A stretch of 64,000 nt of DNA from Hymenobacter properus (GTDB lineage: Bacteria; Bacteroidota; Bacteroidia; Cytophagales; Hymenobacteraceae), in the NCBI RefSeq assembly GCF_015694735.1, contig NZ_JADQDP010000003.1, positions 558,001-622,000 on the forward strand. Reading direction: 5' to 3'. A program made the translations under genes and the position numbers. Under the pieces are notes generated by a model, which had not been told where the DNA came from, did not search any database, and saw only the letters and a program-made list of their open reading frames with translations. Positions within the stretch are counted from its first letter, which is position 1, and every line of letters starts with the position of its first letter. This document shows, in pieces, positions 1 through 64,000 of the stretch.

Positions 1-903
1 CAGCAGCGCGTGCAGGTCGGTAGGGCGCGGCGCGGGGGCAGGCAGCCGCACCAGGCGCGCAAAGCCGCCGATGAAGTTGGCCAGCTGAGTGTTGCGGGCA
101 ATGCTTACTTCCAGCGCTTGGGTGAAGTCGGGCCGGTCGTCGGGGTCGAGTTGGGGGGCGTAGTGCGTAAAGCTTTGCAGAATGGAGTTGATGGCACCGA
201 TAGAGTTGTTGATTTCGTGCGACATCATCCGAATCAGCTTGCCGTAGGCCTGCTTCTCCTGCTGCATCAGCTCCTGGGTTAGCTCCTCGAGCAAAATGAA
301 GCGGCGCAGAAAGCCCCGGTCAAAAAAGTGCGCGGCGTGCACCCGGTAGGTTTGCAGGCCCGAAAGCTGCAGGGACTGGGGCTGGTTTTCGGCCAGCTCG
401 GCTAGGGCTGGGCCCCAGGCGCCAGGCAGCTCGGCGGGCCGGCGCCCAAGCAGGCCGGCGGCCGGCTGGGCCAGGAAGCGCTCAGCGGCGGGGTTGGCGC
501 TTTCGATGCGGCCTTCAAAATCGAGAATGAGCACGCCGGCCGGCGAGGCCTGGATGAGGCGTTCGAGCAGGAAGCTTTTCTCGTGCTGGCTCACCCGCTC
601 GTGCCGCAGCTCGTCAATCATCTGGTTGTATACGTCGATGAGCTGGTCCATCTCGCGCTGGCCCACGGGCACAAACTTCATCGAGAAGTCCTTGGCTTGA
701 ATGGCCGCCGTGCCCGCCGCAATCAATTCAAACGGCCGCACAAAGCCGCGGTACAGCCGCACGGCCAGCGTAATGCTGGCTATGAGCAGGACTTCGCTGC
801 CGAAAAACAGGTACAGATTGGTGGTGCGTAGCTGCCACGCCAGGGCAATGAGCACGACGTGAATGAGCGTGACGAAAAGCAGGAACTGAAGGCGTAGGGA
901 CAT
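1..903 (-). CDS. NtrY-like sensor histidine kinase (C-terminus beyond window)
   Basis: Partial gene: 301 codons are visible from the ATG at 903 and the frame stays open to base 1. Two hydrophobic segments (about residues 6-24 and 30-48) are followed by a HAMP-like linker (52-104), a PAS-like region (110-200) and a dimerisation H-box in which MMSHEINNS places the phospho-accepting histidine near residue 229. The ATP-binding domain must lie outside the window. The H-box form (HEINNSI) is typical of NtrY-type kinases. The response regulator gene immediately upstream on the same strand is NtrC-type, so the two probably form a membrane-bound two-component pair. A long palindromic repeat separates them. 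I chose the start because the upstream sequence has no other in-frame start before the repeat and the first membrane segment begins directly after it. Confidence 0.88.
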   Translation of the reverse strand, partial: MSLRLQFLLFVTLIHVVLIALAWQLRTTNLYLFFGSEVLLIASITLAVRLYRGFVRPFELIAAGTAAIQAKDFSMKFVPVGQREMDQLIDVYNQMIDELRHERVSQHEKSFLLERLIQASPAGVLILDFEGRIESANPAAERFLAQPAAGLLGRRPAELPGAWGPALAELAENQPQSLQLSGLQTYRVHAAHFFDRGFLRRFILLEELTQELMQQEKQAYGKLIRMMSHEINNSIGAINSILQSFTHYAPQLDPDDRPDFTQALEVSIARNTQLANFIGGFARLVRLPAPAPRPTDLHALL

Positions 904-930
904 ATTATATCAAAGTCGGCGACGATAAAA

Positions 931-1045
931 GAACGTCATGCTGAGCGAAGTCGAAGCATCTCGCGCGGAGTAGTAACCCAATCGTAGCAACGACTTTGAT
1001 TACTGCCGCACGCGAGATGCTTCGACTTCGCTCAGCATGACGTTC
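931..1045. repeat. Long palindromic intergenic repeat (copy A)
   Basis: Arms at 931-965 and 1011-1045 are perfect 35-bp reverse complements around a 45-nt loop. The arm contains the core GTCATGCTGAGCG followed by AAGTCGAAGCATCTC. Related hairpins occur at 4571-4666, 11242-11406 (degenerate), 40334-40420 and 51480-51577. It lies between the regulator and kinase genes and could act as a terminator or mRNA-stabilising hairpin. Confidence 0.9.
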
Positions 1046-1075
1046 TGCTTTGTTCTGTTCTGAGGTTAGCCCCGC

Positions 1076-2458
1076 TTATTCGTCGTACGGAATGCCGTGC
1101 TTCTCAAACCGGCGGTACAGGGCGCCCCGGCTCAGGCCCAGCGCCTTGGCCACGCGGCTGATGTTGCCATCGTAGTGCGCCAGGCTCTGCCGTATCATCT
1201 GGGCTTCCAGCTCATCGAGGGTCATGGTACCGGGGGTGGGCAGCTCGCCGGGCGCGGGGGCACGGGCGGGCAGGCGTTGGGCGTTGGCCTGGAAATCCTC
1301 AGGGCTCAGCTCGTCTTTGCCGCTGACGAGCACGGCGCGCTCCACCAGGTTTTTCAATTCGCGGATGTTGCCCGGCAAGGGCTGCTCGCGCAGCCAGTGC
1401 AGGGCGCGGGTGCCCACCTTCAGGGCGGGGCGGCGGTAGGTGGCGCGCAGCTGGTCGATGAAGTGCTGGGCTAGGAGCGGAATGTCGGTGGCGCGCTCGC
1501 GAAGGGCGGGCAGGCGCACGGTTATCAGGTTGATGCGGTAGAAAAGGTCTTCGCGGAAGCGGCCTTGCTGCACCATCTCGGCCAGGTTGCGGTTGGTGGC
1601 GGCAATGACGCGGATGTCGAGCCGGCGCGGCTTGCTGTCGCCCAGCACCTCGTAAGTGCGGTCTTGCAGCACGCGCAGCAGCTTCACCTGCGAAGCCAGC
1701 TCCAGCTCGCCGATTTCATCGAGGAAGATGGTGCCGCCGTTGGCCAACTCGAAGCGGCCTACGCGGTCGGTTTTGGCATCGGTGAAGGCGCCGCGGCGGT
1801 GGCCAAACATCTCGCTTTCAAACAAGCTGCTGGAAATTCCGCCCAGGTTCACCTTCACAAAAGGCTGGTTTTTCCGCTGGCTGTTGCGGTGGATAGCCTC
1901 GGCAATCAATTCCTTGCCGGTGCCGCTTTCGCCCTCGATGAGCACCGAGGCGTCGGTGGCGGCCACCTGGCCCACGTTGCGCAGCACATGCAGCAGCTGC
2001 TCGTCGTGGCCGATGATGTCGGCGAAGCGGTATTGCTTGTCCAGCTGGCGGCGGTTGGCGGCGGGTCCCTCGGCGGTGTCGGGCGTGGCTTCCTGCACAG
2101 CCAGCACGGTGCGAATGGTTTGGAGCAGGGCGTCGTTGTGCCAGGGTTTGGTCACAAACTCGGCCGCACCGGCCTTCATGCCCTCCACTGCCAGGCTAAT
2201 GCTGCCCCAGCCGGTGATGAGGATGACGGGCACCTGCGGGGCCAGCTGCTTCACCTCGCGCAGCAGGGCCAGGCCGTCCTCGCCGGTGGTAGCCAGCGAG
2301 TAGTTCATGTCCATCAGCACGAGGCGAGGCGGAGCTTCGCGCACGGCGGCCAGCGCTTCGGTGGGCGTGGCCGCGGCCTGCGCGGCGTAGCCGGCCTGCT
2401 TGAGCAGCAGCTTGAGCGAGGTGCGAACGGCGAGGTCATCGTCGACGATGAGAAACAT
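1076..2458 (-). CDS. Sigma-54-dependent response regulator, NtrC/AtoC family
   Basis: A 460-residue protein of the usual length for this family. Residues 1-115 form a receiver with the acidic cluster at 6-8 and the phospho-acceptor Asp50 (VLMD). An AAA+ domain follows from about 147, with Walker A GESGTGKE (about 176-183), a sigma-54 contact loop GAFTDA (223-228, a variant of GAFTGA) and Walker B IFLDEIG (244-250). The C-terminus carries a Fis-type helix-turn-helix (NISRVAKALGLSRGALYRRF). It activates sigma-54 RNA polymerase when phosphorylated, presumably by the kinase encoded just downstream. A candidate -24/-12 site lies upstream of the adjacent efflux operon (9814-9829), which is its most likely target by context. 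A strong terminator at 2493-2522 separates this gene from the efflux genes upstream, so it probably has its own promoter. Confidence 0.95.
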   Translation of the reverse strand: MFLIVDDDLAVRTSLKLLLKQAGYAAQAAATPTEALAAVREAPPRLVLMDMNYSLATTGEDGLALLREVKQLAPQVPVILITGWGSISLAVEGMKAGAAEFVTKPWHNDALLQTIRTVLAVQEATPDTAEGPAANRRQLDKQYRFADIIGHDEQLLHVLRNVGQVAATDASVLIEGESGTGKELIAEAIHRNSQRKNQPFVKVNLGGISSSLFESEMFGHRRGAFTDAKTDRVGRFELANGGTIFLDEIGELELASQVKLLRVLQDRTYEVLGDSKPRRLDIRVIAATNRNLAEMVQQGRFREDLFYRINLITVRLPALRERATDIPLLAQHFIDQLRATYRRPALKVGTRALHWLREQPLPGNIRELKNLVERAVLVSGKDELSPEDFQANAQRLPARAPAPGELPTPGTMTLDELEAQMIRQSLAHYDGNISRVAKALGLSRGALYRRFEKHGIPYDE

Positions 2459-2492
2459 GCTTGCAGAAAGGAAGGAGATGAATAGAAAGGAA

Positions 2493-2522
2493 CCCGCGGG
2501 CCCGGCTGGCCGGGCCCGCGGG
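2493..2522 (-). terminator. Rho-independent terminator after DUF2807 gene
   Basis: A perfect 13-bp GC stem (2493-2505 with 2510-2522) around loop CTGG begins 15 nt after the stop of the DUF2807 gene on the minus strand and is followed by a T-rich run (TTCCTTTC). It should end the efflux transcript before the regulator gene. Confidence 0.85.
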
Positions 2523-2536
2523 CAAAGAAGTGAGGC

Positions 2537-3244
2537 TTAGCGCCCCTTCACGCTGCCACCGCTGCTGGTGTGCTTCGTCACCTGCGGCGAGCCACTGTAG
2601 CGCACGTCGCCGCCGCTGCTGGCGTTGGCTACCAGCTTGTCTTGCACGGCCACGGCCACCGTGCCGCCGCTGGAGGCATGGGCGTCGCAGGTGGCCGCCT
2701 GCACATCCTGGCCCTTGAACACGCCGCCGCTGGAGGCATGCACCGTCAGGCTTTGCACCTTGCCGCCGAGGCTGGCCACGGCGCCGCTGCTTACGCTGGC
2801 ACTCACGTTATTGCCCGTGAAGCTGGGGGCCGAAACGACGGCACCCGACGACGCCTCTAGGGTAAAATTGCCGGTGGCGTACTCATTTTTCACTTCCACC
2901 CGCGAGCCGCTGCTGGCCTCGATGCCCGTGAGGGGAGCGGCCACAATGCTCACCCGCAGGTTTTTCGGGCGGTTGTCTTTGTTCCAGCTTTCGTTCAGCT
3001 TGTGCTCGAAGCTCACCCGGAGCACGCCGTCGCTCACGTCGGTTTTGAGGCGGTTGAGAAACTCTTCATTGTCGGCGCTGGCTTCCACGCGCTGGGTGCT
3101 GCCCGAAACGAGGGTCACCTGCACGCCATCGGACACTTTGAGGGCACTAAAGGCGCCCACCATGCGCACTTCCGGGGCAGTTTGGGCCAGTGCCGGCACG
3201 AAAGCCAACAGCCAGAAGAGCGCGGGGAAAAGTAAGTTTTTCAT
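2537..3244 (-). CDS. Secreted DUF2807 (GIN domain) protein
   Basis: 235 residues from the ATG at 3244, chosen over an in-frame start 30 nt upstream because MKNLLFPALFWLLAFVPALAQ is a clean signal peptide. The mature part matches the DUF2807 'head GIN' family: an early segment of the type FSALKVSDGVQVTLVSG followed by a beta-repeat region in which the tripeptide SSG recurs about every 15-20 residues (ASSGAV, VSSGAV, HASSGGV, HASSGGT, NASSGGD, HTSSGGS). That periodicity fits a right-handed beta-helix. Family members are exported Bacteroidota proteins of unknown function, sometimes called putative auto-transporter adhesins. It is the last gene of the efflux cluster on this strand and is closed by the terminator at 2493-2522, so it may be co-expressed with the exporter. 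Confidence 0.85.
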   Translation of the reverse strand: MKNLLFPALFWLLAFVPALAQTAPEVRMVGAFSALKVSDGVQVTLVSGSTQRVEASADNEEFLNRLKTDVSDGVLRVSFEHKLNESWNKDNRPKNLRVSIVAAPLTGIEASSGSRVEVKNEYATGNFTLEASSGAVVSAPSFTGNNVSASVSSGAVASLGGKVQSLTVHASSGGVFKGQDVQAATCDAHASSGGTVAVAVQDKLVANASSGGDVRYSGSPQVTKHTSSGGSVKGR

Positions 3245-3338
3245 AACAAGCACAGAAAAAGGTGAAGAAAACAACTGGGTTCAATCTGCTAGATGCACCG
3301 CAAGTAGCCGAGGTTGCCCAGGGAGTACAAGCGACATC

Positions 3339-4538
3339 TTATTCTTCCCGCAGCGCCACCGCCGGCTGAATGGCAGCCGCCAGCCGGCTGGGCTGCCACG
3401 CGCACAAGGCCGTGATGAGGTAGACCGCGCCGGCCGCTGCCGCGATGGCCAGCAGGTAGGGCTGCACGGGTAGGTCGAAGGCGTGGAGCAGCGGGAACTG
3501 CGCCGCCAGCAGCCCGCCCAGTACCACGCCAAAGGTCGTGACTACCATCATTTCGCCCAAAAACTGCCAGCCGATGCCGGCGCCCGTAGCGCCCATGGCC
3601 CGGCGCAGCCCAATCTCGGCCCGGCGCTGGCTGATGTTGTACCACAGCACTCCAAACAAGCCCAGCGCCACGTTGATAATCAGGAACAAGCCCATGAGGC
3701 ACAGCCCCACTACCGGCACCAGCGTGAACAAGCGGCGGTGCTGGCGGTCGTCTTCCATTACGCGCACTTCGGTGCTCCATTGGCGCGTGACGCCGGCCAC
3801 GGTGCGGGCTATTTTTTCCTGCAACACGCCACCCTGGCCCGGGGCCACGCGCACCAGCACAGCGGCCGTCTCCCAGTGGGTGGTGTCGTAGGGGATGAGG
3901 CGCTTCCAGACCGAGGGAATGGCCGCTGAGAAGTCGCTCTCCATCCGCACGTTGTCCACCACGCCCACCACCTGAAATTCGTCTTCGGGCTTGGTGACTT
4001 TGCCGGGGATGTTATAGGTAAAGATTTTGCCCAGCGCCGGCTCGTCGCCGAACAGATACTGGCGCATGTCTTCGCTGATAACCACGGGGCGGTGGTGGGT
4101 ACCGTCGTCGGCCGGCCGGAACCAGCGGCCCTCGCGCAGGTGCAGGCGCAGGGCCTCGGCGTAGTGGTCGTCGGCGTCGTAGGTGTTGGCGAAGGGCGTT
4201 GTCCGGCCCTTGTAGGTAAAATCCGAGTTATTGGTGTTGAAGGTAAAGGGTAGGTTGCCGCTGGTCAGGGCCACGGTTTGCACGCCGGGCAGGGCTTTCA
4301 CCTGGCGTAGCACGTCGTCGAGTTCGGCGCGGGGCATCTTCTGGCCTTGCTGGGCGCGCACCAGCAGGCGCCACACCTGCGTGGACTCGAAGCCCTGCGG
4401 GGCCAGGTAGTTTTTGCCCACGGTGATGAGCACCGCCCCCACCCCAAACAGCACCACGAACGAAAAAAAGACTTCGGAAATCAGCAGCAGGTTGGCCCGC
4501 TTACGGTTCCAGATGAGGGTAAAAAGATGGCGAAGCAT
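3339..4538 (-). CDS. ABC transporter permease, FtsX/MacB type (second copy)
   Basis: 399 residues. One N-terminal membrane helix (about 15-40) is followed by a roughly 230-residue extracytoplasmic MacB-type domain (PGVQTVALTSGNLPF, VVGVVDNVRMESDF) and then three C-terminal helices of the FtsX domain, including the conserved cytoplasmic loop QRRAEIGLRRAMGA. This is the mechanotransmission architecture of MacB/LolCE, but the ATPase is encoded separately. It lies downstream of the other permease, separated by palindromic repeat copy B. The two permeases are distinct in sequence and probably form a heterodimer. The substrate cannot be inferred. Confidence 0.92.
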   Translation of the reverse strand: MLRHLFTLIWNRKRANLLLISEVFFSFVVLFGVGAVLITVGKNYLAPQGFESTQVWRLLVRAQQGQKMPRAELDDVLRQVKALPGVQTVALTSGNLPFTFNTNNSDFTYKGRTTPFANTYDADDHYAEALRLHLREGRWFRPADDGTHHRPVVISEDMRQYLFGDEPALGKIFTYNIPGKVTKPEDEFQVVGVVDNVRMESDFSAAIPSVWKRLIPYDTTHWETAAVLVRVAPGQGGVLQEKIARTVAGVTRQWSTEVRVMEDDRQHRRLFTLVPVVGLCLMGLFLIINVALGLFGVLWYNISQRRAEIGLRRAMGATGAGIGWQFLGEMMVVTTFGVVLGGLLAAQFPLLHAFDLPVQPYLLAIAAAAGAVYLITALCAWQPSRLAAAIQPAVALREE

Positions 4539-4570
4539 GGTAATCAGGAATTAAAAGGAATGAATCAAAA

Positions 4571-4666
4571 CGTCATGCTGAGCGAAGCCGAAGCATCTCT
4601 ACCGGTTCGTTGCTTCGATTGAGTTAGTCTTGAGGTAGAGATGCTTCGGCCTCGCTCAGCATGACG
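4571..4666. repeat. Palindromic intergenic repeat (copy B)
   Basis: Arms 4571-4603 and 4634-4666 are 33-bp reverse complements with one mismatch. They share the CGTCATGCTGAGCG...CGAAGCATCTC core of copy A. It sits between the two permease genes of one presumed operon, so any transcript through it would fold into a long hairpin. Confidence 0.88.
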
Positions 4667-4687
4667 CTCTCTCCCCCTTCTTGCATC

Positions 4688-5947
4688 TTACTTCTGTTCG
4701 CCCGCGCCGCGCAGGGCAGCTACGGGATTCAGGCGCGACATTTTCCAGGCCGGGTACACGCCGCTCATCAGGCCGAAAACCAGCGTGAGCACCATGCCCC
4801 AGCCAAACACACTCCAACTCAGCGCAAAATGTGCATAGGCAATAGGATGCGCCTCGTTTACAATAGCCAGGGCGCCGGCGGCCAGGCCCAGGCCCAGCAG
4901 CCCGCCTACCAGGGCCAGCACCAGGTTCTCGACCAGAAACTGCCCTACTAAATCGGCACCGGCCGCGCCGAAGGCCTTACGCACCCCAATCTCGCCCGAG
5001 CGCTCCAAGATGCGCGTCACGTTCAGGTTCACCAGGTTCAGCACCGGCAGCAGCATAAACAGCAAGGCCAGCCCGCCCACCAGCGCGTAGAACTTGGTGA
5101 GTTGGTCGTTTTGCAGACTGGGCTCGTTGCCCAAAAATGCCCGGGTGAAGCCCGGCACGATGGGGTCGGCATAAGAATAGATGGCCTTTACCTCTTTGGG
5201 TTGCGGAATCGGTATCTGCCTCATCATCTGCTGGTATTCAGCGCTCACCGCTGGCACGTCCGCCGCCGAGGGCGCCAGCAGCACCACCAGGAACTCGCCG
5301 CTCAAGCGGGTATCTTTAATGTACTGCGGGCTCAGGGTATAGGGCACCCACACATCGGCGTAGGCGTATATCTGGGCGGCCGACACGTTGCGCACCACCC
5401 CGGCCACGCGGTAGCGCTTTAGGTCGATTTCGATGGTGCGCCCCACCACGTCGGTGGTGCCAAAGTAGGCCCGGGCCGTGGCCTCGTTGATGACGCACAC
5501 GTGCTGCGCCTGCGCCACCTCGGCGCCCGTGAAGGCCCGCCCACCCAGGAAGTCATAGTCCATGATTTGCCAGAAATTACCGTCCGTATAAGCCATGTCC
5601 AGCGGCAGCAATTTGCTCTTGGTGAAAGCCGTCGCATTGGCCGACACTGTGGTGACGCCCACCTTCTCAGGCGTTTTGAGCTTGCGCACGTAATCGTCCA
5701 CAAAGTGCACGCTCGCGGGTTGGCTCATCCAGCCGTGCCCGTCCGTCATCTGGTGGCGGATGGTGTTCACAAACAGCATCCGGTCAATGCGCTTCAGCGG
5801 CGCAGCGGCCCCCACCGCATGGTCGAAGATGGCCATCACCACCAGCAGAATCATCAGCGTGAAGCTCACGCCAAACAAGCTGATAAAGGTGAAGAACTTG
5901 CGGCGCATGAGCACTTTCCAGGCAATTTTCAGGTAAGAACGAAGCAT
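4688..5947 (-). CDS. ABC transporter permease, FtsX/MacB type (first copy)
   Basis: 419 residues. The N-terminus (LRSYLKIAWKVLMRRKFFTF) leads into a membrane helix at about 20-42, then a large extracytoplasmic MacB-like domain, then three helices with the FtsX loop ERSGEIGVRKAFGA between the first two. The family couples ATP hydrolysis in the cytoplasm to movements in the periplasm, for export or lipoprotein handling. It is encoded 164 nt after the ATPase gene. With the HlyD adaptor and TolC in the same run of genes, a tripartite MacAB-TolC-like exporter is the best reading. Confidence 0.92.
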   Translation of the reverse strand: MLRSYLKIAWKVLMRRKFFTFISLFGVSFTLMILLVVMAIFDHAVGAAAPLKRIDRMLFVNTIRHQMTDGHGWMSQPASVHFVDDYVRKLKTPEKVGVTTVSANATAFTKSKLLPLDMAYTDGNFWQIMDYDFLGGRAFTGAEVAQAQHVCVINEATARAYFGTTDVVGRTIEIDLKRYRVAGVVRNVSAAQIYAYADVWVPYTLSPQYIKDTRLSGEFLVVLLAPSAADVPAVSAEYQQMMRQIPIPQPKEVKAIYSYADPIVPGFTRAFLGNEPSLQNDQLTKFYALVGGLALLFMLLPVLNLVNLNVTRILERSGEIGVRKAFGAAGADLVGQFLVENLVLALVGGLLGLGLAAGALAIVNEAHPIAYAHFALSWSVFGWGMVLTLVFGLMSGVYPAWKMSRLNPVAALRGAGEQK

Positions 5948-6099
5948 GGCGGAGCAGGAGAAAGCGAGGAGTGGAATTGCAGAAGAAAGTAGGTGGGCCG
6001 GCTAGGCGCGGCCGGCGGCCGGAGCGGTGCCGGCCGGTGGGCGAGCACCGCCCCCAAAGCGGCCAGCAGCAGGCCCAAGGTCCAGCGTTGCGGGTTCAT
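5929..6099 (-). CDS. Possible small membrane/secreted peptide between ATPase and permease
   Basis: A 56-codon frame starts at ATG 6099 (MNPQRWTLGLLLAALGAVLA), 12 nt after the ATPase stop, and ends overlapping the first codons of the permease. The first 20 residues look like a signal peptide or single membrane helix; the rest is proline-rich and low in information. Position and spacing fit translational coupling within the operon, but the tail reads like non-coding sequence and I recognise no family. It may equally be a chance frame filling the gap. Confidence 0.22.
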   Translation of the reverse strand: MNPQRWTLGLLLAALGAVLAHRPAPLRPPAAPSRPTYFLLQFHSSLSPAPPCFVLT

Positions 6100-6111
6100 T
6101 GTTTTAGTAAG

Positions 6112-6852
<741 letters not shown>

Positions 6853-6890
6853 GAGAAAAAAGGTAAGAAAAGCGTGTAGTGAAGCAACGG

Positions 6891-8459
6891 TTAGCGGTTG
6901 GCGGCGAGGATAGGCGCCTGTTTTTCAAAATCATACAGCGTCAGCGCCCGCAGGCGGTAGAAAGCCACCCAGCCGGCCCGTAGCGCGAAAATGTAGCCGC
7001 GCCGCGCCCCATCCTTCGCGGCCGAGGCCAAGGTTAGGTCCGTCAGGCTGATGCGGCCCAGCAGGTAAGTGGCGCGGGCAATGTCGTAGCGGCGCTGGGC
7101 CAGCGAATCGGCCCGCCCGGCCAGGCGCAGTTGCTCGCTGAGGGCCGCCGCTTGGCTGGCCTGCGTCAGCACGGCCTGCTCGAAGCTGCGCTCTTCCTGC
7201 GCCACGGTGCGCTGAGCTTGGTCGCGGTTCAGCTCGGCGGTTTTGATGATGGACTGGCGGCGGCCCCAATCCACCAGCGGCAGGCTGAACGCCAGGCGCA
7301 CCTGTTGCTGGTTTTGCAGGTTGAAGTAGGTGTTGCCCAGCGTGGTGGCCTGGTTCACGTAGCCCAGGTTGGCCGTGAGGGCCGCCTGAAAGCCGGTGGT
7401 GCCGTGCGCCTGCGCCACGGTGCGCTCGGCCTCCAGCAGCCGGCGGCGGAAGGCCAGGGTGGCGCTGCGGTTCTGGCGGGCTTGCTCCAGGGCCAGCGTG
7501 GGCAGCACGGTGGGTTGCGGGGCCGGCGTGGGGACGGCCAGCGCCGGTGCCTCGGTGCCGGGCAGGCCGGTGTAGGCCTGCAAGGCCACGGTGGCGTTCT
7601 GGGCATCGAGTTGGGCCTGCGTCTGGGCCTGGCGGGCATCCAGCACGTTCAGTTCCAGCTGCAGCAAGTCGCTCTGCGATAAGCGACCCAGCCGAAACCG
7701 CTCCTGGCCTATGCGCAGCAGCTCGGCGGTAGCTTGGGCGTTTTGGCGGGCCACGTCGGCGTTCACCTGTTGCAGCAGCACGTCGAAGTACAGTTCCGTC
7801 ACGCGCTGGGCAATGGTTTCGCGTTCCTCCACATACTGGCGCTGGCTTTCCTGGTAGCGCAGCGGCTCGATGGCGCGGGCCCACCGCAAGCCGTTGAACT
7901 GCCCCAGCGGCTGGGTGATGCCAATGGTAAACGGCTGGTTGTTGTAGCGCCGCTGCCCGCCGTTGAAATCATCGAACCGCTGCACCACCGAGCCCACGTA
8001 CACTTGCCCGCCGGTCAGGCCCAGGTTCTGGCTCAAAGTCAGACCCAAATCGGAGTTGTTGATGCGTACCGACTCGAAGCTGGTGGTGCCGTCGGGCTGC
8101 ACCACGGGCGTAATCACGCGGTTGAAATTGGGTACCGTGCCGGTCAGGCCCAGCTGCGGTCGGTAGTTGGCCTGGTAGCCGCGCCAGGCCCAAAAGCTGG
8201 TTTCGCGGCTGGTCACGGCCTGCTGGCCGGGAGCGGAGTGGTTGAGGGCCTGGGTAATTACTTCTTCTAAAGTGAGCGGGGTTTGCGCAGCGACGGGAAG
8301 AACTAGCAGTAGCAGAAACCCAAACGTTAGCCAACGGCGTGGGCGTGGCGCCTCACCCCCCGGCCCCCTCTCCGATGGAGAGGGGGAGCCTGACGTCTTC
8401 ACGTCTTCAGCTTTTTTGCAGTGGAAAGGTGAGAAAAGCATGTTATTGAATTTGAGCAA
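6891..8459 (-). CDS. TolC-family outer membrane efflux protein
   Basis: 522 residues with the duplicated OEP repeat: long helical stretches beginning LTLEEVITQALNHSA near residue 62 and again in the C-terminal half, plus beta strands for the outer-membrane barrel (NQPFTIGITQPLGQFNG, QVRLAFSLPLVDWGRR). It would form the exit duct of the tripartite exporter. The N-terminus is odd. The signal peptide (RRWLTFGFLLLLVLPVAAQ) begins only at about residue 41 and is preceded by a tract, SPSPSERGPGGEAPRPR, that is the translation of a palindromic C/G-rich repeat at 8345-8390. The repeat has apparently landed between the original start and the signal peptide. The true start is therefore uncertain; an alternative GTG lies about 20 codons in. 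Confidence 0.92.
   Translation of the reverse strand: MLKFNNMLFSPFHCKKAEDVKTSGSPSPSERGPGGEAPRPRRWLTFGFLLLLVLPVAAQTPLTLEEVITQALNHSAPGQQAVTSRETSFWAWRGYQANYRPQLGLTGTVPNFNRVITPVVQPDGTTSFESVRINNSDLGLTLSQNLGLTGGQVYVGSVVQRFDDFNGGQRRYNNQPFTIGITQPLGQFNGLRWARAIEPLRYQESQRQYVEERETIAQRVTELYFDVLLQQVNADVARQNAQATAELLRIGQERFRLGRLSQSDLLQLELNVLDARQAQTQAQLDAQNATVALQAYTGLPGTEAPALAVPTPAPQPTVLPTLALEQARQNRSATLAFRRRLLEAERTVAQAHGTTGFQAALTANLGYVNQATTLGNTYFNLQNQQQVRLAFSLPLVDWGRRQSIIKTAELNRDQAQRTVAQEERSFEQAVLTQASQAAALSEQLRLAGRADSLAQRRYDIARATYLLGRISLTDLTLASAAKDGARRGYIFALRAGWVAFYRLRALTLYDFEKQAPILAANR
8345..8390. repeat. C/G-rich palindromic repeat inside the TolC start region
   Basis: A GCCCCCTCTCC ... GAGAGGGGGAGC palindrome (loop GATG) within a CCTCACCCCCCGGCCC context. 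It is read in frame as SPSPSERGPGGEA at the N-terminus of the TolC gene. I recognise this sequence type as a recurrent dispersed repeat in bacterial genomes. Confidence 0.7.
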
Positions 8460-8529
8460 CTCTAAATTTTAACTGGTCCCCCAGGCGGGATGAGGCGCCT
8501 CGCCCGGGCCATTGGTTCCAGCCGCTTCG

Positions 8530-9777
8530 TTAGTCCCGTAGCGTTAGCTCGGGCGTGTCCAGGTGGTCTTTCATGTCCGATACCACAATCTCCTCCCCTG
8601 CCCGCAGGCCGCCCACAATCTGCACGTAGTCGAAGTTGCTGTCGCCGAAGCGCACCGTGCGGCGCACCACTTTCCCATCGGTCAGCACAAACACCGGCTG
8701 CTCCTTGCCGCCCGTGTAGTAGGGGCCGTTTTTCACGCGCAGCACGCCGTGGTGGGCGCGCGTCACCACAAATACGTCGGCCCGCAGGTTGGGCCGCAGG
8801 GCCGGGTGGTGCGGGTTGTTCAACTGCGCATAAAACGTCACCACGCCCTTTTCCACGGCCGGGCTGATGCTGGCCACCGTGCCGCGCAGGTCGGTGTCGT
8901 TGATGCGCACCACCACCGAGTCGCCGGGGTGCAGCTGGTCGGCATACGAGTCCGAGATGGTGGCCCGCACCCGAAAGCTGCTCAGGTCAGCCACACGGGC
9001 CAGGGCATCGCCGGCCTGCACGGTGCTGCCCAGGTTGTCGTTCACCCAGGTGAGCACGCCCGCCTGCTGGCTGCTGACGTTGGCCTGCCGCAGCTTGGTG
9101 GCCAGCTCCGAAATGCTACGCTGCTGCATCGACACGGTGTAACCCAATTCCCGCACATCGGCCGCGTTGGAGCGCTGCTGGGTCTGAATCTGGCGGGCCA
9201 GGCGCTGGGCTTCCAGCTGGGCCACGGTCAGGTTCAGCTCGGCCTGGCGCACGTTCTCAGCGGTACCGCCGCCTATTTTCAGCAACTGCTGCTCGTCGCG
9301 CAGGGCCGATTGCAGGCTGCGCACTTTCACGGCCTGCACCTGGGCCTGGGCGCGCAGGTCGTTGAGGCTGCGCTCTAGGTTGAGCTGCAGCTGGGAGTTC
9401 TTGTTCTGGTTGCGCAGCTGCTCGTCGTCGAGCTTGGCCAGGGCCGAATGGGCCAGCTCCTTGTCCAGCTCCAAGATGGTTTCGCCCGGCTTCACCGGCG
9501 TGCCTACGGCCACGGCCACCCGCCGGATGGTGCTCTGAATGGGGCTGGTAAGCACTGCCTCCCGGCCGGGAATGATAGTGCCAGCAGCGGTGATGGCGGC
9601 TTCTACGTTTCCGGTTTCCACGGTGGCCGTCAGCAGGTCGCCGCGGCGCAGGCTGGGCTTGAGCACGGTGCGAAAGGCCAGCACCACCCCCGCCCCCAGC
9701 ACCAGCAGGCCGGCTACCAGCAGCCAGCGGCGGCGCTTGCGTTGGGTTTGCGTAGAAGCGGCAATAGCTCTGTCCAT
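8530..9777 (-). CDS. HlyD/MacA-type periplasmic adaptor subunit
   Basis: 415 residues. A cytoplasmic start is followed by one membrane anchor (RWLLVAGLLVLGAGVVLAF, about 17-37), a biotinyl-lipoyl-like strand (AAGTIIPGREAVLTSPIQ), a long coiled-coil hairpin (about 110-225, rich in Gln/Leu/Arg), the second half of the lipoyl domain, and beta-barrel and membrane-proximal domains (ATISDSYADQLHPGDSVVVRI). The family bridges the inner-membrane pump to TolC. It is the first gene of the export operon (adaptor, TolC, ATPase, permease, permease), and a sigma-54-like promoter lies 37-52 nt before its ATG. Confidence 0.94.
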   Translation of the reverse strand: MDRAIAASTQTQRKRRRWLLVAGLLVLGAGVVLAFRTVLKPSLRRGDLLTATVETGNVEAAITAAGTIIPGREAVLTSPIQSTIRRVAVAVGTPVKPGETILELDKELAHSALAKLDDEQLRNQNKNSQLQLNLERSLNDLRAQAQVQAVKVRSLQSALRDEQQLLKIGGGTAENVRQAELNLTVAQLEAQRLARQIQTQQRSNAADVRELGYTVSMQQRSISELATKLRQANVSSQQAGVLTWVNDNLGSTVQAGDALARVADLSSFRVRATISDSYADQLHPGDSVVVRINDTDLRGTVASISPAVEKGVVTFYAQLNNPHHPALRPNLRADVFVVTRAHHGVLRVKNGPYYTGGKEQPVFVLTDGKVVRRTVRFGDSNFDYVQIVGGLRAGEEIVVSDMKDHLDTPELTLRD

Positions 9778-9813
9778 TTTCGTGCAGAAATCAGGAGGGT
9801 TTCTACATAGAAG

Positions 9814-9829
9814 GCCAAGCGGTGTGCCA
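9814..9829 (-). promoter_or_regulatory. Candidate sigma-54 (-24/-12) promoter of the efflux operon
   Basis: On the minus strand the site reads TGGCAC, 5 nt, TTGGC. The sigma-54 consensus is TGGCAC-N5-TTGC, so only the base after TTG differs. The predicted transcription start is about 25 nt before the HlyD ATG at 9777. The adjacent NtrC-type activator gives it functional context. Confidence 0.65.
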
Positions 9830-9884
9830 TTTTTATAAAATGCTTTATATCATTATTTTACCCACAAATTCAAATATTCGTGCA

Positions 9885-9914
9885 TTAAAAAAGGTGTCCA
9901 TTTATGAACACCTT
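9885..9914 (-). terminator. Terminator after PepSY gene
   Basis: Stem AAGGTGT/ACACCTT (9891-9897 with 9908-9914), followed on the minus strand by six T residues. It lies about 145 nt after the PepSY stop and closes the siderophore receptor transcript. The surrounding 9840-10059 stretch is otherwise AT-rich and shows no gene. Confidence 0.65.
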
Positions 9915-10059
9915 GCTTTTAAGCGGACACTCGGCACAAAGCCAGAACTGTGGGCGGCGCTTGGTTTTGCCTGGACGTTGAATGTCTTATGCACGACTCG
10001 TTCAACGGCGGGCGAGGCAAGCCCCCGCCCTTACTTCATTAAATCGTGAAGCCACACTA

Positions 10060-11202
10060 TCAGCTTGTCACTGCCGTGCGGCTCTTCTGCGGCTTGGGTT
10101 TCTTGTGCCGGCGGCCCCACCACAGCACGGTGCCCGTCACCGGTAAGCTGGCCGCAACCAGACTGGCCAGGAAGGCCACAATTTTGCCGCCCAATCCCAG
10201 AATTTGCCCTGTGTGCAGGTCGTAGTTCATCTCCGAGAGCTTGCCGCCGTTGCTCAATCCGGCGTGCATCCGCGCCTGCAGTACCTGCCCCGATACCGGG
10301 TGAAAAGCGTACTCGTCGCGGTGATAATAGTGCAAAGCCTTCTGGTATGCCCAGCACTGCGCGGGGTCTTTGCCATTGCTGGCCGGCCCAACAATCATCA
10401 TCTCCGCGCCCGGCGAACGACGTCGCACGGTTTCGTAAACCACGTCGGGCAGGGGCTGCGCGGCCGCTGTCACCGCTTGCAGGGTATCCACTTTAGCCAC
10501 CGCTTTTTCCTGCGGGTAGGTCCGGCCGCCGTTGGCCACCAACATGGCCGAATCGAGCAAAGCCGGGAAAACCATGAACAAGCCTGTGAGGGCCAGCAGC
10601 CCGGCCACGCTGGCCGCATAGAATCCCAACACGTTGTGCAAGTCGTAGTTGACGCGCCGCCAGCGGGCACCCCACTTGATGGTGAAGCGCTGGCGGCGCT
10701 CCTGCTTGCGCTTGGGCCACCACAGCACCAGCCCCGTGCCCAGCATCAGCAGAAAGATGATGACGCTGCCGCCCACCACCCAATGCGCCACCGCATCGGG
10801 CAGCAGCAAGGTCATGTGAATGGCTTGCACGATGCTAAAGAAATGGTAGCGCAGGTCCTGCTCTTGCAGCACCCGCCCGGTGTAGGGGTTCAGGTACACC
10901 TGCGTGGGCACCCCAGTCGGGTCGGTGAAAAAAACCGTGGCCGAGCGCTCAGCTCCGAAATAAGTCACCCACGTGGTTTCCTTCTTCACGCCCGGGTGCT
11001 GCGCCAGCGCCGACGCCTGCAGCTGCGAAGGCCGCAGTTGCGCCGCTGCCGAAGCTTCCACCTTACGCCAAGGCTCAGTCAGGTCCCGGATTTCATCCTG
11101 AAAGGTGAAAATGGCTCCCGTCAAGCTCACGATGAACACCACTAGCCCCGAGGCCAGCCCCAGCCAGAGGTGCACCTTGCCAACGGCTTGCTTGAGGGTC
11201 AT
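10060..11202 (-). CDS. PepSY-associated transmembrane protein (iron-uptake partner)
   Basis: 380 residues from the ATG at 11202. An in-frame start 87 nt upstream is rejected because it would prepend repeat-derived sequence before MTLKQAVGKVHLWLGLASG. The protein has about four membrane helices: 14-36 (LGLASGLVVFIVSLTGAIFTF), one near 140-165 (VVGGSVIIFLLMLGTGLVLWW), one near 195-215 and one near the C-terminus (ALVAASLPVTGTVLWWG). PepSY domains lie between them. Histidines sit near helix ends (HLW, HMTLL, HNVLGF, HTG), as in PepSY_TM proteins thought to act as haem-containing reductases of imported ferric siderophores. It follows the siderophore receptor on the same strand, which supports that role. 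Confidence 0.88.
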   Translation of the reverse strand: MTLKQAVGKVHLWLGLASGLVVFIVSLTGAIFTFQDEIRDLTEPWRKVEASAAAQLRPSQLQASALAQHPGVKKETTWVTYFGAERSATVFFTDPTGVPTQVYLNPYTGRVLQEQDLRYHFFSIVQAIHMTLLLPDAVAHWVVGGSVIIFLLMLGTGLVLWWPKRKQERRQRFTIKWGARWRRVNYDLHNVLGFYAASVAGLLALTGLFMVFPALLDSAMLVANGGRTYPQEKAVAKVDTLQAVTAAAQPLPDVVYETVRRRSPGAEMMIVGPASNGKDPAQCWAYQKALHYYHRDEYAFHPVSGQVLQARMHAGLSNGGKLSEMNYDLHTGQILGLGGKIVAFLASLVAASLPVTGTVLWWGRRHKKPKPQKSRTAVTS

Positions 11203-11241
11203 GGGATGAGGTGTTGGTTGAAGAAAGTTACAGAAAGAAGG

Positions 11242-11406
11242 ACATCGTGCCGAGCGCAGTCGAAGCACCTCGCGGGCAGCGGTTGCCATGCTGGCGGAGG
11301 AATCATCCTAGCAACGTCGAATGAGTAGTTCTGCCCTAAAAAGATGTTACAGTTCAACACGACAAGCGGCGCGGCAGCGAAGGTTCGGCTGCGCTCAGCA
11401 CAACGT
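11242..11406. repeat. Degenerate palindromic repeat (copy C)
   Basis: Left arm around 11245-11275 (GTGCCGAGCGCAGTCGAAGCACCTCGC) and right arm around 11376-11406 (CGAAGGTTCGGCTGCGCTCAGCA) are decayed versions of the GTCATGCTGAGCG family hairpin. It lies between the receptor and PepSY genes. Confidence 0.6.
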
Positions 11407-11424
11407 TTCCTTAGTGGCCAATCA

Positions 11425-13884
11425 TTAGAACTTGTACGCCACACTGCCCACGATGCTGCGCAGCTTCTGCGGGTTCATGGTGGTGTAGCCGGTCCAGTAT
11501 TGCTTGTCGGTCAGGTTGTCGACCTTGGCCGACATGCGGTACTTGGGCTGGTCGTAGAAGATGCTGGCGTTGAGCACCGTGTAGCTGGGCAGCGTGAACA
11601 CGTTGGTAGTCGTGTTCTGCACGCGGTTTTCGCTGGCGTAGTTGCCGCCGAAGCCCAGGCCCAGGCCCTGCAGGGCGCCGGTGGGCTGGCGGTAGCTCAG
11701 CCAGGCGTTGGCCACCACGGGCGAGGAAGCGTTGTTGGGCCGGCGGCCGTTCACGGTTTCGTCCCGCGTTTCGAGCTTGGAGTCGTTGTAGCCGAAGCCA
11801 GCCACCACGTTGAAACCCCGCACCGGGTTGGCAACAAGGCTCACGTCCACGCCCTTGCTGCGCTGGTTGGCGTCCTGCACGTCGATGGACCGATAAGCAA
11901 AGTTGGGGTTGTAGCCCACGTTGCGCAGCCGGTCCTTCACATAAATGTCGTAGTAGCTCACCGTGGCGCTGAGGCGGCCGCCGGCAGCATCCAGCTTCAC
12001 GCCGGCCTCCCACTGGTTGGCGCGCTCCGGCCGGGCCAGCGGAAAGGTTTCCTCGGGGGTCAGGTACACACCCAGATTGGTGAAGCTGTTCTGGTAGTTG
12101 GCAAACAGCGCCACCCGGTCTTTCACCGGCTGAAACACCACCCCGAACTTCGGCGACAGCAGCGTTTGGGTGTAAGCCTCGACCGGCGAATAAAACAAGC
12201 CGCCCTTGCTATCAATGTAGTCGAGGCGCAGGGCGGCCAGCACGGTCAGCCGTTCGGTCAGGTTCAGCACATCGGAGGCAAAGACGCTGTAGGTGTTCGA
12301 CTTCACATTGACGATGTAGCGGCCCGGCGCCTGGGCGGCGTACCGCGCGGCCACCACCGGGCCGTTGAAAGCACGCAAGGTGGCCTCGTTGGCATTCAAG
12401 GAAATGGTGTCAATGTTGCCACCCAAAAAGTTGATTTGCGGGTCGATGCGCAGATAATCGAGCCCCAGCACCACCCGGTTGCGCAGCCCCCCCAGCTGAA
12501 AGTCGCCGTTGAACAGCTGCTGCACCTCAAACAGCGTGCGGCGGCTGTTGCCGGTCGATTGGTCGGCGCGCACCAGCCGGTCGGAGGCAGCGGTGCCCGT
12601 TCCCGGTATCAGGTAGAAATACGGGCCGTTGCCGTTCGAGAAGCTGTGGCTGCTGGTCAGGTAAGTGGTCGAGGTGAAGGCCGGCGAAATGCGGTACTGC
12701 ACCTGCCCAAACAGGTTGGTGCTGCGCGAGTCCTGCACCAGCCCCGGCCCCGTGTACGACTGCCGGTAATCGAGCGGTGCCTTGTCGGCCCGGTCGAAGC
12801 CCAGCGCCGCCGACGGATAATAGAAGAAAAACATTGGCTTGCCCGTACCCGTGCCCTTGTAAATCTCAGCGTCCAGGTTCACCGTCAGGCGCTCGGAGGG
12901 GCGCCATTGCAGGCTCGGGGCCACGGCCAGGTTCTTGCTGAAGCCGGTATAGCCGCGGGTTTGGTAGCTGTCTTCGTAGGTGTAGGCCGTGTTCAGGCGG
13001 AAGGCCAGGGCTTTGGGCTGGGTGGCGGGCGCGTTGGTGTCCACCAGGTTCACGTCGGCGCTCACGCGGTGGAAGGCGTAGCTGCCGCCGGCCACCGTCA
13101 GCTCGCCGCCGAAAGTATCGAGCGGCTTCTTGGTCACGCGGTTTACCAGTCCGCCATAGGAGGTGAGTGCGCCGCCAAACAGCGTGCCCGACGGACCCTT
13201 GATGACTTCCAGCTTCTCGAGGTTCACGGCGTCGATGTCGCTGGTCACGTTGCCGGCCACACCATTGCGCAGCTGGCTGCTCACGATGAAGCCCCGGCTG
13301 CTATAGAAGCCGCCGCCGTCGCCGCCGCGGCCGGTGGCGTCCCACATTTTTTGCAGGCCCGGCACGTTGCGCGTCGCGTCATCAGCCGTGAACACCAGTT
13401 GCTCGGTTAGCAATTCCTTGCCAACCGTGGCGTACACCTGCGGGTTTTCGAGGTTTTTGAGCGGCATTTTGGCCACGTACTCACTGCTGGGCCGGTTAAA
13501 TTTATTGGTGCGAGCCCCCTGCACAATCACCTCTTGCAGCTCGGCTGCGCTTTCGGTCAGCCGGAAATCCAGGGTAGCGCGCTGGCCGGCCATCACAGTC
13601 ACCTCTTGCTGCGCTGCTTTCAGCCCCACCGCCGATACGGCTACCGTGTAAGTGCCTGCCGGCACGTTGCCGATGCTGAACTGGCCCCGGCTATCGGTCA
13701 GGGCACCGAAGGTTTGGCCCTGCACCCCTACCGACACTGCTTCCACCGGCTCACCGTCGGTAGTGGTAACCCGACCGCGAATGCTGCCGGTGCCCTGGGC
13801 TTGAGCTACACCGTTTGCCAAAGCAAACCAGCTCAATAATAATATGATAGCAAATTGAAAGTTGAAAAGCCTTGGAACGTTCAT
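11425..13884 (-). CDS. TonB-dependent siderophore receptor
   Basis: 819 residues from the ATG at 13884; the in-frame ATG 33 nt upstream would place charged residues before the signal peptide NFQFAIILLLSWFALANGVAQAQ. The order is an N-terminal carboxypeptidase-regulatory domain (GSIRGRVTTTDGEPVEAVSV), a plug (PQVYATVGKELLTEQLVFTADDATRNVPG, GFIVSSQLRNG, EKLEVIKGPSGTLFGG), and a 22-strand type barrel ending in VGSVAYKF with the terminal aromatic residue. The plug motifs match the ferric-siderophore (FhuE/FpvA-like) branch of the TonB family. A perfect inverted repeat 59 nt upstream of the ATG (13943-13965), also found in degenerate form before feoA, is a candidate iron-responsive operator. The PepSY gene follows in the same direction. 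Confidence 0.93.
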   Translation of the reverse strand: MNVPRLFNFQFAIILLLSWFALANGVAQAQGTGSIRGRVTTTDGEPVEAVSVGVQGQTFGALTDSRGQFSIGNVPAGTYTVAVSAVGLKAAQQEVTVMAGQRATLDFRLTESAAELQEVIVQGARTNKFNRPSSEYVAKMPLKNLENPQVYATVGKELLTEQLVFTADDATRNVPGLQKMWDATGRGGDGGGFYSSRGFIVSSQLRNGVAGNVTSDIDAVNLEKLEVIKGPSGTLFGGALTSYGGLVNRVTKKPLDTFGGELTVAGGSYAFHRVSADVNLVDTNAPATQPKALAFRLNTAYTYEDSYQTRGYTGFSKNLAVAPSLQWRPSERLTVNLDAEIYKGTGTGKPMFFFYYPSAALGFDRADKAPLDYRQSYTGPGLVQDSRSTNLFGQVQYRISPAFTSTTYLTSSHSFSNGNGPYFYLIPGTGTAASDRLVRADQSTGNSRRTLFEVQQLFNGDFQLGGLRNRVVLGLDYLRIDPQINFLGGNIDTISLNANEATLRAFNGPVVAARYAAQAPGRYIVNVKSNTYSVFASDVLNLTERLTVLAALRLDYIDSKGGLFYSPVEAYTQTLLSPKFGVVFQPVKDRVALFANYQNSFTNLGVYLTPEETFPLARPERANQWEAGVKLDAAGGRLSATVSYYDIYVKDRLRNVGYNPNFAYRSIDVQDANQRSKGVDVSLVANPVRGFNVVAGFGYNDSKLETRDETVNGRRPNNASSPVVANAWLSYRQPTGALQGLGLGFGGNYASENRVQNTTTNVFTLPSYTVLNASIFYDQPKYRMSAKVDNLTDKQYWTGYTTMNPQKLRSIVGSVAYKF

Positions 13885-13942
13885 GCGAATTGTCTTGCAA
13901 ATGATGCTGCAAAACAACGGCAGAGAGCCGGCAAATCCTACG

Positions 13943-13965
13943 TTATTTAGACAAATTCTAAATAA
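13943..13965 (-). promoter_or_regulatory. Candidate iron-responsive operator upstream of siderophore receptor
   Basis: Perfect 9-bp inverted repeat: TTATTTAGA, 5-nt spacer CAAAT, TCTAAATAA. A TAGGATTTG sequence (minus strand, 13932-13940; one base longer than TAnnTTTG) directly downstream could be the -7 element. The same half-site precedes feoA. The regulator (Fur or DtxR family) is not encoded here. Confidence 0.6.
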
Positions 13966-13996
13966 ACTTTGTCAGCATTAAGAACAAAGCCATTAA

Positions 13997-16159
13997 CTAC
14001 TTCAGTATTTGATATACTATGAAAGCTGCTGCATAGGCCAGGCCAGTCATGTACAGCAGCTGGGCCAGCGGCCAGCGCCAGCTCTTGGTTTCACGGTACG
14101 TCACGGCCAGCGTGCTCATGCACTGCATGGCAAACACGTAGAACACCAGCAGCGAAAACGCCCGCGCCGGCGTGAAAAACGGTTGCCCGCTGGCATCACG
14201 CTCGGCACTCAGCTTCTCTTGCAGCGTGCCCATGTCCGCATCCTGCCCCACGCTGTAGATGGTTGATATTGTGCCCACAAACACTTCCCGCGCCGCAAAC
14301 GAGGTGAGCAGCGCAATGCCGATTTTCCAGTCGTAGCCCAGCGGCCGGATGGCCGGCTCCAGCGCGCGCCCAAAAGAGCCCGCGTAGGAGTTTTCCAGCC
14401 GGGCCGAGGCCACGCGGCGACTGGTTTCGGCTTCGTCCCATTTCTGTGTTGGGGCTTCCTGGCGCACCTGGGCTTCGGCCGTTTCCTGGCGGTTACCGGG
14501 GCCGTAGCTGGCCAGCACCCACAGCAGCACCGAGATGGCCACAATCACCCGGCCGGCCTGAAGCACAAAGGCCTGCACTTTCTGGTAGATGGTGAGGCCC
14601 ACGTTTTTCCAGCGCGGCCACTGGTACACCGGAAACTCCATGATGAAGTAGCTCCGCTCACGAGCCTTCAGCACCGTTTTCAGCACCCAGGCCGAGGTTA
14701 GGGCCGAGAACAAGCCCAGCAGGTACAGCCCCATCAGGGCCACGCCGCGCAGGTTGAAAATGCCCCAGGCGGCCTGGTCGGGCACCACCAGCGCCACCAG
14801 CACCGTGTATACCGGAATGCGGGCCGAGCACGACATCAGCGGCGTCACGAAGATGGTTATCATCCGGTCCTTCCAGCTCTCAATGGTGCGCGCACCCATG
14901 ATGGCCGGCACCGCGCAGGCCAGCCCCGAAATCAACGGCACTACGCTCTTGCCGCTCAGCCCGAATGGACGCATCAGCTTGTCCATCAAAAAAGTAACGC
15001 GGGCCATGTAACCCGTTTCCTCCAGCACCGCCAGAAAACCGAAGAGCAAGGCAATCTGTGGAATGAAGATGAGCACGCCGCCCAGGCCGGCCAGCACGCC
15101 CTCCGTCAGCAGCCGGACGAGTGGGCCGTGGAAGTTCTCCTGAATAGTGGCGCTCAGGGCCGAGATGCCCTGGTCTATCCAGTCCATAGGGTACTGCGCC
15201 CAGGCAAAAATGGCCTGAAACAGCAGGAACAGGATGCCCAGAAAAATCAGGTAGCCGCCCACGCGGTGCGTCAGCACCTTGTCGATGCGGTTGCTCACCG
15301 GCTCGCGGATTTCGGTGCGTGTCACCGTCACCGTTTCTAGCAGGATTTCGTTGATTCGGGCGTAGCGGGCAATGGTTTCAGCCGCCTGCTGCGCCGTGGC
15401 ATCGAAGCCGTATTTCTGCGTCAGCTCCTGAATGTGCGCCTTTTCGTCGGCGCTCAGGAAGCCAATCTGCCGGAACTGCTGGGCGTAGTGCAGCGCCAGG
15501 TAGTCGTTGTGCAGGTTGAAGTAGTAGCGAATCTGGCGCACCAGCGGCAGCAACTCCTCGGTCGGTTCCCAGCAGCGCACCGGCGGGGCATCCAGCCGCT
15601 GGGCCATCACAATCTTGAGGGCCGCCACGCCAATGCCCTTCCGGGCATTCATCGGAATAATGGGTACGCCCAATTCCTGCTCCAGCGCCTGCAGGTCAAT
15701 GTTCACGCCGTGGCGCTCGGCAACGTCCATCATATTCAGGGCTAGCACCGCCGGCAGCCCCAGGTCGCCGAGTTGCGTGAACAGCAGCAGGCTGCGGCGC
15801 AGGTTATTGGCGTCCACCGTCACCACCACAAAATCGGGGTAGTTATCGGCGCCTTTATCGTAAAGCAGGTCGGTTATTACCTTCTCGTCCAGGCTCTTGG
15901 GGTAGAGCGAGTAGGTGCCCGGCAGGTCAATAATCTCAGCTCGTTGGGTGGCCGTGAGCTGCGACACCCCGGTTTTGCGGTCCACCGTCACGCCGGGGAA
16001 GTTGCCCACCTTCTGGTTGAGGCCGGTGAGTTGGTTGAAAAGCGACGTTTTGCCGCTATTCGGGTTGCCAATCAGGGCAATGCGGACTGGGCGTGCGGCG
16101 GCCGTGGCGGCCACCTGGCCGTCGGCTACCTCCGCCGGATTGCTCATCGTTGCCGCCAT
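13997..16159 (-). CDS. feoB: Ferrous iron transporter B
   Basis: 720 residues. The N-terminal GTPase domain has G1 GNPNSGKTSLFN (about 32-43), G3 DLPGTYSL, and G4 NMMD. The helical guanine-dissociation-inhibitor region follows, then a polytopic membrane domain with two Gate motifs (GLSGKSVVPLISGLACAVPAIMG and the MSCSARIPVY block, which carries the conserved cysteine). It imports Fe(II) across the inner membrane. The start codon lies 9 nt after the feoA stop, so translation is coupled. It is slightly longer than minimal FeoB because of a hydrophilic loop near the C-terminal third (RQEAPTQKWDEAETSRRVA). The final helices are complete and the stop is normal. Confidence 0.97.
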   Translation of the reverse strand: MAATMSNPAEVADGQVAATAAARPVRIALIGNPNSGKTSLFNQLTGLNQKVGNFPGVTVDRKTGVSQLTATQRAEIIDLPGTYSLYPKSLDEKVITDLLYDKGADNYPDFVVVTVDANNLRRSLLLFTQLGDLGLPAVLALNMMDVAERHGVNIDLQALEQELGVPIIPMNARKGIGVAALKIVMAQRLDAPPVRCWEPTEELLPLVRQIRYYFNLHNDYLALHYAQQFRQIGFLSADEKAHIQELTQKYGFDATAQQAAETIARYARINEILLETVTVTRTEIREPVSNRIDKVLTHRVGGYLIFLGILFLLFQAIFAWAQYPMDWIDQGISALSATIQENFHGPLVRLLTEGVLAGLGGVLIFIPQIALLFGFLAVLEETGYMARVTFLMDKLMRPFGLSGKSVVPLISGLACAVPAIMGARTIESWKDRMITIFVTPLMSCSARIPVYTVLVALVVPDQAAWGIFNLRGVALMGLYLLGLFSALTSAWVLKTVLKARERSYFIMEFPVYQWPRWKNVGLTIYQKVQAFVLQAGRVIVAISVLLWVLASYGPGNRQETAEAQVRQEAPTQKWDEAETSRRVASARLENSYAGSFGRALEPAIRPLGYDWKIGIALLTSFAAREVFVGTISTIYSVGQDADMGTLQEKLSAERDASGQPFFTPARAFSLLVFYVFAMQCMSTLAVTYRETKSWRWPLAQLLYMTGLAYAAAFIVYQILK

Positions 16160-16168
16160 TCTTTGTCG

Positions 16169-16447
16169 TTAGTCCTTCAGCATAATCGTGGCGGCCTCGC
16201 TGGCCCGCACCGATAGCGTGTACTCCTGGTCGCCTAGCACCAGCATCAGCGGGTCGCCAAGGGGCGCACGGCCGCTCAGGCGCACCTGCACGCCGGGGAT
16301 GCAGCCCATTTCCAGCAGCTTCAAGGCCATTTCGGGGTCTTCGAGGCAGCAGATGGTACCCGTTTCGCCCAGACGCAGGTCTTGGGCCGAGCGCCGGGAG
16401 CCAGCGGCAGCCGTGGGTTTGGGGGCAGAACGACGGAAAAGAGCCAC
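16169..16447 (-). CDS. feoA: Ferrous iron transport protein A (SH3-like)
   Basis: 92 residues, a usual length for FeoA plus a short basic leader (MALFRRSAPKPTAAAG). The SH3-like core contains LRLGETGTICCLEDPEMALKLLEMGCIPG, corresponding to the conserved L..MG..PG signature, and ends DQEYTLSVRASEAATIML. FeoA is a small cytoplasmic partner of FeoB. It is first in a two-gene operon with feoB. A -7 element (TACCTTTG, 16489-16496 on the minus strand) and an overlapping TTATTTAGA half-site operator point to iron-dependent repression. Confidence 0.95.
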   Translation of the reverse strand: MALFRRSAPKPTAAAGSRRSAQDLRLGETGTICCLEDPEMALKLLEMGCIPGVQVRLSGRAPLGDPLMLVLGDQEYTLSVRASEAATIMLKD

Positions 16448-16468
16448 GGGTGGGAAGGGCGTTAGTAC

Positions 16469-16491
16469 TTATTTAGAAACAATACAAACAA
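16469..16491 (-). promoter_or_regulatory. Candidate iron-responsive operator upstream of feoAB
   Basis: On the plus strand: TTATTTAGA, 5-nt spacer, TACAAACAA. The first half-site is identical to the perfect palindrome before the siderophore receptor; the second matches its expected complement at 6 of 9 bases. It overlaps the feoA -7 element, a position suited to repression. Confidence 0.5.
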
Positions 16492-16496
16492 AGGTA
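16489..16496 (-). promoter_or_regulatory. -7 promoter element of feoAB
   Basis: TACCTTTG on the minus strand exactly fits the Bacteroidota -7 consensus TAnnTTTG, about 42 nt before the feoA ATG. Confidence 0.6.
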
Positions 16497-16644
16497 CGAC
16501 TGCAAAAGCTTCTCGACTTACAACATTTTTTCTTCGTCGTTCAAAGGGCGGCCAGCACGTTCTTTTTAGGTCATTCAAGCTCCAGCTTTAAGGGAATGGT
16601 TGTATGTGCTGAATATTTCTAATAACTTTCCGCCCTCTAATTTG

Positions 16645-16652
16645 TAATTTTG
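16645..16652 (+). promoter_or_regulatory. -7 promoter element of the first carboxypeptidase-regulatory gene
   Basis: TAATTTTG fits TAnnTTTG, 20 nt upstream of the ATG at 16673, giving a leader of roughly 15 nt. No convincing -33 element is visible. Confidence 0.55.
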
Positions 16653-16672
16653 TCCGTTCTATCACGCATCCT

Positions 16673-17572
16673 ATGTCCTTACGCCTACTTCTATTAGCAT
16701 TATTTATAGCTGCTTTTACCACATCCAGCTGGGCCCAGCAAGTTCAGATTAAGGGTGTAATTGTGGACAAAGACACCAAGGAGCCGCTGCCTTTTTCTTC
16801 GATAGGCCTGAAAAACGAGCAAATCGGAGCCCTCAGCAACGAGCACGGCATCTTCATTGTGCCGGCACCCACGCAAAACACGGCCGACTCGTTGGTGGTA
16901 GTGGCGCTGGGCTACGCCCGCCGGGCCGTGCTGGTGAAAAAGGGCGTGGCCCTGACCAACCTCACCATCGAGGTGCCCAAGCGGGCCGTCGAGCTGGGTA
17001 ACGTGACGGTGAAGGGTGGCAAGGTGAAAAACCTGGGCCTCGGCGCCAAATCCGACAACCCGGGCGAGGGCATGATTCAGGGCCTGCCGGGCAGCCAGTA
17101 TGCTTTTTTCGTCAAGAATGAAAAGAAGAAAAAGCTAGGCAACGTGCGGACGGTGTCGTTCTACATCGGCGAAAACGGCTTTCCGCGCGAGCCCTTCCGC
17201 GTGCGCCTCTACAAGGCTGATGGTAACTACAACGCCCCCAACACCGACCTGCTCACCGAAAACGTCGTCGTGTCGGCCCCGCAGGGCGGGCAGTGGTACA
17301 CCGTCGACCTGACGCCCTACAACATCAGCGCGCCGGAGGAAGGCTTCTTCGTGGCCATGGAATGGGTGGTGAGCGGCGACAAGTTTTTCGCCACCAACTT
17401 CATGGACGACTATACGCCCTACGGCCAGATTATGCGCCCCACCTTTGAATTTAAAGAAAGCCGCACCTGGAACTACTCCATTGGCAAGGGCTGGAGCCTT
17501 ATCACTGCCTCCAACGGGCAGGGCCTGCGCTACAACGCCATGATTAAGGCTGAGGTGGACATGATTAAGTAG
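16673..17572 (+). CDS. Secreted carboxypeptidase-regulatory-like domain protein (cassette copy 1)
   Basis: 299 residues. A signal peptide (LRLLLLALFIAAFTTSSWAQ) is followed by a CarboxypepD_reg-like beta-sandwich (about 24-110: IKGVIVDKDTKEPLPFSSIGL ... LSNEHGIFIV) and a C-terminal domain of about 180 residues containing GMIQGLPGSQYAFFVKN and FYIGENGFPREPFRVRLY. I do not recognise the C-terminal domain as a named family. It is almost the same length as the protein encoded at 20322-21221. From about residue 115 the two are nearly identical at protein and DNA level, while the N-terminal halves differ clearly. It is convergent with a hydrolase-fold gene (17757-19154), and both share a junction built from a long inverted repeat and a terminator. 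A surface or periplasmic role is likely; nothing more specific can be said. Confidence 0.85.
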   Translation: MSLRLLLLALFIAAFTTSSWAQQVQIKGVIVDKDTKEPLPFSSIGLKNEQIGALSNEHGIFIVPAPTQNTADSLVVVALGYARRAVLVKKGVALTNLTIEVPKRAVELGNVTVKGGKVKNLGLGAKSDNPGEGMIQGLPGSQYAFFVKNEKKKKLGNVRTVSFYIGENGFPREPFRVRLYKADGNYNAPNTDLLTENVVVSAPQGGQWYTVDLTPYNISAPEEGFFVAMEWVVSGDKFFATNFMDDYTPYGQIMRPTFEFKESRTWNYSIGKGWSLITASNGQGLRYNAMIKAEVDMIK

Positions 17573-17758
17573 TCCGAACCGCAGATTCTGCAGATTGAAC
17601 GGATTTCACAGATTCATTGCTGCGCTGTTCGGGTCATTCTAGCTTTGCAAAAGTCATAAAAGAAAAAGGCCCTACTTGTGTAGGGCCTTTTTTGTGCAGC
17701 AGCAGAGCCGTTAGAATCTGTGAAATCCGTTCAATCTGCTTAATCTGCGGTTCGGACT
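17571..17758. repeat. 45-bp inverted repeat flanking a terminator (cassette 1 junction)
   Basis: Arms 17571-17615 and 17714-17758 are reverse complements with two mismatches (core CGCAGATT..GCAGATTGAACGG). They begin inside the TAG stop codons of both convergent genes, so each mRNA ends with the same extension. The same arrangement recurs at 21221-21411. Confidence 0.9.
17663..17693. terminator. Bidirectional terminator, cassette 1
   Basis: AAAAAGGCCCTAC / GTAGGGCCTTTTTT hairpin with a 4-nt loop and T runs on both strands, between two convergent genes and inside the long inverted repeat. Confidence 0.9.
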
Positions 17759-19154
17759 ACTTCTTCACGCCCAGGCCCACAATCCATTCGCGGATGGTTT
17801 CCAATGCGGCGGGCGAGAACAGGGGTAGCATTTCGCCGTTCATCAAGGTCCATTCGGTTTTGGGGGGCTGAAACAAGTGGTTGACGCCGGGCAGGCGCTT
17901 GGATACAGTGCCGCGGTTGATGCTACGCAGCTCCTTCTCCAGCGCGGTGAGATGCAGCTCGGCCGGAGCTTGCAAGTCGTTGGTGCCATTGAGCAATAGC
18001 ACCGGGCAGCTCACCTCATCCAGTTCGGCGATAGGGTCGAACGACAAAAAATAGGTTCGCCAAGGCGTGAGCAGTTGGGCTGCCTGGGCCTGGGCCGCTT
18101 TGGCGTCGAGGTTGGGCTGGTCCTGCCGCATCATGTTGGCCACAATGGCCTGGGCCTGCGGGGTGCCCGTCTGGCGCATAATGTCGTACATGGTGCGCTG
18201 GCGCTCGTAGGCGGCCTGCACTTTCGCAGGGTCTATTTTCTGCGCCTTTTGCTCGTCTACCAGCTGCTGCAGTAAGGTCTGCTCGCCGGTGAGGCCATAG
18301 CCAGCGAGCGAGATAACAAAGGCCGGCGGCAGCGGCTTGCCAGCCGCCAGCAGGGCCACGTTGGCGCCTTCGCCGTGGCCTATCACGCCAATGCGGTTGA
18401 TGTTGATTTCCAGCTGCGAGCGCAGGAAGTTGAGGGCGGCCTGCACGTCGCTCACCAGCATGGCGGTGGTGGCGGTGTTGGTGTTGCCCCCCGATTTGCC
18501 CACGCCCCGGTCGTCGTAGCGCAGCACGGCAATGCCCCGGCGGGTGAGGTAATCAGCCAGCGAGCCCATCAGATGGTAGTCGCCGATGGTGCCGTCGCGG
18601 TCCTGTGCGCCCACGTCGCTCACCAGCACCACGGCCGGAAACGGCCCTTTGCCAGCCGGAATGGTGAAGGTGCCGGCCAAGTTTAGCCGGCCCACGGGGT
18701 TGTTGAAGGTCACCTCCTCTTCGCGGTACGGCGGCGTGAGGCGCGTGCCCGGCCCCGTGACGGTGGGCATGGGGAAATAGTACAGGCGCACCGTCGATTT
18801 CTCCTGTCCCTGCGTCCAGGTACCGTTTAGCTCGCGCTTGGTGCGGTCGAAGCGGGCGGCAAAGCGGCTGTCGGCGCCCGGCATGCGCATCAGCACCGAG
18901 TCGCCGCGCACGGTCAGCTCGGTTTCCATGCGGCTTACTTTCTGGGCAGGCACGTCGAGGGCGGCAAAAAATTTACCGTTCGACAGCGGCACCACGCTGA
19001 TGGTCACGTCCAGTTGCCCACCCAGCAGGGGCAGTTTTCCTTTCCACAAGCCGCCCAGGGGCAGCACCTCTTCAGCAGGCGTGCCGGCCGCCTTGGCTCC
19101 CCCCGCGCCTAGTATGCTCAACAGTAGCAGAACCCCGAGTAAACACTTTTTCAT
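17757..19154 (-). CDS. Secreted alpha/beta-hydrolase-fold protein without serine nucleophile (cassette copy 1)
   Basis: 465 residues: signal peptide (KKCLLGVLLLLSILGAGGAKA), an N-terminal beta domain of about 120 residues (LGGLWKGKLPLLGGQLDVTI), then an alpha/beta hydrolase domain typical of the S9-like family (PAVVLVSDVGAQDRDGT, LADYLTRRGIAVLRYDDRGVGKSGG). The nucleophile elbow, normally GHSEG in this family, reads GHGEG (VIGHGEGANVALL), so the catalytic serine is glycine. The acid (LLNGTNDLQAP) and histidine (PGVNHLFQP) positions are kept. The protein may therefore be a binding or structural relative, or use different chemistry. The paralogue at 21416-22834 has the same replacement. It is convergent with the carboxypeptidase-regulatory gene and ends in the shared inverted repeat. 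Confidence 0.85.
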   Translation of the reverse strand: MKKCLLGVLLLLSILGAGGAKAAGTPAEEVLPLGGLWKGKLPLLGGQLDVTISVVPLSNGKFFAALDVPAQKVSRMETELTVRGDSVLMRMPGADSRFAARFDRTKRELNGTWTQGQEKSTVRLYYFPMPTVTGPGTRLTPPYREEEVTFNNPVGRLNLAGTFTIPAGKGPFPAVVLVSDVGAQDRDGTIGDYHLMGSLADYLTRRGIAVLRYDDRGVGKSGGNTNTATTAMLVSDVQAALNFLRSQLEININRIGVIGHGEGANVALLAAGKPLPPAFVISLAGYGLTGEQTLLQQLVDEQKAQKIDPAKVQAAYERQRTMYDIMRQTGTPQAQAIVANMMRQDQPNLDAKAAQAQAAQLLTPWRTYFLSFDPIAELDEVSCPVLLLNGTNDLQAPAELHLTALEKELRSINRGTVSKRLPGVNHLFQPPKTEWTLMNGEMLPLFSPAALETIREWIVGLGVKK

Positions 19155-19353
19155 CCCGTATTAATGCAAATCCAGTTATGGCATCTGCAAGATACACAAT
19201 AACTGCCTCATGCCCTAAAATCGGGCTTGTTCGCAACGCGCCAGCGGCAACTCAATAGGTCTGTAAAAACATCAATTTCATTCGCTATTATCATAATAAA
19301 CTTATAATCAATAAAATGCTCTATATGCTTCGAAGCAAGCATAGGGCAGTAAA

Positions 19354-19386
19354 GCAAAAAGGCCCAGCCGTGTGCACGGCCGGGCC
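19354..19386 (-). terminator. Terminator of the OmpA lipoprotein gene
   Basis: On the minus strand GGCCCGGCCGTG-CA-CACGGCTGGGCC (one mismatch) followed by TTTTTGCTTT, about 30 nt after the OmpA stop. The remaining 19155-19353 stretch shows no gene. Confidence 0.85.
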
Positions 19387-19416
19387 TCAACTAAGCTTGC
19401 AAACGCAATGAGCGGG

Positions 19417-20034
19417 CTACTTGGTGCGCACCGCAATTTCCACGCGGCGGTTTTCCTGGCGGCCGGCAGCAGTTGCATTGGTGGCGGCAGGCATTGCCTC
19501 GCCCATGGGCTCTACACTCACACGGCTGGCATCGATGCTGCCGTTGGTGACGAGGTAGTTTTTCACGGCTTCGGCGCGCTTCTCGCTCAACTCCTTATTG
19601 TAGTCTTTGTCGCCGCGCGAGTCGGCAAAGCCCATCACGCGCACCTGGCGGGAACTATAGCGCTGGCCAATGGAACCCGTAATCTGCTTCAGCGCTTCGG
19701 CGGCGGAGGGCTTGATGTCGGCCTTATCGGTGTCGAACAATATCTTCTCGTCTACGCTGTACACGTTGTAGGTGCTGTCGCCGCGCACACTCACGCCGGG
19801 CAGCGTGATTTCCTTGAACTTCACGTCGGCCAGCTTGGCCTTGGTCAGGTCCCAGGCATTGTCGGCGGCATCGGCGGCGCCGGCGGCCATGTCGCCGGCC
19901 GTCTGGCCGGTGCGCGCCATCACGGCGGTGTCCTGGCCGGCTTCGCTGAGCTGGTCTTTGGTTTCGGAGTGCTTGGTTTCGCAGCTGGCCAGCAGCGCCG
20001 TGGCGGCCAGCAGCGACAGGAGGGATTTTTTCAT
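19417..20034 (-). CDS. OmpA-family lipoprotein
   Basis: 205 residues. A lipoprotein signal peptide with lipobox (MKKSLLSLLAATALLASC, lipidated Cys18) precedes a short helical linker (about 25-65) and an OmpA C-terminal peptidoglycan-binding domain (about 90-203) with FDTDKADIKPSAAEAL, VMGFADSRGDKDYNKELSEKRAEAVKNYL and the final NRRVEIAV. It would anchor the outer membrane to peptidoglycan. The gene stands between the two copies of the duplicated cassette and has its own terminator. It has no paralogue in the window, so the duplication spans but does not include it. Confidence 0.93.
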   Translation of the reverse strand: MKKSLLSLLAATALLASCETKHSETKDQLSEAGQDTAVMARTGQTAGDMAAGAADAADNAWDLTKAKLADVKFKEITLPGVSVRGDSTYNVYSVDEKILFDTDKADIKPSAAEALKQITGSIGQRYSSRQVRVMGFADSRGDKDYNKELSEKRAEAVKNYLVTNGSIDASRVSVEPMGEAMPAATNATAAGRQENRRVEIAVRTK

Positions 20035-20281
20035 GGCTAGAGAAAGTAGGAGTAAAAGTGAGAACGAGCCCCATTACGCAACCAAGACAGCTATGTTATT
20101 TTTTTTAGAAACCCGGCTTAAAATTCAGTTTTTTTTGGGGGTACAATAAAATCGTTCAAGCATTATTTTTGTAGTAATAAAAGCCATTTTCAGGCATTAG
20201 GCGGCTGAATTTAATTTGCATTCAGCGGGCCGCTTATTGCGCTCAGTCAATGGTATTGATGATACTCTGGCTCAGAATTTG

Positions 20282-20289
20282 TAAATTTG
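20282..20289 (+). promoter_or_regulatory. Possible -7 element (distal), cassette copy 2
   Basis: TAAATTTG, 33-36 nt upstream of the ATG pair at 20322/20325, would give a short leader. A second exact match, TATATTTG, lies at 20311-20318. Confidence 0.4.
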
Positions 20290-20310
20290 CCAGTCGCCTT
20301 CCCATTATCT

Positions 20311-20318
20311 TATATTTG
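20311..20318 (+). promoter_or_regulatory. Possible -7 element adjacent to start codon, cassette copy 2
   Basis: TATATTTG, with only 3 nt before ATG 20322 and 6 nt before ATG 20325. If used, the transcript would start at or next to the start codon (leaderless). Confidence 0.4.
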
Positions 20319-20321
20319 GCA

Positions 20322-21221
20322 ATGATGAAACGCTTACCTCTTATCGCTTTTTGGGTTCTGCTACTATTGCCCGCGCTAAGCTGGGCGCAGGAGAACCGTA
20401 TTACCGGCCGCGTCGTGGATGCCAAGACCAAAGACCCGGTGCCCTTCGCTTCTATTGGCCTGCGCGAAGAAGGTACTGGAGCTCTTACAAATGAATATGG
20501 CTATTTCCAGCTGGCTGGCTTGGAAAAGACCAGCCAAGACTCGCTGATTGTGATGACGTTGGGCTACGAGCGCAGTGCCGTGCTCATCAAGCGTGGCAGC
20601 ACCGAAGACCTCATCATCGAACTGAAAAAGCGCGAGGTAAAGCTGGAAGGCTTCACCGTGAAAGGTGGCAAGGTGAAGAACTTAGAACTGGGTTCGAAGT
20701 CGAATAATCCTGGTGAAGGCATGATTCAGGGCCTGCCGGGCAGCCAGTATGCTTTTTTCGTGAAAAACGATAAGCAGAAAAAGCTAGGCAACGTGCGGAC
20801 GGTGTCATTCTACATCGGCGAGAACGGTTTTCCGCGCGAGCCCTTCCGCGTGCGCCTCTACAAGGCCGACGGCAACTACAACGCCCCCAACACCGACCTG
20901 CTCACCGAAAACGTCGTCGTGTCGGCCTCGCGCGGCGGCGAGTGGTATACCATCGACCTGAGCAGCTACAACATCCCGGCACCCGAGGAAGGCTTCTTCG
21001 TGGCCATGGAATGGATTGTGGGTGGCGACAAGTTCTATACCACCAACTTCATGGACAACTACACGCCCTACGGCCAGATTATGCGCCCCACCTTCGAATA
21101 CAAGGAAAGCCGCACCTGGAGCTATACCATCGGCAAGGGCTGGAACCTACTGACGCTGGCCAACGGCCAGGGCCGCCGCTACAACGCCATGATTAAGGCT
21201 GAGGTGGACATGATTAAGTAG
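20322..21221 (+). CDS. Secreted carboxypeptidase-regulatory-like domain protein (cassette copy 2)
   Basis: 299 residues from ATG 20322 (or 298 from the adjacent ATG 20325); upstream in-frame codons encode no plausible leader. The signal peptide KRLPLIAFWVLLLLPALSWAQ precedes a CarboxypepD_reg-like domain (ITGRVVDAKTKDPVPFASIGL) and the same unnamed C-terminal domain as the protein at 16673-17572. From GMIQGLPGSQYAFFVKN onward the two differ at only scattered residues. Long DNA blocks around 20830-20925 are essentially the same as 17170-17270, which suggests recent duplication or gene conversion restricted to the C-terminal half. It is convergent with the second hydrolase-fold gene. Confidence 0.85.
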   Translation: MMKRLPLIAFWVLLLLPALSWAQENRITGRVVDAKTKDPVPFASIGLREEGTGALTNEYGYFQLAGLEKTSQDSLIVMTLGYERSAVLIKRGSTEDLIIELKKREVKLEGFTVKGGKVKNLELGSKSNNPGEGMIQGLPGSQYAFFVKNDKQKKLGNVRTVSFYIGENGFPREPFRVRLYKADGNYNAPNTDLLTENVVVSASRGGEWYTIDLSSYNIPAPEEGFFVAMEWIVGGDKFYTTNFMDNYTPYGQIMRPTFEYKESRTWSYTIGKGWNLLTLANGQGRRYNAMIKAEVDMIK

Positions 21222-21411
21222 TCTGAATCGCAGATTCTGCAGATTGAACGGATTGCGCAGATTCTAACGGCGCAATTTGCGACATAGAAAAGGCCCTACA
21301 CGTGCGTGTAGGGCCTTTCTCTTTTATTCGTTTCGCAGAGCAAGAATAGTTAGGATAGTGCGGCAATGAATCTGCGCAATCCGTTCAATCTGCAGAATCT
21401 GCGGTTCAGAC
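21221..21411. repeat. 44-bp inverted repeat flanking a terminator (cassette 2 junction)
   Basis: Arms 21221-21264 and 21368-21411 are reverse complements with one mismatch and share the CGCAGATTCTGCAGATTGAACGG core with the repeat at 17571-17758. They bracket the terminator and reach to within a few bases of the stop codons of both convergent genes. Confidence 0.9.
21288..21319. terminator. Bidirectional terminator, cassette 2
   Basis: AAAAGGCCCTACACG / CGTGTAGGGCCTTTC hairpin, in the same position and with the same GGCCCTAC core as the cassette 1 terminator. Confidence 0.88.
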
Positions 21412-21415
21412 GCCG

Positions 21416-22834
21416 CTACTTCTTCGCTTGCGCTACAATCCATTCGCGGATGGTTTCCTCGGCTTCGGGCGAGAAGTTGGGCTGGGGCTGGCCGTTGATG
21501 ATGGGCCATTTGGTGGCATCGGGCTGGAAGAGGTGGTTCACACCTTGCAGCTTTTTCACGGTCACGCCTTTGTTCTTGCTCAGGCCGTTTTTCAGCGCGT
21601 TTAGGTTGGCGTCGGCGTTGATGGTGAGGTCGGACGTGCCGTTGAGGAGCAACACCGGGCAAGTCACAGCCGACAGCTTCTCGATGGGGTTGAACGCCAG
21701 GAAATAGCGGTAGCGGGGCGAGGTCATCTCGGCGGCGCTGGCCTGGGCCGTAGCGTTGTCGATGGCTGCGTTGCTTTGCTTTAGCATGTTGGCCACAATG
21801 GCCTGGGCTTGGGCGTTGTCGGTGGTTTGCCGAATGATTTCCAGCATGGCTTGCTGGCGCTTGGTGGCGGCTTCAATCTGCGCATTTTCGGTGCCGAGCG
21901 TGCGCAGGGTGGTGGCCTGCTGCTGCACCACAATGTCGCGGCCGGGCAGGCCGTAGGCGGCCAGCGTCACCACGAAAGCCGGCGGCAGGGGCTGCGCGGC
22001 GGCTAGCAGGGCCACGTTGCCGCCTTCGCCGTGACCCACCAGGCCGAGGTGGGCCAGGTCGATTTCGGGGCGGGTGCGCAGGTAATTGAGGCCGGCTTGG
22101 GCGTCACTCACCAGGTCAGCGGTGGTCACGGCAGGAGTGCCGCCCGATTTACCGGTGCCCCGGTCATCGAAGCGTAGCACGGCCACGCCGCGGCGGGTGA
22201 GGTAGTCGGCCAGCAGGCCCAGGGGGGCGAAGTCGCCCACGGTGCCGTCGCGGTCCTGCGGGCCGGCATCGGAAAGCAGCACCACGGCTGGGAAGGGGCC
22301 TGGGCCGGCTGGGATGGTGAGCATGCCGGCCAGGCGGGTGTTCACGGTGAGGTTGCTGAAGGTGGCTTCTTCTTCGCGGTAGGGCGGGGTGAGGCGCACG
22401 TTCTTGGCGTTCATGGCCGGCAGGGGGCTGAAGGTGAGCGTCATGGGCACTTTGAAGCCGGGCGACTGCCAGGTGCCGGCCATCTGCTTGCCATCGGCCG
22501 AAACGCGGCCGGTGAAGCGGGTGGCCGCTTCTTCGGCATATAGGCGCACGGTATCGCCCTTCACCTCGGTTTTTACGGCCATGCGGCTCACCTTCTGCAG
22601 GGGCACGTCGAGGGTAGCGAAGTATTCGCCGCCGGTAAGCTTCACAAAACGGAAGATGACTTCGAGCTGGCCGCCGGGCACTTTCAGCTGGCCCTTCCAG
22701 AGGCCATCGAGGGCGGGCGCATCGGCAGCGGCCAACGGGGCGGTGCTCGGGCGGGCCCAGCCGTGATTAGCGATGGAGAAGCAGAATAAGAACGCGCCCA
22801 GGAGGCGCAGTAAACGATAGGTATTAATGGTCAT
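21416..22834 (-). CDS. Secreted alpha/beta-hydrolase-fold protein without serine nucleophile (cassette copy 2)
   Basis: 472 residues, paralogous to the product of 17757-19154 along its whole length: signal peptide (about 1-28), N-terminal beta domain (LDGLWKGQLKVPGGQLEVIF), and alpha/beta hydrolase domain (PAVVLLSDAGPQDRDGT, LADYLTRRGVAVLRFDDRGTGKSGG). The elbow again reads GHGEG (LVGHGEGGNVALL), so the loss of the catalytic serine predates or accompanied the duplication. Asp (LLNGTSDLTIN) and His (QGVNHLFQP) positions remain. The two hydrolases are more diverged from one another than the C-terminal halves of their convergent neighbours. A TAACTTTG -7 element is found 37 nt upstream. Confidence 0.85.
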   Translation of the reverse strand: MTINTYRLLRLLGAFLFCFSIANHGWARPSTAPLAAADAPALDGLWKGQLKVPGGQLEVIFRFVKLTGGEYFATLDVPLQKVSRMAVKTEVKGDTVRLYAEEAATRFTGRVSADGKQMAGTWQSPGFKVPMTLTFSPLPAMNAKNVRLTPPYREEEATFSNLTVNTRLAGMLTIPAGPGPFPAVVLLSDAGPQDRDGTVGDFAPLGLLADYLTRRGVAVLRFDDRGTGKSGGTPAVTTADLVSDAQAGLNYLRTRPEIDLAHLGLVGHGEGGNVALLAAAQPLPPAFVVTLAAYGLPGRDIVVQQQATTLRTLGTENAQIEAATKRQQAMLEIIRQTTDNAQAQAIVANMLKQSNAAIDNATAQASAAEMTSPRYRYFLAFNPIEKLSAVTCPVLLLNGTSDLTINADANLNALKNGLSKNKGVTVKKLQGVNHLFQPDATKWPIINGQPQPNFSPEAEETIREWIVAQAKK

Positions 22835-22871
22835 AGCTTAAAGGAAGGGCAACGGAAATGCCAATGGCCCC

Positions 22872-22879
22872 CAAAGTTA
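22872..22879 (-). promoter_or_regulatory. -7 promoter element of hydrolase-fold gene copy 2
   Basis: TAACTTTG on the minus strand fits TAnnTTTG; 37 nt before the ATG at 22834. Confidence 0.5.
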
Positions 22880-22935
22880 TCAGTAGCAAAATAAATATCC
22901 TGCCAATCTTTCATAGCGCCATCGTTTGCAGTGAA

Positions 22936-22969
22936 AAAGCCCTCGTTTCCGACCGGAAACGAGGGCTTT
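22936..22969 (-). terminator. Terminator of the receptor/amine oxidase operon
   Basis: Perfect 15-bp stem (22936-22950 with 22955-22969, loop GACC) followed by T residues on the minus strand, about 20 nt after the amine oxidase stop. Confidence 0.9.
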
Positions 22970-22990
22970 GCGATTGATTGGGCCTGGAGA

Positions 22991-24679
22991 CTAGGCTGGC
23001 ATCAGTGCCTGGCGCAGCCGCGATACCAATGCCACTTTTTTGGTAGTAGCGGCTTGCAAGATGGCCTGGGCAGCGAGGCGGCCGGTTTCGGCGGCCCCAT
23101 TCATGTAGCCCTGGAAATAGGCGCTGCAGTGCTCACCGGCGAAGAACAGGTTGCCCACGGGCCGGCCTTCGGCGCCGGCTATGGTGGTGTACTGACCGGG
23201 GCGGTAGCAGGCATAACTGGCCAGCGTGAGCGGGTGGCTGGGCCAGTGGAAGCGTTCCACCTTGCCGTTGTACTGGGCCTGGGTGCCGGGCCAGGCAGCT
23301 TCCAGCGTGGGCAGGAAGCGACTTACCTGCGAATGCGGCGAGCCCGTGCCCATGTCCACGCCCACCTGGCCGCCTACAAACACGGTGTAGGCGCCGGCGG
23401 TGCCGGGCTGCAGCTGGCTGCCATCCCAGCCGCCCTGCGCGGCCTGGTCGGTGAAGAGGTAGCCGGTGTAGCCGTTGGTGCGCCAAGGACGGCTGTTGAA
23501 GCCCAGAAACAGCTTGGCGTTGGTGCCGTAGCCCAGGTTGTTGATGGCGTTGGTTTTCCAGGCGGGCAGGGGCAAGTTCAGGGCCACTTGGCGCAGCACG
23601 GTGAACGGAATGGTGAGCACCACCACATCGGCCGTGACGGTGACGGTGCTGCCACTGGGCTGCTGGAAGGTAAGAATGTATTCGTCGGCCGGCTTGGTGA
23701 TGGCCGTGAGCTTGTGCTGCAGCGTGATTTGGCCAGCTAGGCGCTGGGCCAGGGCATCGGTGAGGCGCTGGTTGCCGCCCTGGATTTTATATCGTTCGTC
23801 GCTGATACCGAAGATGTCGAACGTGCCCTTGCGGGTATCGGGCGAGAACATCCACAGAAAGTTGATGGCCGTTTGCTGGTTGGCTTCGAGGCCGTATTCG
23901 GTCACGTAAGCCACTTCGAGCAGGGTGCGAATCATGCCCACCATCCCGATGGAATCGAAATAGCCTGAGATGGACAGCTGGTCGAAGGGACCGGCCGCAC
24001 CGTAGTTGTCGAACACGATGGTGTTGGGCATGGCCCGCACGTCGTCGGTGATGCGGGCCACGTAGGGTTGGAAGGCCTGAATCACCTCCTGCAGCGAGTA
24101 GCGGCGGTTGTTGAGGAAGTAAGTGTCCTTGATAAGGGCCGTTTCGCTGGGGGCCTCCACATCGAGCAGCGGCAGGCCGAACTCCTGCGCCAGGTTCAGC
24201 ATGTCGATGTGGCCGCTGTCGATGAACTCGCCGCCGAGCTCGGTGGTGAGGCCGGCGCCCATCAGGTTTTTGGCGGTGAAAATGCGCCCGCCCACGCGGC
24301 TGCCAGCCTCGTAGATGCTGGCCGTGATGCCGCCTCGCTGCAGCTTGTAGGCGCAGTTGAGGCCGGCCATGCCCGCTCCTACCACCACCACCCGGGCCGC
24401 CCCACCCTGAGCATTGCTGGCCTTGAAGGCCGTGAGGTCGGCGGCGGGCTCTACGGCTACGGTTTCGCAGGCAGCAAGCAGCCCTGTGGCCCCGGCCAGC
24501 ACGCCGAACTTGGCGCCAGTGGCCAGAAAACGGCGGCGGCTGTGGTCTTCGGCCTGCTCAACAAGCTCCGCCACGGTGGGCGCGCCGGGCTGTTCGGCCG
24601 CCACAGCCAGGCCAAAGGCCTTTTGGAGGGAGCGCAGCAAATCGGTGCGGGCAGGGCGTGGCGTAGAAAATTCGTTCAT
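22991..24679 (-). CDS. Tat-exported flavin monoamine oxidase family protein
   Basis: 562 residues. An N-terminal cytoplasmic-type leader of about 47 residues precedes a twin-arginine signal (RRRFLATG, 48-55) with a possible lipobox (LLAAC, Cys71). The FAD-binding Rossmann motif VVVGAGMAGLNCAYKL starts near residue 98, with the downstream GSRVGGRI motif. The C-terminal FAD motif is NLFFAGEHCSAYFQGYMNGAAETGRLAA. The family comprises monoamine, polyamine and L-amino-acid oxidases, which release H2O2 and ammonia. The substrate cannot be assigned from sequence. The long pre-Tat extension is unusual but continuous. The gene lies 54 nt after a TonB-dependent receptor gene on the same strand, so a substrate taken up through the outer membrane may be oxidised in the periplasm. 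Confidence 0.88.
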   Translation of the reverse strand: MNEFSTPRPARTDLLRSLQKAFGLAVAAEQPGAPTVAELVEQAEDHSRRRFLATGAKFGVLAGATGLLAACETVAVEPAADLTAFKASNAQGGAARVVVVGAGMAGLNCAYKLQRGGITASIYEAGSRVGGRIFTAKNLMGAGLTTELGGEFIDSGHIDMLNLAQEFGLPLLDVEAPSETALIKDTYFLNNRRYSLQEVIQAFQPYVARITDDVRAMPNTIVFDNYGAAGPFDQLSISGYFDSIGMVGMIRTLLEVAYVTEYGLEANQQTAINFLWMFSPDTRKGTFDIFGISDERYKIQGGNQRLTDALAQRLAGQITLQHKLTAITKPADEYILTFQQPSGSTVTVTADVVVLTIPFTVLRQVALNLPLPAWKTNAINNLGYGTNAKLFLGFNSRPWRTNGYTGYLFTDQAAQGGWDGSQLQPGTAGAYTVFVGGQVGVDMGTGSPHSQVSRFLPTLEAAWPGTQAQYNGKVERFHWPSHPLTLASYACYRPGQYTTIAGAEGRPVGNLFFAGEHCSAYFQGYMNGAAETGRLAAQAILQAATTKKVALVSRLRQALMPA

Positions 24680-24733
24680 ATCGGGTGGGAAAAATGGATG
24701 GGATGAAGCATGTCAGAAGCCAAAGCTAATGCT

Positions 24734-27535
24734 TTATTGTCCAAAGCCATAGGATGCTTTCAGATAAAAAAATGCTCCATTGGCACCCATTTGCACCATC
24801 TGATAGGGCAGGATGTCGTGGTCGTAAGGGGTGGTCGAAACCGCGCCGCCGTTTTGCTGGGCAAAATATTGCTGGTAGGCGGCCATCGAGGCGAAGCCGT
24901 CGGGCGCGTGGCCGTTTTGGGCGGCTTGGAGCAGGTCGTCGGGGCGTACGTTGAAGAGGTTGTGGGCGCCGGCGGCCAGCATCAGGTTTTTGGCGGGCTT
25001 GTAGGTCAGTATCAGGTCCGTTACCGACTTGGGGCTGAACACGAGGTAGTAGGCGCCTTCGTCTAGCCCGTCGAAGTTGAAGTCGTAGAACGACACCTGG
25101 CCGAAGCGTGTGTAGCGCGCCGTGGCGCCCAGCTTGCGGCCCTCATAACCCACGCTGGCGAGGATTTTACTTTTGGGGCTGCCCGTGGTGATGAGCGAGA
25201 GCTGGCGCTGACCAATGAAGTTGTTGCCGGTAATGTCGTCGTTCTGAATGCCCTGAAACAGCGTGGGTACCTGCAGGCTGCGCAGCGTGGTGGCGTTGAA
25301 ATTGGCGGCGGCGGTGAAGCGCAGCTGGCCGCGGCCCAGCGGAGTGCTATAGCTGCCCACCAGGTCGAGGCCGCGGGTGCGGGTATTCACGGCGTTGGCA
25401 AAGAACTGCACGCTGGTGGTTTGGGCCCGGTTCAGGGCCGCGTCGAAGGCCGGGGCAATGCCGGCGCCAAACTCGTTGGTGAGCGAAATACGGTTGTCGA
25501 TGTCAATCTGGTAGGCGTCGGCGGTGAGCACCAGGTCTTTGGCTGGCGTAAACACCAAGCCGGCGCTGGCGTTGCGCGAGTTTTCAGCCTTGAGCTTGCC
25601 GATGCCCGCCACCTGGGCAATGTCGCTTTGGTTGTTGTAGATGCCCGAGTAGGTGGTGCCGCTGGCCGTGGGCAGCAGCGTGAGCTGGCGGTAGAGTTGC
25701 TGGTGCTGCGAGGGCGCCCGGAAACCGGTGTTGTAGGCCGCGCGCACGGCCAGGCCTTTGGCGGCCTGCCAGCGGGTGGTGGCTTTGTAGATGAAGGCCG
25801 AGCCGAAGTCGGAATACCGCTCGTAGCGCACCGCCCCGCCCACGGTCCAGGTTCTCACCACGTCGGCTTCCACGTCAAGAAAGCCGGCTGCGTTCTGGCG
25901 GCTACCCGAGATGGCCGACGTAGGGTCGAAGCCGATGAAGCCCTGCGAGCCGCCCGAGGCACCGGGCGCCCCGGCCTGGTAGTTCTTCCAGGAATTCTCT
26001 TCGCCGGCCACAATCTCATAAAAGTCGTTCCGGAACTCGCCGCCAAAAGCCACGTTGGTGCCCGCCAATATGTTGTCGAATAATCGGTTGGCCGCCACGT
26101 TGGTCACGGCCTGCGTAAACTGCAGTCCGCCCGCTTCGAAGGTGGTGGGCGAAGCGGCGCCCATCGATGGGTTCAGCGTGTTGCTCAGGTCGTAGCGCAT
26201 GCGGTTGGTGCCCAAGCTCTGGCTCAGGTCTAGGTCCCAGCGGCCCAGCTTCAGGTCGAGGCCGGCCACGGCGCCGCCGTCGTGGATGCGGGTGTTGATG
26301 TTGGGCTGGTAGCCCAGGTCGAAGCCGGGCCGGGTGCCGAGGTCGGCGGGGTTGGCGCTGGGCAGCACCCAGGGCGCCACGGCCTGGCCGCGACGGAAAT
26401 TGTAGGTGCCGAACGAGTAGAAGCGCGCCTTTTCCGAGAGTTCGATGCCCGCGTTGTACACGGCCCGGTAGTTGGTGATGATGGCGTCGCCGTTGCGCTG
26501 GCGGTAGTCTTTGGCCGTTTTGTGGTTGGCCAGCAGAAAGGAATCTTCGCTTGCCCGGTTGTTGGAGTAGATGGGCCAGGAGTTTAAGTCGCGGGTGTAG
26601 TTGGGGCTAGTGGTGTAGCCCCGGTAGTCCACCTCACCGGTCACGTTCAGGAAGCCTTTGCTGCCCAGCTTCAGGCCCTTGTTCAGGCTTACGGTGGTGT
26701 TGTAGCCAAAGCCCGACTGATGGATGCCGTTGTTCACCAAAATGTTGCCGCCGTGGTTGTCGCTTTTGAGGCTGAGGTTGATAACGCCGGCAATGGCGTC
26801 GGAGCCGTACTGGGCAGCCGCGCCGTCGCGCAGCACCTCCGCACGGTCGAGGGCATTGGCCGAGATGGTGTTCAAATCGGTGGTGGCGCTGCCGTAGGAA
26901 CGGCTGCCCAGCAAGTTGATGAGGGCCGAGGTGTGGCGGCGCTTGCCGTTCACGAGCACCAGCACCTGGTCGGAGCCGAGGCCGCGCAGGGTGGCGGCGT
27001 CCACGTGGTCGGCGCCGTCGGCCGAGGTTTCGCGCACCGAGTTGAACGACGGCACCACGTAGTTGAGCAACTGCGTATTGTCGGTGCGCGGGGCCGTGAG
27101 AGCCAGCTCGCGCATGTCAATCACGTCAACAGGTGCTACCGATTCCAGAGCCGTGCGGTCGAGGCGGCGCGTGCCCACGGCCACCACGTTGAGGACCAGT
27201 TCCAGGGCAAAGTTGGCCGGCGTTTCACCCTTCAGGAACACATTGTTGATAACCTGTGAACGGTAGCCGGGCTGGCTGATTTGCAAGGCATAAGGCCCGC
27301 CGGTGAGCAGCTGGCTCATCATAAAATGGCCTTGTGCATCAGTAGTCGTTGCTCGCCGGATGCCGGTGGGCAAGTGCAGCACAGCCACCGTCACGCCCGG
27401 CAGGGCCGCGCCTTTTTCGCTGTGGATGTCGCCCGTTACGGTGGCAACGGCCGTGGCCTGGGCCCAGGCCGTGCCCTGCCGTCCAGCCAAAACCAATAGC
27501 AAAACCAGAAAAAAAGAAAGTCGAAGTGCTTGCAT
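24734..27535 (-). CDS. TonB-dependent receptor with carboxypeptidase-regulatory N-terminus
   Basis: 933 residues. Signal peptide LRLSFFLVLLLVLAGRQGTAWA, a carboxypeptidase-regulatory domain (TGDIHSEKGAALPGVTVAVLHL), a plug domain (VDVIDMRELALTAPRTDNTQLLNYVVPSFNS, DQVLVLVNGKRRHTSALINLLG, RAEVLRDGAAAQYGSDAIAGVIN), then a large beta-barrel ending in YLKASYGFGQ. The plug matches iron-complex or vitamin-type TonB receptors rather than SusC, and no SusD gene follows. It heads a two-gene unit with the amine oxidase. The substrate is unknown; the linked oxidase hints at an amine-containing ligand. The last residue is Gln rather than the usual aromatic, with Phe at -2. Confidence 0.9.
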   Translation of the reverse strand: MQALRLSFFLVLLLVLAGRQGTAWAQATAVATVTGDIHSEKGAALPGVTVAVLHLPTGIRRATTTDAQGHFMMSQLLTGGPYALQISQPGYRSQVINNVFLKGETPANFALELVLNVVAVGTRRLDRTALESVAPVDVIDMRELALTAPRTDNTQLLNYVVPSFNSVRETSADGADHVDAATLRGLGSDQVLVLVNGKRRHTSALINLLGSRSYGSATTDLNTISANALDRAEVLRDGAAAQYGSDAIAGVINLSLKSDNHGGNILVNNGIHQSGFGYNTTVSLNKGLKLGSKGFLNVTGEVDYRGYTTSPNYTRDLNSWPIYSNNRASEDSFLLANHKTAKDYRQRNGDAIITNYRAVYNAGIELSEKARFYSFGTYNFRRGQAVAPWVLPSANPADLGTRPGFDLGYQPNINTRIHDGGAVAGLDLKLGRWDLDLSQSLGTNRMRYDLSNTLNPSMGAASPTTFEAGGLQFTQAVTNVAANRLFDNILAGTNVAFGGEFRNDFYEIVAGEENSWKNYQAGAPGASGGSQGFIGFDPTSAISGSRQNAAGFLDVEADVVRTWTVGGAVRYERYSDFGSAFIYKATTRWQAAKGLAVRAAYNTGFRAPSQHQQLYRQLTLLPTASGTTYSGIYNNQSDIAQVAGIGKLKAENSRNASAGLVFTPAKDLVLTADAYQIDIDNRISLTNEFGAGIAPAFDAALNRAQTTSVQFFANAVNTRTRGLDLVGSYSTPLGRGQLRFTAAANFNATTLRSLQVPTLFQGIQNDDITGNNFIGQRQLSLITTGSPKSKILASVGYEGRKLGATARYTRFGQVSFYDFNFDGLDEGAYYLVFSPKSVTDLILTYKPAKNLMLAAGAHNLFNVRPDDLLQAAQNGHAPDGFASMAAYQQYFAQQNGGAVSTTPYDHDILPYQMVQMGANGAFFYLKASYGFGQ

Positions 27536-27733
27536 ACAAAGAGAACTAGGTGTCTAATAATTAGAATTAATTCCAAAAACTGGACACAAAATTCTCCCTA
27601 CTACCCGAGCGGGACACTGCTTTTTCGTCAGACGTGTGGATTTAGCCCACTAACGTCAGTTGAGGTCAGGCCAAAGCATTTACTGCCGCCAGCGGCGATT
27701 GGACATTGGCTTAGCCCCCCCCTTGCGCGTCGC

Positions 27734-30292
27734 TTACTCGCTCACAAACACCCGCTTCACCCGCTCGCTCACGTTGGTGAGCAGCTCGTAGGCAATGGTG
27801 CCGATGCGGCCGGCTAGCTCCGGCAGCGGCAGGCCTTCGCCAAATACTACGGCCACGTCGCCGGCCTGGGCGTCGGGGATGTGCGACACGTCCACCATGC
27901 ACATGTCCATGCACACCGAGCCCACCAGCGGCGCCCGCTGCCCCCGAATAAGCACCAGGCCCGCGCCGTTGCCGAAGCGGCGGTCGTAGCCGTCGGCGTA
28001 GCCAATGGCCAGCGTGGCAATACGGCGCTCCGTTTCGGTGGCCACGCCGCGGCGGCCGTAGCCCACGGTATGGCCGGCAGGCAGAGTTTTAATTTGGGAT
28101 ATGGTGGTGCGCAGCTCGCTCACGGAACGCAGGGCGTCGGTGTCGCGGCCGCTGGCGTCTACCCCGTAGAGGCCGATACCGAGACGCACCATGTCGAAAT
28201 GCGCGTCGGGGAATCGCAGAATGCCGGCCGAGTTCAGCGCGTGCTTAATCACAGGGTAGCCCAGGGCCTCCTCCAGTGCGGTGGCCATGCGGCGGAAGGC
28301 GGCCAGCTGCTGCTGCGTGAAGTCGTCGTGGGCGGGTTCGTCGGCGGCGGCCAGGTGCGTCATGGCGCTGGCCACGGGCAGGTGCGCGGTGTGGGTACGT
28401 AGGCGCGCCAGCAGGGCCGGCAGGTCGGCTTCGTCGAAGCCGAGGCGGCGCATGCCGGTATCGAGCTTGAGGTGGATTTTTGGTGCGGGCGAAGTCGTTT
28501 CGTCCAGGGTGCGGAAAGTGGCGAGGTACTCGTCCAGCATTTCGAACGAGTAGATTTCCGGCTCCAGACGGTAGTGGCGCAGCAGGTCGAAGGAGTCTGG
28601 CGCCGGGTTCATCACCATGATGGGCAGGCTGATGCCGGCTTCGCGCAGGGCGATGCCTTCGTCGGCATAGGCCACGGCCAGGTAGTCGGCCCGCTGGAAT
28701 TCGAGCAAGCTGGCCACTTCGTAAGAGCCCGCCCCATAGGCGAAGGCCTTCACCATCACCATGAGCCGGGTGCCGGGCCGCAGCTGCCGACGGTAGTGCT
28801 GCAGGTTGTGGCTGAGGGCATCGAGGTTGACTTCCAGCACCGTGCCGTGCTGCTGCGCTTGCAAAGCCGCCACGATGCGCTCGAACCCAAAGCGGCGGGC
28901 GCCCTTGATGAGCACGACTTCGCGGGCAAAGTCGGCGGGGTTGAGCTGGGCCAAGAAGGCCTCGGTGGTGGGGAAGAATTCAGTTAAGAGCTGAGAGTTA
29001 AGAGTTAATAGTTGAGATGCCGGCTCATTCTCGCTTAACTCTTCACTCCTAACTCCTAACTGACTTATCTCCTCCCCTATTCCGATAAGGCGCGAGATGC
29101 CGGCGGCCGGCAGCAGGGCCGCTACCTGGGCATAGAGTTTAGCACTGCTCAGGCCCGATTCCAGCACGTCACTCAGGATGAGGGTGCGGCGGCCGGGCCG
29201 GGGCTGCCGGGCCAAGGCGTTGAGGGCCAGCGAGAGGCCGGCGAGGTCGTTGTTGTAGGTATCGTCGAGTAGGTAGGAATCGTGGCGGCCCAGCTTCATT
29301 TCCAGGCGCATTGCCACGGGGTGCAGGCGCGTGAGGCGGCGCTGAATTTCGGCCGGCTCCACGGCGCGGTGCAGCAGCACGGCCAGGCAGTGCAGGACGT
29401 TTTCTACCGAGGGCTCGTCGGCGAAGGGCAGGTTAAACTCGTGCGCGGCACCGTCGGCTGTGCGGGCGTGCCAACGGGTGCTGCCGTCGGAGCTGCCCAC
29501 GGCGGCAAAATGCAGGTCGGCCGGTTGGTTGGGCTGGCGCGTCCAGCTGAAGCCAGGCAGCTGCAGCTCGGCCACGGCGGCGCGCACCAGCGGCTGGTCA
29601 GCGCAGTAAAATAGGCGCTGAAACTGCGGGCCTTGAAACAGCTGCAGCTTCTCGCGCAGCTTCTGCTCGTGGGAGACGAAACCGGCGTCGTGAGCGGTGC
29701 CGAGGTTGGTGAAGATACCTTCCGTAGGTTGGATAACCTGCGCCAGCCGCGCCATCTCCCCCACTTCCGAGATGCCGGCCTCGAAGATGCCCAGCGTGTG
29801 CAGCGCCGGGTTCAATTCCCATACGCTCAGGGGCACGCCTACCTGCGAGTTGTAGGAGCGCGGCGAGCGGCAGATGGTTTCGTCGGGGCTCAGCAGCTGG
29901 GCCAGCCACTCCTTCACAATGGTTTTGCCGTTGGAGCCGGTGATGGCCAGCACCGGGCCGGCAAACGCGGTGCGGTGGGCGGCGGCCAGGGCTTGCAGGG
30001 CTGCCAGCGGGCTGGGCACGGCAAAGACGCCGGCGCCCGGGTAGGAAGCCAAGCCGCCGGGCAGCTCGTGCGCTTCTCCAACCACGAAAAGGCGCACGCC
30101 CTGGGCGTAGAGCGCGGGCAGGTAGCGGTGACCGTCGTGGCTGGGGCCGCGCAGGGCGAAGAACAGCGCCCCGGCGGGCAGACCCACGCGCCGGCTGTCG
30201 AGCAGTAGGTGGCGGACTTCGGCGGCCGGGTCGGCGGGGGCTTGCAGGAGGTGGCCGGCCAACAGGCCTGGCAGCGAGGAGAAGGCGAACAC
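27734..30292 (-). CDS. Bifunctional UDP-MurNAc-tripeptide:D-Ala-D-Ala ligase / alanine racemase
   Basis: 852 residues from a GTG start at 30292. The MurF half (1 to about 470) has the ATP-binding motif ITGSNGKT (117-124) and adds D-Ala-D-Ala to the peptidoglycan precursor. The Alr half (from about 478) begins LEVNLDALSHNLQHY, carries the PLP lysine in MVKAFAYGAG and the catalytic tyrosine region LGIGLYGVD, and ends with the SVCMDMCMVDVS block. This fusion is well known in Bacteroidota; it couples D-alanine supply to its use. Residues about 410-437 (GVRSEELSENEPASQLLTLN and on) are the translation of a dispersed palindromic repeat (28981-29063) inserted in frame near the end of MurF. A GACCTTTG sequence ends 4 nt before the GTG. 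Confidence 0.95.
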   Translation of the reverse strand: MFAFSSLPGLLAGHLLQAPADPAAEVRHLLLDSRRVGLPAGALFFALRGPSHDGHRYLPALYAQGVRLFVVGEAHELPGGLASYPGAGVFAVPSPLAALQALAAAHRTAFAGPVLAITGSNGKTIVKEWLAQLLSPDETICRSPRSYNSQVGVPLSVWELNPALHTLGIFEAGISEVGEMARLAQVIQPTEGIFTNLGTAHDAGFVSHEQKLREKLQLFQGPQFQRLFYCADQPLVRAAVAELQLPGFSWTRQPNQPADLHFAAVGSSDGSTRWHARTADGAAHEFNLPFADEPSVENVLHCLAVLLHRAVEPAEIQRRLTRLHPVAMRLEMKLGRHDSYLLDDTYNNDLAGLSLALNALARQPRPGRRTLILSDVLESGLSSAKLYAQVAALLPAAGISRLIGIGEEISQLGVRSEELSENEPASQLLTLNSQLLTEFFPTTEAFLAQLNPADFAREVVLIKGARRFGFERIVAALQAQQHGTVLEVNLDALSHNLQHYRRQLRPGTRLMVMVKAFAYGAGSYEVASLLEFQRADYLAVAYADEGIALREAGISLPIMVMNPAPDSFDLLRHYRLEPEIYSFEMLDEYLATFRTLDETTSPAPKIHLKLDTGMRRLGFDEADLPALLARLRTHTAHLPVASAMTHLAAADEPAHDDFTQQQLAAFRRMATALEEALGYPVIKHALNSAGILRFPDAHFDMVRLGIGLYGVDASGRDTDALRSVSELRTTISQIKTLPAGHTVGYGRRGVATETERRIATLAIGYADGYDRRFGNGAGLVLIRGQRAPLVGSVCMDMCMVDVSHIPDAQAGDVAVVFGEGLPLPELAGRIGTIAYELLTNVSERVKRVFVSE
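28981..29063. repeat. TTAACTC-type inverted repeat inserted in the murF-alr reading frame
   Basis: Imperfect inverted repeat: GAGAGTTAAGAGTTAATAGTTGAG against CTTAACTCTTCACTCCTAACTCC around a short GC loop. It is low in GC and unlike the flanking codons. It is translated in frame (EELSEN...QLLTLNSQLLT) without disrupting the gene. Confidence 0.8.
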
Positions 30293-30459
30293 AGCGCAAA
30301 GGTCGGACTGGCGGGGGAAAGCGCGGCTAGCAAAGCAACGGCCAATCAGGGAGCGGCATCATTAATCCGGCGGCGTAGAGTTAGCCAGGTTTCGCTACTA
30401 TTGCAACACCAAATGTTTTCATTCACTTTTTCTGCATTTTTCACCTTACCCGCTTACCT

Positions 30460-31929
30460 ATGAGACAGTTTACCCATCTTGGCCGGTGCCTGCTATGGGC
30501 GCCGGCGGCCGCTCTCGCACTTAGCGCGTGCAGTCCCAAAGCCACTTCGGTAGCCACGGCATCTACAGCGGCGTCAGCGAGCAGCGCGGCGCCGGCTACT
30601 ACGGCTGCGGCACCCGCCCCCAAGCCGGCTCCCGCCGGGCCAGCCTTCCAGATTCCGGTGGAGTACTACACGCTGCCCAATGGGCTGAAGGTGGTGCTCT
30701 CGCCCGACCACACGGCGCCCACGGCCACGGTGGCGGCCTACTACGGCGTGGGCTTCCGCACCGAGCCGCGCGACCGGACGGGATTTGCGCATTTGTTTGA
30801 GCATCTGATGTTTCAGGGCTCGCAGAATCTGGGCAAGAACGAGTTTATCGGGCTGATTCAGAAGAACGGCGGGGCGTTGAATGGCTCGACGCGCTTCGAC
30901 TTCACCAACTACTTTGAGGTGGTGCCTAGCAACAAGCTTGAAACCATTTTGTGGGCTGAGGCCGACCGCATGCGCGGCCTGGCCATCACCCAAACCAACC
31001 TGACCAACCAACAGGGCGTGGTGAAAAGCGAGGTGCGCGTGAACGTGCTCAACCAGCCCTACGGCGGCTTTCCGTGGATAGATATGCCCATGAAAGCCAA
31101 CAAGAACTGGAACAACGCCCATAACTTCTACGGCGACATGAGCGACCTCGACGCCGCCAATCTGGCCGATACGAAGTCGTTTTTCAAGACCTACTACGCC
31201 CCCAACAACGCCGTGCTGGCCGTGGTGGGCGACTTCGACCCCGCCGAAGCCAAGGCCTGGGTGCAGAAATATTACGCCGCCATTCCCAGCGCCCCGCAGC
31301 CGCCCAAGCCCGACATCGCGGAGCCGCGCCAGGAGCAGGAGCAGCGCTTCTCGAAGGACGACAAGCTGGCCAACAAGCCGGCGCTGGCCTTCGGCTACCA
31401 CATGCCCGAGCGCAACACGCCCGAGTACTACGCCATGATAATGCTCGACCAGATTCTGCTGCAGGGCAACGACAGCCGCCTCTACCAAGCCCTGGTGCAG
31501 AAGCGCGGCTACGCCAGCAACGTGAGCGGCGGCATCAACTACCTCGGCAACCAGTTCAACTACAACGGCCCCATGCTGTGGATGGGCGACTTGGTTTTCG
31601 ACCCCGCCGTGCAGGCGGACTCGGTGGTGCGCGTGCTCGACCAGGAAATCAACAAGCTCAGCAGCAAGGGCATCGACCAAGCCACGCTGGACCTAGCGCT
31701 GGTGAAAATTCGCTCGGCGTTCTACGACCAGGTGAGCGGGTCCGACAACTTTGGGCGAGCCGATTTGCTGGCCTCGTTTGCGCTGTTTGACAACGACCCC
31801 AGCCGCATCAACCGACTTGAGGGCGAGTTCCGCAAGGTGACGCCGGAGCTAATGCAAAAGACTATTCGCGAGTACCTGCGGCCCACCAACCGCACCATCA
31901 TCACCGTCAACCCGCTGGCCAAGAGCTAG
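30460..31929 (+). CDS. M16 family zinc peptidase (active subunit), lipoprotein
   Basis: 489 residues. A lipoprotein signal (lipobox LSAC, Cys24) is followed by an Ala/Pro-rich linker (25-62) and two M16 half-domains. The inverted zinc motif HxxEH is intact (FAHLFEHLMF, His111/His115), with the distal glutamate expected in VVKSEVRVN about 80 residues later. The C-terminal inactive half contains the R/Y-type signature ALAFGYHMPERNTPEYYAM and LVQKRGYASNVSGG. The next gene encodes a partner without the zinc motif. Such pairs form clamshell heterodimers that degrade short peptides in the periplasm. The intergenic spacer (31930-32040) contains an imperfect inverted repeat, but the two genes are probably one transcript. 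Confidence 0.93.
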   Translation: MRQFTHLGRCLLWAPAAALALSACSPKATSVATASTAASASSAAPATTAAAPAPKPAPAGPAFQIPVEYYTLPNGLKVVLSPDHTAPTATVAAYYGVGFRTEPRDRTGFAHLFEHLMFQGSQNLGKNEFIGLIQKNGGALNGSTRFDFTNYFEVVPSNKLETILWAEADRMRGLAITQTNLTNQQGVVKSEVRVNVLNQPYGGFPWIDMPMKANKNWNNAHNFYGDMSDLDAANLADTKSFFKTYYAPNNAVLAVVGDFDPAEAKAWVQKYYAAIPSAPQPPKPDIAEPRQEQEQRFSKDDKLANKPALAFGYHMPERNTPEYYAMIMLDQILLQGNDSRLYQALVQKRGYASNVSGGINYLGNQFNYNGPMLWMGDLVFDPAVQADSVVRVLDQEINKLSSKGIDQATLDLALVKIRSAFYDQVSGSDNFGRADLLASFALFDNDPSRINRLEGEFRKVTPELMQKTIREYLRPTNRTIITVNPLAKS

Positions 31930-31941
31930 CTTTAATCAGAC

Positions 31942-32040
31942 ACAAGTATTGAGTATTCAGTATTAAGACAATGGACTGATGGTCAAAGCACTGCCTTTCT
32001 CCAGTCTTGATACTTGCTACTTGCATCTTACTACTTACTT
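31942..32040. repeat. GTATTGAGTATTCAGTATT-type inverted repeat between M16 genes
   Basis: A-rich left arm (AAGTATTGAGTATTCAGTATT) and T-rich right arm (CCAGTCTTGATACTTGCTACTT...) form an imperfect inverted repeat filling nearly the whole 111-nt gap, up to the ATG of the second M16 gene. Confidence 0.7.
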
Positions 32041-33531
32041 ATGAAGAAGCTAGTTCTCAGGTTGCTCAGTGCGGCCCTCGTTACCGCAGGCGCCCCCGGC
32101 GCCCACGCCCAAAAGGCGCCAACCAAAACCAAGCCAGCCGCCAAGCCCGCTACCCGCGCTGCCGGCGTAGCTAAGGCCGTGGCCGCTCAAGCGCCCGCCA
32201 CGCCCAAGCAGGCCCCGCCCGAAGGCAGCAAGCCCCGCGATTTTGCCTTGCCGGCCAAGGAAGATTTTACGCTTGATAATGGCCTGAAGGCGCGGCTGGT
32301 ACCCTTCGGCCAGGTACCCAAGGTGAGCATGCTGGTGGCCATCCAGGCCGGCAACGTGCACGAGGCGGCCAACGAGGAATCGGTAGCCGACCTGCTGGGC
32401 AAGCTCATGCAGGAAGGTACCGCCAGCATGACGGCTACCCAATTGGCCGAGCGCGTGGCCCGCATGGGCGGCTCGCTCTACATCTCGGTGGGCCTCGACC
32501 AAACCGTGCTCTGGGCCTCCTGCCTGAGCGAATACGCGCCGGAGCTGGCCACCCTCATGGCCGACGTAGTGCAGCATCCGGCCCTGCCGGCCTCGGAACT
32601 GCCGCGCTTGAAGAGCGACTTGAAGCGGCAAATGGCGCTGTCGCGCGCCCAACCCGGCACGCAGGCTCGCATGAAATTCTCGCACGCCATTTATGGCGAC
32701 CATCCGTACGGCCGCGATTTGCCTACCGATGCGCAGATTGATGCGCTGACGCTGGAACAGGTGCAGAACTTCTATAAGAACCAGTTCGGGGCGCAGCGCA
32801 CCAGCGTGTACGTGGCGGGCAAGTTTGATGCGCCGGCTCTGCGCCAGGCCATTACCACGGCCTGGGCGGGCTTCCCACAGGGGCCGGCGCCGAAAATCGA
32901 CATCGCCAAGCCGCTGACCAAGGGCGACCTCTTGACCCAGGACCGGCCCGGCGCGCCCCAGTCGACCATTGTGGTAGGGCTGCCAGTGGTGGACCCGAGT
33001 AACCCCGATTACATCCGGTTGCGGGTAATGAACTCGCTGCTGGGCGGCTCGTTCGGCTCGCGCATCACCCGCAACATTCGGGAAGACAAGGGGTACACCT
33101 ATTCACCCTACAGTTCCATTGGCACGCACTACCGCACCGCCACCTGGACCGAAACCGCCGACGTGACCACCGGCGACACCGGCAACTCGCTGCGCGAAAT
33201 CATGAACGAAGTGGAGCGCCTGCAGAAAGACGCTCCCTCGGCCGACGAGCTACGCGGTATCCAGAACTACGAGAGCGGCATGTTTGTGCTGCGCAATTCC
33301 ACGCCCGATGGCATCATCGGCCAGCTCAACACCTTGGACCTGCACGGCCTGCCAGAGAGTTTCCTCACCGAGCAGGTGAAGAACATCAACGCCGTGACGC
33401 CCCAGCAAGTGAGCCAGGCCGCCCGCAAATACATCCGCCCCGAAGCCATGACCATTGTGGTGGTGGGCGATAAAAAAGTGGTGGACCCGCAACTGAAGAA
33501 GTTTCAGGCAGAGCGCAAGAAGCCGCTGTAA
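32041..33531 (+). CDS. M16 family peptidase-like protein, non-catalytic subunit
   Basis: 496 residues from ATG 32041; the in-frame start 27 nt upstream lies inside the repeat. A signal peptide (KKLVLRLLSAALVTAGAPGAHA) and a Lys/Ala/Pro-rich linker precede two M16 half-domains. Where the HxxEH zinc site would be, the sequence reads ESVADLLGKLMQEGT, so no zinc can be bound. The other half keeps the substrate-grip signature (LLGGSFGSRITRNIREDKGYTYSPYS). This matches the alpha-type partner in heterodimeric M16 peptidases and pairs with the active subunit upstream. A terminator follows at 33553. Confidence 0.92.
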   Translation: MKKLVLRLLSAALVTAGAPGAHAQKAPTKTKPAAKPATRAAGVAKAVAAQAPATPKQAPPEGSKPRDFALPAKEDFTLDNGLKARLVPFGQVPKVSMLVAIQAGNVHEAANEESVADLLGKLMQEGTASMTATQLAERVARMGGSLYISVGLDQTVLWASCLSEYAPELATLMADVVQHPALPASELPRLKSDLKRQMALSRAQPGTQARMKFSHAIYGDHPYGRDLPTDAQIDALTLEQVQNFYKNQFGAQRTSVYVAGKFDAPALRQAITTAWAGFPQGPAPKIDIAKPLTKGDLLTQDRPGAPQSTIVVGLPVVDPSNPDYIRLRVMNSLLGGSFGSRITRNIREDKGYTYSPYSSIGTHYRTATWTETADVTTGDTGNSLREIMNEVERLQKDAPSADELRGIQNYESGMFVLRNSTPDGIIGQLNTLDLHGLPESFLTEQVKNINAVTPQQVSQAARKYIRPEAMTIVVVGDKKVVDPQLKKFQAERKKPL

Positions 33532-33552
33532 GTGGGGGTTGCTTTGGTTTTG

Positions 33553-33588
33553 GAAACGGCGTTTCGAGGAATCGGGACGCCGTTTTTT
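33553..33588 (+). terminator. Terminator of the M16 operon
   Basis: AAACGGCGT / ACGCCGTTT stem (33554-33562 with 33577-33585) followed by a T run. Confidence 0.8.
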
Positions 33589-33675
33589 CTTTCAGGCGCT
33601 CGACCTCGCCTGCTACTTTGATGTCACCAACTCATAGCCCAAGCTAATATTGCTCTCGAAATTATAACCCCAGCT

Positions 33676-33683
33676 TATATTTG
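33676..33683 (+). promoter_or_regulatory. -7 element directly before the oxyR start codon
   Basis: TATATTTG fits TAnnTTTG and ends 4 nt before ATG 33688, implying a transcript starting at or next to the start codon. Confidence 0.5.
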
Positions 33684-33687
33684 CTGC

Positions 33688-34614
33688 ATGAATTTGCAGC
33701 AGCTCAGCTACGTGGTAGCCTTGGATACGCACCGCCAATTTGGTCTAGCTGCCGAGAAAAGCTGCGTGAGCCAACCCGCTCTGAGTGTGCAGGTGCAAAA
33801 GCTGGAAGAAGAATTGGGCGTGCTACTTTTCGACCGCACCCAGCGCGGCGCCGAGCCCACAGCCATTGGGGCCAAAGTCATTGCCCAGGCCCGGCTGGTG
33901 CTGCGTGAGGCCCAACTGCTGCGCGAGCTGGTGCAGGTGGAAAAGGGCGAAGTGGTGGGCGAGCTGCGGCTGGGCGTCATCCCCACACTGGCGCCTTACC
34001 TTGTGCCGCGCTTTCTGGTAGGCCTCACGGCCGCCTACCCCGACCTGCGGGTGCGGGTAGAAGAGCTACGCTCCGAGGAAATCATGCAGCAGCTCAAGGA
34101 GCACCGGCTCGACGTGGGCCTGCTCGTGACGCCCCTCGATGACCGGCAGCTGCACGAGCTGCCTTTGCTGAACGAGCCGTTTTTGCTGCTGGCTTCCGAA
34201 ACGCACCCGCTGGCCGCCGCCGCCACCGTGCGGCCCTCCGACCTGCGCCAGCCCGGCCTGTGGCTGATGCAGCAAGGCCACTGCTTTCGCAACCAGGTGC
34301 TGAACCTGTGCGGAATGGCTTCGCCCGCTGATGCGGTAACTTATGAGAGCGGCTCCATTGAGACACTGAAGGAGCTGGTACGTCGGCACCACGGCTACAC
34401 GCTGGTGCCGGAGCTGGCCGTGCTCGACGAGGTAGACGATAATCAGTTGCTTAAGCGGTTTGCCGAGCCGGCGCCCGTGCGCGAGGTGAGCCTGGTGGTG
34501 CACCACGGCTTTGTGCGGACCACCCTGCTCACGGCCCTGCGCGACCTCATCCTGGCCAGCGTGCCGGCCCGGCTGCACGCCACCAGCGCCGGGGCGAAAG
34601 TGCGCTGGCGATAA
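33688..34614 (+). CDS. oxyR: OxyR-type LysR family peroxide sensor
   Basis: 308 residues. The N-terminal winged helix-turn-helix (LQQLSYVVALDTHRQFGLAAEKSCVSQPALSVQVQKLEEELG split over 3-44) is followed by a LysR effector domain. Within LMQQGHCFRNQVLNLCGM the two cysteines fall at residues 199 and 208, the same numbers and the same nine-residue spacing as the redox pair of E. coli OxyR, and the GHC..R context is conserved. It should sense H2O2 by disulphide formation and activate peroxide defence genes. No catalase or peroxiredoxin gene is adjacent, so its targets lie elsewhere. It is separated from the M16 operon by a terminator and has its own -7 element. Confidence 0.93.
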   Translation: MNLQQLSYVVALDTHRQFGLAAEKSCVSQPALSVQVQKLEEELGVLLFDRTQRGAEPTAIGAKVIAQARLVLREAQLLRELVQVEKGEVVGELRLGVIPTLAPYLVPRFLVGLTAAYPDLRVRVEELRSEEIMQQLKEHRLDVGLLVTPLDDRQLHELPLLNEPFLLLASETHPLAAAATVRPSDLRQPGLWLMQQGHCFRNQVLNLCGMASPADAVTYESGSIETLKELVRRHHGYTLVPELAVLDEVDDNQLLKRFAEPAPVREVSLVVHHGFVRTTLLTALRDLILASVPARLHATSAGAKVRWR

Positions 34615-34659
34615 GCTTCGGCTTCTCGCCTTCGCCGTTGACTGGCTTGACGGCCGGGC

Positions 34660-34667
34660 TACCTTTG
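34660..34667 (+). promoter_or_regulatory. -7 promoter element of amidohydrolase gene
   Basis: TACCTTTG fits TAnnTTTG, 25 nt upstream of ATG 34693. Confidence 0.5.
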
Positions 34668-34692
34668 CCGCTGGCCGTTTGCCGCCTTCTGC

Positions 34693-36132
34693 ATGTATTT
34701 CAATCGAATCCTGTTTGGCCTGAGCTTGGCCTCCCTGTTGGTGGGTTGCGCCCGCCGCCCCACCAAGCTGCCGATTTACGACGTGGTTATCAACCACGTC
34801 ACCATTATCGACGTGGCTACCGGCAAGCTGCAGCCTAACCAGGTGGTAGCCATTGCCAAGGGCAAGATTGTGCAGGTGCAAACCGCCGACAAAGACAGCT
34901 ATGCCGCCAAGCAGTACGTGAACGGCAACGGCCGCTACCTCATTCCGGGCCTGTGGGACATGCATGTGCACTTCCGGGGCGGCGACAGCCTGGCCGCTGC
35001 CAACAAGAAGAGCCTGACGCTCTACCTGGCCCACGGCATCACCACGGTGCGCGACTGCGGCGGCGACCTGACGCCCAGCATCCGGCAGTGGCAGCAGGAA
35101 ATGGCCGCTGGCCGCATCGCCGGTCCGCGCATCTTCACCTCGGGGCCCAAGATTGACGGGCCCGGCGCCTACTGGCCCGGCTCGCTGGAGGTGGAAACGC
35201 CCGCGCAAATCAGCAAGGCGCTGGACTCGCTGCAGTGGCTGAAAGTAGACTTTGTGAAGATTTACGACAGCAAGATTTCGGGCGAAGCCTACCTGAACAC
35301 CATTGCGCAGGCCCAGCGGCGCGGCCTGAAGACCACTGGCCACATGCCCTACTCCGTGACGCTGGGCGAGGCCGTGAAGCGCGGCCTCGACGCCACCGAG
35401 CACCTGTACTACGTGTTCAAAGCCTGCTCCGGTAAGGAAGACAGCCTAACGGCGCTGGTGCGCGCCAGCCTGAAGACGCCCAAGCCACTGGGTCTGTTTG
35501 CCATACTGCCGGCCGTGTACGATACCTACAGCCCAGACGCCGCCAGCCGCATTTTCAAGCTGATGGCCAAGCGCCGCACGGCCGTGGTGCCCACGCTCTA
35601 CATCGGCCAAACCCTGGCCGGGCTGGCCGACAACGACCACGCCCGCGATACCCTCCGCGCCTACATCGACCCGAAGATTCAAGCCACTTATGCGCGCCGA
35701 CTGGCCAGCGCCCGGCAGCAGCCGCTGGCGGCCCGGGAGTTCAGCAAAAAGCTCGAAACCAAGTTCAGGAGCCTGGTGCCCCAGATGCAGGCGGCTGGCG
35801 TCAGCATCCTGGCTGGGTCCGACAGCGGGCCGTTCAACTCCTTTGTTTATCCGGGGGCTTCGCTGCAGGAAGAAGTTATTCTGCTGACCAAGGCGGGCCT
35901 CACGCCCTTGCAGGCCCTGCAGGCGGCCACCATCAACGGCGCAAAGTTCATGGGCGTGGCGGAGCAAACGGCGGCCATTGCCGTGGGCCGCGATGCCGAC
36001 TTGGTGCTGCTGACGGCCAACCCGCTCGAAAACATTGCCAACATCCGGCAGATAGACGCCGTGGTGTCGCGCGGCAAGGCCTACCCAGCCGCGGCGCTGG
36101 CCAACATGATGCGTGCCATCCGGAACCGCTAA
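34693..36132 (+). CDS. Amidohydrolase family lipoprotein
   Basis: 479 residues. A lipoprotein signal peptide (lipobox LVGC) precedes an amidohydrolase fold: the small beta domain (VVINHVTIIDVATGKL), the metal-binding HxH (LIPGLWDMHVHFRGG), further metal ligands in TGHMPYS and TEHLYY, and the late Asp in ILAGSDSGP, ending with a C-terminal strand segment typical of the family (ADLVLLTANPLENIANI). Enzymes of this branch (imidazolonepropionase- and prolidase-like) hydrolyse cyclic amides or dipeptides at a metal centre; the substrate is not predictable. The export signal indicates action in the periplasm. The following 36133-36294 holds no recognisable signal. Confidence 0.9.
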   Translation: MYFNRILFGLSLASLLVGCARRPTKLPIYDVVINHVTIIDVATGKLQPNQVVAIAKGKIVQVQTADKDSYAAKQYVNGNGRYLIPGLWDMHVHFRGGDSLAAANKKSLTLYLAHGITTVRDCGGDLTPSIRQWQQEMAAGRIAGPRIFTSGPKIDGPGAYWPGSLEVETPAQISKALDSLQWLKVDFVKIYDSKISGEAYLNTIAQAQRRGLKTTGHMPYSVTLGEAVKRGLDATEHLYYVFKACSGKEDSLTALVRASLKTPKPLGLFAILPAVYDTYSPDAASRIFKLMAKRRTAVVPTLYIGQTLAGLADNDHARDTLRAYIDPKIQATYARRLASARQQPLAAREFSKKLETKFRSLVPQMQAAGVSILAGSDSGPFNSFVYPGASLQEEVILLTKAGLTPLQALQAATINGAKFMGVAEQTAAIAVGRDADLVLLTANPLENIANIRQIDAVVSRGKAYPAAALANMMRAIRNR

Positions 36133-36294
36133 GCGAGAGAATGAAGCGGGGCGTTTGGGCACGGAATTAATTCGGGATTAAAAAGATAGAAGAGGAAATC
36201 CGAACGAGATAAGGCCGACGTAGGGAAAGGGCGGGCCGACGTGTGGGCCCGCGTAACGGCTTGCTGTATTGTTCCACTTTTTACCTCCTACTCC

Positions 36295-39200
36295 ATGTCC
36301 AAACACCTACTTTCACCGTTGGCAGCGCGCCAGCGGCTTCGTCGTTTAACGGGGGCCGCGGCGTTGGGCGCGGGCCTGCTATTGGGGGCTGCGTCGGGGG
36401 CCCAGGCGCAAACGGTTTACGGCTTGGGCACGGCCACCACCAGCGCGATAGTGCCCGCGGGTTCGCAGGGCCTCATCACCATCAACCTGACCACTGGTTT
36501 TACTAATACCCTCGCGCCCAGTCCCATTACTTACACGTCGGCCACCGATAACCTGCCGCTGGTGGGCCTCGATTTTCGGCCCGCCAACGGCTTGCTTTAT
36601 GCCTTGGGTTACGATGGCACGGGCATGGCGCAACTCTACACTGTGGACCCTAGCAACGGCCTGACCACCCCCGTGGCGCCGAAATTCCCCCTGGCGCTCG
36701 GGACGAACCCAGTTCGCATTGGGTTCGACTTCAACCCATCTGTGGACCGCATTCGCGTGGTGAGCTCGACAGGGGCCGACTTTCGCCTCAATCCCATTAC
36801 GGGCGGCCTAGCGGCCACCGACACCAACCTGGCGTATGCTGCCAGCGACGTGAACGTCGGTAAGACGCCGCGCGTAGGCGCCGCTGCCTACACCAACTCC
36901 GTGACCGGGACGGCGCCGCTCAATACCCAGCTCTACGATATCGACGAGCAGAACAACGACGCGCAAATTGGCTATTTGACGACCCAATCGCCGCCCAATA
37001 ACGGCACGCTGAACACCGTGGGCGAGTTGCGGCTGGGAAGCTTCGGGATTGGGGCAGCGCGCGGCTTCGACCTGGACATCTATTTCAACCCGACCACCGG
37101 CCAGAACGTGGGCTACCTAGAAGAGGTGAACGGCTCGGGCGGCAGCAACTTTTACACCCTGGACCTGAGCACGGGCCAGGCCACGTCGGTCGGCAACACG
37201 GTGCCGGCTGCGGCGGGGTTTGAAATCCGCGACATCGCCGCGCAGCCTTCGACCACGGCGCCTAGCACCACCGGGCAGCTCCTGTACGCGGTGAGCGGCG
37301 GGCAGTTGGTGTCCTTCTATTCGGACACGCCCAGCCTGCTGCGCACTTCCGTGCTGTTGGGGCCGCTGAACGCCGGCGAGTCGTTGGTCGGTCTGGACTT
37401 CCGGCCGCTGACCGGAGAGCTTTTCGCGCTGGGCTACAACCCCACCAATTCCAATGCCCGCCTCTACACCGTGAACCTAAGCACGGGGGCCGTCACGCCC
37501 GTGGGCAGCGGGCCGATTTCGTTGGCGCTGGGCACCGCCAGCGACCGGATTGGGTTTGATTTTAACCCCACCGTCGACCGCATCCGGGTGGTGAGCACCA
37601 ACCGCGCCGACTACCGCCTCAACCCCGCAACCGGCGGCCTTGCGGCCACCGACGGCACCCTCACAACGGGCCCAGTCATCAGCGCGGCGGCGTATATCAA
37701 CAACCAGGCACCCACCAATGCCACCACGCTCTACGACTACGACGCCACCAACAGCAACCTTTACATTCAAAATCCGCCCAACAACGGCACGCTGGTGCTG
37801 GTGGGCTCGTCGGGCCTGACGCCTCCCACGGCACCCCGCGGCGCCGACTTTGATATCTTCAACACCCCCAACACGACGACCAACGCGGCCTACCTGCTCA
37901 CCAACGCCGGCGCTTCGGTAGATGACCAGCTCTACACCCTGGACCTGACCACCGGCGCGGCCACGCCGAAGGGCATCGTGGGCTACGGCGGCGACGTGAG
38001 CGGCTTAGCGGCCTTCATTTCGGCCGGTTCGCTGCTCACCTGGACCGGGGCCGTGAGCACGGCATGGAGCACGGCCGGCAACTGGACGCCCGCCCAAGTG
38101 CCTACATCCAGCAGCGACGTTGTGATTGGCGCCGCGGCTAACCAGCCCGTGGTCAGCAACGCCCAGCAGGCCCGCACCGTGACGCTGAACAGCGGCGCCA
38201 TCCTCACCACGGCCAATGGTGGCACCCTGACGGTGGTGGGCAACTTCACCAACGCCGCGGGCACCGTGGCGGGCGCAGGCACCGGCACGGTGGCCCTGAA
38301 CGGCGCCGCGCAGCAAACCATTGCCGGCCCGGCCCTCTCCACTTTCACCAACCTGAGTGTATTGGGCACGCCGGGCGCCACCACCACCGGTCCGGTAGCC
38401 ATTCAGCGCGGCCTGACGGTGGCGGGCCCGCTCGCCATTGGCACCGGCCAAGCCTTCACGCTGCTCTCCAGCGCCAGTGGCACCGCTTACGTAGTGAACA
38501 CCGGCTCGGGCACCGTGACGGGCACCGCCACGGTGCAGCGCTACATCGACCCCAGCCTGAACGCCGGCCTGGGCTACCGCCACTATTCGGCGCCGGTGAG
38601 CAACACCACCGTGGCCGACCTGCAAACCAGCGGCTTCACGCCCGTGGTGAACTCGAATTACAACACGGTGGGCAACACGGTGACGCCTTTCCCCAATGTG
38701 TTTGGCTACGATGAAACCCGCGTGAACACCAGCGGCAGCGGCGGCTCCATCGACTTCGACAAGGGGTACTTCTCGCCCGGTGCCCTCAACGACCCCATGC
38801 AGGTGAGCCGCGGCTATACGGTGAATATCAGCGCTTCGCAACTGGTTGATTTTGTGGGTACGCTCAACAACGGCGCTACCCCCATCGTGGCCAGCGGCCT
38901 CACGCGCGGCCCCCAGGCAGAAAGCGGCTACCACCTGCGCGGCAACCCCTTTCCCTCGGTCCTCGACTGGAACCTGATGGTGGTCAACAACCGCCTGAAC
39001 GGCGTGAACAACGCGCTTTATGTATTCAAGAGCAGCGGCCAATACACGGGTAGCTACGCGTCTTACATAAGTGGCTTTGGCACCAACGGCGGCACCAACT
39101 CGGTGCCGTTGGGCCAGGGCTTTTTTGTGCGGACCACCGCGGCCGGCACCCCTGGCAGCCTGACGTTCACCAACCAGGAGCGCACCACTACCTTCGACGC

Positions 39201-39933
39201 CACGCCTTTCCAGCGCAACGCGGCCGACACCCGGCCCCAGCTCACGCTGGCCTTGGGCAATGCCACGGCCCGCACTCAAGCCATCGTGTACATGGAAGCC
39301 GGTGCCACCGCCGGTTACGACCGCGCCTTTGATGCCAACTTCTTGCCCGGCTCCAACGGCCTGACGTTGGCCCTGGAAGCCGGCGCCGAACGCCTCGCCA
39401 TCGATGGCCTGCCCGCGCTGACCGGGGCCGATGTGATTGTGCCGCTGCAACTAGCGGCCGCCACCAGCGGCACCCACACCCTGCAAGTAGACGACTTGGC
39501 CAACCTGCCGGCCGGCTACTCGGCCTACCTGCGCGACGGCCTCAGTGGCACCTACACCCGCCTGACGCCCGGAACCAGCATTCCGCTCACGCTGGCGGCC
39601 AACACAGCCGCTGGCGGGCGCTACGCGGTGGAATTCACCACGCAGGCCCGTGTGCTGGCCACGGCGCCGGCTGCGCTGGCCAAGCTGGCTACCGTGCACC
39701 CCAACCCAGCCCATGGCGCGGCCACGTTGTTGCTGCCCGTGGCCCTACGCGGCCAGCAAGCCACCAACGTGTCAGTGGTTGACAACCTGGGCCGCACGGT
39801 GCTGACGCGCACGCTGGCCGCCGGCACCGCCGAAACGCTGGAGCTGCCGCTCGCCGGCCTGGCCCCGGGCGTGTACTCGGTGCTGGCCCGCACCGCGGCT
39901 GGCCTGGTGGCCAAGCGCCTCGTGGTCGAATAA
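36295..39933 (+). CDS. T9SS-secreted protein with tandem DUF4394 domains
   Basis: 1212 residues from ATG 36295; the earlier in-frame start would put a second hydrophobic stretch in front of the long, arginine-rich signal region (about 1-39, ending SGAQAQ). Two DUF4394 domains (about 40-320 and 325-575) repeat the blocks LVGLDFRP, LYALGY/LFALGY, LYTV, IGFDFNP.VDRIRVVS and GGLAATD. A beta-rich segment (from 580, WTGAVSTAWSTAGNWTPAQVP) resembles the G8/autotransporter-like strands seen in surface proteins. The last 80 residues are a type A T9SS sorting domain (VHPNPAHGAATL ... LAPGVYSVLARTAAGLVAKRLVVE). It is therefore exported and attached to or released from the cell surface. DUF4394 has no established function. 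Confidence 0.9.
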   Translation: MSKHLLSPLAARQRLRRLTGAAALGAGLLLGAASGAQAQTVYGLGTATTSAIVPAGSQGLITINLTTGFTNTLAPSPITYTSATDNLPLVGLDFRPANGLLYALGYDGTGMAQLYTVDPSNGLTTPVAPKFPLALGTNPVRIGFDFNPSVDRIRVVSSTGADFRLNPITGGLAATDTNLAYAASDVNVGKTPRVGAAAYTNSVTGTAPLNTQLYDIDEQNNDAQIGYLTTQSPPNNGTLNTVGELRLGSFGIGAARGFDLDIYFNPTTGQNVGYLEEVNGSGGSNFYTLDLSTGQATSVGNTVPAAAGFEIRDIAAQPSTTAPSTTGQLLYAVSGGQLVSFYSDTPSLLRTSVLLGPLNAGESLVGLDFRPLTGELFALGYNPTNSNARLYTVNLSTGAVTPVGSGPISLALGTASDRIGFDFNPTVDRIRVVSTNRADYRLNPATGGLAATDGTLTTGPVISAAAYINNQAPTNATTLYDYDATNSNLYIQNPPNNGTLVLVGSSGLTPPTAPRGADFDIFNTPNTTTNAAYLLTNAGASVDDQLYTLDLTTGAATPKGIVGYGGDVSGLAAFISAGSLLTWTGAVSTAWSTAGNWTPAQVPTSSSDVVIGAAANQPVVSNAQQARTVTLNSGAILTTANGGTLTVVGNFTNAAGTVAGAGTGTVALNGAAQQTIAGPALSTFTNLSVLGTPGATTTGPVAIQRGLTVAGPLAIGTGQAFTLLSSASGTAYVVNTGSGTVTGTATVQRYIDPSLNAGLGYRHYSAPVSNTTVADLQTSGFTPVVNSNYNTVGNTVTPFPNVFGYDETRVNTSGSGGSIDFDKGYFSPGALNDPMQVSRGYTVNISASQLVDFVGTLNNGATPIVASGLTRGPQAESGYHLRGNPFPSVLDWNLMVVNNRLNGVNNALYVFKSSGQYTGSYASYISGFGTNGGTNSVPLGQGFFVRTTAAGTPGSLTFTNQERTTTFDATPFQRNAADTRPQLTLALGNATARTQAIVYMEAGATAGYDRAFDANFLPGSNGLTLALEAGAERLAIDGLPALTGADVIVPLQLAAATSGTHTLQVDDLANLPAGYSAYLRDGLSGTYTRLTPGTSIPLTLAANTAAGGRYAVEFTTQARVLATAPAALAKLATVHPNPAHGAATLLLPVALRGQQATNVSVVDNLGRTVLTRTLAAGTAETLELPLAGLAPGVYSVLARTAAGLVAKRLVVE

Positions 39934-39949
39934 TGGCCTAACCTGCCCG

Positions 39950-39982
39950 CCCCGGAGGGCCAAAACCTCCGGGGCTTGGCGG
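39950..39982 (+). terminator. Terminator after the DUF4394 gene
   Basis: CCCCGGAGG / CCTCCGGGG stem (39950-39958 with 39966-39974), extended by GCCCGC/GCGGGC, with a short T run (TGTTTCTCTTTT). Confidence 0.65.
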
Positions 39983-40018
39983 GCTGTTTCTCTTTTCAAC
40001 GCCTTCCCGTTCCTTCCC

Positions 40019-40258
40019 ATGAAAATCCTTACCTCAACCCTTCGCCTTGTTGTTGCGGCGGCCGGCGTGTGCCTGCTGGCCGGTGGTCTGGCACCCGTAC
40101 TGGCGCAGCCTGGCAGCGGCGGCCCGGGCCCGGGCACGCCCGTTACGCCCGCCACCGACGTGCCGCTCGACGGCGGCGCCTCCTTGTTGCTGGCGGCCGG
40201 CGCGGCCTATGGCCTCAAGCGCCTGCGCCAAAGCAGGCGCACGGCCGAAAGCCGTTAG
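40019..40258 (+). CDS. Small PID-CTERM-type protein
   Basis: 79 residues. A signal peptide (MKILTSTLRLVVAAAGVCLLAGG, cleavage probably after LAQ near residue 30) is followed by a Gly/Pro-rich spacer of about 15 residues and a C-terminal block: DVPLDGGASLLLAAGAAYGLKRLRQSRR. That is the layout of the PID-CTERM sorting signal known in Bacteroidota: a P-(I/L)-D-G-G motif, one short membrane helix and a basic tail. Such tails are thought to be processed by an exosortase-like enzyme; none is encoded in the window. The mature part is only about 15-20 residues, so the protein may be little more than a sorting substrate. It stands alone between two terminators. Confidence 0.8.
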   Translation: MKILTSTLRLVVAAAGVCLLAGGLAPVLAQPGSGGPGPGTPVTPATDVPLDGGASLLLAAGAAYGLKRLRQSRRTAESR

Positions 40259-40272
40259 AATATCATGTTGAC

Positions 40273-40307
40273 AAAAAGCCCCCGAAACTGAGTTTCGGGG
40301 GCTTTTT
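40273..40307. terminator. Terminator after the PID-CTERM gene
   Basis: AAAAGCCCCCGAAACT / AGTTTCGGGGGCTTTT hairpin with a one-base loop and T runs on both strands; it can serve both the plus-strand gene and the convergent DUF5686 gene. Confidence 0.9.
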
Positions 40308-40333
40308 TGGTATCTGCTTTCTTAGATTTATCA

Positions 40334-40420
40334 TGTCATCCTGAGCGCAGCGAAGGACCTTATCACCGCAGAACGAGAGGTCCTGACTTGATAAGGTCCT
40401 TCGCTGCGCTCAGGATGACA
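40334..40420. repeat. Palindromic intergenic repeat (copy D)
   Basis: Perfect 32-bp inverted repeat (40334-40365 with 40389-40420): TGTCATCCTGAGCGCAGCG then AAGGACCTTATCA. Its core differs from copies A and B (ATCCTGAGCGCAGCGAAGGACC), so it is a variant subfamily. Confidence 0.9.
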
Positions 40421-40465
40421 AATAACAGGGGCGCACCATCGACTGTATCGATTAGTGCTACCATT

Positions 40466-43111
40466 TTAAAAACCCATTCCAATCCGGAAGCCCGTGCCCA
40501 GCTTCTGCCCGCTTTGCAGGGCCGTGTAGAAATCGACCCGCAGCACTTTGAAGATGTGCTCGATGCCTACGCCCAGCTCCACGTAGTGGCCGGCTTGAGC
40601 AGTTTTCAGGTAGTTGAGCGAAGCCACTTCCTGCCACTTCAGCTTGCGCAGCAGGGGCACGTAGTTCAGGAAGAAGCCGTTGAAGTGGTGGTCATAGTGG
40701 GCTTCGAGGTAGGAATTGTTGGTGCTGAAGCGGTAGTAATCCAGCAGCTGGAAGTAGCTGAAGTTGCCGGTGAGCAGGGTTTGGTTGCCGGAGAAGTGGC
40801 GGTAGTCGATGAACGTCATGCCCTCCTGCCGGCCCACGAAACCGCCCACGTTCACGCGGAAGCTGCTGCTGCCCAGCAGGCCCAGCGACAGGTTGTCGCG
40901 CACGCCGGCCTGCAGCAGCAGGTAGCGCACGTCGGAGTCGAGCACGCCGGGCACGGCCAGGCGGCCCTGCACGTTAAAGGTGGGCCACTTCGAGCCAAGG
41001 TTGAACTTGCCGTCGGGCCGGTTGATGTAGCGGGTGCCTGGCCGGTAATCTGCCGACAAGCCCACCGTCAGAATCTGGCTGCGGCCGAAGCCGGTATCGG
41101 GCAGTTCGTCGCTCACCGGGCGGTTCGAGGTGAAGGCGCGGCCGGACACGTCGTGAATGAGCTTGTCGGTGGTGTTGTACAGCTCGTGGCGGTCGAAGTA
41201 GCCGGCTGTGGCGCGCAGCGTCAGGCCGTTCACCGGCTCGGTGAGGTAGGTGAACTCGGCCCCGTCGCGGCGGTAGAGTTTGGCGTAGTTGCGGTTGTCG
41301 AACAGCGTGTAGGCCGAGTTGATGAAGGGCGTGAGCTGGGAGTTCTTGTCAAAATTCTCGATGGTACGGCCTGCCACCAGCCCTACCTGCTTGAGCCGGG
41401 CCGGGTGCAGCTGCCAGTTGAAGCTAAGGCTAGGGTTCAGCTGCTCGCTGCTGAAGCCGTAGCGCAGCACGGGCGTGAGGGTGAAGTAGCGCCGGTCGTC
41501 GGTGCGCTTGCTGAACACGGCCTCGGCGTTGAGCACCACGCCTTCTACGGTGTTGTACTGAATAATCTGGGCCACTGGCAGCACCCGTACCGACTGCTTT
41601 TTGAACGTGTTCTGGTACGTGTACCCGCCCATCAGCAGGCCGATGGGCTCAAACTCGTTGCGCTTCTTATCCAACGAATCCTGGTAGGCGCGCGAGTTGC
41701 GGATGACCTCCGTGCTGTCTTTCACGTGGTAGTCCTTCTTTTCCTCCAGCGTGAGGGGCACCGGGCGCACGGCATCCCAATAAGCCGAATCCCGCTCGTT
41801 GGCGCCTTTCTCGATGCGCTGCACCTCGCCGCGGCCCATGCTGGCGAAGGGGTCGTTTTTCACAGAGTCGCGCCGCGCCTGCTTCACCTGCTTGCGCACC
41901 TGGCGGTTGAGGCCGCTCAGGTCAGGCTTACGCTTGCGGATTTGGGCGGCGGTTTCCTGGCCCACGGGCGCCTCGGGCTTGGCCTCGGCCACCACGGGCG
42001 GCGCAGCCTTGGGCTCGGGAGGGGCCGGGTAGGTGGGCACCACGCCGGCGTAGTTCGACAGCACGGCTGTGATGTAGCCCGAACCTTTAAAACCCAGCCC
42101 CGACAGACTGGCCCGCACCTGCTGCGACTGGATGAGCCACACGTTGGGGTTGCCGGGCGCGGGCGCGTACTGCTGGGCAATGTTCAGGTTGTCGACGTAG
42201 TCAATCTGGGCATCTTTGTCCAGGGTCAAATCGACGGAGTGAATGCGCCACGAGCCGTCCACGATGTAGATGTAGCCCGAGAAAACGGGGTCGGTGCGGC
42301 GGCGCGGAATCACCCGGATTTTGTGCACCACCTCGCCGCCCTGCGGGGTGCTGCCCACCAGCTCGTACTTGTAGAACAGCATGGCGTTGCTTGCAATGGG
42401 CGACACAAACCCGCGCTCCGAAAACGCCGGCTTTATCAGGTTTTCGTAAAAACCCAGGTTGCGTCCCGCGCTGGCCCGGTTGAAGCTCAGCCCGCGCGAG
42501 TCGCCGCTCACCCGGCTCGATATCATGCGCTCCTTCACCACGTTGGGCTGGGTGAAGCTGATATCGGATAGGCTTTCGGAGAGGTAGAAGATGCCCTTTT
42601 TAATATCCGGCCCGAGCTTGAACAAGCCCATGATTTTGGCCGGCGTGTCGTCTATCCGGCCCAGACTTTTGATGTAGATGCGGGCCCGGTAGGCGGCCAC
42701 CTCGCGCCGGTGGTAGGGCCGCCACTGCTGCGCCTGCTGAATAATGGCGTAGGCCGGGTCGCGGTCCGATGACTTCACCAGCACCTCGCCTAAGTTGTAG
42801 GCCTCGGCCTGCAGGGTCACATTCAGGGTCAGCACCGAGTCGCCGGCCGGCACGCGCACGGGGCGCACCTGCGGCCGGTAGCCCACGTACTGAAACACCA
42901 GCTCCACCGCCCCCGCCGGCAGTCGCAACTGGTACTGGCCTTGCTCGTTGGCGCCGGTGCTGGTGGCCGAGCCGCGCACGGCCACGTTGGCAAAAGCCAG
43001 CCCTTGCCCGCCCGTGCCGCTCACCGTGCCCTTGATGACGCCGGCGCTTCCCCACACGGGCCAGCCCAGCAGGCATCCCAAAACAAACAGGCGAAGTAAA
43101 TTGAAGTGCAT
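40466..43111 (-). CDS. DUF5686 and carboxypeptidase-regulatory domain outer-membrane protein
   Basis: 881 residues from ATG 43111. The longer frame (start 43249) is rejected because its first 46 residues overlap a terminator hairpin and the true signal peptide (NLLRLFVLGCLLGWPVWGSAG) begins here. An N-terminal CarboxypepD_reg-like domain (GVIKGTVSGTGGQGLAFANV, about 24-110) is followed by the DUF5686 region with EVLVKSSDRDPAYAIIQQAQQW, then a long C-terminal part resembling an outer-membrane beta-barrel and ending LGTGFRIGMGF with terminal Phe. A Lys/Arg-rich linker (about 440-490) separates the halves. The function of DUF5686 proteins is not established; the terminal aromatic residue and strand pattern support an outer-membrane location. 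Confidence 0.88.
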   Translation of the reverse strand: MHFNLLRLFVLGCLLGWPVWGSAGVIKGTVSGTGGQGLAFANVAVRGSATSTGANEQGQYQLRLPAGAVELVFQYVGYRPQVRPVRVPAGDSVLTLNVTLQAEAYNLGEVLVKSSDRDPAYAIIQQAQQWRPYHRREVAAYRARIYIKSLGRIDDTPAKIMGLFKLGPDIKKGIFYLSESLSDISFTQPNVVKERMISSRVSGDSRGLSFNRASAGRNLGFYENLIKPAFSERGFVSPIASNAMLFYKYELVGSTPQGGEVVHKIRVIPRRRTDPVFSGYIYIVDGSWRIHSVDLTLDKDAQIDYVDNLNIAQQYAPAPGNPNVWLIQSQQVRASLSGLGFKGSGYITAVLSNYAGVVPTYPAPPEPKAAPPVVAEAKPEAPVGQETAAQIRKRKPDLSGLNRQVRKQVKQARRDSVKNDPFASMGRGEVQRIEKGANERDSAYWDAVRPVPLTLEEKKDYHVKDSTEVIRNSRAYQDSLDKKRNEFEPIGLLMGGYTYQNTFKKQSVRVLPVAQIIQYNTVEGVVLNAEAVFSKRTDDRRYFTLTPVLRYGFSSEQLNPSLSFNWQLHPARLKQVGLVAGRTIENFDKNSQLTPFINSAYTLFDNRNYAKLYRRDGAEFTYLTEPVNGLTLRATAGYFDRHELYNTTDKLIHDVSGRAFTSNRPVSDELPDTGFGRSQILTVGLSADYRPGTRYINRPDGKFNLGSKWPTFNVQGRLAVPGVLDSDVRYLLLQAGVRDNLSLGLLGSSSFRVNVGGFVGRQEGMTFIDYRHFSGNQTLLTGNFSYFQLLDYYRFSTNNSYLEAHYDHHFNGFFLNYVPLLRKLKWQEVASLNYLKTAQAGHYVELGVGIEHIFKVLRVDFYTALQSGQKLGTGFRIGMGF

Positions 43112-43218
43112 ACGGCAGTAAAGTGCAGAAAGAAAAGGCCCCGCCAAGGTACGGACGCCCCTGACCTGATGCCAACCGGGCTGCAATGGTTGCCACAGCA
43201 TAGCCCCTACTGCAACAA

Positions 43219-43245
43219 AAAAGGGCAGCCGGTGGCTGCCCTTTT
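43219..43245 (-). terminator. Terminator of the ferritin-like pair
   Basis: AAAAGGGCAGCC / GGCTGCCCTTTT hairpin (loop GGT) with a T run on the minus strand (TTTTTTGTTGC), 27 nt after the last ferritin-like stop. Confidence 0.85.
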
Positions 43246-43271
43246 CCATTCAACTTTACGTGCCACTCAAA

Positions 43272-44264
43272 TTAATTGAACAGGCCCGTCGTGCCCGTGG
43301 GGACGGCTGCGAAGTTCTTGGCAATGGCTTTCACCGTAGCGGCATCCAGCGGCTCGTCGAAGGCTTCGGCACCGGCCGTGGACGAGGCCACGGTGGTCAC
43401 CGTCTGCACGTTGACGGGGGTGACGCCTTGCATCACGTTACTTTCAGGGGGGTAGTTAGCGAGCGGGTTGCCGGCATTGTAGGGGCCCACGGCGTTTGGG
43501 GCCTGGGTGCCGCCGTTCGGCAGCGGCGGCGTGGCCGGGGTTTCGTCGGGCGTAATCCAGCTCTTGGGCAGGGCTGTGCTTTGCACCCCACCGCGGCGCA
43601 GCGAGCGGATGCGCGACGAGTGCCGGGCTTCTACGGAATGGATGTTCAAAGCTGCTTCCAGAATGTCCTTCACGGCAGTTGAGGCATTCGGCGGATTCAG
43701 GTTGGGAGCACCGCCTTTGTAGGCGCGCACGCCCGTGTCCACAAAATTTTGGGCTACCGTCAGAAACACTGCCTTATCAGTAAACTGGCCCGAAGTAGGC
43801 GTGCTAGTACCGCCCAACGCAGGGAACAGTGCCCCACGGGTCTTATTCTGCGAACCCGTGTAATCGAAATCAGCCCGGGTGAGCACCCGAAAAGCGTTGC
43901 TGCCCAATGTACTGCGCAGGGTATTGATGTGCAGTTGCTCGTCGTTGCGAATAATTTGGAAGGCCCGCGTTTCTTCAGCCGTCAAATTGAGGCCTGACGA
44001 GCTCAGGGCCGTGTCGTAGTAGAAATACTCCAGGTATTCCAGCTGCAAGGCCAGGTTCAGGGTATCGATGACGGCCTGGGGCAGGGCCGCGCTTTGGCCG
44101 TAGGCCTTGTTGAAGAGCGTGCTTACAGCCAGCGGCAGGGCCGCGGCCGACACTTTTTTGCCAAAGCCTAAGAAGTTGCGGAAGGCTGCGCGGCGCGAGT
44201 CGAACCGGTCGTATACCTCGGGGTCAACTTTGGAAATGTCGTCAATGATTTGGAATAAGTCCAT
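43272..44264 (-). CDS. Ferritin-like domain protein (second of a pair)
   Basis: 330 residues. An N-terminal segment with SRRAAFRNFLGFGKKVSAAALPLAVSTLF looks like a degenerate Tat signal. It is followed by a ferritin-like four-helix domain: NLALQLEYLEYFYYDTAL supplies the first Glu-rich helix, NDEQLHINTLRSTLG the second E..H pair, and SVEARHSSRIRSLR the last E..RH pair. These match the PF13668-type ferritin-like (desiccation-related) family, whose metal use is poorly known. The C-terminal 90 residues are Pro/Gly-rich. It lies 45 nt after another ferritin-like gene and shares its terminator, so the two proteins probably act together in the cell envelope. Confidence 0.85.
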   Translation of the reverse strand: MDLFQIIDDISKVDPEVYDRFDSRRAAFRNFLGFGKKVSAAALPLAVSTLFNKAYGQSAALPQAVIDTLNLALQLEYLEYFYYDTALSSSGLNLTAEETRAFQIIRNDEQLHINTLRSTLGSNAFRVLTRADFDYTGSQNKTRGALFPALGGTSTPTSGQFTDKAVFLTVAQNFVDTGVRAYKGGAPNLNPPNASTAVKDILEAALNIHSVEARHSSRIRSLRRGGVQSTALPKSWITPDETPATPPLPNGGTQAPNAVGPYNAGNPLANYPPESNVMQGVTPVNVQTVTTVASSTAGAEAFDEPLDAATVKAIAKNFAAVPTGTTGLFN

Positions 44265-44309
44265 GAGAGAGCAAGGTTAGAAAGTGGAAAGGAAGGGGCC
44301 GGCGGCGCG

Positions 44310-45056
44310 CTAGTTGAGCTTGTTGGCGCTGAGCTTGGAGCCGTCGGCCAGGAAGGTGTTGGCAATGGCCAGCACGTCCTTGGGCTTCTTCGATTTTTCC
44401 ATTCCCGTGGTGGTGATGTCCACCACGTCGCTGTCTACGAACGTATTAGTACCCAGCAGCTCGCGGATGAGGGCGGCGTGGCGGGCTTCTACCGACACGA
44501 TTTTGCCCGCCAGGGTCAGGTAGTTGTTGTCGCTGATGTACCGGCCGGCGCCGTTGTAGGCGGCCACGCCCAGGTCCTCAAACGCCTTGGCGGCGTTGAG
44601 CACACCCAGCTTGCCCGACGTGGTGGTGCGCTGCGAGAAGTCGATGTTGCTGAAATCCGGGGTCAGCGCCTTGATGGCTGCACTGCCCAGCGCGTTTTTG
44701 AAAAACGCCGCGTGAATGGCCTCGTGGTCTTTCAAATCGTTGAAAATGGCCTTCTCGGCCGCCGAGGTGCTGGTGCTGCTGAAGTAGCCGCCCGCCACCA
44801 CCTGGGCGTAAAAAGCGGCTTCGAGCTGCTCCAGTGCGTAGGCGTAGTTGAGCACGCCCGTGTCGCCGCTGCCCACGTCGAGCAGGTTACCGTTGTTGGT
44901 GGGCGTGTCGCTGTCTTTCGAGCAGCCGGCGAGCCAAAGCCCGCCCACGGCCAGGCCCGCGCCCGAGTAGCGCAGGAAATCGCGCCGGGCTACATTAGTA
45001 GCGGCATGGCCAGGGTCGGCAGCAGGCTCCGCCAAGTAGTTATGGGGATTGTTCAT
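44310..45056 (-). CDS. Ferritin-like domain Tat lipoprotein (first of a pair)
   Basis: 248 residues. The N-terminus carries a clear twin-arginine signal (ARRDFLRYSGAGLAVGGLWLAGC) with a lipobox, giving a Tat-exported lipoprotein. The ferritin-like domain (about 60-225) shows the helix motifs YALEQLEAAFYAQV, LKDHEAIHAAFFKN and SVEARHAALIRELLG with E, E..H and E..RH positions. Family members with these motifs are annotated only as ferritin-like or desiccation-related. It is the first gene of a two-gene unit with 43272-44264. The upstream region (45057-45338), shared divergently with recX, shows no exact TAnnTTTG element. Confidence 0.86.
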   Translation of the reverse strand: MNNPHNYLAEPAADPGHAATNVARRDFLRYSGAGLAVGGLWLAGCSKDSDTPTNNGNLLDVGSGDTGVLNYAYALEQLEAAFYAQVVAGGYFSSTSTSAAEKAIFNDLKDHEAIHAAFFKNALGSAAIKALTPDFSNIDFSQRTTTSGKLGVLNAAKAFEDLGVAAYNGAGRYISDNNYLTLAGKIVSVEARHAALIRELLGTNTFVDSDVVDITTTGMEKSKKPKDVLAIANTFLADGSKLSANKLN

Positions 45057-45338
45057 AAGGGTGAAAAGGAAAAGTGGAAAGAAAGGATATCAGCCTTACG
45101 CGCCAGCGGCTGAGTGCGCGCCTCGAAAAATTTAAAAATGAGTAGAAAGGCGGATGGCTTTAAGTATTAACCCCTACCTTCATGCGAAAAGCGCTATAAT
45201 TCTGCTTCTTAGACAGAACTATCATTACAAAGCGGCATTAGGTGCTCGGCCCGACTTGGCTGGCGCCGAACCCAACTTTTGCAAGCGGCGTTGGATATTG
45301 AGCGCCGGCCAGTAGTCGGCATTTCCCCACCCCATTGC

Positions 45339-45845
45339 ATGTTCCGAAGCCCCGATAAAGCGCCCAAGCAATACACGCCCGGCGAGGCGTTGCAGAAAAT
45401 TGCCGCCTTCTGCGCCTACCAGGAGCGCACCCACAAAGAGGTAGCCGAGAAGCTCCGCTCCTACGGCCTCGACGAAGACGAAGCCGGCGAAATCATCATC
45501 CGCCTCGGCCGCGAGAAGCTGCTCGACGAGCAGCGGTTTGCCCAGGCGTTTGTGCGCGGGCACTACCGCCACAAGAAGTGGGGCCGGCGCCGCATTGTGC
45601 AGGAGCTCAAGCAGAAAGGCATCAGCGAATTCTGCATCAAAGCCGGACTCAAGGAGATTGACGGCGACGAATACTACCAGAACCTGGTAGATGTGGCCGA
45701 GAAAAAAGACCGCCAGGAAAAGGAGAAGAATCCGCGCCTGCGCCGCCAGAAAATTGCTCAATACCTCACTGGCAAAGGATTCGAGCAGGACCTGATAAAA
45801 ATGGCGCTCGATGACCTGGGCAAGGTGGCCGAGGACGACGAATAA
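45339..45845 (+). CDS. recX: RecX family regulatory protein
   Basis: 168 residues from ATG 45339; the longer frame upstream contains no family-like sequence. Three RecX repeats of three helices each are visible: ALQKIAAFCAYQERTHKEVAEKLRSYG, LLDEQRFAQAFVRGHYRHKKWGRRRIVQELKQKG and RRQKIAQYLTGKGFEQDLIKMAL. The DE.RFA..FVR..... signature is typical. RecX binds RecA filaments and inhibits recombinase activity. recA is not adjacent. The gene stands alone between divergent and convergent neighbours and is followed by a short repeat fragment of the GTCATGC family (about 45858-45890). Confidence 0.9.
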   Translation: MFRSPDKAPKQYTPGEALQKIAAFCAYQERTHKEVAEKLRSYGLDEDEAGEIIIRLGREKLLDEQRFAQAFVRGHYRHKKWGRRRIVQELKQKGISEFCIKAGLKEIDGDEYYQNLVDVAEKKDRQEKEKNPRLRRQKIAQYLTGKGFEQDLIKMALDDLGKVAEDDE

Positions 45846-45898
45846 CCCTATCGAACCCGAACGTCAGGCAGCGCTGCGTTCGGCATGACGCTTCGAGT

Positions 45899-46534
45899 TC
45901 ACTGCTTCCGCCCGGCCGGGGGCAGTGTCATTTGCTGGCCCAGTATCACGCGGCGGCCGGTGAGGGTGCGCAGCATAGGCACCAGTATTTGCTCGGCGTT
46001 GCGCTGGGTTTGGGCCAGGATGCCAGACTGCAAAGCGGCGTTGCGCACCTGAGCTTCAGCGTATTTGTAGCCTTCGTCGACGAGTTCGGCGTCTTTGAAA
46101 AAGCCATTTTCGGTATTGAAAACGCGGCTTTGGTTATGGTTGATTTGGAACGAGCACAGTTCGGGAGCGGGCAGCGCCACGCGCACCACAGAGTCGCCTT
46201 CGAGCACCACGTCCTGCGGCTTGAGCTTGCGCAAATCGATGCAGCCCACGGCCTCGCCCCCCACCACCAGCGCCACCTTCGACTCGGGCAGGAAGCGGTA
46301 GGTGCGGCGCCGGTACTCCACCACGTCTTTGAAGCGGTAGCGCACCAGCTCGAGCCGGCCCAAGGCCTCCACCTGCGTGAGCACCGTGTTGTGCGTGACC
46401 GTGACGCGGGGCTCGGCATCGGCCAGGGGGTTGAGGCCGGAGAGCGTAGGGCCTATTTTCTTCCACAGAAACCAGCCCAGCGCCAGCAGAAACAACAGCG
46501 GCAACAGGCGGCGAATTAGTCGGATAAGGTTCAT
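45899..46534 (-). CDS. DUF4230 domain membrane-anchored protein
   Basis: 211 residues from ATG 46534; 57 further in-frame codons upstream are Arg/Pro-rich and run across the divergent gene's promoter, so they are excluded. One N-terminal membrane helix (LIRRLLPLLFLLALGWFLW) is followed by a DUF4230 domain: VTVTHNTVLTQVEALGRLELVRYRFKDVVEYR, then LPESKVALVVGGEAVGCIDL. The family's function is unknown. It is transcribed divergently from the GT39-like gene. The C-terminal GQQMTLPPAG is probably disordered. Confidence 0.83.
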   Translation of the reverse strand: MNLIRLIRRLLPLLFLLALGWFLWKKIGPTLSGLNPLADAEPRVTVTHNTVLTQVEALGRLELVRYRFKDVVEYRRRTYRFLPESKVALVVGGEAVGCIDLRKLKPQDVVLEGDSVVRVALPAPELCSFQINHNQSRVFNTENGFFKDAELVDEGYKYAEAQVRNAALQSGILAQTQRNAEQILVPMLRTLTGRRVILGQQMTLPPAGRKQ

Positions 46535-46584
46535 ATACGGTAGCGTACGGCCCGGCGCGCGGCGCGTTGGGCCGGGCCTGGGGC

Positions 46585-46592
46585 TAGCTTTG
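46585..46592 (+). promoter_or_regulatory. -7 element close to the GT39-like start codon
   Basis: TAGCTTTG fits TAnnTTTG and ends 6 nt before ATG 46599. Confidence 0.42.
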
Positions 46593-46598
46593 CGGGCC

Positions 46599-47756
46599 AT
46601 GCGCGTATTCTCCTTTTTCCGAGGGCTAAGCCAACGCCTGGCGCCGCACCACCCGGCGCTGCTGGTGGCGCTGTGGGTGCTGGTGCAGCTGGTGTATTTG
46701 CGCAAGTTTCACGGCCCGCACTTTGCCAACGACAGCGGGCGCTACCTGGCCTACGCCACGGGCATTGCCGAGCGGTTCTACTTCGAGCCCGGCCACAACC
46801 TGCGCTACGTGCTCTACCCGCTGTTCCAGAGCCTGTGGCTGCGGCTGGGGCTGGGTTGGTGGGGCATTGTGGCGGGCCAGATGGCCGTGTCGGCCCTGGC
46901 CACGCGGGCTGTTTACCAAGGAACTAGGCGCCTGGCAGCGGGCCGACGCGGTGCGGCGGTGCTGGCCACGCTCCTATTCATCGCCTGGCCCGACATTCAG
47001 CCATTTAACGTCTTCCTACTCACCGAGTCGCTGTTTATCAGTTTAGTGGCGTTGTCGTTCGGTGCCTTCACGCGCCTGCAGGCGGGCCGGCCGCGCCACT
47101 GGCTGATGTTTCTGCTCCTGCTGCTGCTCACAGCCCTGGCCCGGCCCAATGGCTTCCTGGTGGCCCTGGCGGCCGGGCTGGCCGGCCTCGACGCCCTGCG
47201 CCGCGCCCCCGACCGCCGGCCCTGGCGCGCGGCGCTGCTGGGCCTGCTGCTGCTCTCGCCGCTGCTTTGGGTGGCCCTCAACCACCAGCTTGCCACCTAT
47301 TACCTGATGGACACCTACCAGCGCGGCGAGCTGATTTTCCGCTCCCAGCTCTGGGCCGTGCACCAGGCTGCGCCGCTGCACATGCCGCCGCCCGGCACCG
47401 GTCCCGCCCTGCGGGTGCTTTATTTTGGCGTGCACAATCCCGTGTATCTGGGGCGGCTAATGCTGGGCAAACTGTTTGTGTTCGTCAGCTACCTCAAGCC
47501 GCACTACTCGCTGGCGCACCGCCTGCTGGGCGTGCTGGTGCTGTGGCCTGCCTACTGGCTGGCGGCACGCGCCACGCGGCGGACGGCAATCTGGCGGCCG
47601 GCGCGCATTTTTCTGGCCAGCATTTTCCTGTTGCAAACAGCCACCATCATGCTCACGGTCGATGACTGGGACGTGCGCTTTCTCGCGCCGGTACTGCTGG
47701 CTGTGTTTGTGCTAGCGGCGCTGGAACTGACGCTGCGCGTGACGAGAAACGATTAA
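46599..47756 (+). CDS. GT39-like polytopic membrane protein
   Basis: 385 residues from ATG 46599; the open frame extends further upstream through the DUF4230 coding strand but shows no protein-like features there. About nine to ten hydrophobic segments are visible. The first luminal loop has FHGPHFANDSGRYLAYATGIAE, resembling the acidic D..Y motif of dolichol/undecaprenyl-phosphate sugar transferases (GT39/ArnT-like), and NVFLLTESLFISL resembles their conserved TE.LF segment. It probably transfers a sugar from a lipid carrier at the cell envelope, but acceptor and donor are unknown. No other glycan genes flank it. Confidence 0.7.
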   Translation: MRVFSFFRGLSQRLAPHHPALLVALWVLVQLVYLRKFHGPHFANDSGRYLAYATGIAERFYFEPGHNLRYVLYPLFQSLWLRLGLGWWGIVAGQMAVSALATRAVYQGTRRLAAGRRGAAVLATLLFIAWPDIQPFNVFLLTESLFISLVALSFGAFTRLQAGRPRHWLMFLLLLLLTALARPNGFLVALAAGLAGLDALRRAPDRRPWRAALLGLLLLSPLLWVALNHQLATYYLMDTYQRGELIFRSQLWAVHQAAPLHMPPPGTGPALRVLYFGVHNPVYLGRLMLGKLFVFVSYLKPHYSLAHRLLGVLVLWPAYWLAARATRRTAIWRPARIFLASIFLLQTATIMLTVDDWDVRFLAPVLLAVFVLAALELTLRVTRND

Positions 47757-47794
47757 TTGTTATTGCTTCGGCTCCGCCTCACAATGAAACTGCC

Positions 47795-48712
47795 CTACCC
47801 GCCCAGCCTACCAAAACGCTGCTGCCAACCGGCCCAGGCCTGCTGCCCACCAGTGTGGATAGCCACCACGGTGCTGCCCCGCGCAAAGTGCCCCTGCCGG
47901 ATTAAATCCAAGACACCGAACATCATCTTACTGGTGTAAATGGGGTCTAGCAGCACTCCGTGCCGCAACCGAAATTGCTTGATGAAAGCCAGCAGTTCCG
48001 CCGAATATTTCGCGTAGCCGCCGAAATGGTAATCGGTTTGCAGCGAATAGTTGGCAAACGCCTGGCCAGCCGCCTGCTGGGTTAGTTCATCAACTTCGGC
48101 ACGTAAGAAGCTGCCATTTTTCAGCGCCGCTACCCCCAGAGCTTGCTCCGGGCCGCGCAGGCCCGTGAGCAGCCCCGCCAAGGTGCCGCCGGTGCCCACG
48201 GCCAAGGCCAGTGTGTCGAACGCCACTTGGGCGCGAATTTCACTCGCCAATTCGGCGCAGCCGTGCAGTGCCAGGGCGTTGGTACCGCCTTCGGGCAGTA
48301 CATAGGCCGGCCCGAAGCGCGCCTGCACCTCGGCCAGAAAGTCGGGCTCGGCCCGGCGGCGGTAGGTGCTACGGTCCAGGTAGTGCAGGTCCATACCATC
48401 GGCCGCGGCTTGGGTCAGGGTCGGGTTGAGCGCGGTACCGGCCGTCGGCGCATCGCCCCGCACCAGGCCAAAGGTGCGGAAACCCAGCAGCCGGCCCGCC
48501 GTGGCCACCGCCGCCAAGTGGTTGGAGTAGGCCCCGCCGAACGTGAGCAGCGTGTCGTGGCCCTGCGCCCGAGCCGCTTGCAGATTGTATTTGAGCTTGC
48601 GGGCCTTGTTGCCGGGCAGGTCGGGGTGGGCCAGGTCGTCGCGCCACAGCAGTAGCCGCACGCCTTGGGCAACGGCCACGGGCTCATTGAGTTCCTGCAA
48701 AAGCTCATTCAT
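47795..48712 (-). CDS. PLP-dependent ACC deaminase / D-cysteine desulfhydrase family enzyme
   Basis: 305 residues. The fold type II PLP signature is visible: PGNKARKLKYNL with the Schiff-base lysine, LLTFGGAYSNHLAAVATAG (substrate-binding SNH) and the phosphate-binding loop LAVGTGGTLAGLLTG. The family includes 1-aminocyclopropane-1-carboxylate deaminase and D-cysteine desulfhydrase, which cannot be separated here with confidence. ACC deaminases usually carry extra active-site tyrosines that I cannot place securely. The shorter length (about 305 versus 330-340) is common in Bacteroidota members. It follows the YfhO gene on the same strand but is separated by a terminator at 48741-48771, so it likely has its own promoter. 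Confidence 0.85.
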   Translation of the reverse strand: MNELLQELNEPVAVAQGVRLLLWRDDLAHPDLPGNKARKLKYNLQAARAQGHDTLLTFGGAYSNHLAAVATAGRLLGFRTFGLVRGDAPTAGTALNPTLTQAAADGMDLHYLDRSTYRRRAEPDFLAEVQARFGPAYVLPEGGTNALALHGCAELASEIRAQVAFDTLALAVGTGGTLAGLLTGLRGPEQALGVAALKNGSFLRAEVDELTQQAAGQAFANYSLQTDYHFGGYAKYSAELLAFIKQFRLRHGVLLDPIYTSKMMFGVLDLIRQGHFARGSTVVAIHTGGQQAWAGWQQRFGRLGG

Positions 48713-48740
48713 GGGCCGAATTTCGGGGTATTGCGCAAAA

Positions 48741-48771
48741 AGAAAGGCCGGACTCCGAGCCCGGCCTTTCT
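48741..48771 (-). terminator. Terminator of the yfhO-like gene
   Basis: AGAAAGGCCGG / CCGGCCTTTCT stem around loop ACTCCGAGC, with a T run on the minus strand, 27 nt after the YfhO stop. Confidence 0.85.
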
Positions 48772-48797
48772 AAAGGTGTGCTGATGCAGAAGCGCCG

Positions 48798-51383
48798 CTA
48801 GGCAATGGGCGCCACGTCGGTCCGGTCGGCCGGGGCGGTTTTGCGGCGGGCCACGTACACGCCCGCGCCCACCAGCGCCAGCAGCAGCGCAATGCTGGAG
48901 GCCAACGACACGGCATTGCCCACCGAGTAAGACTTGGGCTCAAACTTGAAGTCGATGGTGTGGGCACCGGCCGGCACCTGCATGGCGCGCAGCACGTAGT
49001 CGGCCCGGAAGTGCGGGGCCGGCTTGCCGTCGATGTAAGCCTGCCAGCCGTCGGCGTAGTACACCTCCGAAAACACCACCACGCCGGGGTGGGTGGCGTT
49101 GAAGCGGTACTGCAGCTCGTTGGGGCTGTAGCTGGTGAGGGCGATGGTGGAGCCGGCGGCTTCAAAGGAAGTGGCTTTCAGCTCGGGGAATTTGTTGACG
49201 TCTACCACAGCCTCCACGCCCGGGTTAAGGGTGTTGAGGGCAGTCATTTCCTCGTCGGGGCTCTTCACGGGCCGGATGGTGCTCACAAACCAGGCATTGC
49301 CCAGCGCGCCGGGGTTCAGGATGACCTGTTGCGGCTGCTTCTCCGAAGGCGGCGTGATGAAGTAGCGGGCGTTCAGCATGTTCAACACCGGGGCCGCGTC
49401 GGGTTTGTTCTGGGCAAAAATCTGCTGCATCTGCGGCGAAATCTGGCGCTCAATCAAATCCTGGTAGCGGCGCAGCTTGGCGCCATGGTAGCCCCCAATG
49501 CTCTTGTGGAAGTACGAGGTTTGGGCTTCGTTGAAGGGGTTGCTCAGGTTGAGCACGCGGTAGTTCAGGTCGTTGTCACGCAGAATCTGCTGGTCGGCCG
49601 GCGAGGGCTGGAATTCCTCGGCGATGGTTTCGCGCTGGAATTTATTCTCGCCCAAGTAGCGCTTGTCCACGCCCCACAGGTCGAGCAGCACCAGGGCCAC
49701 CATCACCAGCGCGGCGGGCATCAGGGGCAGCTTGCCCCGCAGGTAGAAATACAGCACGCCCAGCGCTGCCCCAATGAAGAGCAGCCCACGCCACACGTCG
49801 TTGCGCAGCAGGTCGGCGCGGTCGGCGCGCAGGGCCGTCAGCAGCTGCGGCGTGAAGCCCTGCTTGGTCAGGTCGCCATCAATCGGCGCCGCGAAATCGA
49901 AGCTGAAGCTGGCCACGTACGCCAGCAGGCAAATGCCCGCCGTGATGGCACCCGCATACAGCAGCTTGGGCAGCAAAGCGGCCACTTCGGGCGCCAGGGC
50001 GGGCTTGGTGCCGGGCAGCACCGGCGCAACGGGTGCCGCTGCGGCACGGGCCCGGAAAATGCGGCTGAGCGCCAGCGCGCCCAGAATGGGCATGGCCAAT
50101 TGCGCAATCACGAGGGCCATGCTCACGGCGCGGAACTTGTTATAGCCCGGCAGCAGGTCGAAAATCAGGTAGTTGAAGGTCTCGAAATTCTTGCCCCAGG
50201 CCAGCAGGATGGACAGGATGGTGCCAGCCAGCAGCCAGTAGCGCGTGCGCTTCTCCACCACAAACAAGCCCAGAATGAACAGGAAGCACACCACCGCACC
50301 CATGTACACCGGCCCGGCGGTGTAGGTCTGCTGGCCCCAGTAGGTGGGCATGCCGTTCAGGTACTCGGCGGGCAGGCCGGCGCGGCCCAGGTTCGAGTCG
50401 GAACCCAGCGGCATGGAGCTGGCGCCGCCGTAGAAGTTGGGAATCAATAGAGTAATGGTTTCGCCGATGCCGTAGCTGTACTGGAAGGCGTAGTCGCGGT
50501 CCACGCCCGAGCCTTCGTCCTCCGTCTTGGGGGCGGGTGCTTCGCCGGGTGCGGCCGGGGCCGGTGTTTTCAGCTCGCTGGGGCCGCGGTTGCTGTATTT
50601 GCTGTATTCGGCCGTGGTGTAGAGGCGGCCGGAGCTCACGCCCACCGCCAGCACGGCGCCCAGGCCCAGCAGGGCCGTGCGCTTCGCAAAGTCGGGCAGG
50701 CGCCCGGCCCGCACCGCCGACGCCAACTCAATGACAGCGAAAATGGCTACCAGCAGCAGCAGGTAATAGGTGATTTGCAGGTGGTTGACGTGGATGTTCA
50801 GCGTAAGGGCCACAGCAAACAGGGCCGCGCCCAGCCACTTATCGCGCCGGTAGGTGACGAGAATGCCGCCCAGCACCAGTGGGGCATATGCCAGCGCCAG
50901 GCTCTTGGTGTTGTGGCCGGCGGCCAGAATGGCCAGGTTGTAGCTCGAAAAGCCCAGCGCCACGGCGCCCGCCACCGCCACCAGCGGCCGCACGCCCAGC
51001 GCCACCAGCAGGATGTAGCCGCAGAGCAGGGCCAGGAACAGGTTGGCCACCACAGCGGGCAAGCCCAGCGTCATCACCTTCTGCAGGTAGCCCGACCAGT
51101 CGCCCGGGAAGTGCAGGCTCACCAGGTAGGTGGGCATGCCCGAAAACATGGAGTTCGTCCAGAGCGCCTCTTTGCCCATGGCCTTGGCGTATTGCTGCGC
51201 CTCGTGGGCCCCGCCCTGAAACTGGGTGATGTCGTGCTGGGCCAAGGTCTTGCCATCGAACATGATAGGCGAGAAGTACACGCAAGCCAGCAGCGCAAAA
51301 AACATGACCGCCAGCACGTGCGGCAAAGCCCGCTGCCACCACGGCGCGGACGAAATAGAAGAAGCAGAAGCAACAGCAGCCAT
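48798..51383 (-). CDS. YfhO family membrane protein
   Basis: 861 residues. At least twelve membrane helices run through the first 560 residues (LPHVLAVMFFALLACVYFSPIMF, LFLALLCGYILLVALGVRPL and others). A large extracytoplasmic domain follows, with the typical C-terminal beta part (ALNTLNPGVEAVVDVNKFPEL, FSEVYYADGWQAYIDGKPAPHFRADYVLRAMQVPAGAHTIDFKFEP) and one final helix. The SEVYY..GW..YIDG signature is diagnostic for YfhO. Family members are thought to be lipid-carrier-linked glycosyltransferases that decorate envelope polymers such as teichoic acids in Firmicutes; the Bacteroidota acceptor is not known. Palindromic repeat copy E lies upstream. Confidence 0.92.
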   Translation of the reverse strand: MAAVASASSISSAPWWQRALPHVLAVMFFALLACVYFSPIMFDGKTLAQHDITQFQGGAHEAQQYAKAMGKEALWTNSMFSGMPTYLVSLHFPGDWSGYLQKVMTLGLPAVVANLFLALLCGYILLVALGVRPLVAVAGAVALGFSSYNLAILAAGHNTKSLALAYAPLVLGGILVTYRRDKWLGAALFAVALTLNIHVNHLQITYYLLLLVAIFAVIELASAVRAGRLPDFAKRTALLGLGAVLAVGVSSGRLYTTAEYSKYSNRGPSELKTPAPAAPGEAPAPKTEDEGSGVDRDYAFQYSYGIGETITLLIPNFYGGASSMPLGSDSNLGRAGLPAEYLNGMPTYWGQQTYTAGPVYMGAVVCFLFILGLFVVEKRTRYWLLAGTILSILLAWGKNFETFNYLIFDLLPGYNKFRAVSMALVIAQLAMPILGALALSRIFRARAAAAPVAPVLPGTKPALAPEVAALLPKLLYAGAITAGICLLAYVASFSFDFAAPIDGDLTKQGFTPQLLTALRADRADLLRNDVWRGLLFIGAALGVLYFYLRGKLPLMPAALVMVALVLLDLWGVDKRYLGENKFQRETIAEEFQPSPADQQILRDNDLNYRVLNLSNPFNEAQTSYFHKSIGGYHGAKLRRYQDLIERQISPQMQQIFAQNKPDAAPVLNMLNARYFITPPSEKQPQQVILNPGALGNAWFVSTIRPVKSPDEEMTALNTLNPGVEAVVDVNKFPELKATSFEAAGSTIALTSYSPNELQYRFNATHPGVVVFSEVYYADGWQAYIDGKPAPHFRADYVLRAMQVPAGAHTIDFKFEPKSYSVGNAVSLASSIALLLALVGAGVYVARRKTAPADRTDVAPIA

Positions 51384-51479
51384 CAGGGCAAATTAGAAGG
51401 AACACAAAAACGTGCCCGAAGGTACAGCACAACCCCGCCAAGGTTCTATGCCCGGCCCGTAGAACCTGCCCTTGAAGCA

Positions 51480-51577
51480 GTCATGCCGAGCGTAGCCGAG
51501 GCATCTCGCGTGCTGAAGTAATCCAATCATCGGATTTACTACTGCATGCGAGATGCCTCGGCTACGCTCGGCATGAC
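51480..51577. repeat. Palindromic intergenic repeat (copy E)
   Basis: Perfect 30-bp inverted repeat (51480-51509 with 51548-51577): GTCATGCCGAGCGTAGCCG then AGGCATCTCGC. The base changes relative to copy A occur as compensating pairs in both arms, which indicates selection or copying of the paired structure. Confidence 0.9.
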
Positions 51578-51599
51578 CGTTTTTTCCGGACTTTACTAT

Positions 51600-51869
51600 C
51601 TATTTCACTTCTTCAAAATCAACGTATTCGCCCCCTTTGAAGTCGTGCGACGGCTTGCTGGCCTTGGTGGTGGGCGGCACGTAGTCGACGCGCACCTGGC
51701 CGGGCGCAGGCGCGGGGCCGGGCTGGGCTTGGGGCGGCACCACAAAGCCACTGTTGCGCATCTGCTTGCGCACAAAACTGCTCACTACCAGCCGCAGCAC
51801 GATGGGCAGCAGGTAACGAACCGCAAAAAATATCAGGATGAAAAGGAGCCAGAATTTCATAAAGTCCAT
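51600..51869 (-). CDS. DUF4834 family small membrane protein
   Basis: 89 residues. One N-terminal hydrophobic segment (MKFWLLFILIFFAVRYLLPIVLRLVV) is followed by a basic patch (SSFVRKQMRN), a Pro-rich linker and an acidic C-terminus ending VDFEEVK. The layout (single helix, FVRKQ after the membrane, ending in a short DYVPP...EYVDFEEVK motif) matches the DUF4834 family of Bacteroidota. Function is unknown. A TACCTTTG -7 element lies 16 nt before the ATG. Confidence 0.82.
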   Translation of the reverse strand: MDFMKFWLLFILIFFAVRYLLPIVLRLVVSSFVRKQMRNSGFVVPPQAQPGPAPAPGQVRVDYVPPTTKASKPSHDFKGGEYVDFEEVK

Positions 51870-51885
51870 CGGGTGAAGGCCGCCC

Positions 51886-51893
51886 CAAAGGTA
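51886..51893 (-). promoter_or_regulatory. -7 promoter element of DUF4834 gene
   Basis: TACCTTTG on the minus strand fits TAnnTTTG, 16 nt before ATG 51869. Confidence 0.5.
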
Positions 51894-51954
51894 CGGTTCG
51901 CGCGGGCTGACGTACGGGCGACGGCTTTACTTCACACCAACGCCCCAGCCGGGC

Positions 51955-52392
51955 CTAACGTTTCCGCAGCGCCCGGGCCACGGCGCCCGCCACCAGCCCG
52001 CCGGCCGTGTACCAAGCCACGGTCATGGCCTGGGTTTGGGGCGTGCGGTTGCTCGGTCCCTCGCCCAGGCCCAGCGGGCCGGGCAGTACCACCCCGCCCA
52101 CGCCGGCAGCCACACCCAGCAACAGGCCGCGCCGCACGCTGTGCTTGCCACTGCCCACGAGGCTGTAGTAGAGTCCGTTGCTAAGGATGTCGCCGGCCAT
52201 GGTCAAGTCGAACAGTGTGTCGTCGTCGGGCTGAGGGGCGTGGGCTTTGCCCAGCAGCTTGCGCAGGCCGCGCATGCCCAGCACGTCCATGCGCGGGGCG
52301 TCTTCGGGGCGCAAGCGGCGCACGGTTTCGTGGAGGGCGGTGAGGGCGATGGCCCCGGCGAAGCCGGCGGTGAGGGAGCGAAGAAGCTTCAT
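51955..52392 (-). CDS. Uncharacterised small membrane protein
   Basis: 145 residues. Possible membrane segments are at about 5-22 (SLTAGFAGAIALTALHETV), 90-112 (RRGLLLGVAAGVGGVVLPGPLGLG) and 122-140 (MTVAWYTAGGLVAGAVARAL), joined by a hydrophilic loop. The glycine-rich helices and the ending VARALRKR suggest an inner-membrane protein. I do not recognise the family. Codon usage looks like that of the neighbours. It lies divergent from, and just before, tRNA-Thr. Confidence 0.75.
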   Translation of the reverse strand: MKLLRSLTAGFAGAIALTALHETVRRLRPEDAPRMDVLGMRGLRKLLGKAHAPQPDDDTLFDLTMAGDILSNGLYYSLVGSGKHSVRRGLLLGVAAGVGGVVLPGPLGLGEGPSNRTPQTQAMTVAWYTAGGLVAGAVARALRKR

Positions 52393-52489
52393 GAGTCGGA
52401 AAGGATTGTTGCGTAGTCAAACGCACACCCGAAACCGGAGTTGCTAAATTTTTCCAGCCAAGAGGTTGCGCGGCTTCTGATGCCGTGCC

Positions 52490-52497
52490 TATCTTTG
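52490..52497 (+). promoter_or_regulatory. -7 promoter element of tRNA-Thr
   Basis: TATCTTTG fits TAnnTTTG, 31 nt before the mature tRNA; a TTG at 52466-52468 could be the -33 element. Confidence 0.6.
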
Positions 52498-52528
52498 CGC
52501 TCCCTTCCAAAATCGTTGGCGGGAACAA

Positions 52529-52601
52529 GCCGATTTAGCTCAGTTGGTAGAGCAGCTCATTCGTAATGAGCAGGTCGTTGGTTCGAGTCCAATAATCGGC
52601 T
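52529..52601 (+). tRNA. tRNA-Thr (anticodon CGT)
   Basis: 73 nt without encoded CCA. The 7-bp acceptor stem pairs GCCGATT with AATCGGC (52594-52600). The D loop contains AGCTCAGTTGGTAGAGC, the anticodon stem-loop is GCTCATT-CGT-AATGAGC, and the T arm contains GGTTCGAGTCC. Anticodon CGT reads ACG (threonine). The flanking -7 element and a following hairpin support an independent transcript. Confidence 0.97.
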
Positions 52602-52607
52602 CTTTTT

Positions 52608-52662
52608 AAAGCCCAGAAACCCGTTTTTCACCTCGTGAAAGCTGTTTTCTGGGCTTTTTTGC
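52608..52662 (+). terminator. Terminator downstream of tRNA-Thr
   Basis: AAAGCCCAGAAA (52608-52619) pairs with TTTCTGGGCTTT (52646-52657), followed by a T run. Confidence 0.8.
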
Positions 52663-52889
52663 GTCCAAGGGTTTCGATTTTCAACGATGCGAAAACGGGG
52701 GTACCTGTGCGAGTGACGCCTCCATGACGCCCCCGAATGACTCAAGTAGCTGCGGGCTCAGGCGAACGAGCTGATGAACAGATACCTAAAGTGAACAAAA
52801 GCGGGCCGGCTTAGGGCCAGTTGGCGGTGTCGGTGCGGGGAAATTCGCCGGCAGGCTTGAGCCAAAATCCACCATTTGCCGGCGCGCAG

Positions 52890-53040
52890 CAAACTATGGC
52901 CAAGCGTTGGGTCGTGGAGCGTCCCTTTGCTTGGCTCAACTGCTTTTGTCGGCTTGGCGCCGATTACAAACGTGCTACCCATTGCACGCTGTTTGGCTGC
53001 TCATCGCCAACTTGCCCCTGACACTCCAACGAGCTAAGGC
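52890..53040 (+). pseudogene. IS5-family transposase remnant (C-terminal fragment, frameshifted)
   Basis: The reading frame starting near 52894 gives MAKRWVVERPFAWLNCFCRL then GADYKR, which matches the final DDE-domain segment of IS5-type transposases (RWVVERTFAWL..., containing the catalytic Glu). A frameshift near 52985 moves the rest to another frame, where VWLLIANLPLTLQRAKAY ends in a stop, the usual last helix of these enzymes. The N-terminal two-thirds is missing, so the element is dead. The whole stretch 52663-53149 (beside a tRNA, a common integration site) shows no intact gene; I cannot identify clear terminal inverted repeats. Confidence 0.75.
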
Positions 53041-53149
53041 GTACTAGCTCCCACACGCCCTCCAACACATCGTGAGGCCCTAAGGGATAAAAATTGCGTA
53101 GGTTCGAGCGCAACCTTCCGGCGGCATTAGCCGGGGCCGACGCTTGCCT

Positions 53150-54025
53150 ATGAAAACCCCGAGCCTGCCCGTGCTGGCCCTTGAGCACTTTTCGGAAACC
53201 AACCAGCAGGGCGCTGGCTACTACATCGAGCGGCTGGAAGACCACCGAGCCCGCTTTCCGGCCGTGAGCCTGCCCCACGCGCACAGCTTCTACCTGCTGC
53301 TCTACGTCACGCAGGGGCAGGGCACGCACACCATCGACCTGGTGACCTATGAGCTGCGGCCGGGCGGACTTTACTTTCTGGTGCCGGGCCAAGCCCACAG
53401 CTGGGTGTTGTCGGCCGATGCGCAGGGCTACATTCTCTTTTTCAGCGCCGCGTTCTACCAACGGCAATACCCCGCCGACCGCCTGGCCCGCTACCCGTTT
53501 TTTGACCCGGCGCAAGCTCCGGTGCTGTTTCTGCCGCCCACGGAAAGCGTGCTGCGCAACTTGCTGGCCCATATTCTGGAAGAAAACAGCATCGGGGCGG
53601 CCAACCGCGACGAGGTGGTGGGCGCGTACGTGTACCTACTGCTGGAGCTGGCCGGCCGCTCCTACGGGCAAGAAGGAGAACGGCTGGCCCCCTCGCACGG
53701 CCTGCAGCAGGTGCGCGCCTTCAGCCAGCTGCTCGACGCGCACTTCCGCACCGAGAAAACCGTGCGCTTCTACGCCGACCGGCTGGCCCTGACGGCCAAC
53801 CACCTCAACGCCCTGTGCCGGCGCCTGCTCAACCAGACAGCCAGCGACCTGATTCATGAGCGGGTCATCACGGAGGCGCAGCGGCGGCTGGTGCATTCGG
53901 CCGACACGGTGGGCCAAGTGGCCGACGCCCTGGGTTTTGAGGACCCGTCGTACTTCACGCGCTACTTTAAAAAGTACGTGGGGCATACGCCGGAGGCGTT
54001 CCGGCAACTGCAGCCGGCGCATTGA
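53150..54025 (+). CDS. AraC family transcriptional regulator
   Basis: 291 residues from ATG 53150 (a TTG six bases upstream is less likely). The N-terminal cupin-like AraC-binding domain (SLPHAHSFYLLLYVTQGQGTHTID, PGGLYFLVPGQAHSW) is followed by two helix-turn-helix motifs at the C-terminus (KTVRFYADRLALTANHLNALCRR and VGQVADALGFEDPSYFTRYFKKYVGHTPEAFR). The ligand is unknown. The next gene lies 104 nt downstream and has its own -7 element. The region upstream is the decayed IS, so the promoter may have been affected by the insertion. Confidence 0.92.
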   Translation: MKTPSLPVLALEHFSETNQQGAGYYIERLEDHRARFPAVSLPHAHSFYLLLYVTQGQGTHTIDLVTYELRPGGLYFLVPGQAHSWVLSADAQGYILFFSAAFYQRQYPADRLARYPFFDPAQAPVLFLPPTESVLRNLLAHILEENSIGAANRDEVVGAYVYLLLELAGRSYGQEGERLAPSHGLQQVRAFSQLLDAHFRTEKTVRFYADRLALTANHLNALCRRLLNQTASDLIHERVITEAQRRLVHSADTVGQVADALGFEDPSYFTRYFKKYVGHTPEAFRQLQPAH

Positions 54026-54093
54026 TTCGGGCGGTTCGTTGATTTGTCCGATAGGTGCCCGCATATGGGCTAACACCTGCCCGGGAGGGGGCG

Positions 54094-54101
54094 GTAATTT
54101 T
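54094..54101 (+). promoter_or_regulatory. -7 promoter element of DUF983 gene
   Basis: TAATTTTG fits TAnnTTTG, 28 nt before ATG 54130. Confidence 0.55.
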
Positions 54102-54129
54102 GTACCGTTCCATCAAGCTCCTGATAATC

Positions 54130-54570
54130 ATGGCTCCCATTGCATCGAACAAAGCCGCTTTGCTTGCCCTGCGTTGCCCCCGTTGCCACGAAGGGAAAAT
54201 CTTTACCTCCCCGGCGCTCAGCTTTAAGTTTGCCGAAATGCCCGAGGTGTGCCCCGTGTGCGGACAGCCCACCGAGCCCGAACCGGGCTTCTACTACGGG
54301 GCCATGTTCGTGAGCTACGCTTTCTCGGTGGCCATCTTTGCCGTCACCGCTGCGGCGCTGTACTTCCTCTTCGGCGACCCCGAAATCTGGGTGTACGTGG
54401 TAGTGGTAGGCCTGACGGCCATGCTGTTCACGCCCCTTTCGGTGCGATACTCGCGCATGTTGATGCTGTACTGGTTCGGTGGGGTGCACTACACTTCCAA
54501 CTGGACCCGCTACGAGCCCAAAATCCGGCGCACGGCCCTGGCCCCCAAGCCTACTCCTGCCGTAGCGTAA
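54130..54570 (+). CDS. DUF983 family membrane protein
   Basis: 146 residues from ATG 54130. Two CxxC zinc-knuckle-like pairs in the N-terminus (LRCPRCHEGKIF and PEVCPVCGQPTEPEPGFYYGAMFVSY) are followed by two membrane helices (about 68-90 and 95-117). The GFYYGAMFVSY segment is characteristic of DUF983. Function is unknown; members are often near cytochrome oxidase or lipid genes, which is not the case here. A terminator follows at 54599. Confidence 0.88.
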   Translation: MAPIASNKAALLALRCPRCHEGKIFTSPALSFKFAEMPEVCPVCGQPTEPEPGFYYGAMFVSYAFSVAIFAVTAAALYFLFGDPEIWVYVVVVGLTAMLFTPLSVRYSRMLMLYWFGGVHYTSNWTRYEPKIRRTALAPKPTPAVA

Positions 54571-54598
54571 GCGCGTTAATTGAATGGCTACTCTTCGA

Positions 54599-54627
54599 GC
54601 CTCGCCCGGTACAGGCGGGGCTTTTTT
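54599..54627 (+). terminator. Terminator after DUF983 gene
   Basis: GCCTCGCC / GGCGGGGC stem (one G-T wobble) around CGGTACA, followed by six T residues. The remaining 54628-54998 stretch before the nitrate-reductase-like gene shows no gene; no exact TAnnTTTG promoter is visible in it. Confidence 0.8.
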
Positions 54628-54998
54628 CTTGGCTGGTGTGTAGCGCCCATGGATGATTTTGGGCAGCCGGCTCCCAAATGGCCCTCTCGCCGGGGTCACA
54701 TCGTGCGCTCCCGCCTCGGCATGGCCAGCTCGGCTGCAATGGGCCGAGCTTAGTTGACTAACCTGACAATGCTGCAGGCAGGTTTTGCTTAAAAAAATGT
54801 GGCTAAGCTTAGCTGAAGCGTATTTATTACAAGCCAAATGAGGGCTGAATCTTGCGCTGTCAGCTCTTTGCGGCAATATTAAAACCGGATTAAAATGTCA
54901 CTTTTCTCCCTCGCCGTTTTTGTGCAGGTTGCGTAACGAGGCTACACAACTGGAGCTGCGCGGCGCAGGTTGAGTGGCTCCTTAGCCCTGTTCTGACT

Positions 54999-57302
54999 AT
55001 GCCCGAAACCCGCGACAGCATCCACGACATCTGGGGCCCACGCACGCCCCACCAGGGCCAGTGGCCCACCCGCGTCGACGAACGCACCACCGAGGAGCCC
55101 GACCACTGGGTGCAGTCGGCCTGCGTGCTGTGTTCCAACGGCTGCGGCTGCGACATTGGGGTGAAAAACGGCCGCATCGTGGGCGTGCGCGGCCGGGCCG
55201 TCGACCGCGTGAACCACGGCCGCCTGGGCCCCAAGGGCCTGCACGGCTGGGAAGCCAACAACAGCCCCGACCGCCTCACTACGCCGCTCATTCGGCGCAA
55301 CGGGCAGCTGGAACCCGCTACCTGGGACGAGGCCATGTCGCTGATTGTAAGCAAGTCGAAGGAGCTTATCAAAGAGCACACCGCCAGCGCTATTGGCTTT
55401 TATACCTCGGGCCAGCTTTTCATCGAGGACTATTACACCCTGGGCGTGTTGGGCAAGGCCGGTCTGGGCACCCCGCACATGGACGGCAACACCCGCCTGT
55501 GCACCGCCACGGCCGGGGCCGCCCTCAAAATAACCTTCGGCACCGACGGGCAGGCCGGCTCCTACGCCGACCTCGACACCACCGAAGCGGTGCTGCTGGT
55601 GGGCCACAACATGGCCTCGCAGCAAACCGTGCTTTGGGCCCGCGTGCTCGACCGACTGGCCAGCCCCAACCCGCCCCAGCTGGTGGTCATCGACCCGCGC
55701 CGCACCTTCACCGCCGAGCAGGCCACCGTGCATTTGGCGCCCCGCGCCGGCACCAACGTGGCCGTGCTCAACGGGCTGCTGCACCTGCTGATTGAAAACG
55801 GCCACGTCAATTATGACTTCATCGAAAACCACACCGTGGGCTTTGAGAAGCTGGTGAAAACCGTGGGCAAATGGACGCCCGAGCGCGTGGAGGCCCTGAC
55901 GGGCGTGCCCGCTGCGAAGCTGTGGGCCGCGGCCGAGATTCTGGGCACCTGCCGGACGCTGGTGTCCACGGCTTTGCAGGGCGTATACCAGTCGATGCAG
56001 GCCACAGCAGCGGCCGTGCAGGTCAATAACATCAACTTGGTGCGCGGGCTGCTGGGCTCGCCGGGCAACGCCATTCTGCAAATGAACGGGCAGCCCACCT
56101 CGCAAAACACCCGCGAGTGCGGCGCCGACGGCGACTTGCCCGGCTTCCGCAACTGGGACAACCCCGACCACATCAAAGAGCTGGCAAAGCTTTGGAACGT
56201 GGAGATGGACAAGATTCCGCACTGGGCGCCGCCCACGCACGCCATGCAAATCTGGCGCTACTGCGAAACGGGCTCCATCAAAATGCTCTGGATTCAGGCT
56301 ACCAACCCGGCCGTGAGTCTGCCGGAGTTGGACCGCATCCGCAAAATTTTAAAGAAAAAGGATTTGCTGGTGGTGGTGCAGGATGCCTTCATGACGGAGA
56401 CCGCCAAGCTGGCCGACGTGGTGCTGCCGGCCGCGCTGTGGGGCGAGAAAACCGGCACCTTCACCAACACCGACCGCACGGTGCACATTTCGCACAAGGC
56501 GGTGGACCCGCCCGGCCAGGCCCGGCCCGACTTCGACATCCTGCTGGACTATGCCCAACGCATGGAGTTTCGGGATAAGGACGGCGCGCCCCTCATCAAG
56601 TGGACCACGCCCGAAGAGTGCTTTGAGGCCTGGAAAGCCTGCAGCAAGGGCCGCCCCTGCGACTACTCGGGCATGAGCTACGCCAAGCTCTCGGAAGGCT
56701 CGGGCATCCAGTGGCCCTGCAACGAGCAGTACCCCGACGGCGCCGCCCACCTCTACCCCGACCACCAGTTCAACACCCACGCCGACTACTGCGAAACCTA
56801 CGGCTACGACTTGGTGACCGGCGCCGAAAAGCAGCCCCAGGAATACAAAGCCAACGACCCCAACGGCCGCGCCATCCTGCTGGCCGCCGACTACGAGCCC
56901 CCGCACGAAGAGCCCGACGAGGCTTACCCGCTGTGGTTTACGACGGGCCGGGTGGTGCACCACTTCCACACCCGCACCAAAACCGGCCGCGCCCGCGCCC
57001 TGCAGGCTGCCGCGCCCGAAGGCTTCGTGCAGCTGTCGGCCGAAGACGCCGCCCGCTACGACATTGCCGACGGCGACTTGGTGGAGGTGACCTCGCGCCG
57101 GGGCCGGGCCACCGAGCCGGCCCGCATCAGCGGCATCGAGCCGGGGCTGGTGTTCATGCCCTTCCACTACGGCTACTGGGACCAGCCCGAAGACGGCCGC
57201 AAGCGCGCCGCCAACGAGCTGACCATCACCGAATGGGACCCCGTGAGCAAGCAGCCGCACTTCAAGTATGCCGCCGTACGCATCCGCAAAGTCACCGCCT
57301 AA
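54999..57302 (+). CDS. Molybdopterin oxidoreductase, assimilatory nitrate reductase-like, atypical Fe-S site
   Basis: 767 residues, no signal peptide, so cytoplasmic. The N-terminal Fe4S4 region reads CVLCSNGC (Cys41, Cys44, Cys48) but the fourth ligand, expected 28 residues after the third, is glycine (GRLGPKG instead of GRLCPKG). An extra cysteine follows immediately (GCD, Cys50). The Mo-bis-MGD domains are present: NTRLCTATAG with the probable Mo-ligand cysteine, VLLVGHNMASQQTVLWARV, LVVIDPRRTFTAEQATVHLAPRAGTN, and VVLPAALWGEKTGTFTNTDRTVH, a nitrate reductase hallmark. The C-terminal cap (VTSRRGRATEPARI) is complete. It resembles NarB/NasC/NapA. No nitrite reductase, transporter or Mo-cofactor gene is adjacent. 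A small helical protein is encoded 14 nt downstream. Confidence 0.88.
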   Translation: MPETRDSIHDIWGPRTPHQGQWPTRVDERTTEEPDHWVQSACVLCSNGCGCDIGVKNGRIVGVRGRAVDRVNHGRLGPKGLHGWEANNSPDRLTTPLIRRNGQLEPATWDEAMSLIVSKSKELIKEHTASAIGFYTSGQLFIEDYYTLGVLGKAGLGTPHMDGNTRLCTATAGAALKITFGTDGQAGSYADLDTTEAVLLVGHNMASQQTVLWARVLDRLASPNPPQLVVIDPRRTFTAEQATVHLAPRAGTNVAVLNGLLHLLIENGHVNYDFIENHTVGFEKLVKTVGKWTPERVEALTGVPAAKLWAAAEILGTCRTLVSTALQGVYQSMQATAAAVQVNNINLVRGLLGSPGNAILQMNGQPTSQNTRECGADGDLPGFRNWDNPDHIKELAKLWNVEMDKIPHWAPPTHAMQIWRYCETGSIKMLWIQATNPAVSLPELDRIRKILKKKDLLVVVQDAFMTETAKLADVVLPAALWGEKTGTFTNTDRTVHISHKAVDPPGQARPDFDILLDYAQRMEFRDKDGAPLIKWTTPEECFEAWKACSKGRPCDYSGMSYAKLSEGSGIQWPCNEQYPDGAAHLYPDHQFNTHADYCETYGYDLVTGAEKQPQEYKANDPNGRAILLAADYEPPHEEPDEAYPLWFTTGRVVHHFHTRTKTGRARALQAAAPEGFVQLSAEDAARYDIADGDLVEVTSRRGRATEPARISGIEPGLVFMPFHYGYWDQPEDGRKRAANELTITEWDPVSKQPHFKYAAVRIRKVTA

Positions 57303-57315
57303 CCCTCGCGCCACC

Positions 57316-57774
57316 ATGCACTTAGGAAACTACCTCGGCATTCTCGAAAACAGCGAAAAGCAACTCTGCGATGCCTTCGAGCAGGTGGCCCGTCATCACA
57401 AGGACGAGCCCGATATTGAGCAGATGTGCCACAAGCTCTCGGCGTGGTCGCGCGAGCACCGCGGCCGCGTCATGGGTTTCGTGGCGAAATACTCGGAAGA
57501 CCGCAGCAGCGAGCCCAAGAACCTGAAGCGTGACTTGTTCGACCAGCCGCGCAAGGGCAGCCTGGCTCTGCTGCGCGACCTGCATGACCTGTGGCTGCTT
57601 ACCCAGGAGGTGCAGCTGTGCTGGACGGTTATCAAGCAGGCCGCGCTGGCGCTGCGCGACGAAGAGCTCAAAGCGACTTACGAGTTTTGCTGCGCCCGCA
57701 CCAAACGCCAGGGCGACTGGCTGTTGGGCCGCATCAAGCAGGCCGCCCCGCAGACGTTGATAGTGGCGGCATAG
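57316..57774 (+). CDS. Uncharacterised helical protein downstream of nitrate reductase-like gene
   Basis: 152 residues from ATG 57316, 14 nt after the oxidoreductase stop, so co-transcribed. It reads as four amphipathic helices: LGNYLGILENSEKQLCDAFE, DIEQMCHKLSAWSREHRGRVMG, LALLRDLHDLWLLTQEVQLC and EELKATYEFCCARTKRQGDWL. There is no signal peptide or membrane helix. Histidine and glutamate spacing (ARHHKDEP, WSREHRGR) recalls ferritin- or hemerythrin-like bundles, but no full metal motif can be assigned. I recognise no family. As a partner of the reductase it could be a chaperone or accessory factor; this is inference from position only. Confidence 0.72.
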   Translation: MHLGNYLGILENSEKQLCDAFEQVARHHKDEPDIEQMCHKLSAWSREHRGRVMGFVAKYSEDRSSEPKNLKRDLFDQPRKGSLALLRDLHDLWLLTQEVQLCWTVIKQAALALRDEELKATYEFCCARTKRQGDWLLGRIKQAAPQTLIVAA

Positions 57775-57790
57775 CGTGGAGCTTCTCACC

Positions 57791-57802
57791 CTTTCGTGTC
57801 AT
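57791..57802 (+). promoter_or_regulatory. CTTTCGTGTCAT motif, first copy
   Basis: A 12-bp sequence repeated exactly at 58517-58528. Here it lies 35-46 nt before the response regulator ATG, upstream of a TACATTTG element. It may be a binding site for the regulator or another factor. Confidence 0.4.
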
Positions 57803-57824
57803 AGCGGCGGGTGATGCAGGCCGC

Positions 57825-57832
57825 TACATTTG
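57825..57832 (+). promoter_or_regulatory. -7 element directly before the response regulator start codon
   Basis: TACATTTG fits TAnnTTTG and ends 4 nt before ATG 57837, implying a leaderless or nearly leaderless mRNA. Confidence 0.5.
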
Positions 57833-57836
57833 GCCC

Positions 57837-58490
57837 ATGCAAAATCGCCTGCCCCTGGCCATCATCGAGGACCAGTCCGCCATTCGGGAAATGCTGCGCC
57901 AGTATCTGAGCGCACAGCCCGAGTTTGAGTGCGTGCTCACGGCCAACTCCATCGAAGACTTTTTCCGGCAGCTGCCCACGCTGGGCACCCGGCCGGCCCT
58001 GGTGCTATCGGACATTGGCCTACCGGGGCGCTCGGGCATTGAGGGGCTGCCGCTCATCCTCACCGAGCTACCCGAAGCCCAGGTGCTGATGCTGAGCGTA
58101 TTCACCGACGCGGCCCGGGTGTTTGAGGCCATTTGTGCCGGGGCGGCGGGCTATTTGCTGAAAAATACGCCGCTGCCCGTCATTAAGACGCAGTTGCTGG
58201 AGGTGGCGGCGGGCGGCTCGCCTATGTCGCCGGCGGTGGCGCGGCACGTGCTGCAGGCGTTTCGGCGGCAGCCGCCGGTGGCCGTGGCGGCCTCGGCCGA
58301 GGAGCGCCTCACGCCCCGCGAGCAGGACATTGTGACGGCTGTGGAGGAAGGGTTGAGCTACAAGCTCATTGCCGATGCGCTGGGTATCACCCTCGACACG
58401 GTGAAAAACCACCTGCGGGCCGTGTATCGCAAGCTGCACATCAACTCCAAAGGCGAGTTGTTGGCCCTAGCCCTGAAGCGGCGCGGCTAG
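57837..58490 (+). CDS. NarL/LuxR-type response regulator
   Basis: 217 residues from ATG 57837. Receiver domain (about 1-125) with acidic Glu/Asp pair (AIIEDQ), phospho-acceptor Asp in ALVLSDIGLPGRSG and conserved Lys in YLLKNTPLP. The C-terminal LuxR-type helix-turn-helix (LTPREQDIVTAVEEGLSYKLIADALGITLDTVKNHLRAVYRKL spread over about 153-196) is typical of NarL. No histidine kinase gene is complete in the window. The propeller-type sensor that starts at 62129 is a reasonable partner by proximity. An identical 12-bp motif precedes this gene and the T9SS gene after it, so the latter may be its target. Confidence 0.9.
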   Translation: MQNRLPLAIIEDQSAIREMLRQYLSAQPEFECVLTANSIEDFFRQLPTLGTRPALVLSDIGLPGRSGIEGLPLILTELPEAQVLMLSVFTDAARVFEAICAGAAGYLLKNTPLPVIKTQLLEVAAGGSPMSPAVARHVLQAFRRQPPVAVAASAEERLTPREQDIVTAVEEGLSYKLIADALGITLDTVKNHLRAVYRKLHINSKGELLALALKRRG

Positions 58491-58516
58491 GCCATTTTTA
58501 TCCGAATAGTATAACA

Positions 58517-58528
58517 CTTTCGTGTCAT
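58517..58528 (+). promoter_or_regulatory. CTTTCGTGTCAT motif, second copy
   Basis: Exact copy of the 57791-57802 motif, here 88-99 nt before ATG 58616. A partial match, CTTTGTGACA, follows at 58554-58563. It is a candidate shared operator. Confidence 0.4.
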
Positions 58529-58615
58529 TGTGCTGCGTGAAAGGAAAGGCGTGCTTTGTGACAACCGGGGGCTGTGGCCTTCGAACGCCACACCTCACCC
58601 TTATTCCTTCACATT

Positions 58616-61072
58616 ATGCAAACGTCTTTACCGCATTGCCTGACCCGCGCCGGGCTATGCCTGGCCTCGCTTCTGCCCCTGGCCGGCCACGCCCAGGCCC
58701 CCGCCAACGACGACCCCCTGGGTGCCATTGCCTTGCCCCTGAGCACTACCTGCACGCCCACCAGCGCCACCAACGCAGGAGCCACTACCACCACGCCCAA
58801 CGGCTACACCAACCCCGGCTGCGGCATAGCCACGGCACCCAAGGACGTATGGTTTCGCTTCAGAACCCCCGCGGCCGGCAACCCCGGCAGCACGGCGGCA
58901 GCCATTGCCGTGACGGGCACCGCCGCTGGTCAGGTGCGGCTGTTTTCGACCACGGTGGGCGGGGCGGGCCCCTTCACGGCTGTTGCCTGCTCGAATGGTG
59001 GTTCCAACAACGCGCAGGCTGCCCGGCTGGTGGCGGCGGGCCTCACGCCCTCCAGCACTTACTACGTGGCCGTATCGGGCTATGGCTCCGCTGATGCGCA
59101 GGGCGCCTTCACCATCTGCGCATCGGTGCCGGTGGCTAACGACGCGGCCGTGGAGTCAGTGCTTACGCTCACGCAACTGCCCATTCCTCCGGGCGCACCG
59201 CACGTGGTGCGGGCGGTGGTGAGCAACCAGGGCGCTACCGCCCAAACAAACCTGCCCGTGACCTTAACCGTGACCGGGGCCAACCCCTTCACCAACACCC
59301 AGACCGTGGCCTCGCTGGCCGCTGGGGCCTCGACTACGGTGAGCTTTGTGAGCTTTACACCGACCGTTGCCGGGACGAATACCCTGGCGGTAACCGTTCC
59401 GGCCGACGACGACAACACCAATAACAGCCGCAACGTGGCGCAAGAGGTGAACGCCACCACCTATTCCTACGCCGCACCGGGCGGTGCCACGGGTGCTTTC
59501 CAGCTTGGAATAGGCGTGACCGACATGGCTTTTGCCTGCCGCTACCGCATCAACAGCCCCGTCAGCGTGACGCAGATTCGCTCGTATGTTGTCAATTTCA
59601 GCGGGCTGGCGGGCGGCCAACCCGGGAGTAGCATTGGCAAAACGGTGTACGGAATACTGGTTGACCAGGCCACCGGCGCGGTGCTGGCCCGCTCGAACAA
59701 CTACGTGCTGGCCCCTGCCGATATCAATTCCTACGTGACCCTGGACCTGAGAACCCAGGTGCCCCTGCCAGCGGGCACCGACGTGCTGGTGGGCATGGTA
59801 GCGGTGTATCCACCTGGCCAGACGGTCAATTTCGCGCCCTTCGGTGTTCAGATTGATGAACCGGGCCGGAAAGATGCTTTCTACGTCGTTTCGGCTACCT
59901 CCTTTCCACTTCCCCAGCCCTTGAATAGCAACACCGGGGGTTACAAGCGGCTGATGATAGAAGCCGTGACGGCCCCGGCCATTGCCTGCCCCAGGCCTGC
60001 CAGCCTGTCGGCTACCGCCCTCACGCCCAATGGCGCCACGCTCACATTTACGCCGCCGACGGGGGGCAGCGGCAGCTATTCCCTGACGTACTTTGGCAGC
60101 GTTCAGCCCGCCACCACCATGGTCGTCAGCACTTCGTCGGTCTCGCTCAGCGGCCTCGTGGCCGGCGCTACCTACACGGCAAGCGTGGCGGCCAGTTGCG
60201 GCAGCGGCCAAGCCTCATATCCGGCCTTTGTCAACTTCACCACCCCACCGCCGGCCGCTGCTGCTTACGCCACCCTGCCCGTAAACGAGGGATTTGAGGG
60301 ACCGTGGCTGAGCGTTGGGGCCGTGCGCGACGCTCCGAGCAACAACTGGCGCAACACCCCCGCCAGCGGCAACCAGTCGTGGCGCCGCGAAGACGACGGC
60401 GCTTCCGCCAACTGGCTTACCAACCTGGGCGTCTACCCCGGGGGCGGCAGCCAGAGCGCGCATTCGGCCCGCTTCAACTCCTACGATGCCCCGCTGGGGA
60501 CTACCGGGACGCTCGACCTGTACGTGAACCTGAGCGCGGCCGGCGCCAAAACCCTGACGTTTGACTACATCAACCTGAGTGGCACCGACGTGCTGGATGT
60601 GCTGGTGAGCACCGACGGCGGCGCCACGTTCGGCCCCGCGCCCGTGCTCACGGTTGGCGTCAGCCCCACCATCACGCGCCAAACGGCCACCATTGCCAGC
60701 ACCTCGGCCACCACGGTCATCCGCTTCCGCGCCACCAGCGACTACGGCCCCGCCACCTCCGATATCGGTATCGATAATGTGCAGCTAGCCCTCGTCTCGG
60801 CTACGCGCAATGAAGCCCTGGCCGCCACCGTGGGCCTCTACCCCAACCCCGCCCACGGCTCCTTCACGCTGGCCGTGCCCGCCGGCCCGCTGGGGGCGGC
60901 CTCGGCCACGCTGCTCAACGCGCTGGGCCAGGTGGTGCAGGCCCGGCCGCTGCACCTGCCCGCCACCGGCGGCACGGCTGAGTTCAACCTGCGCGGCCTA
61001 ACGCCGGGTGTGTACTCGCTGCGGCTTCAAACCGGCGAAGCGCTGGTAATGAAGCGCGTAGTGGTAGAATAA
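58616..61072 (+). CDS. T9SS-secreted multidomain surface protein (CARDB and fibronectin type III)
   Basis: 818 residues from ATG 58616, ahead of a signal peptide (TRAGLCLASLLPLAGHAQA). N-terminal beta-sandwich (about 25-185, ALPLSTTCTPTSATNAGA; WFRFRTPA) resembles the pre-peptidase C-terminal type domain. A CARDB-like domain follows (about 190-290, AVESVLTLTQLPIPPGAPHVVRAVVSNQG). A central beta region then leads to a fibronectin type III domain (about 465-555, CPRPASLSATALTPNGATLTF) and a jelly-roll or MAM-like segment (NEGFEGPWLSVGA). The final 75 residues are a type A sorting domain (GLYPNPAHGSFTLAVPAG ... LTPGVYSLRLQTGEALVMKRVVVE). It is exported through T9SS and probably an adhesin or a binding protein; there is no peptidase catalytic domain. 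Confidence 0.87.
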   Translation: MQTSLPHCLTRAGLCLASLLPLAGHAQAPANDDPLGAIALPLSTTCTPTSATNAGATTTTPNGYTNPGCGIATAPKDVWFRFRTPAAGNPGSTAAAIAVTGTAAGQVRLFSTTVGGAGPFTAVACSNGGSNNAQAARLVAAGLTPSSTYYVAVSGYGSADAQGAFTICASVPVANDAAVESVLTLTQLPIPPGAPHVVRAVVSNQGATAQTNLPVTLTVTGANPFTNTQTVASLAAGASTTVSFVSFTPTVAGTNTLAVTVPADDDNTNNSRNVAQEVNATTYSYAAPGGATGAFQLGIGVTDMAFACRYRINSPVSVTQIRSYVVNFSGLAGGQPGSSIGKTVYGILVDQATGAVLARSNNYVLAPADINSYVTLDLRTQVPLPAGTDVLVGMVAVYPPGQTVNFAPFGVQIDEPGRKDAFYVVSATSFPLPQPLNSNTGGYKRLMIEAVTAPAIACPRPASLSATALTPNGATLTFTPPTGGSGSYSLTYFGSVQPATTMVVSTSSVSLSGLVAGATYTASVAASCGSGQASYPAFVNFTTPPPAAAAYATLPVNEGFEGPWLSVGAVRDAPSNNWRNTPASGNQSWRREDDGASANWLTNLGVYPGGGSQSAHSARFNSYDAPLGTTGTLDLYVNLSAAGAKTLTFDYINLSGTDVLDVLVSTDGGATFGPAPVLTVGVSPTITRQTATIASTSATTVIRFRATSDYGPATSDIGIDNVQLALVSATRNEALAATVGLYPNPAHGSFTLAVPAGPLGAASATLLNALGQVVQARPLHLPATGGTAEFNLRGLTPGVYSLRLQTGEALVMKRVVVE

Positions 61073-61158
61073 GTCGAGGGCTGCCGTGTAGGGACTTGTT
61101 TCCCTGCGCAACCAGCATTTTTCATTCTTTCAGCAGGCTTTTTTCAGCTCCCGCAACC

Positions 61159-61716
61159 ATGCAAAAAAACTTCATCCTCACCCTGTTGTTGGCCGCTGTG
61201 GCGGTTTTGGCGGCCCACCGGCCGGCGCAGGCCCAGACCAAGCCGGCCCCAGCGGCCCGCTACACAGACTTGGTGGGCGAGAACCCCACCGCCGAGGCCG
61301 ACATCCAGACCGTTGCGAACTACCTCAACTTCCTGATAGCCGGCGATACGGACAAGGCCCGGCTGCTGGTGACAGATGCCTACCGGAGCTACGGCCCCGC
61401 TGCGACTGATTCGGCCAGCCGCGACCAAATGATGACCGAGTGGCAGCGACGCTACAAAACGCAGCTCAACCGCAAGCTGCGCCTGGAAGGCCAGACGGCT
61501 TTTCGGGTAAAGTCGGGCCGGCTGGTGGGCAACTGGGTGGCCACCTGGGGCGTGTACACGTTCACCCAGGGCGGCAAAACCCTGCGCGCGCCCTTCCAGC
61601 TGACGGCCCATGTCACGAAAGGAAAAATAGACCTGGACCGTTTCTACTTCGACAACCTGAGCCTGACACAGGCGCTGGGCTACAAGCTGACGCCGCCCGC
61701 TACGGCGGCGAAGTAG
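61159..61716 (+). CDS. Secreted NTF2-like protein
   Basis: 185 residues from ATG 61159; the earlier in-frame start lacks a signal-like N-terminus. The signal peptide (QKNFILTLLLAAVAVLAAHRPAQA) is followed by a domain with the pattern of NTF2/SnoaL-like folds: VANYLNFLIAGDTDKARLLVTDAYRSYGP (first helices), SRDQMMTEWQRRYKTQLN, then strands FRVKSGRLVGNWVATWGVYTFTQGGKTLRAPFQLTAHVTKGKI. No catalytic residues can be identified. These proteins often act in binding or as putative isomerases. A terminator follows at 61766. Confidence 0.72.
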   Translation: MQKNFILTLLLAAVAVLAAHRPAQAQTKPAPAARYTDLVGENPTAEADIQTVANYLNFLIAGDTDKARLLVTDAYRSYGPAATDSASRDQMMTEWQRRYKTQLNRKLRLEGQTAFRVKSGRLVGNWVATWGVYTFTQGGKTLRAPFQLTAHVTKGKIDLDRFYFDNLSLTQALGYKLTPPATAAK

Positions 61717-61765
61717 CCCCGGTGTCCCAGCCGGCCACCCATCAGGTTTACGCAACTTTATGAGA

Positions 61766-61800
61766 AATGCCCGCAACCTGCGTTGCGGGCATTCCTTTTT
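61766..61800 (+). terminator. Terminator after the NTF2-like gene
   Basis: AATGCCCGCAAC / GTTGCGGGCATT stem with loop CTGC and a following T run. The remaining 61801-62128 stretch is AT-rich toward the next gene and shows no gene or exact promoter element. Confidence 0.88.
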
Positions 61801-62128
61801 TGTGAAAAAAGCGCCGTGGCTGTGCCGGTCTGTAGGAGCTACTCGCTGGCCGCGTTGTGCGCTGGCACGGGTCAAGAATTTTAGGTAGGGGCACAAGTTC
61901 TGGGGAAGCTTGCTTTTCAGATGCTCCGTTGAGAGGATAAGAGCATACAAGCCCTTGTGGAAGAAGCTCGAACCGGGCAAAATGTGAGGCTTCCAGCCGC
62001 TTTCATCTGCAGCAATTATGTCGTACTGTTGCGTAATAATATCTCATTTATTCTTTCTTAGATGAAAATAACATCTACTCTACCGATAAATTCCTGGCGG
62101 CAAGTTGCTGGCCTTTCTGGCCAGCACT

Positions 62129-64000
62129 ATGCTTAAGCGAATAAGAATTCTATACGGGTTGCTGGCCCTGGCCTGCCTGCTGCTGGCCAGCCCAGTGGCC
62201 CGCGCCCAGCCCCTGGAGCAGCACCTCGACCAAGGCCTGAGCACTGTGGGCGTGCGCGACATTGCCCGCGATGCCGCCGGCTTTGCCTGGGTGGCCGCCC
62301 GGCAGGGCCTGTTCCGCTACGACGGCCGCCAGCTCGTGCCCTTGGCCCAGCTGGTGCGGCGCGGCCCCACGCCCCACGGCCAGGCCATTCGCGTGGTGGT
62401 CGATGCCGCCGGCACGGTGTGGGTGTCACTGCCCCCCTATGGCCTCTACGCCTTTGTGCCCGCCAGCGGCGAGCTGCGCCGGGTACCGCTGCCGTCCATC
62501 ATCGGCCCGCGCGACTATGCGCGCAGCCTGCTGCTGCACCAGGGGGCGCTCTGGACGCTGTGGGGAACCCGCACGGGGCAGGCCGTGCTCCGCCTGCCGC
62601 TGAGCCAACCCCGACAAGTGCCCCGCCTAGCGTGGCGGGTGCCCGGCCCCGGTGGAATTGGCACGCTCGAGCCCGACTCGGCCGGCCGGCTGCTACTCTT
62701 TGATGCCGATTCGAGCTGGCTGCTGCTGCCGGGCGGGCGGCACCGACGCCTGGCTCCCGACAGCCGCCGCTACCGCCTACGCACGGCTACCGGCTGGCGC
62801 TGCGTGCAGCCCACCACCCACGCGCTGCGCCTGCCGCACGGGCCTTACGCCCTCAACGACAGCACCCTGCTGGAGCTGGGCCCCGCACGCCCGCCCCGGG
62901 TGCTGGCCAGCTGGCCCCGCATTCGCAACACGGCCGCCACGCCCCACCTCGACGTGCTGGTGCGCGACAGCACCTGGTATTGGCTGGGGGCTGGGCAATT
63001 GCTCTCGCTGAACGTGCGGCGGCGGGCGGGGCCACCCGTGCTGCGCGCCCAGCCCCTACCCCTGACTACGGGCTGGAATGGGTGGCTGGCCTTTAACCGC
63101 GACAATACCGGCCTGTGGACCTTTGCCGAGGGAGTACCGGGCGTGTGGCAGCTTTGGCCCCGCCCGTTGGCCGTGCAGGCCCTGCCGGTGGCCGACGGCC
63201 AGCACCTGAGCACCCGCAGCCTGGGCCGCCTGCCCGATGGCCGCCTGCTGGTGGGCACCTACGCCGACACTTACGCGCAAGCCGCCGACAGCCCCCTGGC
63301 CCCCCTGCGCCGCTGGGCCAACCCGGCCGGCCGGGGGGTGTGGTTTTGCCGCCTGGCCTTGCCCGACGGCCGCCTGCTGGTAGGCCTCGAAAACGAGGGC
63401 GTGGCGCTGGTGGCCGGCTCCCGGGCCGAGCATCTGGCCTGGCCCGGTCTGCACCCCCAGCCCATGGGCCACACCACGTTTTGCCTGCTGCGCAGCCGGG
63501 CCGGACAGCTCTGGGCCGGCGGGCAGGAGGGGCTGTTTTTGCTCGACCTAGCCGCCCGTACCCGCCGCCGCTACCGCGAGGGCGACGACGCCTGGCCCCT
63601 GCACCACTGCGAGATTGAGGCCATAACCGAAGGCATCCACGGCGAGCTGTGGCTGGCCACCAGCCAGGGCCTGTATGCCCTGCAACCCGCCACTGGCGCC
63701 CTGCGCCACTACGGCCCCGACGAGCCGCCGCCCCGCCGCCTGCCCACGGGCCTGCTGCGCGCCCTACTCTTCACCCACCCCGACAGCCTCTGGCTGGCGA
63801 CCGCCGATGCCGGCCTGTTGCTGCTGCACCCCCGGCTGGGCGTGCGCCGCCAGCTCACGCGCGGCCGGGGCCTGCCCAGCGAGGTGGTGGCTTTTGTGCT
63901 GGCCCCCCCGCCGGGCCGGGTGCTGTGGGTAGGCACCGACCTGGGCCTGGTGCGCTACGACCCTCGCACCGGCCGCCGCAGCGACCTGACCACCGCCCAG
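62129..64000 (+). CDS. Two-component regulator propeller sensor protein (C-terminus beyond window)
   Basis: Partial: 624 codons from ATG 62129 are open to the window end. Signal peptide (LYGLLALACLLLASPVARAQ) is followed by repeated beta-propeller blades of the two-component regulator propeller type: DIARDAAGFAWVAARQGLFRYDG, VVVDAAGTVWVSLPPYGLYAF, LRSRAGQLWAGGQEGLFLLD, ITEGIHGELWLATSQGLYALQ, LWLATADAGLLLLHP and VLWVGTDLGLVRYDP. In Bacteroidota such periplasmic propellers sit in front of a Y_Y_Y domain, a membrane helix and either a histidine kinase or a helix-turn-helix. That part is not visible. The LuxR-type regulator at 57837 could be its partner. Confidence 0.88.
   Translation, partial: MLKRIRILYGLLALACLLLASPVARAQPLEQHLDQGLSTVGVRDIARDAAGFAWVAARQGLFRYDGRQLVPLAQLVRRGPTPHGQAIRVVVDAAGTVWVSLPPYGLYAFVPASGELRRVPLPSIIGPRDYARSLLLHQGALWTLWGTRTGQAVLRLPLSQPRQVPRLAWRVPGPGGIGTLEPDSAGRLLLFDADSSWLLLPGGRHRRLAPDSRRYRLRTATGWRCVQPTTHALRLPHGPYALNDSTLLELGPARPPRVLASWPRIRNTAATPHLDVLVRDSTWYWLGAGQLLSLNVRRRAGPPVLRAQPLPLTTGWNGWLAFNRDNTGLWTFAEGVPGVWQLWPRPLAVQALPVADGQHLSTRSLGRLPDGRLLVGTYADTYAQAADSPLAPLRRWANPAGRGVWFCRLALPDGRLLVGLENEGVALVAGSRAEHLAWPGLHPQPMGHTTFCLLRSRAGQLWAGGQEGLFLLDLAARTRRRYREGDDAWPLHHCEIEAITEGIHGELWLATSQGLYALQPATGALRHYGPDEPPPRRLPTGLLRALLFTHPDSLWLATADAGLLLLHPRLGVRRQLTRGRGLPSEVVAFVLAPPPGRVLWVGTDLGLVRYDPRTGRRSDLTTAQ

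Follow-up and report, generated by a model that had tools for sequence, protein, structure and literature searches.

We analysed a stretch of 64,000 nucleotides (the window; contig positions 558001 to 622000) from the 5.54-Mb genome of Hymenobacter properus, in which a CPR gene and a convergent hydrolase-fold gene occur as a pair twice, as A1 with A2 and as B1 with B2. The features of the locus, with window coordinates, are as follows.

13997..16159, minus strand: feoB, ferrous iron transporter (PF02421, 9e-56; PF07670; PF07664)
16169..16447, minus strand: feoA, divergent 5′ neighbor of A1 (PF04023, 3.5e-13)
16673..17572, plus strand: A1 (CPR_A), with a signal-peptide-like start, a CarbopepD_reg_2 domain (PF13715, 2.3e-11), and a domain of about 180 aa without a Pfam family
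17009..17281, plus strand: putative conversion zone of A1 (residues 113-203 in B1 numbering), from silent-site tests and the breakpoint
17574..17615, plus strand: left arm of a period-9 inverted repeat in the A gap
17663..17692, no strand: terminator-like hairpin between the arms in the A gap
17714..17756, minus strand: right arm of the period-9 inverted repeat in the A gap
17757..19154, minus strand: A2 (HYD_A), alpha/beta-hydrolase-fold protein, predicted to be exported, with GHGEG in place of GxSxG (PF12146, 7.4e-11)
19417..20034, minus strand: OmpA-family lipoprotein (PF00691, 4.3e-22)
20322..21221, plus strand: B1 (CPR_B) (PF13715, 2.1e-15), start chosen from relatives
20658..20930, plus strand: putative conversion zone of B1 (residues 113-203), from silent-site tests and the breakpoint
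21223..21264, plus strand: left arm of the second repeat element, in the B gap
21289..21318, no strand: terminator-like hairpin between the arms in the B gap
21368..21409, minus strand: right arm of the second repeat element, in the B gap
21416..22834, minus strand: B2 (HYD_B), alpha/beta-hydrolase fold with Gly269 at the nucleophile site and Asp402 and His434 kept

The initial annotation had described the gene pair as occurring twice, flanking an OmpA gene, and the genes were found where it had placed them; colinear repeats within the window, at an offset of 3649 to 3656 bases, confirm the duplication. A1 encodes 299 aa, converges on A2, and diverges from feoA. The longest open reading frame of B1 has its first ATG at 20250, and we favored the start at 20322 because full-length relatives are 297 to 306 aa long. 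Beyond B2, the window continues with genes for an amine oxidase, a TonB-dependent receptor, and a Mur ligase-alanine racemase fusion. Three aspects of the locus were absent from the initial annotation, namely, the feoAB genes directly upstream, the missing nucleophile of the hydrolase-fold proteins, and the repeats in both gaps. Between positions 16000 and 23200, no RNA family reached its gathering score.

In both gaps between convergent genes, mirrored arms with GATT every nine bases surround a terminator-like hairpin. The repeat pattern has 16 occurrences in the genome (0 for a reversed control) and was found in 68 of 120 genomes of the family, with 4 control matches in total. Across 17 paired sites taken from three genomes, agreement of the variable arm bases was 0.88 within a site and 0.47 between sites, the former value being somewhat inflated as the best-matching arm pair of each site was kept. 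By script count, 10 of these 17 sites contain a terminator-like hairpin.

To characterize the CPR proteins, we compared them with domain and structure collections. The pair scores 44 and 56.6 bits against PF13715 (gathering threshold, 32.2), and all 37 aligned CPR members match this family at E values up to 0.1. For the C-terminal half, no Pfam family was recovered in the 37 members, barring matches that belong to the N-terminal domain and two weak stray families. The SusC/RagA family TIGR04056 gave only 24.7 bits with B1, covering the first domain only, against a threshold of 368, and did not match A1. In the structure model of B1, residues 234 to 283 have a pLDDT below 50, and structure matches mainly cover residues 23 to 108; the first domain is predicted to resemble transthyretin-like domains of carboxypeptidases and the N-terminal extension of SusC (Z, 11 to 13). 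Transthyretin-like domains of this kind are common in envelope proteins.

The two copies have not diverged evenly. A1 and B1 are 71% identical in protein sequence and A2 and B2 52%, and in 40-codon blocks the dS of the CPR pair is 0.23 to 0.57 across the final ∼165 codons, whereas earlier blocks are at 1.4 or more or saturated, except for one at 0.76. A maximum chi-square test placed a breakpoint near window base 17065 in A1, with a difference of 0.427 before it and 0.114 after it (chi-square of 115, compared with at most 19 among 2,000 shuffles). The step persists when only silent codons are considered (35/65 differing before the breakpoint versus 22/135 after it; 0 of 5,000 shuffles as extreme). 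The stronger divergence of the N-terminal halves and the hydrolases reported in the initial annotation is thus borne out, and these segmental distances speak against uniform divergence, which would have undone that reading. The C-terminal halves had also been called almost identical down to DNA. This description best suits A1 positions ∼17051 to 17290, where DNA identity in 120-base steps is 0.89 to 0.93; from ∼17290 to the end of the gene, it is 0.82 to 0.88.

We fetched 68 related loci, all from Hymenobacter, which together with the window yielded 109 CPR and 72 hydrolase frames; trees and A/B counts used 107 of the 109 CPR rows (the fragment L027_2855 and the contig-edge row L035_17 were left out). 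Both CPR copies are present in 23 other Hymenobacter loci. Among the tree rows listed, the C-terminal domains of A and those of B fall across species into two distinct groups (support, 94 and 84); the A hydrolases are united in a clade with support of 100. As the sequences group by copy across species, these trees show that, in both families, A and B had split before the sampled Hymenobacter species arose. The near-constant offset of the colinear repeats could also be read as the trace of a recent event in which this genome duplicated the whole unit, with selection on the N-terminal domain and the hydrolases then relaxed. The occurrence of both copies in the 23 other loci, their grouping by copy rather than by genome, the HYD_A clade, and the near saturation of silent sites in the CPR N-terminal domain all argue against such an event. 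Because both copies are found across species, we regard it as ruled out and grant it hardly any probability.

A different single event, in which the A1 C-terminal domain was swapped into B1 in the ancestor of the clade with nothing happening later, is hinted at by the C-terminal tree, where the 66 A and B rows group against the 41 others (support, 95). However, the same grouping is not rejected by the N-terminal data (p-AU = 0.565), so that a swap is unneeded, and a swap does not predict the excess of silent-site identity within genomes described below. We therefore consider it improbable, though less remote than a recent duplication.

To separate gene conversion from constraint, we compared the silent-site identity of A and B copies within genomes with that between genomes in the 24 loci that have both (window included). 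Under constraint alone, A-B silent identity should be equal within and between genomes, whereas a within-genome excess in the C-terminal half would indicate conversion. Comparisons across species used one genome per species; the loci are partly nonindependent, since L026 and L037 come from a single species whose sequence is divided among contigs, L024 and L032 belong to one metagenome-assembled genome (MAG), and two strain names each occur twice among the fetched loci. Four-fold identity in the C-terminal half was 0.730 within genomes and 0.635 between them (0 of 20,000 permutations as high), and the within-genome value exceeded even that among orthologs (0.645 for A-A and 0.653 for B-B). In the N-terminal half, A-B identity was 0.451 both within and between genomes.

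Sliding windows located the excess at residues 121 to 200 (+0.106 to +0.122; 0 of 5,000 permutations). It was weaker in windows further along the gene (+0.03 to +0.08) and between residues 61 and 140 (+0.028 to +0.047), and across the five windows ending at or before residue 120 the values ranged from −0.008 to +0.043, including a weak excess at 61-100 and 81-120 (P = 0.009 and 0.027). When each locus was compared with its nearest genome, a modest excess of +0.064 persisted in the zone of residues 113 to 203 (P = 0.0005), being positive in 17 of 24 loci and not positive in the other 7, and the N-terminal domain (+0.006; P = 0.4) and the tail (−0.008; P = 0.56) showed none. Fixed differences between A and B copies number 18 in residues 23 to 112 (none past residue 89), 0 in residues 90 to 203, and 11 in residues 204 to 285. 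Conversion thus seems to act mainly on one zone, with copy-specific sequence just after it, and the separate groups of A and B C-terminal domains on the protein tree indicate that it has not merged the proteins. Given the weak excess outside the zone, including in segments of the hydrolases, this zone is perhaps not the sole converted stretch.

The main competing explanation is that the C-terminal half is conserved in protein and in codon choice, with no exchange between the paralogs. Across the 24 loci, 121 of 181 C-terminal residues are invariant in both paralogs, compared with 25 of 90 in the N-terminal domain. Synonymous identity among orthologs is also higher in the C-terminal half (0.65 versus 0.48 to 0.51 elsewhere), where codon usage is more biased (expected, 0.547 versus 0.413), which accounts for some of the low dS without conversion. 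The persistence of separate A and B groups likewise agrees with an absence of exchange. Constraint on its own nevertheless leaves unexplained why silent agreement at residues 121 to 200 is higher within genomes, even relative to the nearest genome, and we consider it unlikely as the whole explanation. Recurrent gene conversion over ∼90 codons, added to strong constraint, is the simplest cause of the homogenized silent sites. The initial annotation had offered conversion of one segment and strong constraint on the C-terminal domain as alternatives; the within- versus between-genome comparison supports the former, and the invariant residues show that the latter holds as well, without being an alternative to it.

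We also considered conversion in the hydrolases, of which there was little sign. Over 19 loci, the silent excess was small in all three segments (+0.023, +0.021, and +0.003), and in segment 166-300 it amounted to only ∼0.02 despite a P value of 0.007. The window's own pair stands higher in its last third, where 31 of 42 four-fold sites of A2 and B2 agree; cross pairs average 0.58, and one of the 36 is as high.

We next asked how constant the pairing is. The neighbor survey comprised 72 loci: the window, the 68 fetched loci, and three loci of a sister genus. They contain 111 CPR genes, fragments included (L027_2855 and L035_17 were kept in this count), and a neighbor was defined as a gene within 1 kb. 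The direct 3′ neighbor of a CPR gene was a hydrolase in 55 cases, an OmpA gene in 30, a CPR gene in the same direction in 11, a CPR gene in the opposite direction in 1, none of these in 9, and a contig end in 5. The two families are therefore not rarely adjacent elsewhere, an outcome that would have counted against the pairing. For presence and absence, 11 of 69 loci were set aside as contig-cut by manual reading, leaving 58 uncut loci. HYD_A always accompanied CPR_A (23/23 uncut loci), which makes it plausible that the CPR and hydrolase-fold genes form a unit. Conversely, CPR_A occurred without HYD_A in 7 of 30 uncut loci, and 16 of the 58 had no hydrolase within ∼6 kb, so that the genes are not always together as in an obligate two-gene system. 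The earlier proposal that the two proteins work together, drawn from their repeated pairing, hence keeps some footing in the faithful company of HYD_A, but the pairing is looser than that proposal implied.

The constant neighbor is instead feoA. In 69 of the 72 loci, it lies divergently on the 5′ side of the first CPR gene; the remaining 3 loci are cut contigs. As candidates for an operator shared by feoA and CPR, we noted a conserved block close to feoA and different short blocks close to where CPR starts. Among 200 genomes of the family, CPR matches at an E value of 3.3e-135 or better were found in 116/116 Hymenobacter genomes and in 8/8 genomes of one sister genus, and the best match in the remaining 76 reached only 2.9e-30. 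In other genera of the family, feoAB has no CPR gene within ∼5 kb upstream (17/17 genomes), and one such feoAB (L133, the one case checked) adjoins a Mur ligase-alanine racemase gene. The cluster is therefore likely to have expanded in the Hymenobacter lineage, in the interval between feoA and the Mur gene. CPR relatives in other genera (30 loci in 20 genomes) had no feoAB match within ∼1.5 kb, and the 28 that aligned by tblastn were 24 to 35% identical. The constant place beside feoA suggests a role in, or coregulation with, ferrous iron uptake; it may also represent frozen gene order.

To further characterize the hydrolase-fold proteins, we examined their nucleophile elbow in 70 of the 72 frames (two fragments below 350 aa, both from L027, were left out). 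The elbow reads G-H-G-[EQL]-G in 70/70 full-length proteins, with Gly for Ser; His268 is present in all 70 and Glu270 in 66, and Asp402 and His434 are kept in all 70 of these predicted sequences. None of the 70 has Ser, Cys, or Asp at the nucleophile site. Four Gly codons are in use at this position, and dN/dS values of 0.06 to 0.22 across five ortholog pairs indicate purifying selection. Gly269 aligns with the Ser of a cinnamoyl esterase chain (3pf8; GHSQG) and with the Ala of 3qm1 (GHAQG); the aligned Ser is most likely the nucleophile, since other chains of that enzyme are titled "S106A mutant." The B2 model (pLDDT, 88) matches cinnamoyl and feruloyl esterases and lipases at Z scores of 24 to 28, in line with an alpha/beta-hydrolase fold. 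The acid and His of a catalytic triad are present in the sequences, and the G-x-S-x-G nucleophile is not. Against the EstD model NF041096, the pair scored 86.7 and 88.4 bits, far from the curated cutoff of 600. The fold named in the initial annotation is consequently well placed, but the word "hydrolase" is doubtful.

Outside the locus, a further 13/13 Hymenobacter loci have the Gly (L203 to L215, of which L203 is B2 itself; one has Met for His). Ser is kept in 6/6 relatives from other Hymenobacteraceae genera and in all 33 matches belonging to the order's other families (39/39 outside relatives in all). In the H. properus genome, five members have Gly and one has Ser, and this last one is arranged in tandem with one of the five; a Ser/Gly tandem likewise occurs in a sister-genus genome (L155/L157). 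In a tree of 67 proteins, all Gly rows lie on one side of a branch with support of 100 (the L057 protein reads GHGEG). This placement suggests that Ser was most likely replaced by Gly once, in an ancestral Hymenobacter paralog that then multiplied, and that the change was kept through several duplications.

An old, single, and conserved change points to another job for these proteins and calls for caution with hydrolase annotation. The GHGEG proteins are probably nucleophile-less binding or general-base proteins, and the loss of Ser may still be compatible with another chemistry. That they are active hydrolases, working through another residue or a shifted nucleophile, would fit the retained fold, Asp402, and His434, as well as the unusual His268-Gly-Glu270 set. 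The alignment of Gly269 with the likely nucleophile of cinnamoyl esterase and the lack of Ser, Cys, or Asp at the site make such activity doubtful. We found no earlier description of the Hymenobacter GHGEG family in open-licence literature, which is weak evidence of absence; the part of PMC3733652 that was consulted has nothing on Hymenobacter and one mention of Bacteroidetes.

Taken together, the results favor an old duplication of a CPR and hydrolase-fold unit beside feoAB, in which residues 113 to 203 of the CPR genes have been converted, the partner protein has exchanged its Ser for Gly, and both proteins have the envelope roles proposed below (probability, roughly 0.62). Both the CPR and the GHGEG proteins would be exported. 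The CPR protein may be a two-domain beta-sandwich protein of the envelope, whose homogenized stretch would serve as a shared binding or assembly face and whose N-terminal domain and tail would make the two copies differ in specificity. Its GHGEG partner could bind an ester-like or acyl ligand without hydrolysing it or, alternatively, could carry out His-Asp general-base chemistry. More speculatively, and in our view rather unlikely as a whole, this genus-wide family of exported, nucleophile-less proteins and the CPR proteins beside feoAB would form a ligand-capture or general-base system linked to ferrous iron, in which one CPR face is converted while the rest specializes. Apart from these roles, the CPR pair offers a natural control within a single gene for telling constraint and conversion apart, and homogenization beside fixed copy-specific residues makes it a good case for how selection limits bacterial gene conversion.

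The within-genome homogenization of silent sites that marks concerted evolution of tandem paralogs is found here as well. Unlike in the usual form, it involves mainly ∼90 codons, which lie between a diverged domain and a tail with fixed copy-specific residues. The first CPR domain is transthyretin-like, as in stand-alone CarbopepD_reg_2 (PF13715) proteins and in the SusC N-terminal extension (9hfj; Z = 13.0; root mean square deviation of 2.3 over 80 residues). In the CPR proteins, however, it is followed by a domain of ∼180 aa without a Pfam family and not by the plug and barrel of SusC. A2 and B2 share the fold, the triad Asp and His, and hidden Markov model matches with proteins of the EstD and cinnamoyl-feruloyl esterase kind (PF12146 and NF041096), but they lack the nucleophile Ser and reach ∼88 bits against the EstD cutoff of 600. 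Neuroligins are nucleophile-less proteins of the alpha/beta-hydrolase fold, and some cofactor-free dioxygenases use a His-Asp dyad. In general description, A2 and B2 resemble these proteins in the replacement of Ser by Gly or in possible His-Asp chemistry; they differ in being bacterial, putatively exported, and part of a Hymenobacter gene cluster.

The last thirds of the two hydrolase-fold genes, A2 (positions 17757 to 18270) and B2 (21416 to 21930), are identical at 31 of 42 four-fold sites in the window's genome, an agreement that exceeds that of 35 of 36 cross-genome pairs. This region is possibly a second converted stretch, the first being the probable one in the partner CPR genes (residues 113 to 203). 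In Hymenobacter lapidarius (L027), HYD_B, the counterpart of B2, is split into two overlapping frames of 336 and 213 amino acids (L027:6739-8159) and is therefore probably broken. Between CPR_A and HYD_A, the same locus carries a truncated CPR gene from which the greater part of the N-domain is missing (L027:2855-3526).

A dispersed element occupies 17574 to 17756 and 21223 to 21409 in the window, with further copies in loci L162, L164, and L167, among others. Its mirrored arms carry GATT at a 9-base spacing, are separated by 37 to 266 bases (n = 17 sites), and often enclose a terminator-like hairpin. The arms match far better within sites than between sites, the within-site value being somewhat inflated by the choice of the best-matching arm pair per site. 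One copy, that in L164, lies elsewhere than in a gap between convergent genes.

Adjoining feoA, the divergent 5′ neighbor of A1, a block of about 30 bases (window ∼16466 to 16498) is largely invariant across 29 loci; it may represent a Bacteroidetes promoter overlapped by an operator. In the window's genome, an amine oxidase and a TonB-dependent receptor follow the second unit (22991 to 27535). Of the 68 fetched loci, 3 (L011 to L013) contain both genes, although many of the 68 stop too soon to show whether the pair is there.

Elsewhere in the window's genome (G000:C3:86028-88921), a tandem pairs a Ser-bearing hydrolase (GHSQG at the nucleophile site) with a Gly-bearing one (GHGEG) (loci L117 and L118). 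The Gly hydrolase family may have originated at this tandem, and a similar Ser/Gly tandem is present in a sister genus (L155 and L157).
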